This document shows positions 1 to 64,000 of a DNA stretch of 64,000 nucleotides, piece by piece. Source of the DNA: Planoprotostelium fungivorum (lineage: Eukaryota; Evosea; Variosea; Cavosteliida; Cavosteliaceae); contig MDYQ01000378.1 in the NCBI GenBank assembly GCA_003024175.1, positions 42,470 through 106,469 on the forward strand, read 5' to 3'. Every line of letters begins with the position of its first letter. Position 1 is the first letter of the stretch. Below the pieces are notes generated by a model that did no database searches, had not been told where the DNA came from, and saw only the letters and a list, made by a program, of their open reading frames with translations. The position numbers and the translations under genes were made by a program.

Positions 1-3000
1 ACAAGGTGAGAGGAGAAGTAGATGAAGAAGAGACTGACGGAAGACAAAGAGAGAAGAAGGAAGAGAAGAGAGATTGATCGTCTCCCCCGTAGTACAAGTG
101 AGGAAGGAGAAGATGAAGCTGGGAAAAGAATACGAATCAGAGAGATCTGAGCCAGAAGATGTACCACGCTACACTTCTACTCCACACAAGAATCGATCGA
201 CCGAGAGAAGAGACAATCGAGACAAGAGGATCTCATCAGGTGATGTCACAATTACACAACTCGAATTCGAACGATTGATCTTCACGGAGAGACGAAGTGA
301 TGGCTGACTCGATATCAGAGGACGAATCAGAGAACGATCGATCCACATTCAGACGTGAAGAAGGAATGACCTCACCCGAAATGTACCGCAGCGGCCGAGA
401 ATTCTCAGAGCACTCCACAGAATCCAGTCGAAGGGTAGCCCCGAGGCCCACCTTATCCAGCACGAACAGCCGCAGGACCTTTGCTCCCAAGAACAGAGAC
501 GACGACGCCTTCTATTATTCTTCTGGAACGGAGAGCTTCGAACGAAAGAGACAAGACAGGAGTCAGCAGGTAGAGAAGGTGAGAGGGAAGAGAAGAACAT
601 ACTCCTCACCTTTTCAGATGGATAGGAATCGAGTGAGAGAAGAGGAAGAAGTGCAAGTGGATCGAATCAGGAGATTAGAAGAGAACGAGAGGATGAGGAG
701 AGAAGAAGAGACGAGGGAGAAGAGGAGAGCGGAAGAGAAATACGGGAGGGAGAGAAGGGAGGGACACAGAGACGACGAGAGGGTGAGAGGGAGGGGAGAG
801 AGTGTTTGTGATGGATAGCAGGAGAGGAGGTACAGGAGTGAAGAAGATCGATACGATGAAGAGAGGAGATATGGAGAAGAGAGGAGAACGGGTGAAGAGA
901 GGAGGTACGAAGAGAGGAGACATGAAGAGAGGGGGTACAGCTCAGAGAGAGGTTACAATGACGAGAGGAGAGGAAGAGAAGAGAGAGGAAGAGAAGAGAG
1001 AGGAAGAGAAGATATCAGAGGAGGAAGAGAAGATATCAGAGGAAGAGAAGAGAGGAGATACGGAGACGAAGAGTATCGATTGAGCCCAGGAAGAAGAGAA
1101 GAAGAGAGGAGAGAGGGAAAGAGTGAGAGAAGAGAAAAAGAGGAGAAGAATGACAGAGAAGCAGGGAGAGAGAGATACGAAGGAAGAGAAGTATCGGAAG
1201 ACGAAGGTGAGTCTTCTCGCTCCCCATGGCCTCAATAAAATCAACACGGCATTCTCTCTTATTTTCTCTTCTTATTGAGATCTTCTACAGACAGAGCTCC
1301 GTTCCATCCTGCCATCCATCCATCTCTTCGGTGATTTGTTCATCATCCATACAATCATATTATAATCACAATCATATTACAATTACCATAATAACCTATC
1401 TTTGTTATCTAGAGACCTAAGTTGATATCGATGGCAGAGGAGTGAGGGGAAGAGAAGATAGAGGAAGAGAAGACAGAGGAAGAGACACGCAGGGAAGACG
1501 AACGATCGAAGGCAGAGACATGCAAGGAAGAGGAATGATAGAAGGAAGAGATACAAGAGAAAGAGAAGAGAGGGAGAGCAGCCAAGGGAGAGAAAGAAGG
1601 GATCCGAGAGGAAGAGAGACAGTGGAGGAGAGAGGAAGAGACATTATTCCTGACGAGAGGAGAGGAAGAGATATCAGATACGAGAGAGAGGGAGGACAGA
1701 AGAGAGAAACGATCGAGAAGAGAGAGAAGGGAGGACTCGCTGTATTAGGCTTGGTCTCTGCGAGGAGGGAAGGATCAGACAGAGAAGAAGAGAAGATAGA
1801 CAAGACAGAGAGAGAGGCAGAAGAGATGGAGGGGCAGAAGAGAGAGATAGAGAGAAGGAGAGAGGAGATGGAAAGAGAGAGAGAAGAGGTGGAGAGAGGA
1901 AGGGAAGCAGCGGAGAGACAGAGGAGAGAGCTGGAGGTAATGATGGGAGAGATGGCTAGAGAAAAGCAAGAGATAGACAAGAGGAGGGAAGAAGAAGAGA
2001 GAGAACGAGAGGAGATGGAGAGGAAGAGGGAGAGTGTACAGAAAGAGATCGAGGAGATGGAGAGACAGAGGGAGGAGATGGAGAGAAAGAGAGGGGAGAT
2101 GGAAAAGATAATGCAAGATATGGAGAGGAATAGAGGAGAGACGGAGACAGAGGGGGCAGACGAGAGGGAAGAGGAGAGAGGAGAAAAGGAAGAAGAGGAG
2201 GAAAGAGGAGACAAGAAAGAGGAAGAAGAGGAGATAGAGAGGAAGAGGATAGAAGTGGAGAGAGAGAGACGGGAGACGGAGGAGAAGAAGGAAATGGTGG
2301 AGAAACAACGAGAAGAGGTGGAGAAGGAGAGGTTGGAGATGGAGAGAGAGAGGGAGGAAATGGAGAGGAGGAGAGAGGAAATGGAGGAACAGAGAGAAGA
2401 GATGGAGAGAAAGAGGAGAGAGATGGAAGAAGAGACTGAGAGAACGAAGAAGCAGATAGAGATCTTAGAAGAGGAGAGAAAGAGAGAAGAAGAGATGCAA
2501 AAGGACGAAGAGAAGAGAAGAGCGGAAGAGGAAAGAGCAGAGATGGAGAGAGCGAGGGAAGAGATAGAGAAGAAGAGAGGAGAGGTAGAGAAAGAACAAG
2601 AGGAGATAGCGGAGGAGAAGAGAGAGATAGAACAGACGAGAGAGCAGGTGAGGAGAGGTGGAGAGAAATGCTGAAGAGATCAGATGAGCGAGGACAGAAG
2701 AGAGATAGAAGAGAAGAGAGATGAATTAGAGAAGACGAGAGGTCTGATTGAGAAAGAGAAGGAAGACATAGCCAAGGAGAGAGAGGCGATGGAGAGAGAA
2801 AGAGAGGAGAGAGAGAAGACGGTGGGGGAGAGAGGAGACAGTGAAATAGAAGGAAGGACGACAGACGAGAGACAGAAGGAATTAGAAGAGAGACAGAAAG
2901 AACTAGAGGAGAGAGAAGAGAAGATGGAGGAGGAGAAGAGAAGAGCGGAGCAAATGGAAATCCAATTGAAGGAAGAGAAGGAGAGGGTAGAGGAGGAGAA

Positions 3001-6000
3001 GAAAGCGATGGAGGAGGAGATGAAGAGGACAGAAGAAGAGAGGAGAAGAGAGAGAGAGGAGATGGAGGAAGAGCAGAGGAGGATGAAGGAAGAGACGGAG
3101 AGAATCGATCAATACAAGAGAGAGGTGGAAGAGGAGAGGAAGACCATACAAGAGGAGAGGAAGAGGATAGAGGAGGAGAGGGAGAGAATAGAGGAAGAGA
3201 GGGAGAGAATAGAGGAAGAGAGGGAGAGAATAGAGGAAGAGAGGCAGAGGATGCTAAAGACAACAGAAGAGGAGGGGGAGGGAAGAGAAGAGATCTTGAC
3301 CAACGAAAAATCTCAAGTCCGCGAGTTTAACCCCGAAATGAAGATAGAGCCATGGGATGACGCCGAGGTTGAGGAGACAAGGGTGAGACAGATCCATCGA
3401 CACATCACATCCACAGAGGATGGTATCTGACATAGGTCACAGACACACGAATCGATGAGTTCCATTAAGGATGTCAATCGACCGAAGCGTCCGACCACTG
3501 CCTTCACGATCTTCTCTCAAGACAAGAGACCCGAGCTGAAGGAGAGACATCCCGAGCTGATGATGGCAGAGTTGACTGCCAAAACGGCTGAGGAATGGGA
3601 GACCATCACACCCATGGAGAAGCAAAAGTACATCGACCGAGAAGAGAAGGAGACCGTTGAGTACGAAGAGTCTGTGAAGGCTTTCGAGGAGGGACGAGTG
3701 GCTGCCGCAGCCAATTCAGAACAGAGACTGGAGGAGGAGAGAGACATGGATGCAATGAGAGAGGACAGACGGAGGATAGAGGAGAGACAACGAGTAGAGG
3801 AGAACGAGAGGATGATGACGATGATGGAGGAGGAGAGACAGAGAGTGGAAGAAGAGAAGAAGGGAGTCGAGGAAGAGAAGAGAAAGACACAAGATGAGAG
3901 GGGGAGGATAGAGGAAGAGAAGAGAAGGACAGAGGAGGCGAGGGAGAGGATAGAGGAGGAGAAGAGGAAGACAGAAGAAGAGAGGGAGAGGATAGAGGAG
4001 GAGAAGAGAAGGACAGAGGAAGAGATGAAGAGAATCGAGGAGGAGAAGAAAGAGACAGAACGAGAGAGGGAGAGGATAGAGGAGGAAAAGAGGGAGATGA
4101 AGGAAGAGAAGAGGAAGACAGAGGAAGAGAGGGACAGAATAGAGGAGGAGAGGAGGAGAATAGAGGAACAAAGCGAAAAGATACAAGGAGAGACAAGGAG
4201 GATCGAGGAGGAATCAACACGAGTGGTGGAGGAGAGAGAGAGGATGGAGAGGGAGAGAAGAGAGATGGAAGAAGAGAAAGCAAGGGTACAAATGGACAAG
4301 ATACAGATTCAAGAGGAGATGAAACGGATGGAGGAGGAGAGACACAGAATAGAGGAGGAGAAACACAGAATAGAAGAGGAGAGGCGGACAATGGAAGAGG
4401 AGAGGAAGGGAATGGAAGAGGAGAAAGAGAAGGGAGAACAATTGGAAGAGAAGGGAATCATCGAAGGGGAAGAGGAGAGAATGGAAGAGGAGAAAGAGAA
4501 GGGAGAACAATTGGAGGAGAAGGGAATCATCGAAGGGAAAGAGGAGAGAATGGAAGAGGAGAGGCACATCGAGGAAGAGAGACGAAGAGTGGAGGACGAT
4601 AGAATAAGAGTGGAAGAAGAGAAGATGAAGACGGAAGAAGAGAGGGAGAGGATAGAGGAGGAGAAGAGGAGGATAGAGGAACAAAGCGAAAAGGTACAAG
4701 GAGAGGCAAGGAGGATCGAGGAGGAATCAACACGAGTGGAGGAAGAGAGGAAGAGATTGGAGGAAGAGAGACAAAGATTGGAGGAAGAGAGAGGAAGACT
4801 GAAAGAAGAGAAGGAACGATTAGATGAGAACAGACGAAGAGAAGAGGAGATGAGAAGTGACAGAGAGAAGAGAGAGGACGGAGAAAGCACACAAGAGAGA
4901 GAAAAGGAGGAAGCTGAAGTACATAAGAGAATGGAAGAAGAGAAGAGCCGATTGGAGGAAGAGAAGAGACGATTAGAGGAAGAAAAGAGACACTTAGAAG
5001 AAGAGGAGAGGACGATAGAAGAAGAGAAAATGCGAGCGAAGGAGCTGATCGACCAAATGGAGGGAGAGAAGAAGAGGATGGAGGAAGAGAGGAGTAAGGT
5101 CGAAGAAGAGAGGAGTAAGGTCGAAGAAGAGAGGATACAAGTGGAAGAGGAGAAGAAGAGGATGGAAGAAGAGAAGAAAATAACAGAAGAAGAGAAGAGA
5201 CAGATGGAAGAGACGAGGAGAGAATTAGAGGAGAGAGACGAGAAGATCAGAGAGTTACAGAGATCCCTCGAAGACATTCGCAGCCAGATGATGACCAGAG
5301 AAGAAGGCACAGTGGAAGACCAATTCAACCAACTGGAGCGTCAGAGGTGAAGTCCAGTGAGGCTTATCTGTACATCTTACTGAACCACGGAAGAGATGAG
5401 ATGAATCGAGAGATGAGCTCGGAGCGAAAGAAGATAGAAGAGGAGAGGGAAGCACTCCGATTACAGCTACAAGAGATCCAGAGAGAAAGGTGAGATGAAA
5501 TAAGAGAGAATGGGTAGAATTGATGGAAACAGATCGAAGATCGAAGAAGAGAAGGAGATGACGGATGTTGCATTGGTGGAATCGTCTGAGAGGTGAAGAG
5601 AGGCACGTAGAAGATTACTTAAAGGATAGCAGAGAACACGAAGAGGTAACATCTACTCAATTGGACGAAGAGAAACAGAAGCTCTCCAGAGAATATGAAG
5701 CTCGTTTGGAGCAGGAGAGGGAAAAGATCCGCGAGTCTGTGTTAGAACAGGTGAGAGTGGGCATTGAATCGTAGCTGATAGATGTGCAGGAAGCAGAGAA
5801 GAGAGATCAGTTGATCATTGCAGAGAGAGCCAAGCTCGATCAGTATCATAGCCTGATGATGATGGAGGCAGACAAGCAGTTGAGAGAAGAGAGAGAGAAG
5901 AACAAGAAAGACATGGAGAGAATGAGAAGAGAATTAGAACGGAAGATAAGGAGGGAGATAGAGGCAGAGCAGAAGGGAATTGGTGCCATATTCGGCTTCC

Positions 6001-6005
6001 GATGA
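1..6005 (+). CDS. Giant Glu/Arg-rich coiled-coil protein with an internal HMG box (5' end outside window)
   Basis: Reading frames rich in Glu, Arg and Lys run almost the whole interval and can be joined through short introns: one at about 2659-2693, one at about 3391-3447, and several between 5350 and 5800. The join near 3447 puts the HMG box in frame with the upstream coil, so I treat this as one gene. The HMG box spans about 3470-3710 (N-terminal PKRPTTAFTIFSQDKR, then a WETITPMEKQKY helix); it normally bends or binds DNA. Before and after it lie trichohyalin-like stretches of EEERERIEEEKR-type heptads, predicting very long alpha-helical coils. The last exon ends with GIGAIFGFR and a TGA at 6003-6005. 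A 230-nt stretch at 1207-1436 looks like a long intron but holds an AATAAA, so the part left of 1207 could be a separate gene. Function unknown; a chromatin or scaffold role is only a guess. Confidence 0.6.
4150..4740 (+). repeat. Dispersed coding repeat (two copies about 510 bp apart)
   Basis: A segment around 4150-4225 encoding RRIEEQSEKIQGETRRIEEE recurs around 4663-4738 with I/V and T/A changes only. With the intervening EEERERIEEEKR units it shows the coil has grown by unequal exchange or slippage. Confidence 0.75.
4412..4549 (+). repeat. Two tandem 69-bp coding repeats in the coiled coil
   Basis: Units 4412-4480 and 4481-4549 each encode 23 residues starting MEEEKEKGEQLEEKG and differ at only a few bases. 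This is a recent in-frame duplication inside the low-complexity coil. Confidence 0.85.
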
Positions 6006-6073
6006 TGTAATTACACGCTGAATAATAGATATGAATATGTTGACGTCTTCGCGTCAGTTCTCTTACAGTTTGT

Positions 6074-8309
6074 TCAACATTTATCCAACACTTCAATGAT
6101 GCTCCACGATGCTTCTCCATGTAATGCAGCTGTGATTCGATCCTTCAGTCGCTGTGTTGCCATGTCGTTTCCAAACTGATCGAGATCTTCCATCTCTTTG
6201 TAAGCCTCGTGCAACTTTCTGTCGTCGTACAGTTGCAGCACTCGTTCGTAATTTTGACAGAGATCTCTGTACTCAGGTGATCGATTCCCTGATATCTCGT
6301 ACAGTACGGTCTCTCTCTTCTTTCCTGCCACTCGTACTGTGCTCATCTTTCGTGTCTGGAAGGTCTCCTGATTGATCTTCTCGAATGTAGAATCCGTGAC
6401 AAGGATGGTCGTACCGTAAAACTTGTTCGCCCCCTCCACTCTTGATGCGAGATTGACGTTGTCTCCAATGCACGTGTAAGCGAGCCTCTGGCTGCTGCCC
6501 ACGTTGCCCGCCAGAACCTCTCCCGTATTGATGCCGATTCTGTGTTGTAATTCGATGTTGTACAGTCTCTTCCATCGCTTGTTGAGCAACTGCAGTTGTT
6601 CTGTGCACTCCAGCGCCGCACGCGTAGCACTCTGCTCGTGTCCATTCTGTGGTTTGGGCAGGTTGAAGAGTGCCATGATACAGTCTCCGATGTATTTGTC
6701 TATCATTCCACCGTGCTGTGTCTCATCAGAGGTGAAAGAGAAGACTGGCTTACATCGATGATGATAGATGTCATCGCTTCCATGTATTCCTCTGTGATCG
6801 CAGCCAAAACCTCGGGCTGTTCTACTTCAGCCAATTTGGTGAAATCTTTTATATCTTGGAAGTAAATCGTCGCTTGGGATGGATTCAGGTAAGGGAATGC
6901 CTCTCTCTGTACTGGCGTCAGACTTTCAAAGAGAAACGAGAGTCACCCTTGACTTCATGATGTGGGAGATGAGTTCGATGGGTACAAACTTTCGAAAAGA
7001 ACTGAGAGCAGCGTGCATCATGATAAATGACTTATACAATTTCTGAGCCTCCCAGATAGGCGGCTCGGACAAGTGGTTCAGGTCCAATTCCAATCTCGAT
7101 ACCTATCTTTCTCTCAGCCCTCTCTATCTCATCGACTCACCTTCTCTAATTCGTTGGATAGATGGAAGAGAGATCGAGTGATGAGAAAGGTGGTGATGAA
7201 GACAAGAAGGGCAGCTGCTATACAGGTGAAGAAGCCAGTCAGTATGACGTTCCGTACGAAATTGTCGACAGGCTTGGCCATCAGAATGAAAACGGACCAG
7301 TTGAGCTGAGGATCGGCTGTGATGTTATTTTTGACGTAGACCACATAATGTGTGCCTGTCAGAGTGTCACCAGCGTCTTGGTATATGAGAGAAGAACTTC
7401 ACCATCAATTTGAAGAGAGAAGATGTTCTGTGAGGTCTGATTGTAACGCGAGTAAGATTCAGATATCCACGTTAAATTTGTGGTGGATACTGTGATCTGC
7501 TCATCTCTGTCCATCGATGAGTGATCCATCGTCCATCACGAATACTAACGTTTCGAAATCGTAAGGAAAGAAACCCAGTAGAAGTTGCCACGATACGACC
7601 TTTACTGTCGATCAAGTAGAGCGATGCATCTTGTCCAACTGCGAACGCCTTCTGCAGCGATTCTTGTATACTGCGATGGTCAATGAGAGGTTCTAACAGT
7701 CCGTCTCACCCTCTCACTTCAACGCAACTCTTCATGTAACCGATCAACGTGTCGCCTCTACAGAAGACCGCGTTTTGACCGATGATCATGATGGGAGGAT
7801 CGTATGCCGTGTAGGTGTGGATATCGACCCACCATCTGGGAGAAGAACAGTTCCCTCCGTGGCCTCCAGCCAGATTTGCTGTGGCAGAGAATTGGTATTC
7901 AAAGTCACTGTGCATGTTACGCTGTATCTCACAGATGATCAATCACCCTGAGCGATTCAAGATCTGAGAGATGTCATCGGTGGCGTTGATATACCAACCG
8001 TAGAGGGGGGTATCTGTAGAGTTGTAGACGATGTTCTCCCAAACATCCATCTGGCCGTGATAGCTCTCTGCACCAAAGCACTTTGGAGAATGAATCCTCG
8101 CTGTGATGGAGCTCTCACTTTTCCATTCGGCCAGTAGAAGGCTGAGAGGCGCGCCTCCAGGAGGTTCTGATACTTCTCAACTCAAATGGCTGCTTCAAGA
8201 CAACTACGCGAGAAGCTTCTTCTCCCATGACCACAGCTTCAGCCTCTATGTCCTGTGCACTCTTTTTATGGGTGGTGCCAAACGCATTTTCGGGCCCTCG
8301 CATTTCCAT
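6074..8309 (-). CDS. dCache-TM-HAMP class III nucleotidyl cyclase, probably adenylyl cyclase
   Basis: The 3' exons encode a class III cyclase catalytic domain. Metal-binding aspartates lie in YFQDIKDFTKL and DKYIGD, and the purine-site region reads AYTCIGDNVNLASRVEG. The Lys of DKYIGD sits where adenine-specifying Lys is found and a Thr replaces the usual Asp, as in class IIIb cyclases, so ATP is the likely substrate. Upstream (about 7129-7344 on the minus strand) is a hydrophobic helix, VILTGFFTCIAAALLVFITT, followed by a HAMP-like ITRSLFHLSNELEKVS. Further upstream (7550-8100) is an extracellular-type dCache region containing WWVDIHTYTAYDPP and LIDSKGRIVATS. A splice joins the two catalytic halves around 6710-6750. 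The first ATG I can use is at 8309, and I see no N-terminal membrane helix before the dCache region, so the true start may be missed. The stop lies 68 bp from the convergent coiled-coil gene. Confidence 0.85.
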
Positions 8310-8431
8310 CGTGGATCATCCCAGGGTCATTAGAATACTTTCTATTGGTCGACATCGAAACCAATCTCGCAGTTCTGAGAGCACCTCAACTCAACCACAT
8401 CCTGATGTAAGCAGGAACAGGTTTACTGCAA

Positions 8432-10794
8432 TTATCCCGATTTATGCTTCTTTAAGAAGGGCTGTCTCTTCTTCTGCTCGTTCTTCTTCTTCTGTTGAGG
8501 CTTTCCCTTTCCACTCTTCTTCTGTCCATTCTGTCCATTCTGCTTCGTCTTCTGTCCTCCCTTCTCCTTCTTCTCTCCCTTCTTCTCCCCCTTCTTCTCC
8601 TCCTTCTCTTCCTTGTCATCCTTGGTGACTGGAATATCATTCGATATCTTCTTGAACTTGGCCACATAGAATCCATCCATGTTGTGTGTGTGAGGGTAGA
8701 AACGGCGCGTCAGCTCCATACTGGGATGGAACTGTTCCCTCCTGCATCCATTCAGCCACCCATCCCTCCACTCCCCTCACCTGTAGTTTTTGAATCCGGG
8801 CGTGCCAAACTCCAAGCCAGTGGGCACCAACTTGACGTTCCTCTTCCTGAGTGCATACTGCACGACGCTCTCGTTCTCCTCCACACTGATGGAACAAGTG
8901 GAGTAGACCAAGTAGCCTCCGGTGGGTGACGCCGCATTGATCGAATCGATGGCAGCCAGGATCAATTGCTTCTGCTCGTACGCACAGCGAACGAAATCCT
9001 CTTCAGTCTGTGCCTGGGTGAGAGAGGTGAATCGTCACACGACTGACCTTCTGCGATTTGACGGAGACGTCTCTGGCAATGACACCGAGACCAGTGCAGG
9101 GAGCGTCTAAGAGGATGCGATCGAAACCTCCCATGGTCTTGGGGAACTCCTGGCCTCTCAAGTTGGTGACGATGACGTTTCTCACGCCGAGACGATGTAA
9201 GTTGGCGTTGAGAGATTTCGTTCGGTCCTTGTTGATGTCGTTGGCGATCTGTATCTCGTCAGGTGTGTCTTCCTTTGGAGTGACCGTGTGATGATGAGAT
9301 GTGATGGAGGATGACTCACCAGTGTCCCCGTGTTTTTCATGAGAGCGGCGATGTAGGATGTCTTACCACCGGGTGCGGCACACATGTCCAACACCTTCTC
9401 TTGCTCTTGTGGTGCTAATGCCATGACGGGAGCGAAAGAAGAGGCACTCTGCAGGATGTAGTGACCCGCGAGATATTCTGGCGTGGCTCCCACTGGAATC
9501 TGATGGCATCAGCCTCACCCTCTCCTCTCTCTCACCTGTGATTCGAAGATCTGTAGACCGACTTTGCTCCACTTGATGGGCTGCAAGTTGACGCCTCGAT
9601 TGACGAGAGACTGTCACGCTCAACGAAATATCTCAGTAGGTGTCTCACCTGCATCAGATCTGACCTTCTCGCTTTCAGTGTGTTCGTACGAATGGTAACG
9701 GGTCTGGGCGTCTCGTTGGCTTCAAACAGAGCCATGGCCTATATTGATTCAGTCGATATAGATGTAGATATGTGGTATGTGTTATATCGTTCACCTCCTC
9801 TGGCTTGAACATGTCCATCAGTTTCGCGCACAAGAATTCTGAATAACCAAAGTAAGTGCAGATGTCCTCTCTGAGTTGTCTCGTGTAGCTAGATGGTTCA
9901 GTAAAAGATCTCTCGTCTCTCACTCACTCTTGTCTCGATCTCTCTGGATCTCTGAGATTGTTGAAGTCGGACAGGATCTTGATGATCTCTTGGATGCGAA
10001 GGTTCACCACCGACAAATCGACCGGGCCCAATCCTATCGTGTCGTGTCAGACGTCTAAAGAGTGTATGTGATGATCGATGATGCAATTCACCAGTGGGGG
10101 CCATGATATCATCATCGTCTCCTCCTATGTTCATCGTCAACTCGTCTTCGGCTTCTTCTTCTTCTTCTTGTCTCTCCCTTCGGAGTCTCTCACTCTTCTC
10201 GACCAATTCGTCATCGCTGCAGATGGAAGGTAAGATAAAACGAAGTCACTATCTCTCACCTCTCTTCCTCATCAGATGAACCTTCCATGTCTGAATGAGA
10301 TCAGAAATGGGATGGAAAAACATCAGCTATCAATGAGCTCACCGCTGTCTTCTTCGTCGTCGTCTTCCTCATCATCTTCATCCAACTTTCGCTTCTGTAA
10401 AGTGTTAAGGTGGAATGAGATCGATTTCTCACCTTTTCCTTCAACCATCCTTGGTTCTCGTCAGAGAAAGCTTTCTTGAATTTGTCTAAGCTGACATCCT
10501 CTTCTTCTTCCTCCTCCTCTTCATCATCGTCATCAAACAGTGACCTTCTTTCATCAATGATGATAACATTTCAAAGAGGCCTACTCACTTCTTTTCTACC
10601 TTATCAGAATCATCGTCATCGAAGAAAGATCTCTCGGCTTCCGAATCAGAATCAGAATCAGTTCCATCTTCTTTCTCTATCACTGGTTCGACCTTCTTCG
10701 GAGAAGGTGCTTTCTTAAGGGCAGGCTTCAGCGCTGATTTCACAGCAACGACCTTCTTCTTGGCTACAGCCCCACGGCTGACAACACCCGGCAT
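8432..10794 (-). CDS. NOP2: rRNA cytosine-C5 methyltransferase NOP2/NSUN1
   Basis: NOP2 methylates a 25S/28S rRNA cytosine and is needed for 60S ribosome assembly in the nucleolus. The protein starts [14 protein letters not shown] and has a Lys-rich, then acidic, N-terminal tail (10794-10100). The RsmB-fold core follows. Visible motifs are [14 protein letters not shown] for SAM binding, DAPCTGLG (motif IV) and STCSISVEE, whose Cys is the catalytic nucleophile in the NSUN family. The family-specific [19 protein letters not shown] lies near 8650-8710. The C-terminus is a Lys/Gln-rich basic tail. About eight exons with short introns. It shares its orientation with the cyclase downstream, whose first usable ATG is only 122 bp from this stop codon. 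Confidence 0.95.
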
Positions 10795-11040
10795 GATTAT
10801 GATGTGGTTCTCAAGTTGTTCTCATTCCTGAGGCACGTTGTAGTCCACGAAACATTCCGCGAACTGAGCGTCATGTTACCCTACCGCTGATCAGCACTCA
10901 ACCTTTTCACGTGAGGAATCGTATAGTCTCTACGTGATGATCGAGTACCTCTTTGGCTTTAGGCCAGTGTATGGTGCATTATGCTTGGTTAGTTGTAGAT
11001 CAAACACCTTTACCCTCACGTGGTCACAATTTGGGGCATC

Positions 11041-11865
11041 ATGTTGCAGAGATTTGCACACAACAATAGAATATTGCAGAGGAGTCTGTTACAACAACCG
11101 AACCACACTCGAACTCAAGTTCTGACGGGATTTAAGAGACCACTCCTCATTCGATCGAATTCTTCTCAATCAGAGGGAAGTAAAGAGAAGGGAGAGTCCA
11201 AAGAGGAGGCGAAACAGAGCAGTGACGAAACCAAAGAGGAGATCCCCGTTCAAAATCAAGGTGAGAGGAGATGGTGACCTCCCTAATCGAAAGAAAGTCC
11301 TCAAATATGAATCATCAACCCTCGGAAAGTTTGGGTATGCTTCTGTCATCCTTGCAGCACTCGGTGAATGTTCTAATCATCGCATACGCTCAGTGATCTG
11401 TTCCAGTCTCATCCTGACACAATACAGGAGGTATCGGTTGGACGGTGTACAGCTACAAGAAAGGTGTGAGCAGCCAAGATTGGGAGAAAAGAGTCGCCAC
11501 CGTAGAGAACAGCAACTACTTCCAGTGGTCCAGTTTCCGATACGGAGTCTCTGGATTATCTTACACTTACGATGTCGATGGACAGTCTTACAGAGGAACT
11601 CGCATGGCCGTCGGCTCTCCTTTCATCAAGTTTGAACCCGTCCCCTTTTCCATCATGTTGGACACATCGGCACTTGCACCCGGCAGAAAGGTGATCTCAT
11701 CGTCCATACCATCTCATGTTGATGAGAAGACATCAGATTTACGTCTACGTGAACCCTTTGAACCCGAAAGAGAGTACCATTGAGAAGGGAACGGATAGAG
11801 GGAATTGCATGACGGCCATCGTCTTCTTTGGAGTACTCGTGTTCCTTGGATTGACTGGTATCTGA
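11041..11865 (+). CDS. DUF3592 membrane protein with a predicted mitochondrial presequence
   Basis: Four exons joined at introns of about 37, 65 and 48 nt give a protein of roughly 220 residues. The first 50 residues (MLQRFAHNNRILQRSLLQQ onward) are basic, Ser/Leu-rich and nearly free of acids, typical of a mitochondrial targeting signal. A Lys/Glu-rich linker follows, then a membrane helix (YASVILAALGGIGWTVYSY), a globular stretch with YFQWSSFRYGVSGLSYTYD, the DUF3592 signature VYVNPLNPKEST and a C-terminal helix ending FFGVLVFLGLTGI. Two membrane passes flanking a loop domain is the DUF3592 layout. The family's biochemical role is not known. An in-frame ATG upstream of 11041 is weaker because it precedes no better targeting signal. 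Confidence 0.75.
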
Positions 11866-12071
11866 AGAAATACATTTGGAACATGGATTGTCTGTCCTTC
11901 GTCTCATCACGAGAGATGATGAGAGATCACGTGTTCGTATCATCGACTGGGTGCATCACGATCTCGATGAAATCAGACGAGAGATCGAATGAATTCCATT
12001 CATCGCATCATCACCTCACATCATCCATCACTCCATCCAATCACAATCACAATCATCATCCGATCCACACT
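11866..12071. other. Short convergent intergenic region
   Basis: About 200 bp between the DUF3592 and DDI1 stop codons. Rich in CATCAC/AATCAC short repeats; no gene seen. Confidence 0.6.
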
Positions 12072-13581
12072 TTATCCAAAGAGTAATCCCGCTGCAAGGT
12101 CCACGTTCCCTCCAGCCGATCTGAGCGCCCTGACGACTTGTTCCCTGGAGAATCCCAACCCCATCAGCTGCTCCACACTCTCTCTGGGAAATCCATCCAC
12201 CTGCCGATTCATCTCTTCCGGCGTGGGAACGGCCGTGGGGATCTGTATGGGTACCTGTTGCGTTGTAGATGGAGCCGTCGACCGTGGTGGCTCGGAGGCT
12301 TTGGGTGTCTCCTGCACGAGCTGTGGCCCGGATGATTCTTCCGGTGCTCCGTCTTTGTATCGATCGGGTAAATCTTTCTCCGATAAGAAGGGGGAGCTCT
12401 CGTCACCGATGCGGAGGACGTTGGAGGCCAAATCAATGGAGCACTGGTGGCGTCGGAGCATGTCTAAGCCGAGGAGGAAGTCCATGGATTGTTCTTCGAG
12501 GATGGAGAAGGAGCAGGGGAAGAAGGTGTTACCGATCTTGATCTGGGCCAAGTGAACTCTTCCTACGATTCGACAAGTGCCGACGCCTGTAGAGATGAGA
12601 TGATGTCATGAGATCATGATGATGGATGATTGATCGTGGATGATGAGAGGAGGATAGAAGTTCACCTTTTGCTATGCCTTGATATCTCTTGTCGATGAGT
12701 CTCTCGATTCCGACACGTTTGGCACATTCTAAACTCATGATGGTCTGTTGTGCTCCACTGTCCACAAAGGCCTTCAACGGCATATCATTCACTTTACAAT
12801 CGATACTGCAGATTGTCAACATCACTTCATGCTGCATCTCGATGATGAAATCAACCATGAACTCACTATAACATGATGACACGTGCGAAACTCTCTGGTA
12901 TGTGCTCCAGAGCGTTCTCCATATTTTCCATGACATTCCCCATTCTGATCTCCTCTTCGATGGCCCTCTGTGCGTCCACATTGAACGGATCTGCGTTCAG
13001 TTGGGACTGTTTGCATTCAGTTTGATTTCTTCTTGACTCTGTTCTCACCGCTCTCTGATTCCTCTCCGCTTCCCTCTGTTTGTTTTCTTGTATGGCTCTG
13101 AAGTAGTTCTCCACCGTCTTCATGTCATTACTCAAGATGGCCTCTCCCAATTGTGGATTGTTCTGGAGGTGAGATGAGAATGATATCGCGGATCAGCATG
13201 CGACTTACGGATAGAACCTGTTGTAATAGATCGGGGTTGTTTCTGATCTCTCTCGCCATGCTCTCGGCTGTCTCTGGCGCTCTCTGATTCGTCCTCTGTT
13301 GTTGTTGTTGTCTTCTCGTTACAAAGATCAGATCTCCATTTCCCACTCCCCTCTCGTTCAGTTTCTGATGATTCAACAGCTGTTGTCCGTTGAATAATAA
13401 TACTTGTGTGGCCAGAGGTATTCCGCTCTGATCAAACGTGAGTCATCCTTGTACGTACATCTCTTCTCACATTCACTTCGATCAGAGCCATCAAGTTCTC
13501 TACGACTTCAGACGGATCAATCTCCACGATGAAAGTGTCATCTTGATCGGTAGAGATGGTGACGTTGATGGTGACGTTCAT
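12072..13581 (-). CDS. DDI1: DDI1 ubiquitin-dependent aspartyl protease (UBL-RVP-UBA)
   Basis: Ddi1 is a proteasome shuttle and a protease acting on heavily ubiquitinated substrates. The N-terminus ([17 protein letters not shown] onward) is ubiquitin-like. A helical linker with [17 protein letters not shown] follows, then the retroviral-type protease fold with catalytic [13 protein letters not shown] and, later, [19 protein letters not shown]. The C-terminal UBA reads [20 protein letters not shown] near 12075-12180. The ATG at 13581 is chosen because it gives the usual family start; the frame upstream has only a TTG. Four or five exons. The C-terminal UBA, lost in some lineages, is intact here. 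Confidence 0.95.
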
Positions 13582-14078
13582 CCCTGTGCTTCCTCTTTTT
13601 CGTTTGTTTTTGTTCGTTTTCAAAGTTGAACACGATACGCGAAGCTGCGACGAAATTTGACGTCATACTACAAGCAGGCATCTCCAATTATTAATACTAA
13701 TCTTATCACTTCTTTGCGCCTTCTTCTCAGAAGTATTTGAGATAACCAACCTCTGCTTGGTTCTCTGTGATAGAGGAGAACTACGTTGAGAATGATAATT
13801 GGAGTATACCCTAGCAACAAGTGCAATGTCATAGGCCAACAAACACACCAAGCTCCCATTATTACGATTTAAACTCGTATTAATAGTCAGAGATAAAAGG
13901 TTAGCCCATATAAATAAGTCGTACCAAACAGCCTATAGAAGAGGGTTGAGAGAATCTCGATAGGGAGAGTGAGAAAAGGAGCTCTCAAAACCAGCTCAAA
14001 CTTTTCGTATTTCCCTAGGTTTTCAGCATCAACCCGTCCTGCTGATGTAATGATCATTGTTCGGTAGAAAGAACAACG
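13582..14078. promoter_or_regulatory. Divergent promoter region between DDI1 and the Dbf2-like kinase
   Basis: About 500 bp without a convincing gene. A TATA-like ATATAAATA at 13908-13916 lies about 165 bp before the proposed kinase start. Short open frames on the minus strand (13660-13860) show no family resemblance and I do not call them. Confidence 0.45.
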
Positions 14079-17000
14079 AATATGGTGAGTGCGATTGCGA
14101 CGTCCATCTTCTTGAACCCATCACTAATCTTGAACAGAGTGCGAGAGTCAGCGCCACGTGCAATGATTCGTCAATCCATTCTACCGATGCAGTCACAGAT
14201 GAAACATCACCTCGCCCGAGAACCCAACCTAAATCACCCAACAAGAATTCTGTCCTTCGTACATCCTCAGCAGCACTGTCCATGCCACAGGTGTGTATAC
14301 ACTCTTCTACCTACTGCCGTCTGATCTGCAATCCAGATGCAATCACCGAGCTTTGTAAATGCAATCGTTGAACAAGCATACGAAAGGGAATCGTTCAGAA
14401 ACCCTTCAGGAGACTCTCCCGTGAGAGATCACCCCCTCTTCTCTCCAGTGGGTGTCAATTTTCGTTTACATCATGTTGATGGGGATTAGCGCGAGGAGGC
14501 AACGGAGAAGATGAGTTACCTCAGATTGGCCAACAACAACAGTCTCGAAGCACTTTGTCAGATGGAGGCCAGTCTCATTCGAAGGTCGAGATCCGGGTCG
14601 GCATCTTCCACATGCACCACCATCGTCAAGAGGACCTATACCGATCGAGAGACAAGTGACGTGAGAGAACAGTAGAGACTTGGTGTCGATGTGGATGACA
14701 ATGACACAGGAGAGTGAGATGGGAAGAGAGAGGAGAGGGACAGAATCGAGAGAGGACGATGTGAGAAGATACAGAGCTCCGCACGAACTGAACGAAGCAG
14801 TATTCCTCTGATTACAGTGCGGAGAATCCATCACCCAACATGGGTAGAAAATTTACACCGGTCAGCTCCTTCGATGACCTGTGAGCCATCAATATCATCA
14901 TCATCATCATCATCATCACGTGAGAAGGAAAGAGTGAAGACAAACAGCGGAGAAATCGACATCAGGAGCTCCATCGAGAGCGCCACCACTCCTAGACTCT
15001 CACGACAGAAGAAGAATCTCATGAGCAGAACTCGCGACAGCCTCAACAAACTGAAAGACACCGTCCGCAGCCACGTCAATCGATCTGACTCGAAGAGATC
15101 GATACACCGAACCGACTCGAAGAGGTCCGTACAGCGAACGGATTCTGCCTCGTCGACGCCAAAGGTGAGGGAGGGTGAGGGAGGAGAGCGTGACGTCAGC
15201 AGGTCAATGCACTGCGCGTCACCCGATCGGAAGGTTCGCCGAGGAAGGTCATCAGCCCGATCGCGCCGACGACACTTTCTTCTCCCAACAGACAAGCTTC
15301 TCCTGTTTTACACGGATCCAGCGATGACTCTTTCTCTTCGTTTCACTCTTCCACTTCGAGTGAGTCGATGGGAGAGAGAAAGCTGAAGAGAGACAGAGAA
15401 GAACACAGAGTTGAGGTTGTCGAATAAGGACAGGGTGTACGTAGAGGAGAGTGACGACCACCTCGCGTCCACAGAGACGGAAGCGAAAGTGTTGGCCACT
15501 CGACATTTCTTCTGGGAGTACTATTGGAATCTGTTTCTATATTTAGAATCGAGGGAAGAGAGGTGAACGACTCGATCCACAGCACTTGTACTCAACGCAT
15601 CAGACACACGAGAGTGAAGAAGAGTAACGACAGAGACAAGACGAAAGAGACACAATTCCTCAGAGAAGAGAGCGATCGACTGAGAAAGAGGAGGAGTCGA
15701 ATGTCTTCCATGAATTTCCAGATCTTGGCCAGGATTGGAAGAGGTGGTTTCGGTGATGTCTTCTTGGCACAACACAAGAAGAATGGAGAGGTGAACGCGA
15801 TGAAGAGAATCAAGAGGAGCTTCATCGATTCGAACAACAAGACTTTGTCCATTCAAACGGAGAGGCAAGTCTTATCGGACAATTCAAAAGAAGTCTCGTG
15901 GTTGGTCAAATTACAGTATTCCTTTCAAGATCACAAGTATCTGTATCTCGTCATGGTGAGGAGATGAGATGGAAGAAGAGTCTGACTGTTCACGAGGACT
16001 ACATGCCCGGTGGTGATCTGAGGGGACTCATCACATCGACCGGACGTTTCAGCGAGACCGAAGCGAGGTGCTACTTTGCTCAGTTTCTACTGGCCACCTT
16101 CGAATTACACTCTCTCGGTTTCATCCACCGCGACCTCAAGCCAGAAAACTTTCTCATCTCGAAGAGTGGACACCTCAGGTTGGCCGATTTCGGTCTGTCA
16201 AAGAAGGGATTAGAAGAGAGTGCGTCCAAATTAACGGTGAGTGAGCTCGAGATGAATCGAAACGTGACGTCATCCAGGATTCGTATCGAAATTTCTCTTC
16301 GGAGGGGAGGCGGTCCGTACGTCTCAACCTCGGGGGGAACCAGAACGGGGGAGAAGGTCACATGACTTTCTCGTCGTTTCAGCAGGGGAGGAGAAAATTG
16401 GGATCGAGGAAAATGTCTGTGGTGGGATCACCTCACTACATGGCTGTCGGTGAGTGGATGATGTGTCGTGAGAAGCTGAAGGGGTGTAGAGGTGCTGCAG
16501 GGGAAGGGATACGATTTTACCATCGATATGTGGTCGATCGGTGTTATCTTCTTTGGTGAGTCGAATGAATGAGATCTTCGTGCATATACATCGATGAGAA
16601 GAGAGGAAGATAGAAGATATAGAGGATAGAGGAGACATAAAAAGAGAACATATAGAAGATGTGATGATGTGATGAGATGGAGATTGACATGAGTAGAACT
16701 GATCGTGGGTGTTGCACCCTTTGATGGAGATCGACCGGAAGAGATCTTTGATTGCATCATCAACTACAAGGAGCAACTGGCCGATGTCTTCTCTCAGCTA
16801 TCCGAGCAAGACTTCAGCCCCGAAGCTCGTGAACTCGTTCAACTGTGAGACATCCATCATCACCATCAGCATCACCGTCATCATGAGCATCATCACCATC
16901 AGCATCACCGTCATCATGAGCATCATCACCATCATCATCTGACAAACGATTTAGCCTCATCTGTGAGCCGGAAACCCGAATCGGTCGAAGAGGTCTGAAC

Positions 17001-17302
17001 GACTTCAAGAACTTGGCCTTCTTCAGAGGTTTCGATTGGGACAGAGCCCACACGGACCCACCACCCTTCGTCCCCAATCTATCGAGCGACATCGATCACT
17101 CCCACTTTGAGAACACGAAAGAGTTCACCTCAGCCAACCAATGGATGATGGCCTCCACTTGTTTCAAAGACGCACCGAAGGTGAAACGTTCATCGTTCGT
17201 GTCGGCTGATGTCTGTGCCAGGAGGATAACATCAGCTTGAAACCGGTGCCCAATTTTTCGTTCAACAACATCGATGTCAGCTCCATCACGACCGACATTT
17301 AG
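14079..17302 (+). CDS. NDR-family kinase of the Dbf2/Sid2 type
   Basis: Dbf2/Sid2 kinases act with Mob1 in mitotic exit and cytokinesis pathways. The N-terminal exons (14079-15500) encode a Ser/Arg-rich tail and are less certain. The Mob-binding region (15500-15710) shows ATRHFFWEYYWNLFLYLES and later LRKRRSRMSSMNFQILARIG. Kinase motifs are GRGGFGDVF, the Lys in NAMKRIKR, HRDLKPENFL and DFGLSKKG. The activation-loop end is SVVGSPHYMAVEVLQGKGYD, close to the Dbf2 signature and replacing APE by AVE. After the lobe come FELIVGVAPFDGD, LNDFKNLAFFRGFDW and a tail with PNFSFNNID. An intron ends around 17220 and the last exon reads to a TAG at 17300-17302. One intron (16848-16951) holds CATCATCACCAT-type repeats. 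Downstream the minus-strand gene is open across this 3' end. Confidence 0.85.
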
Positions 17303-18588
17303 GTCTCTCTGAACGACAAATGGGACAGATGTAAATGATGTAGAAATAGATTGTATCATAGACCATTCATTCACAAACAAGAGAGATGTATCTATTCTCT
17401 CCTCTGTTTCTTCTTGTTTAAGATGGATGAAAGCCATTCCACATTCTCCCTCAATTTCTCCTGACAGAACATTCAACTCTGATCCCTTGTCACCTCTCAC
17501 CCTTTTGCTCGGCTTCACCATTTTTTCATATTCTGTCTTTGTAGCTTCGGGCGTCTCCTCAGCAATCTGCCTCAGTACGGGTGTGTTCATCACGGTCTCC
17601 GCTCTGTTATGACGATTGTAAGAACAACATTCTAACAAGATCTTTCCAATCCGATGCCACGGATCACATCCGTCTACTTTGTAAGATTCCCACAGCACTC
17701 TCAGATCTCGTAATGCTGAGTCGTGAGAAGGTGTTGACACAGGGGAAGCGGGTGCCTCATGTAAGCTGTGGATGTGTAGCTGGGAAGCTTCTTCCATTCT
17801 TCGAGAAGTTCATCGTATACCTGAAGTGATGAACACACGAGAGGATGTAGATCACTCTCACTGTCTTCTCTTCATCATCAGTGGAGGCGAACAATCGATT
17901 CATAATGTTGACCTTGAGCTCCCAATCGTAATCGGTGCGGCGGATGATGCGAGGCTTCATGAGGTCCCATCCGTAAAGCCTTGCGATCTCGATCGCCTCT
18001 TTCGGTAGGTCGCACATCTTCTCGATGATCTCTCGGTGGCAGCTGAGCTGTTTCACTCGCTCGTGATGGACCAACAGATGATCCCAGGTGAAAATAGCAT
18101 GGTATCTACCGAGAAGAGATAGTTTCTGTACGCAGTCAACATTTCACGATAGCACATCAGAGGTTTGTGAATGATCACCTCGGCCAATCGGTTCACATCG
18201 TTCCATGTCGTCTGGCTCACGATGTGTCTGCACATCCGCGATGCTCCGTACAGATTGTACAGTTCTATCGTGGGAACATATCGATCGATGATGTGCTGTA
18301 AGACATCCTGAGGGAGACGCTGTAGCTGTCCAATGTTCTCTCGATCGGAATCGATGAGCACTCCTGGTCACACTTGTTTCATCAACCTCTCTATGTATTT
18401 GATACCATTCTGGTAGCAGTGGGGATTGATGTGGCGTATGATCGCCTCTTCCTGTAATAGGATGTGACTCATTCAGCTGACATGAGATGATTGGATCACC
18501 TTGTCGACATAGAATACGATGCATTCGGATTCTAAGACTTTTCTCTGGCTCAAAATGTTTGAATCTGTCAACTGTGAGCGATTCATGT
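17096..18588 (-). CDS. Unrecognised protein with an F-box-like N-terminal segment
   Basis: Exons start near ATG 18588 (MNRSQLTDSNILSQRKV). An intron of 48 nt leads into LQRLPQDVLQHIIDRYVPT and ELYNLYGASRMCRHIV, which resembles an F-box (LxxLPxxVLxxI then a Cys/His-containing helix). Later exons contain IARLYGWDLMKPRI and WESYKVDGCDPWHRIGKI. F-box proteins are substrate adaptors of SCF ubiquitin ligases, but the match here is weak. The last exon stays open to 17096, over 200 bp into the 3' end of the convergent kinase; the true stop may be earlier if an intron is missed. Internal junctions near 17800 are not fully resolved. Confidence 0.5.
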
Positions 18589-18719
18589 CATCTTGTGGTA
18601 TGGAAGGTCTGTGGAGATGAATCAAGAGGATGAATCACCTGGCATACTACCAAGATGTATTAGTGAATAGTTGAATCGTCTGAAAATATGAGTCTTTGGT
18701 CAAAACTGAAACATGTGTA

Positions 18720-19990
18720 TCACATTTGTCCATGTAAAGAAGATACAAATTCGTGATAAAAATTGTGTTTCTTGCCCATAGTCTGTCCCCTTCAATCTTG
18801 TTCCACACTCTCTACACAATTTGTGCTATCTCACCTCCATCATCAGCTTCCTCATGTCATTGCGCCTGAACATACAAATATCTGACGGATCTAACCACCA
18901 CCGCTGATTCCTGTCTTGGATTGTGTATAATGTTCTTTCGAGAGGATAACGCAGAACAGGTCTCTCTGCATCTTCCAGCCACTGCTTCAGCCCACACTCG
19001 AGCTGCTTCATCAGCGGTGACTCTGTGTGAAACGGTTGAGGTGGTGCCCCTTCTTTCATTCGTCAGATCTTATGAGTGTGTGGATGTGAGATGACAAAGA
19101 GAGACATGAAGATGAGATACTCACCCGTGCTGTGCAGACGAAAGATAATCTGCAGTCTTTGTCCACTAAGGATAGGCTCTGTGCTCAAATTCGCTTGTTT
19201 GTAGAAGATCTTCTTATACCCATGCTTGCTGTTCAATTCTGTCTCGATGATCTTACATTCGTATTCGTGCCTGATCATGATGTGTCCTCCTGATCTCTTT
19301 AGCATACACGAGTCAAAGTTGTCACCTGTGTGCTCTGTGGGTAAGATGACAGAGAGATAAGCAAAGTGGTCGTTCTCTTCCTTGTCTCCATCCTGTTCTT
19401 CTGTCACTGAGGACACAGAGGATCGAGTCACACCATAGAGAATTGAGATCCAGGCTCTTCCAATATCATCCTCTCTGGTATCACAATGACATTCTCGCCG
19501 TATTTATGATCTCTTCCTATCTGATGATCTCCCAGTCAGACGAACACATTGAAATAGACTCACCCCTGTGAACTCTTCTTTCACGCTTACCATCCAGTCT
19601 GTGTTTGTTATCCAAAACTGCTCATCTTCAGCCTTCATCACACACACATCTTCAAGACATGTGAAAGATTCTTCACCTGACTACACTCTTTGTCTGTTGT
19701 TCTTCTCTTGACTTCCCATTGCCAGCATTTGTCACTCCTCTCATGTGCTGTCTTCTTCAGCGTGATTAAGAAAGAAGGAGGCAGAGGTAGTGGTACTATT
19801 CCAAAGCCTGATACTTGTATACCAGGTAATCCTTCTGAACCTTCAAATTCTATCACATCACTGACTGGCGTGTAAGGTGGTGCGCTGAGCAGGCACCTCT
19901 TGATTACTTCGCGATAATCTACGACTGGTCAGCGAATTTCTGAGGAGAGTCACACGAACCTTTGCCAGAGCCTCCCTCTGTGGACATCAT
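18720..19990 (-). CDS. 2-oxoglutarate/Fe(II) oxygenase-like protein
   Basis: The start MMSTEGGSGK is joined to an exon encoding VPLPLPPSFLITLKKTAHER after IQVSGFGI, the layout of a prolyl-hydroxylase-like family common in fungi and protists (a GVG-PLPL entry segment). A later exon has FAYLSVILPTEHTGDNF, matching the family segment around the FATLVIxLPSxxxGG strand, and LRYPLERTLYT from its C-terminal part. Around 19430-19480 the frame that reads MILEEPGSQFSM does not join cleanly to the next exon (see findings), and the HxD iron-ligand motif expected in that area is not visible, so catalytic activity is uncertain. Stop at 18720-18722. It could be an inactive homologue. Confidence 0.55.
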
Positions 19991-20381
19991 GTGATTGAAT
20001 GACAAATGAACAAACCGCGAAAATCGAAATTGAATTGGCACGCAAACAACCCGCGTACTCAATGATTTATATCGAATCGGGTGAAGAGAAGCCCAGAAGA
20101 AGGAAAAGAGAAGGAGAACAGCAGAGATTGTAACAGGGACGCTGTGATTGTTGTGGTAGTCGTAGTATTGATCGGTGCGTAGAAGCTGATCGTCTATTCT
20201 TCGAGCTCCGGGCACAGCTTGTAGGCTCATCTGTGGTATCACAGCCTCCACACCATTTCCTCCTATCTCGCTTCGGTCGGAATGTATGGAAAAAAATTAG
20301 AAATAAAATACACGTCACTAACGGACCGTTTGTTTTTGAACGATCACTCCATCCTCCTTCTAAAAGAAGTCAACCACCACC
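19991..20381. promoter_or_regulatory. Divergent promoter region
   Basis: About 390 bp between the oxygenase-like gene (minus) and UAP56 (plus). The last 100 bp are AT-rich (AAAAAAATTAGAAATAAAAT) and end in a CACCACCATGG start context. No gene seen. Confidence 0.5.
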
Positions 20382-21974
20382 ATGGCTGATACAACAAACG
20401 TTAACGAGTTAACTGAGTATGACTCGGATGAGGGAGAGAACGAGACCACCCAGACCACCGCTAAGAAGGGAGAGACCGCAAAGAAGTGAGTTTTCTGTTT
20501 ACCTATCCAACGATGAACCACCCTAAACGATGGAAAAAGGGCCGACGATACTTATGTCGCCATTCACTCTACCGGTTTCCGTGAGTTCCTTCTGAAGCCT
20601 GAGCTCCTCAGAGCTATTGCTGACTGCGGTTTTGAGCACCCTTCTGAAGGTGAGAACTACCTATCAATTATACAGACGATAATTGATTCGGCGTTCAGTC
20701 CAGAACGAGTGTATTCCACAAGCCATCCTCGGAACGGACGTCCTGTGCCAAGCTAAGAGCGGTATGGGTAAAACCGCCGTGTTCGTATTGGCCGTCCTGC
20801 AGCAGCTCCAACCCGTAGACGGACAAGTCTCTTGCCTCGTCCTCTGCCACACGAGAGAGTTAGCCTACCAGATCTGCCACGAGTTCGATCGCTTCAAGAA
20901 GTACCTGCCCGGCGTGAAGAGCGGTGTGTTCTACGGAGGTGTCCCCATGTCCGAGAACAAGGAGGCTCTTCAGAAGGAGATCCCTCACATTGTCATCGGT
21001 ACTCCAGGCAGAATCCTCTCCCTCGGAGAAGAGAAGGCCCTCGATCTCAGCAAGCTGAAATACTTCATCTTGGACGAGTGCGATCGTCTCCTCGAATCAC
21101 TCGGCATGAGAAAGGATGTCCAGAAGATCCTACGCCTCACTCCCCACAACAAGCAAGTGGGCATGTTCTCGGCTACCCTCTCCGAAGACATCCGAACCAC
21201 CTGCAAGAAGTTCATGCACAACGTACGTCACCCACCATTCTTCATGTTGGCTGACTCCGCCTCATCAGCCTCTCGAGATCTACATCAACGATGGTAGCAA
21301 GCTCACCCTCCACGGACTGAAGCAGTACTACGTCAAGCTCAGCGAGAAGGAGAAGAACAGAAAGCTCGTGGATCTCCTCGATGCCTTAGACTTCAACCAG
21401 GTCGTCATCTTTGTCAAGTCGGTGCACAGAGCTGCCGAGCTGAACAAGATCCTCATCTCTTGTGGTTTCCCTTCCGTTGCCATCCACGGAGGCATGAAGC
21501 AGGAAGAGAGGTACATGCGTGCCGCATGCTGTCACTGACCTCTTTAGAATCGCAAAGTACAAGCAGTTCAAGGAGTTCAAGTCTCGTATGATTGTTGCCA
21601 CGGATATCTTTGGCAGAGGTATCGATGTTGAGAGAGTCAACGTCGTCATCAACTACGACATGTCTGATGCCTCCGACGCTTACCTCCACAGAGTGAGTCC
21701 AATCCTCCGTCCCCTCTCTTCATCTCGAACATCATCATCTTCTAAAGCGTTTCTGATGCAAACAGGTCGGACGTGCCGGAAGATTTGGAACCAAGGGATT
21801 GGCCATCTCCTTCATCTCATCTCCAGAGGATGGAGGCATCCTCAACGATGTCCAATCCAGATTTGTCGTCAGCATCCCCGAGTTACCCGACGAAATCGAC
21901 GCCTCCACCTACAGTGAGTCTCCTTGTCTCATTCATCATTGGCATGGTCTAATGTCCATCCAGTGCAATCATAA
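20382..21974 (+). CDS. SUB2: DEAD-box (DECD) RNA helicase UAP56/DDX39/Sub2
   Basis: An ATPase/helicase of the TREX complex, needed for spliceosome assembly and mRNA export in the nucleus. The protein begins [20 protein letters not shown]. Motifs in order: Q-motif region with [16 protein letters not shown] and [14 protein letters not shown], Walker [16 protein letters not shown] in [11 protein letters not shown] (the family-defining variant of DEAD), SATLSEDIR, then [30 protein letters not shown] and [11 protein letters not shown]. Six exons; introns are 38-73 nt, and each join is exact against the family. The final exon is only 11 nt and gives MQS before the stop. Full-length. Confidence 0.97.
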
Positions 21975-21981
21975 GATCCTG

Positions 21982-21987
21982 AATAAA
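21982..21987 (+). terminator. Polyadenylation signal AATAAA of UAP56
   Basis: AATAAA begins 8 nt after the stop codon, giving a very short 3' UTR. Confidence 0.7.
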
Positions 21988-22670
21988 AGTTTATTGAAAA
22001 CGAATGGTGTATCTTGTTGTGTGAAGGGAGGGAGATAGTGGATGTTTGTGATAGATGAGACGATATGATCTCGAGAATGAGAAGAAAATGAGATCAGAGC
22101 GAAGTTGAGACAACAGAACATGAGAGAAGAAGAGAAGGGTTTGTTCAATGGTCGTTTATTCATCACGAGGACATTCCTGAAAGGATGTCAATGAGTGCAG
22201 GGGAAGGGATGGTGTGATGAAGATGAAAGAGTCAGCAGGTTTTCTGATCTCATTGTCGCGCAAACGCGGCCTCGAATTATCAGTTTAGATTCTCTTTTTT
22301 TGGTCTGTTCGATCTCCTGAACATCATGCAAACACACTTTGATCATCCATGTCTTCTCACCTACAATCTGTGAGTACACACACAGTTGCACATTATGATC
22401 AAGATGATAATCGAATCAGAAACGAGGAATTTCTATAGTTTTAGGTATTCACCACGTATACTGTATGAACGGAAAAATCATCACAAAGAAAGACAGAGAT
22501 ATAGAATGTGCTCCTGCTCACCTCTCTCTCCTCCCTTTTGTGATGATCCTCCTTTGGTCGCTCGCCCTCCCTCCCCCTCGTCTTGGTTGTAGAATTGGAA
22601 TTACGTAAAGAAATGCCCGGATGCAACAGGATCCTTTTCATCGTCTTTGTGAAGGAATCGCCATCTGACC
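21988..22670. promoter_or_regulatory. Upstream region of the eS10 gene
   Basis: About 680 bp without a supported gene. It contains pyrimidine runs (CTCTCTCTCCTCCC at about 22520) of the kind often seen upstream of ribosomal protein genes; a transcription start cannot be placed. Confidence 0.4.
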
Positions 22671-23512
22671 ATGCTTATCCCCAAGAAGAACAGGCAACTG
22701 GTATACACCTCCCTCTTTAACGGTGATCTATTCCATCCGTCCTTCACTTGCGATGAACATGCATCCATCCATAATCTCCATCCATTATCAGACATTGATC
22801 TCTCGATGGAGTGATCGAAGAGGAGAAAGGAATGGAACACGTTCTGAAATCGAATAGAGGGTGTCATCGTCGCCAAGAAGGACTTTGTCAACAAGCACCA
22901 CGAGCTCGATCTGCCCAACCTGCAGGTCATCCTGCTGCTCGAGTCTCTCAAGTCCCGGGGATACGTTCGTGAGAACTTCAACTGGAAGTGGTACTACTGG
23001 TTCTTGACCAACGAGGGTATCGAGTACCTCCGTGTATTCCTTCACCTTCCCGAGGACGTCGTCCCCCTGACGCTCTCCAAGCCCAAGGCTTCCTCCAGAC
23101 CCCCCACCTCTTTCAACAGACGTGAGGGTGGTGCTCCTCGTGCCCCCAGAGCTGAGGGTGAGAAGAGCAAGCTCGCCGCACCCGGTGAGGGCTTCAAGCC
23201 CGAATTCGTGAGTCTTTCTCTTTTTTTGCATTTCGGATCGATATGTTCAAGTATCGCTTGATGGAAGAATGAGGATCGTGGAATGTGTTGGAGAACGTGA
23301 TGTTGATGATTTTTCAGCGTGGTGGATACGGAAGAGGAGCCAGACGTGAGGGAGGTGCTCCCAGAGAGGGAGGAGCCCCCAGAGAGGGAGGCTACAGACG
23401 TGATGCCCCCAGAGGAGGTGAGAGCGATATTTCTGTCCATCATCATCTCGATCTTAAGACACGATCTGATGTCATGATAGGAGCTGGACGTGGAGCTGCC
23501 CCCCAACAGTAA
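22671..23512 (+). CDS. RPS10: 40S ribosomal protein eS10
   Basis: Structural protein of the small ribosomal subunit, located near the mRNA entry and beak, and a known target of ZNF598, which is also encoded in this window. [19 protein letters not shown] is joined across a long intron (22728-22858) to [11 protein letters not shown]. The core has [20 protein letters not shown] and [12 protein letters not shown]. The C-terminal tail is Arg/Gly-rich ([12 protein letters not shown], two APREGG units) ending GRGAAPQQ. Four exons. Two further introns split the tail at about 23208 and 23419. Confidence 0.97.
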
Positions 23513-23518
23513 AGAGTT

Positions 23519-23524
23519 AATAAA
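23519..23524 (+). terminator. Polyadenylation signal AATAAA of eS10
   Basis: AATAAA lies 7 nt after the stop codon, matching the short 3' UTR pattern of UAP56. Confidence 0.65.
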
Positions 23525-23661
23525 CACGTTAGCTGGTCGGATATCGATGACAATTGACGAAGCTCTCTTTCTTTCATTTGTTTGATTCTCGTGTGAGTTG
23601 TAGTGGTGGGAGCTATCTCCTGAGAGCTTGCCGTATATTTAGTCCGACACATCATCAGCTG

Positions 23662-24193
23662 ATGGGCAAGATCAAAGATGATTCGACGAGGGTGATATTG
23701 AGGAATCTGCTCATCCTCTTGCCTGCTTTTTATGGACAATATTATTTCCTGGCCATCATCTTGACTGCAGGCTTTCATGCACCCTGGTCACACCTTGGGT
23801 ACTTGCCATTCGATTGGGAGCAGTTCTATTTCACAGCAGGAGCTCCATTGGGTGGGAAGAGTATGATGGATGATTCTAAAGAGGCCAGCGGGCTGGTTGG
23901 CACTCGTCCTCAATTTTCTGTTGGCTGTGGTTCACATCTTCTTCATCGTGAGGAGCACGAAGAACAGCTGGGACTATGCAGTGTCGCTGGGTATCATTCA
24001 TTTCATCTTGACCTGCATCGGTGAGCGTCTTATTGTCGATCGACAGCTGATGGAATCAGTTTCTAGACGATTTCCTCTCAATTGGATCTGGTGGGTGACC
24101 ATCATCTTGACGGACGTCCTTCTGGTCGTCGCATCAGAGCTCTCGACATACTTTCTGAGCGATCTGAGAGCCATAGACGTCAATCACACTTGA
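23662..24193 (+). CDS. SYS1: SYS1-like Golgi membrane protein
   Basis: SYS1 is a four-pass Golgi protein that recruits the ARL3/ARFRP1-ARL1 GTPase relay for vesicle tethering. MGKIKDDSTRVILRNLLILL is followed by helix one (YGQYYFLAIILTAGF). A 37-nt intron then joins APL to AGWLALVLNFLLAVVHIFFI (helix two). Helix three is NSWDYAVSLGIIHFILTCI, and a 39-nt intron leads to RRFPLNWIWWVTIILTDVLL and the family-like ending SELSTYFLSDLRAI. The pattern D-x(8)-IHxxL, FPLNWxWW and E-L-x-x-I matches SYS1. About 150 residues, the usual length. Confidence 0.75.
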
Positions 24194-24612
24194 AGCCTCA
24201 GTCCAACGTCATCATCATCGCATTCGAAGAGAGTTGGGCTCGTGTCTGATCGTGAGACGAGGAAGGACACGTCCAGAAATCACTGTGCAGGGACAGAGAA
24301 TAGATCCACAAAATCCTCGTCTTCAAGTTGCATCATGTGTCAGAACACAGAGATCTCATAAAGGGTGTTGACCCTCCTTCGCTGTCGTGAGACTATCGGA
24401 GGAGACTTGTCTGTGCTTGTGGTGCGGCAACACGTTGTGTTAGTTGCTCGGAATTTTGTGAAATCTTGAGGAAAGTTTGTCACGTTACATTTGAGGCTTC
24501 AAAGAAACGAATCCTTCACGATGCTTTGTGTCTTTAATCTGATCCTCCCTCCTACTCACTCGAACACGAACACACGTTCAACCACTTGGGTTTAACATAT
24601 ACACGGGACACA
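24194..24612. other. Intergenic region
   Basis: About 420 bp between SYS1 and the next plus-strand gene. No gene, repeat or clear promoter element recognised. Confidence 0.5.
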
Positions 24613-26131
24613 ATGACAACAACACCATCTCAATCGTCGTTCGCCTCTCTCGGCAGCTTCAAGCCCATCACCATGTCCGAATGGGATCTGGAAAACAGGA
24701 AGAGCAACAGACTGAGCAAGTCTTCGTTTCCAAATGCACCCTCTAGAATAGAGAGCATGGTAGGCTGACACACTATTGAACCACAACTCACTGTCCATTA
24801 GGTTCTCGAATACAAAGAGTTGCCCACTTCCTTGTCTGGATATGACACACCCCAACCTTCAGAAGCAGGTGACGATGCGCATCTACATCAAGGTGACTCA
24901 CTCAGATACAGAGTTGAACGAGCTATCTTATGTATCGTACAACATCAGCGAGTTGTCCGAGAGCGACTTCGCTAGCGGCTCGTTCGCCTCTTACCCATCG
25001 AACCCCAAGCCAGTCAAGCCAACTCTCTCCAATTCCAAGCCACTCAAGCCAACTGTCTCTAATCCGAAGACATCTGCACCATCAGAGTTCAAGCCCACTG
25101 ATTCAAAGGTCAAACTTCTCACGGACAAGATGGAGAAGCAACTATCCGTGAAGGGACCTCAGGTGAGAAGTTCCTCTTCGTCTCATTATACTCACGTGAT
25201 CAGGGTGATGATGCATTCAGAATGACCGTCTCCGCACCCGTCGGAGCCAGAGGAAAGATCAAGAGACAAGAGAAGATCCTCCCAGCATCACCTTCCGGCT
25301 CTTCATCTGCCGCAGGAAAGCAACCACAGGCACCAGCCAGTCCCATCGTCCAGAAGAAGGAAGGAGAGCCTCAGACATCAAACAAGGACAAGCTATCCGA
25401 AACGAAGGACAACAACGTCTTCCTACCCTCCCCCATCAACACCACATCCAACTACAATACTCCACAGGTGAGAAAGCGGGAGACATCATCAGCTCACACG
25501 TTCGCAAGACATCCGAAAAGGACAAGAAAGACGATCACGTGAATGATGCTGGACGCATGGTCCTCCCTCTTCAATTCCAGTCTCCCGCCATGAGCGAGGG
25601 TCACCCTTCTCAATACAATTCCAACAATCAGCACTACGCACAAGAGCATCAACAGTCCATGCAGCAGGGTGTGTGGTATCCCAATCAGGCTCCCCCACGA
25701 GGACAAGAGCCTATGTATCATTACACTCAGCCCTCTTCGTACGCACCTCAGCCACCATACCCTCACCAGGCTCCAACGTACCCACACCCGGCTCAGACGT
25801 ACTCTCACCAGGCTCCGACGTACCCTCACCAGGCTCCGACGTACCCCCACTCAGCCCCGGTGCACTCTCACCCCCAAAATTACGCACCACACCACAAGCC
25901 GAGTGGACCAGTCAGCCAGCCAGTGAGTGTAGATTGGATAGGATGAAATACTGAAGACTACAGATCTACCACCACTACGCACCTATGGAGCACGGTCCTC
26001 GTCCGACCAACTACGCACCACCTCAGCAGGGGTGTCACGTGATCGTCAACGTCGGGGGAGGCCACAGCGTTCAGATCCAGACGAATCCCAACGTGCAACT
26101 TCACATCCACACGACGACGACACGACGATAA
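24613..26131 (+). CDS. Unrecognised Ser/Pro-rich protein with YPHQAPT repeats
   Basis: Six exons can be joined in frame from MTTTPSQSSFASLGSFKP to the stop at 26129-26131, giving roughly 420 residues. The N-terminal half is Ser/Pro/Lys-rich with a repeated KPxKPTxSN unit (about 25010-25080) and a basic patch GARGKIKRQEK. The middle holds tandem Tyr-Pro-His-Gln-Ala-Pro-Thr units. The last exon ends with a compact, likely beta-stranded segment, CHVIVNVGGGHSVQIQTN, followed by VQLHIHTTTTRR. No signal peptide or membrane helix is seen, so a cytoplasmic or nuclear disordered protein is most likely. I do not recognise a family. Confidence 0.65.
25755..25875 (+). repeat. Coding repeat of 21 bp (YPHQAPT)
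   Basis: About five tandem units of TACCCTCACCAGGCTCCGACG and variants encode YPHQAPT, YPHPAQT and YSHQAPT. They lie inside the unrecognised protein. Confidence 0.85.
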
Positions 26132-26216
26132 TGGAATTGTATGCCTTCGTATAAAGAAATAACTGTTGTATTTGGATCATGAGATGATAAAGAGGCTGTG
26201 AGTAGAGCAGATGAAT

Positions 26217-26296
26217 AGAAAGTGGAGAAGATAGAAAGTGGAGAAGATAGAAAGTGGAGAAGATAGAAAGTGGAGAAGATAGAAAGTGGAGAAGAT
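26217..26296. repeat. Minisatellite, 16-bp unit x5
   Basis: Five perfect head-to-tail copies of AGAAAGTGGAGAAGAT, followed by one decayed copy. It sits in the 190-bp space between the convergent Ser/Pro-rich gene and the MADS gene. Confidence 0.97.
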
Positions 26297-26324
26297 AGAA
26301 GGTGAAGAGTATCTGTACAGTGTA

Positions 26325-27168
26325 TTACGGATAGTGGTGAGTGTTTCGTGGGTAGCCTAGAGAACTGAATGGTATGGAGTCATCTGGAGGGTGTGGGGAT
26401 TGATGAAGGTGAGTGGGAGGGAAGGGAGTATATAGAGGTTGTTGGGGATGCATCATCATCTGTGGTGACGGTGAATAGTGTTGACCTGCGAAAGGTCTGT
26501 GTCCTTCTTGTGTTGATCTCGGAGGTGGAGGCTGAGGCATGTTCATCATTGGATGATGATGATGCATCATCCTGACATCTTGTGGAGGTACGATGGGAGT
26601 AGGATGTTGTTCGTAGAGGGAGGCAGGTGGTGCCGGAGTAGAAGTGACGGCCGCTTTAGGGGAAGGTGACTTGTGTGTCTTCTGTGGAGCGGGGGGCTCA
26701 TCAGATGTAGGATCTGAGTCTAAGCAAGACTGTATCCATTCCATTCCCTCCTTCTTGTTGATGATGGGCTGCAATTTAGGCGTGGCGAACGTGTACACAT
26801 TTCCGATCTCTGAGGCAATGACCAAGAGTACTTGCGTTCCAGTTAGCGTACTCAATTCGAAAGCCTAGCGCAGGTGAGTCATCACTTGGCTGGTAATTCG
26901 CACTCACCTTCTTGATCAGACCCTGTTTCCTCTTGCTGAATGTTACATGTCTCTTGCTGCGATTCTCAATGAACTCGATGTTGATCTTCCTCTTTCCGAC
27001 TCTCTTTGGCGATTTGTCGTCATCTTTGTCTCCTTCCTCTCCTGTTGAATCGATCTCCTCGTCGATTTCATCTTGTCTGACCGCGTCAGATTCCTGCTGT
27101 TCAGATTCGACTTTTGCATCTTCTGTCTCTGCTCTCTGCCTTTTGTTCTCCTTGGGTGAGTCCAACAT
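26325..27168 (-). CDS. SRF-type MADS-box transcription factor
   Basis: Start MLDSPKENKRQRAETEDAK, then an acidic Glu/Asp/Ser stretch, then the MADS box: KRKINIEFIENRSKRHVTF, SKRKQGLIKKAFELSTLTG and QVLLVIASEIGNVYTFATP. The IxFIxxxxxRxxTFSKRKxGxxKKAFELSxLTG pattern with the TGTQVLLVIASE segment is the SRF/Mcm1 class rather than MEF2. A 45-nt intron splits the box after IKK. The C-terminal half is a Pro/His/Met-rich low-complexity tail (MMHHHHPMMNMPQPPPP), a likely activation region. MADS factors of this class bind CArG boxes as dimers in the nucleus. About 265 residues. Confidence 0.95.
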
Positions 27169-27415
27169 CACTGGGGGGTGGCTAAATTAAGTGTCGGTCT
27201 TCCAAACGGAGCTCAGTTGTAGATGAAAATGCGGGCAGTTACGCCATTCCGCAACTTCCCAAGGGCCTTCCCTCCTTGGAGTTCATTCTCTATCCATTTT
27301 TCGCTGGAAGTCATACGGACTCACTCAAAATGTCGCCCAGACATCTTCCCCATGTGCAGAATAGAATGACAGAGAATACACTGCCGACGAAAGAGACATC
27401 TGGCTGTATCTAAAT
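27169..27415. other. Short gap upstream of the MADS gene
   Basis: About 250 bp between the MADS start and the CFAP57 stop, both on the minus strand. No additional gene recognised. Confidence 0.5.
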
Positions 27416-30400
27416 TTATCCAGATGCGAAGTCCGTCGTGTTTCGGGTGGGATCGCCCCTCGTCAGTGGTCTCGAATGGGGTGTCGATCGAACTGCCTCC
27501 AGTTCGATGATCCTCTTACGAAGCCTCTTGATCTCTTCTCTTTGCATCTCGATCATTCTCAGTTCTTCCTCGCCCGAGACTTTCTCTCCCCTCTCTCGTG
27601 CAGACATAGACATGCGGGAGGAAGGAGCTCTGTCTTGCATCAGCGAACAGAACATTGAACGGATAGTATAGTGCACCTGCTCAGATTCTTGGCTTGTGTG
27701 GCATCCGGTGAGCTGGATACATCTCTTCTAGTGATGAAGACGAGCTCTTTGTCCTTTGACGATTGTTTCAATGATTTGAGTTCCCGTCTCAGTGCGTTGA
27801 TCTCACTGTGGAGCGTCAGCTTTCATCCTCGATCGTATGGCTCACTTGATGAGAGCGATGTTCTCTTGCATGATCTTGTTGCTGTCGGCCTTGTGCTTCT
27901 CCGATTCCTTGTTCAATTGTTTCTTCAGAGAGGTGACTGATTTCTCCAGGTATTCTCTCTGGCGATTGTACTCAAGTTGGATGTCCGATTGAATCACTGC
28001 CTCTTGGATCTGAATATCCACGTGCCTGGTGCATTTCAGCCTTCTATTCATACCATCGATCTCTCACGTTCTATACAATTCTTTCATTCTCTCCTTCAGG
28101 GCGTTGGGTTCTTGAATGAGAGACATGGTGTCGTGAAGGTCAGATCGGATGCGCTTGCATTCACTTTCTGCAGCTACGGCTCTCTTCTTTTGGGCTGCCG
28201 TTTCTTTCAGAATGGCCTCATTCTTCAGTCTCAAGTCTCGAATGGTGAGATCCAGGGATCCACTGTTCTTGTGATAACGCTCCAATCTGTTTGAGATGAG
28301 CAGAATGACTCTCTGTGTACGGTACTTACTCAGCGTCCATCTCTTTGATCTGATCCTTCAAATCGGTGATCTCTGAATTCAACGGTTCGATTTGCTTCTT
28401 CAATTCCTTGATGGTGTAGTCCAGTACAAACTTGAACTTCTCCAACTCCTGGTTCCTCTTCTTCAATTCAAATATCCTCTTCTCTTTGTCTCCTAACGTG
28501 TCGTCGCGATCTTTGATCTCTTTCTTCAACGCTATGATGTCCTTATCTGACATTTGATCAATACACATTCGACTGTTTAATCACTCACCCAGATGTTGAT
28601 TGCGATTGTCTTGCTGTTTACGATCGTCCTGTAGAGTCTGTATCTGCTCCTTCAGATCTTCAATGTCCTTGTTCAGGGAGTGGAATTTCTTTGACATCAG
28701 GTTGTTCTCTCCTCTCAGTCGCAAGACTTGCTGTCTTTCTGCAGACAATTTCTCCTCGTAGTCCTGCTTCTGTTGTTCTATCTCCCGATCGGCATCTTCT
28801 TCAATTTGGAACCCTAGATTGAGAACGTGAGCATGGATGACGGATATTCAGCTCACTCGTCTCATCGAATTCACTTCGAGCCTCCTCGATCTCCTTACGA
28901 GTAGCCTCGATCTTGGCTTGTCCCTCCTTCTGTCGTTGGTCGAACGCTTCTTTCGTCTCTCCGATAGCCTTCTCGTGCTTGTTCTGGATGAGGCTCAAGT
29001 TTTGTTGGTATAGAGCTTGTAGCTCTTCTTTTGACTTGGATAGCATCTGGTATCGTTCCACCTGCAATCGTTCAGATGTCTCAGGATGAATGGATTTCGT
29101 TCACCTCTTCTACGATCTGTTGTTGGTATTTGTTCTCGATGTCTTGAATTTTTCGCTTGTGCTTCTCCACTTGCTCTTTGATCTTGTTCTGTGACTCCGA
29201 CTCTGCATCAGCTTTTTCCGTGGTCAAAGATTCATATTTGATCTTCCACTGATCCAGTTGGTGTGAAAAATTCTCTTTCATCTCCTTCATTTTCTGAAGA
29301 CATTCAGATACACCATCGTTCCTCCAACTCACCTCGACGTAATTCATCTCCTTCAGCTTGATCTGATATTCATGGTGCATAGACAGTTCATCAAACTTGT
29401 ATTTCAGCTTGTCAAGAGCTAAATTTTTCTCTTCGATGTCTGATCGAGGAATGAGCATCTGATCCAAATCGGCATACAATTGGTTCTCAGTGACCTGTTG
29501 GAATCAGTGTGACAGAGTCCGTATGAACCGACCTTTCTAGCTTTCACGTCCTTACTCTTGATCTCAATCATGAAGAAACTTCCGTCTTCACCAGTGGAGA
29601 AGAGATAATTATCATCTATCGATATCCTCAACCTCGCTACTGCACCCGAGTGGCACTACAATTCGTCAACATCATCGAGATGAGTTCTCTCACCAGATAC
29701 TCTTGGTATTCGCCAGTGAGTGGAAACTTGTAACATCGAATGCAACCCTTCTCCGTACCAGCAAACAGGATTTTACCCGAATGAGAGAGTACCAATTGTT
29801 CTATGCTCACAGAGGAAAGGAAGGAGTTAGTGACCTGCCATTCGTTCACTGTGATTCAAAGTCTCCCCTTACCTCTCCGTCTACCAATTCTTTCAGCTTC
29901 TTATCTGATCCCGTTGCGTAGATGGTGTGCGAATCCTCCAGACATACGGCACTGCTGTACAGACAAGTCTTCTGAACATTCTCTGAGATTCTCTTGAAGT
30001 CCTTCAGAAGCCATTCGTAGACTGCTCCGTCTAGACCACAAGTGACGAGCCGGAGATCATCTGGAGACCAGAAGACGGATTTGACCTATATGGTTAAGCT
30101 CGATGGGTTTAGCGAGGGTCTACCTTTCCGTTATGCCCTCTGAGATTTCCCATGTTCTCGAACGTATACGTGTTGAAGATATGTACAATGGTGCCGTTGA
30201 CTGCGGCGAAGAATTGTCCTCCGTGACTGAATCGTACCTGGAGGGTGTGAGATAGATTGCGAACAGCATCTCACCTCTCGACAAGAGCGAATGTCAAAGT
30301 CGGTGACCTTGGCCAGATCTTTCATCAAGATGTTCATCAGCCTCAACTTGTCGGAGAATCCGATGAGAAGGTGGAATCCTGAAGGGTGCATAGATACGGC

Positions 30401-32041
30401 ATACACGTCCTCAGGGAAAGATTTGACCAATTCCAAGCTGTTGGTCTTGTAGTTCCACAATCTGACCTGGTGAGGATGTCAACGAGTGGCTCTCATCGCA
30501 CTCGATTCACCGTCTTGTCCGAACTACAGGTTGCCACGAGAGGTTTTCTGACACAAACATCGAGACCGTAGACAGAGCTAGAATGAAAGGAAGTCGTGAG
30601 ATATTCGAACCCAGAAGGTGAGATGGGCAGCGTATCGTCCCTGGTTAATCCCGTAGAGGGCTTCGCAGTATCTGCCTCCAAGACGGAAGGTATTGTCAGT
30701 GCGAAGATTTGATTTCTCGTCGTTGTGACCAGCAGGTGCTCCTCTGACGGAGAGATGGCCATGCTATGTACACTACCCGCACCTTCTCTGGTGTTAGAGC
30801 GTTTTACATGTCTTCACCTCACTCAGAGACGGTCCGGCCGAAGGATTAGGGGCAACTTGTACTGATAAGGAGATGAGTGGTATCGTTCTCGTTCTTCGAT
30901 AGTAATCTTTGTCGTCCGTCTTTTCGTACATCATGATATTGCCCGCGCTGCCTCCACAGATGAAACCCTGCGTCTTTCAGTTTAATCTTCGTTGAATTTG
31001 GCCGACCTTTGAATAAGAGACGATGCTGTTGATGGAATTATTGTCTTGTGGACTCTGTGGGAGGACAACCTTGGGAGAATGAGTTATCGGCATCATTCGC
31101 ACGTAGTCACCTTGAACTCTCCAGTGCTCTCGAACAACAGTAGGTCACCTCCTTCAGTTCCAACTACAATACGCTCTTCTGCCACCCAGGCGTGACACAG
31201 ACATTGCTGACGACGGTCAATGACTACGCTCACGTCGTACATCGAGTGGATCTCACTTGTGTCTGATCCCTCTTAGCGAGGGCTAATGCTGATGATGCTG
31301 AACCAGGAAGTAACTTGAGATTGTTGTCTATGTATCGATACAGCTTGAAGACACCATTTCCTGATATACAGAAGACTGAGTTATCGTTGGGATGGAAAGA
31401 ACACTGAGAGATAGCAGAGGCCGGGAGAGGCTTGAAGAAAGCCAGGGGCTTGGGCTGTTTCTCCCAATTCCAAAAGAAACAGCCAGACTCAGGTTCGGCA
31501 CCCTGCGTGATGAGATATTTGGAATCTGGGGAGAAGTTCATGCAGACGAAATGCTGAAAATTTTCAGTGGTGAATCCACTCAATAACGCACCTTAGAACC
31601 GCAGTCCCTTGTGGAGATGACTTTCTTCTTCCTCAACGTGAACAGATCGTAGATGGATACAAACGCTTGTGTTGTTCCTTTTTCTGCCACAGCCACGTAC
31701 CTCTTATTTGGACTGATACACATCGCTGTGATGCCCTCCAAGGGTTCGCTAGTACCTCCTTCGACAGTTCCTCCAATAGCGCCTATACCAAGTCAGCGGA
31801 CCGTTACATCTCGCCCCTTGAGATCTCGCCCCTTGAGATCTCACCTCCATTGATGAATTTTTGTGTCTTTCTCACTACATCGTACACAACGACGTTGTCA
31901 CCAACTGGAAAAACTGCGATGTTATCGTCGAAATACCAGATGTTATCTTGTACATCTCCCTTGAGGCCAAAACAATGCCTGCACTTTGTCAGTCACCGGC
32001 ATCCACTGTATGACTCACAATAGATTCGCTGTGACAGACAT
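27416..32041 (-). CDS. CFAP57: Cilia- and flagella-associated protein 57 (WD40 plus coiled coil)
   Basis: CFAP57 helps dock inner-arm dyneins on motile axonemes. The first exon reads MSVTANLL and joins [19 protein letters not shown], the family N-terminus. The first half (32041-29500) carries WD40 repeats, with blades such as [14 protein letters not shown] and [14 protein letters not shown]-like segments. The second half (29480-27416) is coiled coil and contains the conserved [20 protein letters not shown] and [18 protein letters not shown]. The C-terminus is a Lys/Glu helix followed by a short Arg/Pro/Thr tail. About 18 exons. Its presence implies the organism makes motile flagella at some stage. 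Some exon edges are not resolved, but family assignment is firm. Confidence 0.93.
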
Positions 32042-32333
32042 AGTGTAGGTCTAAAAGACCAAACCAGCCCTTCGATTGCAGCAAATTCAAAAATGGTCGA
32101 GAGCCCGAAATAGCACATCATCACCCGTGAAAAAATGACCCACCCAACGGCTGTATCTCGTTCAGGGAAGCCCGTTCACGCAGGAGGATGAGGACTAATT
32201 CTGTATGTTGTCTGTGTCATCACCATCAACTTGTCGAAATATAATTGGCGTTTCAAATGTCTGTGAAGGTGTGCGACCTGATACCCGCTGATGACAGACG
32301 AGCGATCGGACTGAAACCTATGAAGACAGAAGC
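32042..32333. promoter_or_regulatory. Divergent promoter between CFAP57 and the transporter
   Basis: About 290 bp separating two start codons on opposite strands. No gene seen; individual elements cannot be assigned. Confidence 0.5.
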
Positions 32334-33654
32334 ATGCGCAAAATCGACGTAGTTCATTCTAAAAAGGAGTTCGGCGAACTAAGCACAAACGAATGGTTCG
32401 ATTGGATCAGATTACACAGAAGGCGAATCTTGATTGGAGCTACAACTTTTCTCTTGTCTATACAAGCATATTTATTATCTGAAGTGGTGCAACATCATGT
32501 GAGTATGATTGAAAATCACATCTGATTAAGACATCAGGTACATGAGGGAGCATCCTCCACAGCGATAGGTCTTTTGTTTGAGTTATCAAAACTTGCCTTT
32601 TCTATGATTCTATACGGCATCAACAATACTACCACGCCGAGATCCTGGCAATCTTCCAGTTATAAGGTAGTGGTCTTCTGTTCAATTTCGTGATTCACCT
32701 CCTCAGACAATCACTCTCGATTGGTGTTCATTCATGTTGCCCGCCTCCATCTACGTCACTGCAGACATCCTCACATTCCAGATCCTATCCAACCTGTCAG
32801 AACCCACCACATTCGAGGTAAATTATAGATCACTGTCTTACGTCTCATCTCTATCAGGTGTTGGCAAACATGCGGGTGATCACCACCAGCATCTTACATA
32901 AATTCGTCTTCCAGGTAACGAAAGTCGATCCATCCTCCTCTGATGACACACCAGACGACCATCATCAACCTGCAATGGGCCGCCCTCGCCTTACTCTGCA
33001 TCGGCTCCGCCACATCACAGCTGGTGACTTGCGGCCACTCGATCATCTCGAACGTCAGTCTCTCCACCTTCTCTATGGTAGCACTCTACGCCGTGCTCTC
33101 CGCTTGCGGTGGTGTCTCCGTGGAATACATGATGAAGAGGAGGAGAAACGAATCCCTGCTGCTCCAGAACATCCAGATGCACTCCATGGGTGTCCTCTGC
33201 AACGCTGCCCTCTTGCTCTCCCTCTTTTGGAATCAAGTGATGGAGGTGAGAAGATTCGAGATGACATCATGATCATCGACATCATGGTCATCGACGACAT
33301 CTGATGGAGATAGGTGGGGGTCATCCAATTGTCTCTGGGAAAAGAGGGATGGCTCTTGGGTGCCGTGATCATCAATCACACTCTGTGTGGTCTCAGCGTA
33401 TCTGCCATCATCAAATACTGTGATGCCATCGATCGTGTATACACTCACAGCATGGGAATGCTTCTCACCATGGTAATGTCCACAGTCATACTCAGACAAG
33501 TGAGCCACATTCATCTCTCTCCTCCTCAATCGTGCAGATGCCTACCATACAGTTGATCTTTGGAGGGTTCATCGTCAGCATATCCCTCTACCTCTTCTAC
33601 ATCGAAGCGGAAAAGTTGAAGCACAGAGAGAGCGAAGAGGAGAAGGCATATTAG
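32334..33654 (+). CDS. Nucleotide-sugar transporter (SLC35A-like)
   Basis: These transporters exchange a nucleotide sugar for the nucleoside monophosphate across the Golgi membrane. The protein begins MRKIDVVHSKKEFGEL and enters its first membrane helix at RILIGATTFLLSIQAYLL. About ten hydrophobic helices follow over six or seven exons. The family core appears in LDWCSFMLPASIYVTADILT, QILSNLSEPTTFEVLANMRV and ITTSILHKFVFQ, resembling the SLC35A motif FQVLxNLKILTTALxxxxxL. Later helices are QWAALALLCIGSATSQLV and SAIIKYCDAIDRVYTHSMGM. It ends with a basic/acidic cytosolic tail, KLKHRESEEEKAY. Which sugar it carries cannot be told. Confidence 0.85.
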
Positions 33655-33715
33655 ACAAAGAGAAGGCTTGATCGAGAGGGTCTTTATGCAGAGGTGGATC
33701 CTTCGTGGAGAATGA

Positions 33716-33721
33716 AATAAA
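33716..33721 (+). terminator. Polyadenylation signal of the transporter gene
   Basis: AATAAA ends 2 bp before the stop codon of ZNF598 on the opposite strand (33724-33726), so the two mRNAs must overlap at their 3' ends. Confidence 0.6.
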
Positions 33722-33723
33722 CA

Positions 33724-36629
33724 TCACCCCCATCTCATGATCGTCTTCTGTCCCTTCTTGTTCTGCTGTTGCTGCTGCTGTTGCAATTGATACGCCGCCC
33801 CCCATTCGTCTCCGTAGGGTTCGAAGGCCTCCGCCTTCTGTTCGACCTTGGGCTTTCCCTTGTTCTTCTTTTGCGTCGGCAGACTGGGGAAGTCGGTGGG
33901 GGCCATGGAGGGTGATACCATGCTGTGGCCTCCCCTCCATCCCGCACTCTCCCTCATCGCTCTCAGCATGTTGGCCTCGTCCTTTCACCTTCAGTCTCCT
34001 CCCTCTCTCTCCTCTCACCTGAGATACCGTCCCGATCTTTCGAGGTACGGTCTGGTTGGTGTCGTGCGTTGCGGGTTTGTGTCTGTCTTCTCTGTCCTTG
34101 TGTCTGTCTTCTCTGTCGTGTGTCGCCTGCGTGTTGTATACGATGGTGGGTTGTGGCTGCACCCTCCTCGATGGAGCGTTCGGTGTCGAAGTCTTTGCGA
34201 TCTTGCTGAAATCGATCTCCTTCTTGCTGGTCTTCATTTGTTTCTTCGGTCCCTCGCCCAGCTGTGGATAGACTCTCTCCTGCTCGTGTTACCTCCTTCA
34301 TCTCTTCTCTCTCACCAGTTGAGCGACTTTCTGCTTGATAAGAAACAGTTGCTTCTTCTTTCCAGAGTCGGGTAGTAACGAGACGACCTGAATGTGAGAG
34401 TCAATAGAATTCAGAGTCAAGAGTGTCGGTGTGAAACGAAGAAACACCTGGTCGAACAGATCGAATATCTGTTGCTTAGGGTAATCTGTTCTTCCAGAGA
34501 AGAAGGACATGAATCGATCGAAATATTGTTGTGGCGTCAGAGCATCCTTGAGCAGCTCTCCTGATATCCCCTTGAACTGGTTATATCCTCCCTCCCCCAG
34601 TATCGTCTTCAGCTTCTCGATCAAGTTCTTGTTGTTTCGCTTCAACTCCTCTTGGTCTACTTCCTCCTGCTCTTCTTTTCCATTGACGGGGGCGGCCGCC
34701 TGCTGTACCGTCGCTCTGTTTCTCTCTTCCGTCTGCTCGTGTGACCTTTCGTTCTCTTCTTCCGTTCTCTCACCTGATTGGCTCTTCCACGTTGGTTTCT
34801 GTCTTCTGGTTGTTTTCCTCTGTGGTTTCGATCTTCTGCTGGATCGTATTCGTTGAAGTTCCAATCGACTTTGAGTTGTCTCAGTTTCTTCTCTTCATTA
34901 CGACTCAGATTTCTCTCGTGAAGATGAGTCGAGATCTGATGGGGGTCATCAACATCATCATCATCGTGTCCTGTCCATCACCTCGTGAGTCTGAAGATCC
35001 AATGCGGTTCTGAAGACGATGAACTTCTGTTCCAGACATTTGACATCTGTTCCACGTCAACCTTCGCCCATCCTTTTTCTCACCTCTGCACAAGAAATGC
35101 TCTCGATCGAAATGTTTCTCCAAATTCTTATACTGATTGTAGTACTGGTACCGTATTCCATCTTTCTCACACAAGAAACACGTGTAGTGATTCTATTGGA
35201 ATGAGATGAATCAACCAATGGAGGTGACTCACCCTCTCGAGGTGCTCGTACAGCTGATCGTTGGAGAAGAAAGGCATGGACACGGGGGTCTGATCGGTGC
35301 CCCTTCCGGTGTAGCAGAACTGACAGACGGGATGACCGGATCCCTCATCAGTGTCCATGTCTCCCGTTCGGATGTGAGATTCTAAACTGCTCTGACTGTA
35401 CAAGTTTGTCTCGTGCGTGAACTTTTTCCTGTGGATGAGACACACTTGGCTGTCTCTTCTCAGCCTTCTTCATCGCATTTGAAACGCTCCCACCAGAAGA
35501 ATAGATTGTGAGAGGATTTGAGATGTTGCTCCAACTGTTGAATGGACTTGTGAGTGAGCTNGTGCGTGAACTTCTTCCTGTGGATGAGACACACTTGGCT
35601 GTCTCTTCTCAGCCTTCTTCATCGCATTTGAAACGCTCTCACCAGAAGAATAGATTGTGAGAGGATTTGAGATGTTGCTCCAACTGTTGAATGGACTTGT
35701 GAGTGAGCTGAGAGGGAACGGGAGGCAACAAGGTGACGTGGTTTCCGTTGTGGACACCCGGTGACTTCTGATCGTCATCCTTCTCACAGATGATGCATCT
35801 GAAGTCGAGAAGATGAGCGATCTGGGCTTGCAGCTCCTTCTCTTGTCGGGGTAGATACAAGTTCATCTGCTTCTCGAGGACGTAGTTGTCGTCTAAAATC
35901 AAATCTTCGTAATTGCTGTCTGCGGAGGTGATCACCACGTAGTCCAGACTGGTCTATCTTCGTGTCATTTGGGGAGTAGAGAACGGTGCTCACTTTGCAG
36001 ATGCAACAGTCTTTGTCACCAAAGAGTAATCTCAATCGGAGGGAGCACATGCAACAGACTTGACGGTGGTTGCATCTTCCGATGGCGTAGTATTTGAAGT
36101 CTTGTAGGACATTGCAACACACGAGACAACTCTCTTCTTCGTCCTGTACAGGGTCAGTGTCTATTGTTGATTTTCTGTTGATTGTTTCACCTCACTCACC
36201 GGTTCGGGTGCCTTCTTCTCTGTTGTGGATTCTTCTTTCGAAGCCTGTGGCTTGTCTCTCGTGTCCCCTCGGTTCTTCTTCTTCCCTCCTCTTTGGTTTC
36301 TCGACTTCTGTTGTTGCTGTCTCTGCGCTTGTTCTGTCTTCTGTTTTCCATCCTTCTCATCTGATTTCTTGTCGTCTTTCCCATTCAAGTAATAATCGAA
36401 TCTGCAGATGGGTCGATACGACTGACGCACTACATCCTCACCTGAAGCTCGTATTGTTCTGGTTCGAAGGTTTAGGAAATCCTGAAGCCTGTGTTGGATT
36501 GAAACCAGGTGGTGGATCCTGGGGACGAGCTAGACCTGGTGGTGGTCTCCTTCCCCTGCCAAAACTCTTCTGTTGATCGCTCTCCTCTCTCTGTCCTGAC
36601 CAATTTCCCTTACCATTGCTGTCCATCAT
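33724..36629 (-). CDS. ZNF598: ZNF598/Hel2-type E3 ubiquitin ligase
   Basis: ZNF598/Hel2 senses collided ribosomes and ubiquitinates 40S proteins, including eS10, to start quality control. A Gly/Pro/Arg-rich N-terminus (MDSNGKGNWSGQREESDQQK) and a Lys/Gln-rich basic stretch precede the C2HC-type RING, visible as SCLVCCNVLQDFKYYAIGRC, NHRQVCCMCSLRLRLLFGDK and DCCICKVSTVLYS. Zinc-finger segments follow: HVTLLPPVPSQLTHKSIQQL, CLIHRKKFTHETNLY, VCQFCYTGRGTDQTP and EKHFDREHFLC. The C-terminus has FSGRTDYPKQQIFDLFDQVF and a poly-Gln run near 33780. The gene is interrupted by an assembly gap at 35561 flanked by a duplicated 148-bp segment, so the stretch 35413-35709 needs to be collapsed before the exon structure makes sense. 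Divergent from PA2G4, 173 bp away. Confidence 0.93.
35413..35709. repeat. 148-bp duplication either side of a single N
   Basis: 35413-35560 and 35562-35709 are the same sequence apart from about two mismatches, with one N at 35561. It begins GTGCGTGAACTT and ends GAGTGAGCT in both copies. An unmerged contig overlap is the likely cause. Confidence 0.9.
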
Positions 36630-36802
36630 CGTGCGTGATGCTCGCGTACAAAGAATTGATGAAAAAAGGGAAAAAAATGGAATGTTCGGAACGGATTCGG
36701 AATTTCGATCGAGGATTACAAGAGGATCATCTGAAGTCGAGGAGAGAGCAATCCTCACTTGAGAAGAGAGTCACATCGTCCATCAACACAGAATCTACAG
36801 AC

Positions 36803-38169
36803 ATGTCCAAGAAAGACGATATGGAGGTCGATCAGACCGAGGAGAATCTGAAGAATGACATCTTTGCCAGCAAGGATGCTTACACTCGTTACACCAGTGC
36901 TGCCGCTATTGCCAACAGTGAGTCAGTTTTGAACGCATGTAGCAGATGATGACGATAGTGATCATGATGCGATCATGATCGAGGGAGAGAACTGAGAGGA
37001 ATATAGAGGTGTTGACCGAGGTCGTCAAGGCCTGCAAGGCTGGAGCTGTCATCTACGATATCACCTCCGCTGGAGATAAGATGATCAACGATGCCGCCAA
37101 CGCTTACTTTGGAAACAAGAAAATCGAGAGAGGAGTTGCTTTCCCCACTTGTGTCTCCGTCGACAACTGTCTCGGACATTACTCTCCCTTCCCCACCGAC
37201 AAGACCGCTCTCAAGGAGGGAGATCTCGTCAAGATGTGTGTCATCATCACTTTTTCTTTTCCACGTTTCTCATCGAACAAAGTGATCTGGGAGTCCACCT
37301 CGATGGTTACATCGCCGTCGTAGCCCACTCCTTGGTCGTCAACAATGGAACCGATGCCATCACCGGCAGAAAGGCTGACGTCATCTGCGCCGCTCACTAC
37401 GCCGCCGAGGCTGCCCACCGTCTCATCAAGGCCGGAAACAAGGTGAGAAGTACACTTTTGTGAGATATTGAAACGAGTAGAACACCCAAGTGACTGAGGC
37501 CATCGGTCAAGTGGCCAAGGCATTCAACGTGAACCCCATGGAGGGAGTTCTGTCCCACCAACTGAAGAGACACGTCATCGATGGCAACAACGTCATCATG
37601 TCCAAGCCCCTCCCCGATCAGAAGGCTGAGGAGTTCACCTTCGAGGAGGGACAAGTCTACGCCGTGGACATTGTGATGAGCACGGGAGAGGGTAAATCAA
37701 GAGAGAGGGAGGTCAGAACCACCATCTTCAAGAGATCCGTAGAGAACCAGTACCAACTGAAGATGGCTGCATCTCGTTACCTCTACAACGAGGTCGTCCA
37801 CAAGTCTGCCACTCTTCCCTTCTCACTGGCTGGTATCCCAGACCAAGGAAAGGCCAAGATGGGAATCACTGAGCTCGCAAAGCACGAGCTCGTGCTGCCT
37901 TACCCCGTTTTATTCGAGAAGGCTGGAGAGGTGAGGAGAGAGAGAGAAGATGGAGCTGACGTGGACAGTACGTCGCACAGTACAAGTTTGTCGTGGCCAT
38001 CATGAAGAGCAGCACGAACAAGCTGACCGGACACGCCATGCCTCTGGTTACGTCGGAGAACAAGATCACGGACCAGGCTCTGTTAGATTTACTGGCCCAG
38101 CCCGTTGGAAAGAAGAAGAAGGGCGCTGCCGCACCCGCTCAAGACACCAACGCGATGGATACCAACTAA
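36803..38169 (+). CDS. PA2G4: PA2G4/EBP1, methionine-aminopeptidase-like ribosome factor
   Basis: EBP1 has the M24 aminopeptidase fold but is not a peptidase; it binds ribosomes at the tunnel exit and is linked to growth control. The start [20 protein letters not shown] matches the usual acidic leader; the frame is open upstream but that extension has no family resemblance. Segments seen: [40 protein letters not shown] (joined across an intron at about 37237-37289), [37 protein letters not shown] and [15 protein letters not shown]. The C-terminus holds the lysine-rich [12 protein letters not shown] typical of EBP1. Six exons, about 390 residues. Confidence 0.97.
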
Positions 38170-38308
38170 CTTTATAAAAGAAGAATCGAGAGGTGATCTC
38201 TGCATCGTGATGTGTCGGGAGATTCTATGTGGAGTGGTGTCGTGATTTGTCGTTACAAACCAGCCGAAATGATCGTGTACCATTACAACACGGCAAATTT
38301 CAGAGGAC

Positions 38309-40524
38309 ATGCCAATGATGAGGTCACACCTACTAATCATCTTCTGTTGTCTATGTTCGTCCATCGCTTTGGAGTTGGACCAACCTTACCGTGATTTCCA
38401 GGTGGGCCATCGCCCTCGATTTGTAACTCAAGTGGATCAGGTCAAAGTACCACCTCTCACCTCGAGCGAAGATGTTCCTGAAGTGTGCATAGTCACACTG
38501 CTGTCTGAGCATCCATTCAGAGATGGACAATCAGCTCTCTTCGATTATTCACCTCCCACCACCTGCAGCCCCAGCACGTCCTTCTCTCGCATCCAATTGA
38601 ATATCACAGCCACTGTTAACGGCACTCAATACGACAGACTAGGTCTCGTCTTCTTACATGACGTGGAGATCTGGCGTTACTCTTCTTCTGAACCGACAAA
38701 GAAGGGAATCATCTGGTCCACCATCAAGGTCGAGATTCTTCTACCTCACTTCTGATGTTCCACAGGATGTCACTCGTTATCGAGCTCTCTTCTCACAGGT
38801 GAAATCTACCTCCTCGTTCAAAACTGATGACCTTCGCAGGAAGGCAAGATGAATGTGCTGCTGGGTAACGTCGTCGAGGGTCCGTACAATGGCATCTTCC
38901 GCGTCACCGTCACTGCCACCTTCTTTCCTGAGACAGACGAAGAGGTACCCTCCATCTTCCAACCGACTCCTCACCTGTTCCACCAGGTCAGAACACCTGA
39001 TGTCTTCCTTCCCCTCTCTGGTCCTGGAGGTAATGCGTTGTCGGTGGGTTCAAACTCGGTTCCTGCGAGCCAGATGTTGACTGTCCCTCGCAATGCCCTC
39101 TCTGCCTGGATGGAGATCTATGCATCTGGAAATGGAAACGAAGAATTCTGGTACACGAACGTCATCGACGCCGTTGCTCCCACCTTCCAATCCATAGGAA
39201 GAGGTCCCTTCAGGTGAAGTCATCACCCTCCTCTCTCCACGTCTATTCACCCCAACAGGGAAGTACAGTTGTACATTGACGGTCAATTGGCGGGAACGGT
39301 ATTCCCCTACGCCGTCATCTACACCGGAGGAATCAACCCCCTCCTGTGGCGTCCATCGGCTTCTTACGGCAGCTACGATCAGGTGTGACATCTTCTTCCA
39401 CCCAACTGAACGACGACAGCCCACCTACTACATCGATGTGACTCCCTTCCTGGGTACTCTGACTGACGATGCCCCCCACAACTTCACCCTCACTGTCCGT
39501 GGAATGGGACAAAACTCATCCATCGATGACAATTGGTTTCTCACGGGCAACCTTCAAGTCTACTTGAGGTACAGATCGTTTCGTTCGTTCTATTCTAAAG
39601 AAGACTAGTTCGTGTGAAGAGAGGACAACGGGAGAGATGAAAGAATATGAACCGGGACCGGACACATTGACACCCGAAGTTTTGTACAGATTTCAAAACA
39701 ACAAGACTGCCGCCTCGGTGCGTGTGGCGACAACGAGGAGTCTCTCTATCTCCGCAGAGGTATCGTACATGCTATATGATATACCGCTCATTCGTTCAGA
39801 TCACCAGCTGTGGAAACACCGTAGAAGTTCGTTACGAACAGTATTCAGAGTACACAAACTTTATGACCATATCCAACATGGGGAACAATCAGGTGATCGT
39901 TGTAGATCAAATAGTCGACTGACACAGGCAGTACGTGGATCAGTTGACCTTCTCGAAGATCAGATCGACACACGGAGGCAAGATGGTGAGGAGAGAGAGA
40001 GAAAGGGAGTTGAAGGAGAGCAGGTGTACAGGGGTGATTTCGTCTATCCCATCACGGTCAACACTTCATACATCTCGTACGGAGGAAACAACGGAACCAT
40101 CTTGGCCATCGTCAATCATGGAATGAACAGTCAGAGTAACTTACCTATGACGGAGGAACAAGTGGAGATCGTCTTCCAGCAGGATGGCAACGGAAGGTGA
40201 GGCGACGGCTGATGATCGTGACAAGTGCATTCATTGATACGATTTCGTTTGAGAGATTGAACGATAAACAGTTTCACACTACAGAATGGAATCGGAGTCA
40301 GCGGCACGGGAGGACAGAACTTGGTGTTCGTCTACAGGGACAGTAATGAGAGGAGCTACTCGAGATATTTGGAGGTGGAACAGAACAAGATCAAGTCGGA
40401 CCTTGCTTTCGGTACCTTGAAAGACATCCCTTCTGGTTTCTCTCCACAAGAAGTGGACGAGAGTGATTCCCGTCCCTTCTCCTCGTTCACACCCAGATTC
40501 ATCAGGGGAGACCTTAGACCTTGA
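38309..40524 (+). CDS. Peptide-N4-(N-acetyl-glucosaminyl)asparagine amidase A-like protein
   Basis: PNGase A removes N-glycans from glycopeptides in the secretory pathway or outside the cell. The start MPMMRSHLLIIFCCLCSSIA is a clear signal peptide. The family body follows: RLGLVFLHDVEIWRYSSSEP, SQEGKMNVLLGNVV after a short intron, YNGIFRVTVTATFFPETDEE, then FREVQLYIDGQLAGTVFPYA, VIYTGGINPLLWRPSASYGS and YYIDVTPFLGTL. Many potential N-glycosylation sites (for example NITATVNGT) agree with secretion. About nine exons; the last part (39640-40524) is less conserved and its joins are less sure. Ends 22 bp before the stop of a convergent gene. Confidence 0.88.
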
Positions 40525-40546
40525 ATGACCAATTGAATACATCTTT

Positions 40547-40990
40547 ATCAGACTGTGTTCAGCGTGTCCTTTTTCTCCAGACGACCAGGATCTCTCTCCT
40601 CCTCTTGTTTCATCTCTTTTGCAGTCTTCTCTCCTCCCTTGCTCATGTTCTTTACGTTCTGCTCTCCCGGGTAATTGTAGAAGCTCTTCTGTTGGGGAAT
40701 GTTTCAGTTCAATGCCAACTGATGAGAGACATTCACCTTGTCTTGTGCAGCGCCTTCGGCCTCCTTGGACATCTCATTGTACTTCTCGACAGTCTCCTTT
40801 TTCATTTCACCATCTTTTCCTGGTTCAAAGATGGGCGCACCTCTACTGATGGTGTTAAATCTCACAGGTGCTCTCTATCTCGAGTCAATCGTGATGAGCG
40901 AGCGGATGTATGTACCTTGATATTTACAGGTCGAGGTAGAGCAGTGATCTTTGTGCGAAATTGTATGATCTGGGCGCAGCGTAGTGACAT
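40547..40990 (-). CDS. Small basic protein with a mitochondrial presequence
   Basis: Three exons join cleanly (41-nt and 48-nt introns) into a 117-residue protein. The start MSLRCAQIIQFRTKITALPR is rich in Arg, Ile and Leu and free of acids, so mitochondrial import is likely. It is followed by a charged, probably helical and disordered, mature part with GAPIFEPGKDGEMKKETVEK and NMSKGGEKTAKEMKQEEERD. The length and composition resemble small disordered mitochondrial or stress proteins of the IATP-inhibitor or LEA kind, but I cannot assign a family. The ATG at 40990 is the only one that gives a leader. Confidence 0.7.
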
Positions 40991-41526
40991 GTTCGTTCGT
41001 GTTTGAAATGGCTCCTGTGTCTTCGCGTGTGTTGAAAATTGAACGAGATTTCAGAAACTACAACGTGTATGCGGAGAATGTGAATGGCCCAAAACTCCCT
41101 CGCTCTGGAGAGAATCATTGACACAGCAGTGGCAATCTCTTTCACATTCATTCCATACGTTTGTCGAGTTCCGTTCTGAATTCAACGGTAGTTCGATGTA
41201 CACTTCATCTTTGGGAGTGGATAACCAGCATAGTCTCTACAGGGTGAAATGTACCGATAGATGATCAGCCAAACTGTAAATGTCGAGGGAGGAGTAGATA
41301 ATGTGCGGCCCAAGCGATTATTTACCTTTTTTAAAAAAGGGCGTTAAGAAGACGAGTATTCATGGTGATATTGCGTTATCGTACCGCGTGCTAAAGAAAG
41401 GTAGTGTTGCTGATTTACGAACCGAGTCCGAGCCCGAGCCGAGTCGGCACGCAAGGTCACGCTCTTGTCGGAGAAATAGCCGGAAAAACCTCGGGAAGGG
41501 AAAAGAAGGAGAGAGGAGACACGGAC
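40991..41526. promoter_or_regulatory. Divergent region upstream of P450 reductase
   Basis: About 535 bp between two start codons on opposite strands. It contains a short T/A-rich palindromic CCTTTTTTAAAAAAGG at about 41326-41341. Other open frames here show no family resemblance. Confidence 0.45.
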
Positions 41527-44202
41527 ATGGAGTTTGGATCTTTTAACAACGTAGCCTCTGCTCTCTTGTTGGGGGGAGTGACAGTGGCTCTATCTTATTA
41601 TTGGTTCTATGCAAACCAGACTTCTACCGTCAAGCCCACTCTGACCAGTAGTAATGTCACAAATAAGACAAAGGCTGCGACGCCAGTGAAGAAGGCAACA
41701 CCACCAGTGAAGAAACAGAAAACTTCCGATGTGAGAGGCTAGTCCATTGCATTACAGATGATATAACGAAATCAGGGCCCATCTGTGAAGATTCTATTTG
41801 GTTCTCAGACGGGAACGGCCGAAGAGTTTTCTCGCAAATTGAAGACGGAAGGACAGGCGCTCGGTTTGGACACTGAACTGTGCGACATGGAGAATTACAA
41901 GATTGTGTGTAGCTTCATCTCTGTCTTATGTGCTGATCTCTGTGCAGGAAGATCTGAAGGATGAAAAGATGCTCATCTTCGTCGTAGCTACATACGGTGA
42001 AGGTGAGTCTGAAGACAGAGGAAGTGGGAGGTAACAGACGTACCAGGTGAACCTACAGATAACGCCAAGGACTTTTTGGAAGATGCAAAGAGGGAAGATC
42101 ACCCCGACGACCTTCTCTCCAAAGTGAATTTCACGGTGAGAAATTTGCTGCCATCATACATCAGTACATGTGTGAAATACATACATTCTTACAACACTGA
42201 GAAAAGACATTCGAAACGTGAAAAGATACAGAGGCTGAACGGAAACAGGTCTTTGGATTGGGAAATAAGACGTACGAGCATTACAACTGGATGGCGAGAC
42301 AGATCGACTCTGCGATGGAGAAATTAGGAGGCGAGTGAAACGATAGAGGAGGGAAGGTAACAAGAGAAAAGGAAAGAGAGCGTATGTCAAGGGAGAGGGT
42401 GACGATGACTCTTCTCTCGAGGATGATTTCGCCGCTTGGAAGAAGGATCTGTGGGCACCCATCTGCTCTGCACTGGGTGTCAAAGTGGACACTTCCTCTT
42501 TAGGTCAAAAGTGAGTCCATCCATCTCTGTGTCATCGATAGAGACTGGAAGATTCGTCTCACCATGTCCATTTCAACTGAGGAGAGAGATTGATCCCATC
42601 AGTGTGTCAAGGAGATTCACCATAGAAATGCACGAGGCCGATTCGAAAGACAGTTACATCGCAGAGAGAAAGAGAGATAAGCACATCGTCAAGAAGCCAA
42701 ACAGCGACAGGTGACACAACAGAAGGAGAGAAAAGAACTGAGACGAACAGAACATACGACGTGAAGAACCCTTACATGGGAAGGATCAGAGAGAACAGAG
42801 AGCTCCACACGGAGAAGTCAGATCGATCTTGTAGACACATCGAGATTGAGATCTCCAAGGAGCTGGCCTACGAACCAGGAGACCACATTGGAATCTACTC
42901 TGAGAACGATGACAACATCGTGGAGCAAGCTTGCAAGAGACTGAACCTGAAGAAAGAGCAAGCCTTCACCATCCGAGAAGAAGGGAAGATCGTCCTCGGA
43001 CCCATCACCTTGGAGCAAGTTCTCAAGCAGTGGTGTGATCTCACTAACATCCCCAGAAAGTCTTTCCTCCAGGTGATTTCTCTCTTTCTTTTCTCTCTCT
43101 CTTCTATCTCCTCTCTATTTCCTCTATCTCCTCTCTCCTCTATTTCCTCTCTCTCTTCTCTCTCCTCTATTTCCTCTCTATTTCCTCTCTCTCTTCTCTC
43201 TCTCTTCTCTCTCTCTTTCATCAGCTGATGTCCACAGGTGATGAGCTTGTATGCTAAATCCGAGGAGGAGAAGAAGGAGCTGCAGAGACTGTCTGATGAC
43301 TCTCAGCCCCAGCCCTACGGTGATTTCATCAAGGACAACCACAGGAGCATCCTCGAAGTGCTGGACTACTTCAAGAGCGTTCAGATGCCCCTAGATCACT
43401 TCTTAGAGGCCGTCCCCAGGCTCCCTGCCAGATACTACAGCATCTCCTCTTCCCTCAGAGCCAATCCCAACTCCGTCCACGTCACAGCAGCCGTAGTTCA
43501 CTTCACATCACCCACAGGGAGAGAACACTACGGTGAGTCCAATCAGAGAGGAGAGTCTGACGAGGGCAGGTGTGTGCTCCAACTGGTTGGCGAAACAGAC
43601 GGTGAAGGAGGGAAGATATCCAGAAGTGCCCGTATTTATTCAAAAGGCCAACTTCCACTTGCCAAAGGACAAGAACACACCCATCATCATGATCGGACCC
43701 GGCACGGGGCTGGCTCCTTTCAGAGGTTTCATCCAAGACCGAATGGCCGACACTGAACGTGAGGAAGAATCTCCTTCTCCTCTCACCCCAACAGAGGTGG
43801 CTGAGAGTCTCTTGTTCTTCGGTTGCAGAGGCTCACAGGTGGATTACATCTATCGAGAGGAGCTGGAAGAGGCACAGAGGAGGGGAGTCATACAGCTGCA
43901 CGTGGCTTTCTCGAGGGAGGATCCCAACAGGAAGCACTACGTCCAGCATCTCATCGAGGACAAGGCGGAGGAGGTCTTCAAGGCCATCTACGAGAAGAAG
44001 GGCATCGTCTACATCTGCGGGTGAGTCATGGGAGAGGGAGAGAACTGAAGAGAGAAGGGATGCTCGCTATATGGCTAAGGACGTGCACAACTGCCTGGTT
44101 GGAATCCTGTCGAAGCACGGGAACATGAGCCAAGAGGATGCGGAAGTCTACACGCAGAACATGCAGAGCGGTGGTAGATATCTATCGGACACCTGGTTTT
44201 GA
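41527..44202 (+). CDS. POR: NADPH-cytochrome P450 reductase
   Basis: Transfers electrons from NADPH through FAD and FMN to cytochromes P450 at the ER membrane. [20 protein letters not shown] begins a single N-terminal anchor helix ending YYWFYA. A Lys/Pro/Thr linker leads to the FMN domain: [38 protein letters not shown], then [19 protein letters not shown] after an intron. FAD-binding elements are [10 protein letters not shown] and the connecting segment with [14 protein letters not shown]. The NADPH site reads [19 protein letters not shown], then FFGCRGS. The protein ends YLSDTWF; the penultimate Trp is the residue that normally stacks on the flavin. About ten exons; one intron (43074-43237) is a long CT-rich microsatellite. 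Confidence 0.96.
43074..43237 (+). repeat. CT-rich microsatellite intron in the P450 reductase gene
   Basis: A 164-nt intron made largely of CTCTCTTCTATTTCCTCTC-type units, three times longer than its neighbours. Confidence 0.8.
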
Positions 44203-44205
44203 TCG

Positions 44206-44211
44206 AATAAA
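44206..44211 (+). terminator. Polyadenylation signal AATAAA of P450 reductase
   Basis: AATAAA lies between the P450 reductase stop (44200-44202) and the stop of mL52 on the other strand (44220-44222), so cleavage must fall inside the convergent gene. Confidence 0.65.
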
Positions 44212-44219
44212 TTTATCTC

Positions 44220-44583
44220 TCAGTAGAATTGTTGGACGTTTCCTATCTTGATATCCTCCTCCATCTCCTTGAGCAATCTCTGAGCTCTCTCGATCTCACG
44301 CTTGTCAACACGATACATCTTCAGTGTCTCAGCGGAGACTGGTCCTGGCTTTCCATCTGAAATTGGGATCAGTCTGAATCACCCAGACATTTCACTCACC
44401 AGCAGCATATGAGAAGTCTGGGTTTTCTCTCAATGTTCCTCTTTTGTTTCCACTCCTGTCCAATCCCCTCTCAAGTCTCCATTTCTGTCCTGCTGGCTTC
44501 GGTGTGGTAGAGGAGAATGTCCTTGTATTCGATTTGCCAAAGTTGAAGTTTGGCTTCAAAGCACTCCGCAGGAGAGAAGACAT
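44220..44583 (-). CDS. MRPL52: Mitochondrial large-subunit ribosomal protein mL52
   Basis: A component of the mitoribosome large subunit. Two exons joined by a 43-nt intron give about 106 residues. The presequence is MSSLLRSALKPNFNFGKSNT with further Arg/Ser/Thr. The mature part has QKWRLERGLDRSGNKRGTL, then ENPDFSYAADGKPGP across the splice. The pattern QWRL-x-GL ... G-L-x-x-x-PD-x-SYADG-P-P is the mL52 signature, and the C-terminal RAQRLLKEMEEDI helix also fits. Its stop codon is only 17 bp from that of P450 reductase. Confidence 0.8.
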
Positions 44584-44683
44584 TGCTCTTGTGATGTGAT
44601 GTGATGTGATGTTAGGGACAGATCTACAACGGATGATTTTCTCATATTTATTCGAAAGATTACAACGCGGGCTTCAAGCCAGA

Positions 44684-46250
44684 TCAACGATAAGATAGAG
44701 GCTGTGAGGTGATGCTCAATTGAACATCCGAGGATAGTGTAGAGCGTGCTGTAGGAGCGGAAAGTGAGCGTAAGGGTTGCAGGACGCCCCTTCGACTTCT
44801 TGGGGATTGAGGCTGACGAACAGAAAGCACCTCAATAGATGGCACGGCTGGCCCGTTACTCGTGGTTCTTGTCCAACCACCCACTCTCACAATTTTTCCT
44901 GGCAGTTGCCTCTGTGTTGGAGGAGATAGTATAACAGCTGTTCCATTTCATTTTTTAGCTAGATTACCATGATCACCTTCACTCCTCTGAGATCCTACTC
45001 CTGTGATCGATAGATCACTTGGTGGCTCTGCCTGTGGGATCATTGGGCTCAATTTGGTTGTGCTGGACTCTTTTCTCCTTCTCCTGCCCTCAGGATTGGT
45101 CCGGACTGATGGCTGAGCTACTATTCTCGGATGTAGGACCTTTTTATCGTTGATAATGAATTGTGGAATGATATACATACCGTTTGGGCGTCGGAATCTA
45201 GCTGGAGTAATAAGTCGTAATCATCCGGGGTGAGCTCTCTGTTCTGAAGTTGAGCGGCAAGCATAGCCATTGGAGGCTCCGTCCAAGGCGATGAAGGTGA
45301 AGCTTTATAAAGGAACGAATGATGACTGTGAGGCATTGGATTCTTCGTATAACACGATTCGCAGAGGTGATAGGAGGTGCAGTACAGGCAGTTGAAGATT
45401 GCGCTAGATATAGTTGAATGACAGTGGTCACATAAGATATTTGTAGTGTAGACTGGACGAGAGCCTCCTCGGCTCTGTAAAGTAGAAGGAGGTGTAAATT
45501 CGAATTGACCCCAATTGTGTCGGCAGAGTGGACATTTGATCGGCGTACCAGTTGATAATGCGTGTTGTGCGTAATGATTCAGACATTCTGTATGAACAGA
45601 TTTCCCACATCCTGAGACATGCTCGGTGGATGGCTCTGACACGTTATAAATCACCGTAACGGCACCACCCCATGTCTTGATCGGCAAGATCATCCAAGCA
45701 AATAGGGCAGACCTCATCCTCAAGTGGCTCTCTCCTCTCTACCTCAACTTCAGCTTCCTTCTTTCCTTCCTTCACTTCTTCTGTTGGAACAGGCCTGGCT
45801 TCCACGAGTAACCGTTGTGCCTATTGAAGAATCAGGGTGACACAGAGTCAGATTCTCTCACCCTGGCCCTGCCTGCAACAATTTTTTCTATCTCATCATC
45901 GACTAAAGATAACTGCCAGGTGAGTGGATTCTCTGGGGGGAGTCGATATACCTTAAGCATCACGAACAACTGGCAGTCGTCATCGTTGATGAAATCACAC
46001 ACCGTGTCGTACTTACAATGTGAATGCATATAGACGGTGAAGGACATGAGCAGCTCTGAAGGTTACCGATGCGAACCTCGTATTTCCCTTTTGACCCATC
46101 GCTGATGACAAAACAGCTGGGACCTTTCTCTTGAACTAGAAAGAGCCTAGCCTCGGCGACCTTGGCTATATTCTCTTTCACCTCAGAAGTTGGTTTCCTT
46201 TGCCAGGGGACCGATCGCATCAGTATTGCGTGATGTGAAAAAGTCAACAT
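44684..46250 (-). CDS. ZSWIM2-like E3 ubiquitin ligase (SWIM, RING, ZZ fingers)
   Basis: The N-terminal exons carry a SWIM zinc finger: EVRIGNLQSCSC, then a His-containing ICIH segment, followed by FVMLKVYRLPPENPLTWQLS, the ZSWIM2 family continuation. Next is a RING starting DEVCPICLDDL and completed in the following exons by GCGKSVHTECLNHYAQHAL and IKCPLCRHNWGQFEF. A ZZ finger follows: ILCDHCHSTISSAIFNCLYC and YHLCESCYTKNP with a His pair. ZSWIM2 proteins have a second RING after the ZZ; I see none here, and the C-terminus (45150-44684) is a Pro/Ser/Arg-rich tail. A 30-nt intron near 44950 removes an in-frame TGA. Starts 33 bp from a ubiquitin-like protein gene on the other strand. Confidence 0.8.
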
Positions 46251-46283
46251 CAGATCAGACACTAAATTTGGGCGGCAGAGACG
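46251..46283. promoter_or_regulatory. Very short bidirectional promoter
   Basis: Only 33 bp separate the start codons of the ZSWIM2-like ligase (46250, minus) and the ubiquitin-like protein (46284, plus). Transcription starts or core elements must lie inside one or both coding regions, or the real starts are further in. Confidence 0.5.
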
Positions 46284-46804
46284 ATGAGCTCGTTCGGTTC
46301 CAAACTGAAACTCTCCCTCTCTGCGAAACCCAAGGATAAGAGTTCCGACGAACCAGCTGACGACGCCCCAGAGAGGTTGGTCAAACCTCATTTCTCTCCT
46401 CTATTGCAGAGAGCCTCAGCTCAACACGCAGGGAGACCCGCTTCACCCAGTTTGGATCTCTCGAGAAATTCTTCGAGCAGGTGAACATCATGGTGTCTTT
46501 CGCATCCCTCTCACCTTGGAGCAGCTCTTTCTTCGAGGAGTCTGATATCTTCGAGGAGATCCCAGTAACGCTAGAGTTGTTCGATGGAAGGTCGCTGACG
46601 AAGGAGGTGGAGATCGGGGAGACAGTACTCGGTCTGAAGAGAATCTTGTATGACCTATTTCACATTCCCTTCGACACGATTACACTGTACCTCGATGGAA
46701 AGGCCATGCTGGATCCTCTGTCACTCAACGACTTCCCCTCCATCGTCGAGCAGAACAAGGCAGTCATCCAAGTGAAGGTGAAGCCAAGAGACGACGAAGA
46801 ATGA
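46284..46804 (+). CDS. Small protein with a C-terminal ubiquitin-like domain
   Basis: Two exons (46284-46480 and 46522-46804) joined by a 41-nt intron give 159 residues. The N-terminal half is Ser/Lys/Pro-rich and probably disordered (MSSFGSKLKLSLSAKPKDKS). The C-terminal half has IPVTLELFDGRSLTKEVEIG, then VLGLKRILYDLFHIPFDT and ITLYLDGKAMLDPLSLNDF, with the beta-beta-alpha-beta order of a ubiquitin fold. It ends in acidic residues without a Gly-Gly tail, so it is a ubiquitin-like domain protein and not a conjugated modifier. I do not recognise the family. Confidence 0.75.
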
Positions 46805-46838
46805 CGAGATGAAAGATGAATGACAATAAGCGAGTTTA

Positions 46839-49367
46839 TCAAAACATTACAGAGAATTCGGGGACGTGAGGAACAGGCTTGCGGAGATCATCCTTCTCGT
46901 CGTGAACCGGCATCTTTGTGTATTTGGGGTCGAAGTTCTTGGCATAATCGAATTCCTGCTCTCTTTCAGTCTACAATAAATCTCACTCCACTCACCGCCA
47001 CTTTGATGGGTGACGGCAGCTTCTTCACTTCCAGCTTCTCGAATTCGATTCCCTTGAAGAAGGGATGCCGTTTGATCACATCTGGGTCGTCTAATCTCTT
47101 GCGAGGATCACGACAGAGCAACTGTACTCGTCAGTCTATCATCCGTTCCACATATGATCCATGCTACGTATGATATCGTAACGGTCAAGTTCGATGAATA
47201 CTGACCCCTTCCAAAAAGGAGTGTGCATTGTCCGAGACGATTTGCTTGGGGTAAGAGATGTCTCCCGAGTAGATGCTCCTCAGTAACTTTGCAAAGTCGC
47301 CATCAAACTCAAAGGGTGATTTACCGCAGAGGAATTGGTACAGAACAATTCCCAGACTCCAGTAGTCAGCCGATTTTCCATAGGGTGATCCTGTCCCTGT
47401 CATCCTCCGTTGTAGATGGAGACTCACCTTCTAAGACTTCTGGGGCAGAGTAGGAAGGAGTGCCGCAGGCTGTGTGAAGACCCACTTCAATGTTCTGTGT
47501 CACCTCTTTGCTCAGTCCAAAATCAGCCAGACAGATATGTCCTGTCCATCGTTGAGATGAATGTAGAGAAGACATCGACATGAATATAGAGAAGACATTG
47601 ACATGAATGTAGAAGACATTGAGATGAATATAGAAAAGAGGATGCAGATAGAAGGAGAGAGATCGAGGGATAGAAGGAGGGATCACCATCTGTGTCCAAG
47701 AGGATGTTCTGAGGCTTGAGATCTCTGTAGATGATACCACAAGAGTGAAGGTAGGAGAGAGCCAAGACGAGCTCAGCGGCGATGAACTGGACCACCTTCT
47801 CGGGGAACCTTCTGATCTTCCTCCAGTGGTAGTACAGATCTCCTCCTCCCACAAAGTCCATCACCAGACAGAACTCTGTCTCCGTTTGGAAGGCCCAGTG
47901 AAGGTGCACCAAGAAACAACAGTCGTTCTGCAGGATCCTCTTCTCTGACATCAAGTTCTTAAAGTCCCTCGGCTTGTTGAGGATCTTCTGCTTGTCCATC
48001 AGCTTGAGTGCATAGATCTTGTCCGTGTCCTTCTTCCTGGCCAGAACGACCTTACCGAAACCTGCCCACGTTACGAATGTCCTCCGATGAGAAGAACTGA
48101 CCTCCTTTACCGAGAACCTTGAGCTGATCAAAGTCCTCGATGCCAACTTTCTCTTCTCGGCTCTGAGGCTCCACCTGGGCCTCTCCTGCATCCGAAAACT
48201 TGTACATGTGATTTTTCGAATCCTTGAATTTGTTTCTCTTATTGACGCGATGGATGTAACCACTCTCCACCAACTTCCTTCCGTACTCTGTGGCTTCCTC
48301 TCTCGTGCGGATGGGCAGATTCTTCAGGATCCAATCCACCACCTCGGACCCTGACAGGTGAGTGATATGTCTACACCGTCAATCTCACCCAGCATGACCC
48401 TCTTCCACGTGATGAAGAAGGATTTCTTGTCCTTCTGTTCGATGGCAGCCTCACTGTCTCTCATGATGGAAGTGACTTCGGCATAGTTGTCCGTCTTGAC
48501 ATTCTGGTGGGTGATGAGTGTCTTTTTCGCCTCTTGTTCTTGCTTGTTGTGAAGTAATTTGACGATCTGCGTGTATCCTCCCTTCTCTGCATAATACAGT
48601 GCAGTCTCCTTCTTACTATTGCAATTGAGCCACGACTTTCACTCTTCCTCACTTGTTGGTCATCTTCCACTTTGCCCTCTTGGACAAGAGCCACTGTACG
48701 GCCTCCATGTTTCCCCTGGCACAGGCTTGCATGAGGGGTGTCTCTCCGAAAGAGTTCTGTTGGTTGATGTCCATTCCCTTCCTCAGACAGGTGTCCAGCA
48801 GTTCAAAGTATCCCTTGTTGGGTCCTGCCGTATCGTAGGCAGTGGACACCGTGTTGTTCGAATTGAGAAGCGTGTTGCTCTGCCTGTGTCAGTGGAGTGC
48901 TGTGGGAGAAACACACCGAGACCACGGAGGTGGTGGTGGAGGGGGTTTCGACTGCTTTCCTGCAGAGGTAGTGGAGGGCTGTGGTCAGTTGTAGATTGGG
49001 TATCTTGGGGTCGGCTCCTGCAGCCAACAGCTGATTGCATACCTCGGTGTGTCCCGAACTGGCTGCGCAGAGAAATGCTATTGTGAGTTCAGGAGAGAGG
49101 GAGAAGAGATAGAATTACCCGTCCAACCCGCTTCATCTACGGCGTTAATGTTCACCCTTGGATCGGATCTGAGGAGAAGGTCTACGAGCTGTTTGTGTCC
49201 GTTGGCTGCTGCTGCCTGCAGTGGAGTAGTCTTGTTTTCGTCTATAGGAGCTCCAACATCCCCTCCTGATAAACTACTCAATGGAGGGAAGGGTTATTCA
49301 ACTCACCATTCTGTATCCATTTTTGTATGAAAGAGGCATCTCCTCTCAGCAGTGCTGTTGAGAGCAT
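46839..49367 (-). CDS. Ankyrin-repeat, DEP-domain AGC protein kinase
   Basis: The start MLSTALLRGDASFIQKWIQN joins ankyrin repeats: NKTTPLQAAAANGHKQLVDL, NAVDEAGWT, ELLDTCLRKGMDINQQNSFG and ETPLMQACARGNMEAVQWLL (49367-48660). A helical linker with AAIEQKDKKSFFITWKRVML is followed by a DEP domain: GSEVVDWILKNLPIRTREEA and YIHRVNKRNKFKDSKNHMYK. The AGC kinase domain begins FDQLKVLGKGGFGKVVLARK and has IYALKLMDK, IYRDLKPQNILLDTDGHICL, ADFGLSKEVTQ, and CGTPSYSAPEVLEGSPYGKS. The tail reads PFFKGIEFEKLEVKKLPSPI and ends FSVMF. All catalytic residues are present. DEP domains usually target membranes or phospholipids, so membrane-linked signalling is likely. About 12 exons; the intron at 47530-47690 has repeated GAAGACATTGACATGAAT. 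Confidence 0.88.
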
Positions 49368-49865
49368 CGAAGACTCAGACTTCCGTAACGATTAGAAAAG
49401 GTTCACTTGTTCACCACTTACCTCCGACATAGAGATGATATGATTTCGTCTAAAGTACTACGTGCAGGGGTGTCTTTGTTTGTTAGGCTAATGATCTTTG
49501 CCTGTGTTTGTTGTTGTCACGTCCCTATTTTTCGGACGTCTGACCGATTTTTCCACTCCTTGGACTGTGGACACATCCAACTGAAATCTCCCGTCCTTCA
49601 TTTTGGGAACACTTTGTGTATTCCCTCTTCTATCCTGCACTAGGAAGGAATTCCTCAGCGCACGCATGTTCCGTCAGCACGCAACTCTTCCACGCTCATC
49701 CATCTCATCACACAGCAGCGGTTTTTGTGTCATCTCCGTCTGATGGACTCGATTTATTCACGACGAACGTTATCTACAAATGGGACAGGATCTGTACAGT
49801 GGCGAACGTCTACAGGGATTCAGTGTGCGGGGGATGAGATGAAGTACTGACACTGTGAGGACTGG
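49368..49865. other. Region between two minus-strand genes
   Basis: About 500 bp holding the kinase promoter and the kinesin 3' UTR. Short plus-strand open frames (for example 49616-49837) have no family resemblance and are not called. Confidence 0.45.
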
Positions 49866-52781
<2,916 letters not shown>

Positions 52782-53297
52782 GGCTGACACCTCTTAATTG
52801 AGCTGAGCCGGATGTAAAAGATCAATGGCCAAGATGCCAACAACAAAGGTGAAATATTCACTCCGATACAATCCAATTCTATGGAAGAAATGACCAACTC
52901 CGTCAAGAGGAGGGCCGATGTGGCGGTTGCTAGCGGCCCGGAAAATGTGACTTTTGGCGGGAAGTATAAATTTCTGAGCCAATCTCGAGTTCAGCTAGCT
53001 GAAGCGCACCTCACCGACTGATGGCACTCGAGACTATCTCTCCAAGAATCGAACATATTGACTCCGACAGTATTGCCGCTTTGATGATGCTCAAACTTCT
53101 AAAAACAACTTCACTCGTGGTATTGACGATGGTGCCGATGACGGCGACAAGAATGGAGAAAACAACAGCGGATATGCTTGGTTGGACGATCGCTATGTGG
53201 AGGTCGTCCAACTAGCCAAGATAGTAGTTGGATGGATCGTTGTAGGCCCACATTAAAATAATAATGTTCCACAACCCGGGTTGTGCGCCTCAGGGTA
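52782..53297. promoter_or_regulatory. Divergent region with a perfect 16-bp palindrome
   Basis: About 515 bp between the kinesin start and the next plus-strand start. CACAACCCGGGTTGTG at 53270-53285 is a perfect palindrome 12 bp before the ATG. An open frame around 53062-53253 (ending with IVVGWIVVGPH) could be a small gene, but I cannot support it. Confidence 0.5.
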
Positions 53298-54460
53298 ATG
53301 TCTCGAGGTGGTAGCTCAGCAAATGCGACACCGACAAATGCTGCAGTTAAGAGGTAAATTCGAACCGGTAGTGTCTGTCCTCCTTGATTGAAATTGGAAC
53401 AGATCCCGCATACAGAGTCAAAACATTGAGAATGTAGTTCGAGATTCTTTAGGAGAGAGTGCAGTCCACATTTTGTCTCATCTGACTGATGAAATCAAGA
53501 CTCACCTGGAAAATCATCAAACATGTGATTTGGGTCAGTCATAACGTCTTTCTTTTTCCGCCTAAGCCTTTATAGTTTACCAAAAGATCATGGATCGAAT
53601 TCGAACCACCAGAAAGGGTGTAGCAGCCGCTATCTCCCTTCTGAAAGAGGAATTTCAATCCAACATCGACGCACAGACACCGTCAGATCACATCGGCGCC
53701 GGTTATATCTTGAATTTCTCGTCGGTCGATGGCAATTGTGGAGTATCCACATACATCTCAAGCATGACGAGAACTGTGACTTTATTGAGAGCTGCTGTGC
53801 CCGATTATACTCCATCGCAGACAGTGCTCATGGATCTTCAAGTCTTCTTGTCTGAGATCGAGAACGATGTCAACATTTGTGTATATAAGGTGGGAACTCA
53901 TCCGCACATTCACATCGAGATCAGCGAGGGAGGTCTGACGCACGGACAGTATCCCCGGTGTGAAGAGTCTAAATCGGGTGTGAAGTTTCTGAAGACGATG
54001 ATGTCCAAACTGCTGCTGCGTGAGGTGAGATGAGGAATCGAGTGCATCGAATAACAAATCGAAGCCCGGTCACACGCGAGCTCGATCACCACCAGAAGGA
54101 TTAATATCATCCGCATCGCAGTCCATGTTCGCATCTCTCAGATTACCATCCCACCTCTCTGCTTCCACCGATGCCACTCGTCAGACTCAGAGCATATCCG
54201 ATCCCCCTCAACTGATCGGTGACACTGCATCATTCCTCACCACAGTATTCACATCTGTAGGAGCACACGCCAGTACCATTGGTCCATCGAGTAGGGACAT
54301 GCTGAAGCACTCTTCATCCTCCGTGTGTCATCTCTCTATCGCAACACCTGAATCGATTGCAGAATGTTGGGGCATCACCTGCAATCGATGCTGCCAGTTT
54401 GAGGAGGAAGAACTCATCTACTTTGAGGAAGAGAACTCAGAGCTCTCTCAGAGAGGGTGA
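53298..54460 (+). CDS. Unrecognised protein
   Basis: MSRGGSSANATPTNAAVKR joins across a 46-nt intron to RIQSQNIENVVRDSLGESAV and HILSHLTDEIKTHLENH. A further intron leads to MDRIRTTRKGVAAAISLLKE, VSTYISSMTRTVTLLRAAVP and VFLSEIENDVNICVY. The downstream exon (54125-54460) is Ser/Thr/Pro-rich and ends with an acidic, helical EEEELIYFEEENSEL. The first half is predicted helical and soluble. No membrane helix, catalytic motif or family signature is visible. The joins at 53890-54120 are not resolved, so the middle may be wrong. Confidence 0.5.
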
Positions 54461-54569
54461 CTTTCATCGTTTACAAATCGTTGAATTGTATAACCAATGT
54501 GCATTCAAACGTGTAATGGATGAATGAACGTAACGCAGGGAAATACATCATAAGAAATTTTATATCCTG

Positions 54570-57500
54570 TAGAAAGAGCAATCGAAAGCTACCGAAGAGA
54601 AGTGAGAGAATGAGAGTGTCACAGACTGATTCGAACAGACAATCACTACCGTTTGGGTGACTCTCTACTATTCGGTGGTCATCTGAAAGCTACGGGGGAA
54701 ATGCCACCCAAGATCATCAACTCCTTCACGAGGCCCATCTCCACTGAACTCAAGCCCGAGGCCATCCAAGAAGAATTCGAAGAGAGAGCCTCTTCCTCGG
54801 AAGAGAATGCGTGGACCGTCAGATGGACCGACAACAATTCCAATTTCATGGCCAACGTGGAGACGGTCCGACGTCTGAAGAAGAGGTAAGAGGACCTCTC
54901 AGTCAGTCTGATGAGCACCAGTGAGGTCAAACCTGAAGCTCCCCCCACCACCACCACTGTGAGCGAAGCATTACTCAGTCGACCCACATCGGCAGCCACA
55001 GTGTCTGCACTATCACCCATCAAAGAGATCAATGGGCAACAGCAACGGACGGAGAAATGGTTGGATGCCCTCGTTCGTAACGCCGTATATCAATCTGCTG
55101 AGAAGGTGTGTGAGACAGAACGGAAGGAGGGTGACATCATTAGAAGGGAGAAGATGCAGAGTACAAGGTCAGGGAGCAGGACGGAAGACAGAATGCATCG
55201 AAGACCCTCGTCAGACACATCGTCGATGAATTCGTACTGGATGACTCCGTGAGATCGATTCACATCGATTCCCATCTCTTACTCTCCACGATCTTCTTAT
55301 TTGTTCTTCATGTGTATGACATATATATTCCATTCTCACACAAGCAGTCGTCTAACTCCGAGGGTATCCTCCTGTCTTTATTCCTGGAGATCCTGTCACA
55401 TCATTCAGAGGAAAGTCGCATCCGTGCATTCGATCTGTTGTACAACATTCAAGTCCACATCCAGAACCTTTTGGACCATCACACAGACAAAGACAACATC
55501 AGTAAACTAGGCACACTGGATCGACATCAAGGTGATGATCTCACAGATAGACAATAAGTACGATCTATGTTTGAGTCATCTGCATCTGATGGATATGAAT
55601 GATCGAATCTATGAATTACATCTGATTCGTCACAGCGAAGAAAGTGGCAGCCTTGGGGAACAACAGTCAAGACATCATCAACAGTTTGTACGATATCTTT
55701 GCAGATATGCTGCTGTACCTGTGGCACAATGACGAGATGTCCGAGGCAGTTTGGCTGGCTAGCTTCAAAGTTCTCATCTTCCTGTTGACAGACAGAGGAA
55801 GAATTCTAAAGTCCAAGTGAGAGTTGTGGTGGAATGTTGTCTGAGTAGCATAGATTGCAGACCTTGGATATCCGCTTGATTGTAGTCATGTCCGATCGCA
55901 TCGGGAGTAAATTGGACGTCGAGACGGAGAGACTCCTCTCTCGCCTGCTGGTCAATGGATTGTATCCTTTCTTCTCCCCTTCATACAATTCTCTTCTCCT
56001 CTGATAGACTCTCTTCCTTGACCACGTAGATATCGCACCACTCTGATGCTGGACGTGAAACTGCTGTCACAGGCGTGCCATTCCTCGGTGACACAGGAGA
56101 GCCGAGCGATCGATGCGATCATCACAAAGTACGTGAGAGCCCGTTCATTGGAGCAGAGAGAGAACATGTTCGTCATCCTCTACGACTACATCGTCGACCA
56201 GCTCAACATCAAGACGGCCAGACACACGGAGATCGTCAATCGAGCTAGCGCAGACATCATCTGGTTCCTCGATGTGAGTGAGAGGAGACGAATGGACTGA
56301 CCAAGACAGTTGTTGAGGGCCATCAATGCACCGTATCACTTTGTGGATGCATTCCTCATCACACCAAAGAACTTTGGAGAGAGAATCTGGAACACCCTGA
56401 CTGGAATATGGCCATCCTTCGCAGCCAAGGTGGACAAGCAGTTTGCCCTTCTGGTCCTACAAGAGGGTTTCGAGAAGCTGGCCAACCAGTACACGAAGGT
56501 GATCGTTCGGTCAAGGGTGACACGGAGTGACAGTCTCCAGTTGTCTCCTGAGGTGGAGAGCGCCCTGGAGGGTCATCACTTGGGAGAGCATCGATTGGAG
56601 ATGCTCACTGCCCTACTGAGCTCACCCTACCCCTTCAACAGGAGATCTGGAGAGAGGTGAGGGCTTCAAGTGGCTTGATTGACATCTACAGATGGCTGAC
56701 AGAGTTGATCCTCCATCACTTGGATGACCCCAACGTAGGATGGCTCAACTCATCGTCTCATTCGAGTGATCCCATCAACAAGATGTTCTTGTCTCTGTGC
56801 CAATCCACCGACACGAGCATGAAGAGATCTTTTCTCAACATTACACAGAACCTGTTGATCTCCCTACGATACAGAGTGAGAGGAAGCTGTGTTCTCCACT
56901 CATTTCCTCAGATGTCCACGTGGGGAGAGGAGTCCATCGTCAACAAGATGGCCACTGTCCTCAACGACAACATCCAAAAATTGATCAAATTGAGCTCGGG
57001 AGAGAAACCAAACAGTTCGATTCTGCGCGGAATATCAGACCTCATCCTCTATTTCCTGTGTAACCCATTGGAAGGTGGACACCATCCACTGTCAAACTCA
57101 ATTCTCTCAGAGCCATTGGAAGATGGAGGAGAGGTGGATGTATTGGCTACGCACTTTCTCAACGGCCGCGTGGAGGTGATACAGATCCACGAACGAATAT
57201 AACACGTACAGGTGTCGAAGAACTGTCTGAAGCACCTGAACATCAATCACCTCCTTTATCTTCTAACATGGCTCCCCGACCTAACGGATAACACGAGCAC
57301 TCGAGTGATGCTCCTCCACCTGTTCATTGTTAAGATCAAGACTGGAGGATCACTGAAAGAGTCTCTCGAATCTATCGGGGGAATCCCCTTCATGCAGAAG
57401 CTGATTAGTGACCCTGAGCCCACCGTATGTTAGTGAGTGACAAGGAGAGATGAAGAGCTGAAGAGAACAGCCTGGCAGCTCGGTTCATCATTGAGCACAT

Positions 57501-57651
57501 GGAGAGGGAGAACCAAGATCAGTATCTGAGGCTATTGAAGGGGCTTCTCTTGGCAGCTCAAGAGAGAGACGATGGAGACCGTGTGGTCTACAATCAATTT
57601 TGGCAGATCAAAAAGATTGGGGAGATGATTGGGGAGAAGAAGAAGCAGTAA
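54570..57651 (+). CDS. Large helical protein, family not recognised
   Basis: A multi-exon gene of about 850 residues. The start is uncertain: the frame is open before MPPKIINSFTRPISTELKP (ATG 54701) as HYRLGDSLLFGGHLKATGE, so it probably begins in an upstream exon. Segments: EAIQEEFEERASSSEENAW, ILLSLFLEILSHHSEESRIR, FDLLYNIQVHIQNLLDHH, YDIFADMLLYLWHNDEMSE, VWLASFKVLIFLLTDRGR, RASADIIWFLDLLRAINAPY, FERLANQ-like EGFEKLANQYTK, and NCLKHLNINHLLYLLTWLPD. The repeated amphipathic helices suggest an armadillo/HEAT-like scaffold. The last exon ends IGEMIGEKKKQ. The C-terminal half is best supported. I do not recognise the family and give no function. Confidence 0.65.
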
Positions 57652-59114
57652 TGTTGGTACTCTGATGTTTCATAAAGCTGAAAGTTCCTCCCTTTCATTT
57701 GATAATGAGACCACAAATAGTGGTCACAAGGCACAGGATGGAACCAGGAAGACAATTCAAGAACCATGTGCTGAAATTATGAAAAAAGACTAATATGATC
57801 TTATACCCATCCTCTGTCAAGTGGCGTGGTTGCCACTCTGTTCACATAGTTCAGTGGGTGTCAATGCGCCGCCAAAATGAGAAAATTGCCAAATGTAGAC
57901 CTTGACAGGGACTAGAACAAGGCCATGGCTCGCATTGAAGTCAACTGCACACACACAGAGAAGATCAATATGAAACGACAATACAAGGTGACACCTTACT
58001 GATTGAACATCAGACAATGGAAGGCAATTGTATCTGAATGATCATCTTGATGCAGCTTACCTATTCTGATGCATTTTGCAGCAGGGATGACTCTGACAGG
58101 GAAGATCTTGAAGTTAGGATACCATTCTAAATGATGCTCACTTCAGTCAGAGATCTGATTTTCCACCTCCACCTTACCCCCAAATCTTTTCCTCTCAGTT
58201 GAGCAAGATGGTCAGATCAGGAGGTAGCGTTTCTTCTGTCTCTTGTGTCAACCCCCCTTGAGGTGATGTGCAATCACACAATCATGTGACAACTCCCAAC
58301 TCTCAACTCTGTGGTGTGATTTTATTTATGTTTTTTATACTCAACAGTGCAGTTTGCCCCAAGCCTAGTGAGTGGATGATGTGATTTTGTTGTGATTGTT
58401 CTCTGCTTTGTGATTATAGTAGTTTGTTGTTCTAATGTGTGGTTGTTTATCCAAGATGTATATAAAATTGGTACTATTTTGAACATATGTGCCCTTGTAG
58501 TATGATTTCCTCCTTCTTTCTCTGGACATCCAGTGTCTCAACATATGATTTGTTTTTTCTGGTTGGTAGTCAAATGGTGCATTGAGAATGGATCACTTCT
58601 CTCCTGACTACTGGAATATGCACAACAAAAAAATGCATGGACACCAACCAGAAAAACCAAATCATATGTCATTGACCACTCCTGCAAGTGATCCTCCTCT
58701 ATGAATTTACTTATTCTACATAGGTTGATGTTCACATTGTCAGATCACATGGATTGGGATTCTTTTTGCTTAGTATACCTGTCTCTGCAGGGTCTTGATG
58801 ATGCAATGCTATGTGTGTGTTGGAGATATATGTATCACCTGTTGTGTTACCAAATATATTATTGTTCCAATGTGGTGTATGGACTGTATGATGTTCTATG
58901 TGCAATGTGTATTCTCTATTTGACAAATTGAAGTCAATGTTGGCATCATCTTGTGGATCAACATTAACATGTGGAATAATAATCAGGCATAAGATATGTG
59001 TTTGTTTTTTGTGCAATTAAATATAATCAAATCTCAGACAGCAAACCATCCTCAAAGTGATGAGCTATCTTCTCCTTGCAAAGTTTGGATCAGATTCTCA
59101 ATAATTTATATTTA
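57652..59114. other. AT-rich, gene-poor stretch
   Basis: The composition shifts sharply to AT-rich DNA after the last host gene. No open frame here resembles a known protein. An inverted repeat lies at 58542-58567 and 58643-58668. Likely decayed mobile or intergenic DNA. Confidence 0.6.
58542..58668. repeat. 26-bp inverted repeat, 75-bp spacer
   Basis: 58542-58567 begins CATATGATTTG and its reverse complement recurs at 58643-58668 with one mismatch. The whole could be a small hairpin or a MITE-like insertion of about 127 bp. Confidence 0.75.
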
Positions 59115-59501
59115 TTAATTATTTAGATAATTTTTGAGGATATTCTGATAACTAATCTGTGCTACACTGACATAATTCAGCAGCTCCATATTGTTCTTTG
59201 TCATCAGCAGAGATCTATAGTTTGCTGTGCCCTGGAGTAACAATTCCACATCACTTCTGCAGTAATACATCATATATTCTCCAAATGATGCAAATTGCTT
59301 CTCTTTCCATATATTCACAGCATGCCCATATTCAGCCTCTGAAGGCAGAGTATTCTTAAGTTTGTTATGAAAATACTCAATTGGTGGCAAAGATGTTTCT
59401 GAGAGCTTATCTAAGCTATCTGAGATGTTTTGACCACATTGTGCAAAGTATTGGTCCCTTAAAGTAATAGCTTTTTCTCTCTGCTGTTTACTCAAAGTCA
59501 T
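59115..59501 (-). pseudogene. Fragment of a protein-primed family-B DNA polymerase (Polinton-type)
   Basis: A 128-codon open frame from ATG 59501. It contains DSLDKLSETSLPPIEYFHNK and LPSEAEYGHAVNIWKEKQF, followed by FGEYMMYYCRSDVELLLQGT. In protein-primed PolB of Polintons and related elements the segment K-L-x-E-x-x-LPP-x-x-x-F, then x-Y-x-H-A-x-x-x-W, then a DYxxxYxxxDVxLL exonuclease motif occurs in this order, and here the motif reads EYMMYYCRSDVELL. The first Asp/Gly residue of the motif differs. The rest of the polymerase is absent, so this is a remnant. It faces the integrase on the other strand. Confidence 0.65.
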
Positions 59502-59879
59502 TTTTTCTTAGATCACCAATATAACCTAAGGATTTCAGAGAGTGTACCAGTAATTGTCTTTCAGTTGGCATGATAAATTGTCAATTTGTAATATATAACT
59601 GATGATCTTTTTTAAAAATGTAATTTATTCAATATAGTAATATTTATTTATATAGAAATAGAAAGTGATTTATAGAGAATATGCACAGAGGGAAAAGACA
59701 AAGAATTGCACCTAGTTTGACTGAATATCTACTCAGTATACGGCTGGATCCTTCTACTACATCAAATTCTATTGAAGGATTATATAGAAGTGCTAGCAGA
59801 CATAATATCTTTAAAATGGAATTCACAGTTGATGATATTTAGAGTTTTCTATCTCATCAATCAACTTATAAGGGATACT

Positions 59880-61268
59880 TAGGTTTCAACTTACAATGCA
59901 AACAGCAGAAACACACTATTGTACCTGTACCATTGGTTAAATGGCAGATAGACCTTGCAGATATGCAGAATTCTGCTGAGTGCAATGATAGCACTGGCTA
60001 TCTTCTGACAATTATTGATTGATGTATTCTCTAAGTATGCTTTGGTAATTCCTTTGCAGAATAAGCAAGGAAAGACTATAGCCAGGGCTTTAGATTATAT
60101 TTTTAGAATCAAAATAAACAATAAGGCATATAAGCCAATGATTTTGCTTTCAGATAATGGAAAAGAGTTTATTGCAAAAGAAGTGAAACAAGTATGTACA
60201 GATCATGGAATACACCAGTTGACATCATTTCCATACACTCCTTTAGGTATTATAGAAAGGTTCAACAAGACTATCAAACAAAAAATAGCTCAGTATCTTT
60301 CAGTATACAGAACACAGAGGTATATTGATGCCTTAGAGCTTATTACAGTGAATCATAACCATTCTTATCATCATACTATCAGGGAATTGCCAGCAAATGT
60401 CCATTTTGCAAATAGATCACTTCATAAGCTATTAATACCTCAATTGCATAATTATTACAAATATCTGAATGACAAAAATAACCCAATAATTTCTGAAACT
60501 CTACATTACACTAGAGGAGACAAAATAAGAATACAAGCACATATCACCCCATTTATTGCACCTGAGCAGCAGAGGAGACTTTCAGCAAAAACAAAATCAA
60601 CAGTACCAAATTGGTCTAGTGAAGTATATACAGTCACAAAAAAGATTATAGATGGTAAGTTTATCTTTTATCAGGTTAAGGCAGCATCAGGAGTGGTGTA
60701 TCANGCAAAAGAAGTGAAACAAGTATGTACAGATCATGGAATACACCAATTGATGTCATTCCCATACACTCCTTTGGGTATTATAGAAAGGTTCAACAAG
60801 ACTATCAAACAAAAAATAGCTCAGTATCTTTCAGTATACAGAACACAGAGGTATATTGATGCCTTAGAGCTTATTACAGAGAACTATAACCATTCTTATC
60901 ATCATACTATCAGGGAAATGCCAGCAAATGTCCATTTTGCAAATAGATCACTTCATAAACTATTAATACCTCAGTTGCATAATTATTACAAATATCTGAA
61001 TGACAAAAATAACCCAATCATTCCTAAGACTCTACATTATGCTAGAGGAGACAAAGTAAGAATACAAGCACATATCACTCCATTTATTGCACCAGAGCAG
61101 CAGAGGAAACTTTCAGCAAAAACAAAATCAACAGTACCAACTTGGTCTAGTGTATATACAGTCACAAAAAAGATTATAGATGATAAGTTTATCTTTTATC
61201 AGGTTAAGGCAGCATCAGGAGTGGTGTATCACAGGAAATACTATCATTGGCAACTCCAGAAGCAATAG
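59880..61268 (+). pseudogene. Polinton/Maverick-type DDE integrase, frameshifted
   Basis: The frame begins before 59930 as KWQIDLADMQNSAECND and is broken at about 60017-60024 by a 4-bp duplication (GATT/TGAT), which creates a stop. It resumes as IDVFSKYALVIPLQNKQGKT and runs to 61268. Catalytic residues are the Asp in QIDLADM, the Asp in LLSDNGKEF and the Glu in GIIERFNKT, with about 33 residues between the last two. The C-terminal part ends YQVKAASGVVYHRKYYHWQL, like the Polinton integrase ending (G-x-F/YY-x-x-ELQ). The second part repeats the first around an N (see the separate entry). Because of the frameshift and the duplicated middle, no intact integrase is encoded here. Confidence 0.8.
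60174..61231. repeat. 530-bp integrase segment repeated either side of a single N
   Basis: 60174-60703 and 60705-61231 align along their length with a few percent substitutions and one 3-bp difference. Both start GCAAAAGAAGTG and end GTGGTGTATCA. Either two element copies joined by the assembler, or two haplotypes. Confidence 0.85.
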
Positions 61269-62418
61269 GGTGTTCAGAGAGTGGGTGATTTAATGTCCTG
61301 TAGCTGATTTTATATAGACCTATGACTTCTTTTTTAGTTGTTAATTTGTTTTGAAGCTTTAACTTAATGTCAGCAACATCAGCTGAGGGTATTTTGAGAC
61401 TATGTTCATCTCTCAGAATAATTTTCAGTTTTAAATGGCTTAAACCCTAGATTGTATTTTGCAGAGTTCTCCTCTTGTACAACCTATATGATAATCTTGA
61501 ATCACATTGTTATATAAACCTTGAGAAACATCTTGCTTCAACTTGGTATCTGAAACTTTGCTGAAATGAAAGCTTGTAATGACGATATCTTCAGCATTCT
61601 TCATTTTCCTCCACCACACAACACATACCACATCACTGCCCATGGCTTGATGGAACAACTTAACAACACACTCAGGAAGAGAAGTAGCTCCACAAGGAAC
61701 AGCATACCACAACCTCGAGAGGTGCAAGAAGCTCAGAAGAATCTGGAGGGTCTCACTGCCCAGCTTGTCAGTAAGTTTGTGGTGTGTCAGCAATGATACA
61801 CTTGACAATATTGTAAACGACTATGGAGTTGTGGATCCAGTCCACCAATGCACCTTACATGTCATCAGTCTCAGTCTTTTGGTTATGTGCTCTTCCTGTT
61901 GGCAAAGCGTCTGGGAAATCAACAACAAAAGCCACCTCATTGCAAGTATTACACAGACAATTATCAATCTCACATCTTTGAGTGGCTTGCTACAGCAAAG
62001 AAGGTGCCGCTCCCACAGAAGCCCCCAGTCTGGTTCAAGACCAACAAGTCTTATCCTGGTGAGTTATCTCCCACTGTCAGATTCTCACAATTCAATAGAA
62101 TTTCTCCAGCAACTCCAGGACTCTTGTGGCAGCAAAGACATCAGTGACAATTGGGAGGCACCACATGAACAGCCCTGTGATCAAGAGGCACAGGTTGACA
62201 AAGACCAGTTGATCCAAAGTAAATTACATTTATTAATGGTTTTATTGATATTATGTCTATTGTAGATGGCACTCTGTCCCTTGTATATTAACGTGAAATA
62301 ACGTGTCATAAAGAGAGAAATACGGTGTTATAACGAAGATATACTGTACAGTATGTGGAGCAATTTTATGTAATATCAGGGCACTGACAACGGCTCAAAA
62401 CGTCACATTATATGGTTC
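61269..62418. other. AT-rich stretch, no supported gene
   Basis: Short open frames on both strands (61440-61808 minus, 61566-61796 plus, 61848-62147 plus) have no family resemblance that I can name. Likely decayed mobile or intergenic DNA. Confidence 0.5.
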
Positions 62419-62784
62419 TTGGCCTACTGCCAATCATACAAGGGACATCTGGATCTTCCTGCTGCTAGAAGATTACAAGATGCTTTGATCATCCTCTCAT
62501 CTCTCTCTGCAGGTGGCCAAAGACCTCAATTTGTCCATCTCTTGGAGTACGATACAATCAATGGCAACCCAAAGATAGGATTCTTCCTTTGTATGCCCGA
62601 TGAGAAGATCATACAAGTGGCTGGAAGTAGAGTGCCATTACTGCTATCAATAGCTCATTTCTGGCAATATTTTGTCAAACACGCAAGACCTGTACTGATG
62701 TCAGAGGATCAAGAAGCTTGGTACAGATCACAGGATCCACATCTCAGTGGTGAAGAAGAGAAAGGTAGCAATCAGACAGATTGA
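62395..62784 (+). pseudogene. Possible fragment of a transposon protein, unidentified
   Basis: An open segment containing LDLPAARRLQDALIILSSLS, AGGQRPQFVHLLEYDTING and FFLCMPDEKIIQ. The Gly-Gln-Arg after a hydrophobic helix and before L-x-x-x-D recalls the first catalytic Arg region of tyrosine recombinases (as in Crypton-like elements), but the other catalytic residues are not visible. No in-frame ATG starts it. The call is tentative. Confidence 0.25.
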
Positions 62785-63039
62785 TTGCCATCTCTTTTAT
62801 GATACAAAAGGCAGAGGAGCAGGTGAGAACAAGATGAAAGATGCGTCTCTAAACTGAAATCAGAGCCAAAATCAGTTGATTGATGCATCAAGAACTTTGT
62901 TTCCACATATGTACCAGAGGCCAAATATGGTACTGGAATGTCCATCCATAGATCCTTTGCATCTTACGTCTTCCTTGGATGGCAAACTGAAACAGGAGAG
63001 AGAGTTGAAGTAGGAGACTACTGTATAACTTGTCTTGGA

Positions 63040-63275
63040 GACTGTTTCAGCACAGTCTCTGTCTCAGCGTCGAGACGCAGGCGACACAAGAGGGTGTCTT
63101 GACCCGTCTTGTCTCTGACAAAACTGCAAGACAAGACAAAGACAAGACAAACAAGTCTTGTCTCGGACCGTCTCAAAACTGTCTCAAGGTTTTATTCTTT
63201 CTCTTTTCCGGGGATACGGGAACAAACCCTTTGCAAGACCACGCACTCTCTGTCTTGTCTTGCAATTTTATGTCT
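63040..63275. repeat. Cluster of short direct and inverted GACAAGAC/GTCTTGTC repeats
   Basis: Tandem GACAAGACAA units at about 63125-63155 are flanked by inverted copies (GTCTTGTCTCTGAC at about 63104, GTCTTGTCTCGG at about 63155, CTGTCTTGTCTTGCA near 63250). The segment could fold into hairpins. It lies in the AT-rich mobile-DNA zone. Confidence 0.65.
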
Positions 63276-63665
63276 CTGCAGGTCCTTACTACTGTAAGCT
63301 GATAAACTATCCAAATCTCTCCATCCCAGTCACAACAAATCTGTATCCAATATTCTTGGCTTCATACATGATATTGACGATGTTGTTGATCAAGAGGATG
63401 AAAGAGAAGAGTCAGATCAAGAACAGAAAGAGGAAACATATTATCTATGATCTTGAGGAATACCTCACCCAATACAAGTGGATTCAGGCAAACCCTTCTC
63501 AGAACCAATCCTACAACTACAAGGTGAATCTATCCTCTTTCTGTACATGAGGTGAACTGGTTCAGGTAGGAGGTCACATTTCTGTGAAGATTGACATTGA
63601 TGTGAGAATCAACTCCAAAAGACACCACTTGGAGTAGAGATTTGATGAAAGGAACAACAAAACTG
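63276..63665. other. Unassigned region
   Basis: An open stretch around 63280-63550 encodes SIPVTTNLYPIFLASYMIL, which could be a membrane helix, followed by a Lys/Arg-rich part. No start, family or exon structure can be supported. Confidence 0.3.
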
Positions 63666-63983
63666 TTATGACGCTACGTTGTAGAGAAGGAATATTGACG
63701 AGAAAAGGAATTGATTTAACGGTCTACAATTGTATTGTGTAATAAAAAGGGATTGTTCGAAGCCCATCCAAAAGGAGAGGTCTCGTACACAAACTATCCA
63801 AGTTGCCCATCTTCGTGAATCCTTTGCCCTACTATCAAGAGTGAGATCATCCAACCATAACATCCTTCGATGGACATCATAATCAACAGTATCATCGTCA
63901 GATTTATTAGATAAATCATCTACGCCGATTGAGTCTTTAATTGCTGCTCGTGAGAATCGCGATCTGATTGAAGATTGATTCAT
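63666..63983 (-). CDS. Open frame at the right edge, unrecognised
   Basis: 105 codons from ATG 63983. MNQSSIRSRFSRAAIKDSIG is followed by an acidic stretch and LWLDDLTLDSRAKDSRRWA. No family recognised; it may be the first exon of a longer gene or a chance frame. Confidence 0.3.
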   Translation of the reverse strand: MNQSSIRSRFSRAAIKDSIGVDDLSNKSDDDTVDYDVHRRMLWLDDLTLDSRAKDSRRWATWIVCVRDLSFWMGFEQSLFITQYNCRPLNQFLFSSIFLLYNVAS

Positions 63984-64000
63984 ATCATTGGAGAAGAAGC

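Follow-up and report, generated by a model that had tools for sequence, protein, structure and literature searches.

Genes and gene fragments at the locus

We analysed a window of 64,000 nucleotides from the Planoprotostelium fungivorum genome (36.9 Mb in 471 contigs), comprising positions 42470-106469 of contig MDYQ01000378.1, the right side of which runs to the end of the scaffold. Positions 59122-61551 of the window (~2.4 kb) hold pieces of a DNA polymerase gene (PolB) on the minus strand, an interrupted integrase gene (INT) on the plus strand and the remnant of a third gene (Table 1). G+C content is 33.3% in this stretch versus 48.3% in window positions 1-57000. The original prediction, made from the letters of the window and their translations, had described PolB and INT as converging; PolB on the minus strand lies to the left of INT on the plus strand, and the two genes are divergent. 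The distance of 0.4 kb that it gave between them is correct for the KWQID motif of the integrase, but the start codons are only 109 bp apart. For this shared upstream region we infer, and only infer, a two-way promoter.

Table 1. Features of the PolB-INT locus, in window coordinates
Feature	Position	Strand	Evidence and remarks
PolB, later part of exonuclease region	59122..59420	-	blastn blocks of ~85-96% to other copies; inside the PF03175 span of the C412 frame
PolB, piece of N-terminal (probably vOTU) region	59418..59492	-	blast blocks and coordinates
Unmatched 10 bp at second deletion joint	59493..59502		~0.7 kb missing relative to C396 and C7
First PolB codons, start codon 59571	59503..59571	-	DNA match to other copies from 59503; out of frame with downstream pieces
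Region between divergent PolB and INT starts, 109 bp (59571 to 59681)	59572..59680		continuous matches to other copies
Integrase, first piece	59681..60703	+	start codon 59681; TAG 59840; frameshift separates first D from second D and E
Single N, probable assembly join	60704		flanking repeat
Integrase 3' part, second run	60705..61268	+	to 61231 repeats 60174-60703; conserved C-terminal ending
Third element gene, remnant	61204..61551	-	frameshifted near 61446; cut at 61551; corresponds to 138-aa ORF in other copies

The main integrase frame (60009-61268, 419 aa) matches the Pfam rve domain at 3.3e-14. The KWQIDLADM entry, the D-D-E residues and the YHRKYYHWQL-type ending that had been noted for this frame are all present at the locus, but they are divided between two frames: the entry and the first catalytic D lie in the preceding frame (59843-60022), and the second D, the E and the ending lie in 60009-61268, with the change of frame at about 60009-60022. 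The spacing between the second D and the E is 33 residues. The same spacing is found in 35 of 69 homologues, with 34 residues in five, 35 in four, 36 in one and 24 not scorable; the motif alignment comprises 17 of the 69. The D-x33-E homologues include two Caenorhabditis proteins with a chromodomain, which we take to be Maverick-type.

On the polymerase side, the open frame 59115-59507 (minus strand, 130 aa) has by itself no Pfam match at E<=1 and a single match among PHROGs, at 0.13. At E<=0.001 it has matches at 36 further places in the genome; the best eleven are 84-93% identical across residues 30-129 or the greater part of them, and weaker, shorter matches range down to 49%. Since the C412 frame, which has PF03175 at 3.5e-17, is among these 36 matches, we regard the assignment of the fragment to PolB, judged from sequence, as far beyond chance. 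PolB frames of the family reach 1242 aa, and a profile search of the genome placed PF03175 at 10 places, nine of them above cut-off. Relatives of the protein number 602, and several of the best 120 of these carry PF02945. Judged by eye, open PolB copies have an N-terminal region that looks like the vOTU arrangement published for polinton PolB (PMC11071308), from which we infer that the family polymerase would have a vOTU region and be protein-primed. Two P. fungivorum proteins deposited under the names acyltransferase and calmodulin-dependent kinase also include PolB sequence and are probably fused gene models.

Relationship to Polintons

PolB and INT matches occur together on 13 contigs and are divergent in 11 of these, the window included; C74 and C165 are the exceptions. 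For PolB, C99 and C170 contribute no more than a short N-terminal piece. On this pairing, on an integrase that stands apart from gypsy-like integrases and on terminal inverted repeats (TIRs) in other copies, we identify window positions 59122-61551 as, very probably, an inactive piece from a P. fungivorum family of Polinton (Maverick) transposons, as had been predicted. The resemblance to Polintons extends to the PF03175-type polymerase, the D-x33-E integrase without an H2C2 finger by eye, and the TIRs of related copies.

The principal competing origin for INT is a Ty3/gypsy retrotransposon or a Ginger element, with an unrelated piece of PolB beside it by chance. The rve domain is common to gypsy, Ginger and Polinton-type integrases, and the genome does contain gypsy-like integrases (C193, C397 and C252), which we take to be gypsy by their H2C2 and YWWP-type motifs as seen by eye, the profile search having returned rve only. 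These three have a D-E spacing of 35 and an H2C2 finger by eye, and occupy a separate branch (100/100) of the integrase tree, whereas the window family, with its spacing of 33, belongs to a supported group of 11 (100/99); the two Caenorhabditis chromodomain proteins fall in the other large group (96/98). The tree is midpoint-rooted and comprises 30 of the 69 listed integrases, the C396 copy and the three gypsy-like sequences, two of them nearly identical. No H2C2 finger is seen by eye before the core of the open C396 integrase, in agreement with what is reported for Polinton integrases (PMC2836005). Ginger2 integrase lies near Polintons in a published tree but has an H2C2 zinc finger (PMC2836005); the family described here is set apart from it by description, as the finger is not seen and PolB is present.

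Chance pairing was rejected: other copies hold PolB and INT in the same order around the same intergenic region, and in C396 both genes lie between one pair of termini, in a stretch with one N. A gypsy or Ginger origin is thus very improbable. Neither a gypsy or Ginger integrase nor a cellular polymerase emerged from these comparisons, and Polinton matches are present elsewhere in the genome, although the tree contains no named Polinton or Ginger integrase. No relative emerged when viral contigs were scanned with the C396 integrase, in a set that may not include records near the P. fungivorum genome.

Decay and truncation of the window copy

The window copy is dead, because PolB carries two internal deletions and the element a stop codon and frameshifts. 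The frameshift and missing polymerase body of the original prediction are therefore borne out; the in-frame TAG at 59840 that interrupts INT had escaped mention. Between the exonuclease piece and the 59418-59492 piece, which are fused in frame, ~1.05 kb has been deleted, with 3 bp common at the joint, and a further ~0.7 kb is missing at the second joint. Both sizes are arithmetic from blast coordinates with C396 and C7 as reference. Neither deletion joint was found among the 73 other loci examined, a set in which many loci overlap.

Homology of the PolB piece stops at 59122, where PolB runs on in other copies. On the right, homology to the element extends past the integrase frame to 61551, and beyond that point 10 of the 11 copies shown keep related sequence, one for ~20 bases only. 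As other copies continue past both 59122 and 61551, the fragment is cut inside the element on both sides and therefore has no terminal repeats. Consistent with this, inverted repeats in 57500-64000 are at most 28 bases long and none frames the fragment as terminal repeats, the family terminal repeat was not found in the window, and the fragment has no target duplication of its own. C262 was considered as an empty site and rejected: the right flank (61565-62421) finds a match of 88-93% there, but 9 kb were compared without a match to the left flank. What the window copy retains is thus the middle of an element: portions of PolB, INT, the upstream region between the two, and the beginning of the gene that follows. 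Both ends are gone, as are two internal pieces of PolB, and the stop and frameshifts have been acquired.

A deposited gene model, PROFUN_09048 (399 aa), covers the fragment, and 419 codons are open across the N at 60704, as might be expected of a domesticated or still-used gene. In this model, however, assumed introns remove the stop, the frameshift and some of the core, and the model extends across the duplication at the N; the deletion joints are not found in the 73 other loci tested. We consider continued use as a gene highly unlikely. The locus is an ordinary fossil of a known kind, and better-preserved Polinton copies lie elsewhere in the same genome.

A duplication hinged on a single N

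The 3' part of the integrase is present twice, a feature that was not part of the original prediction. Positions 60174-60703 and 60705-61231, either side of one N, are 95.1% identical over 530 columns. We collected 22 distinct single-N sites in the window and in the fetched loci, one of them untestable. Of the remaining sites, 18 of 21 are flanked on both sides by a direct repeat that lies within 700 bases of the N, versus 0 of 55 random control positions in the window, which are less repeat-rich than the fetched loci. The repeat abuts the N on both sides in 8 of the 18 sites, and in one it is only 36 bases long; the three sites that have no repeat all have <300 bases on one side. The other N of the window, at 35561, is flanked by a 148-base direct repeat at 98.6% and is probably another assembly join. 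The second run of the integrase 3' part most likely arose in assembly, where contig ends that overlap were joined at one N. More generally, a single N in the P. fungivorum assembly is often the sign of an unresolved join that distorts gene models.

The two integrase halves differ by dS 0.11 and dN 0.028, and the other nine comparisons give dS 0.13-0.30, so that two alleles and two copies are both possible. In the latter case the locus would be a chimera, with pieces of two Polinton copies joined at position 60704 and an arrangement right of the N that may be absent from the chromosome. The divergence of the halves, close to the lower end of the differences from other copies, the repeats at 18 of 21 testable single-N sites against none of 55 controls, and the position of the window at the scaffold end all fit such a chimera. 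The same pattern would be expected of two alleles at a single locus, however, and only sequence to the right of the N is in question: PolB, the intergenic region and the INT core are contiguous to its left. We regard a chimera as a serious possibility, though one that falls somewhat short of an even chance.

Termini and extent of the family

Six copies have a terminal boundary in common, which ends 5'-CATCATATAAAAAG and in two copies 5'-CATCATAGTAAAAG. The boundary is inverted on the INT side (C7, C429, C396) and on the PolB side (C396, C412, C224), and by this arrangement of the sequence it is assigned as the terminal inverted repeat of the family. In C396, PolB and INT both lie between two inverted termini. 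These are 10,172 bases apart, with one N in the interval, and show 86% identity over 71 columns and 89% over 97. C95 (6964-9278) has two family termini 2.3 kb apart, with 76 bases at 93%, and is perhaps a short derivative of the element.

Polintons have a 6-bp target site duplication, and their termini start with AG. The family termini differ, reading 5'-CATCATA. No matching 6-bp target duplication is visible in either of the two copies with both ends read, namely C396, with an N between its ends, and the 2.3-kb derivative in C95. It also differs in that the window copy is a truncated fragment and that the one terminus-to-terminus copy, of 10.2 kb, has no recognised capsid module.

From what is established for related families, we propose that working members would enter the chromosome as linear elements through a retroviral-type integrase, and that a protein-primed family B polymerase would copy them from the terminal inverted repeats. 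In all three pairs of open integrases (C396, C7, C429) dN/dS is 0.09-0.13, as expected of a family that stays functional while multiplying. The genome holds 134 matches to the 273-aa gene of the integrase-side arm, 48 to INT and 37 to PolB, counts that are indicative only, as the query lengths differ.

A possible capsid-less lineage

The original prediction had called the element a relative of virophages. Its Polinton-type nature stands, but a capsid-bearing state is without support: profile searches with PF21738, PF04665 and PF00770 gave no matches, with control genomes positive for PF04665 only. The search of the remaining genome that had been suggested yielded open PolB and INT copies and inverted termini, but no capsid, ATPase or C5 protease genes in the family, by tests that are weak.

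In the C396 copy, outside the PolB body and besides INT, the longest of the listed frames has 326 aa. The ORFs of 138, 273, 145/148 and 326 aa match no Pfam family at cut-off. Low-confidence structure models are helical nearly throughout, without a jelly roll, both for the 273-aa ORF (18 sequences, mean pLDDT 58.8; 17 of 37 listed proteins in the alignment) and for the 326-aa ORF (single sequence, 54.7). The latter is a neighbour of PolB in C396. Its matches number 49, on 26 contigs, and we are unsure whether it belongs to the element, because only four of these contigs also have a PolB match. Introns could hide further genes in the family copies.

In some family members (C412, C442) PolB may have a superfamily 3 helicase as its neighbour. 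A helicase-like gene adjoins PolB at C412:3912-4982 and neighbouring frames, one of which has DUF5906 at 2.2e-6. The helicase query has 15 genome matches on 11 contigs, with a PolB match also in C412 and C442 and none in the other nine.

Capsid, packaging ATPase and protease genes are usual but not universal in Polintons, and capsid-less Polintons are already in print: nine that lack MCP also lack PRO and ATPase, which is described as concerted loss (PMC4028283). The present case differs from those in its amoebozoan host and in that the absence is drawn from weak profile searches, ORF lists and two low-confidence models. With these observations in mind, we tentatively suggest, as an idea we hold a little below even, that P. 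fungivorum has a compact capsid-less Polinton lineage of ~10 kb, in which INT and PolB stand back to back, small orphan genes replace the virion module, and members remain under selection while multiplying and shed short derivatives of the integrase-side arm.

Our finding adds a Polinton family in a protosteloid amoeba, and the family around the window copy could shed light on the path from virus-like Polintons to plain transposons. Among the entries listed by a literature search, with most subscription journals outside its scope, there was no published account of a P. fungivorum Polinton family, and Protostelium is not named in the main texts of PMC10120064 and PMC11702301.

Neighbouring sequence

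Several repeats lie around the fragment. A ~200-base repeat at 63664-63870 has many copies in the genome, at 83-99% identity among the matches listed, and is also found near the Polinton copies in C99, C377, C165 and C422. To the left, 58041-58371 is a repeat that is 81-86% identical to C142, C24 and C369. Window positions 1-6000 are strongly purine-skewed and contain long frames of highly charged repeats.
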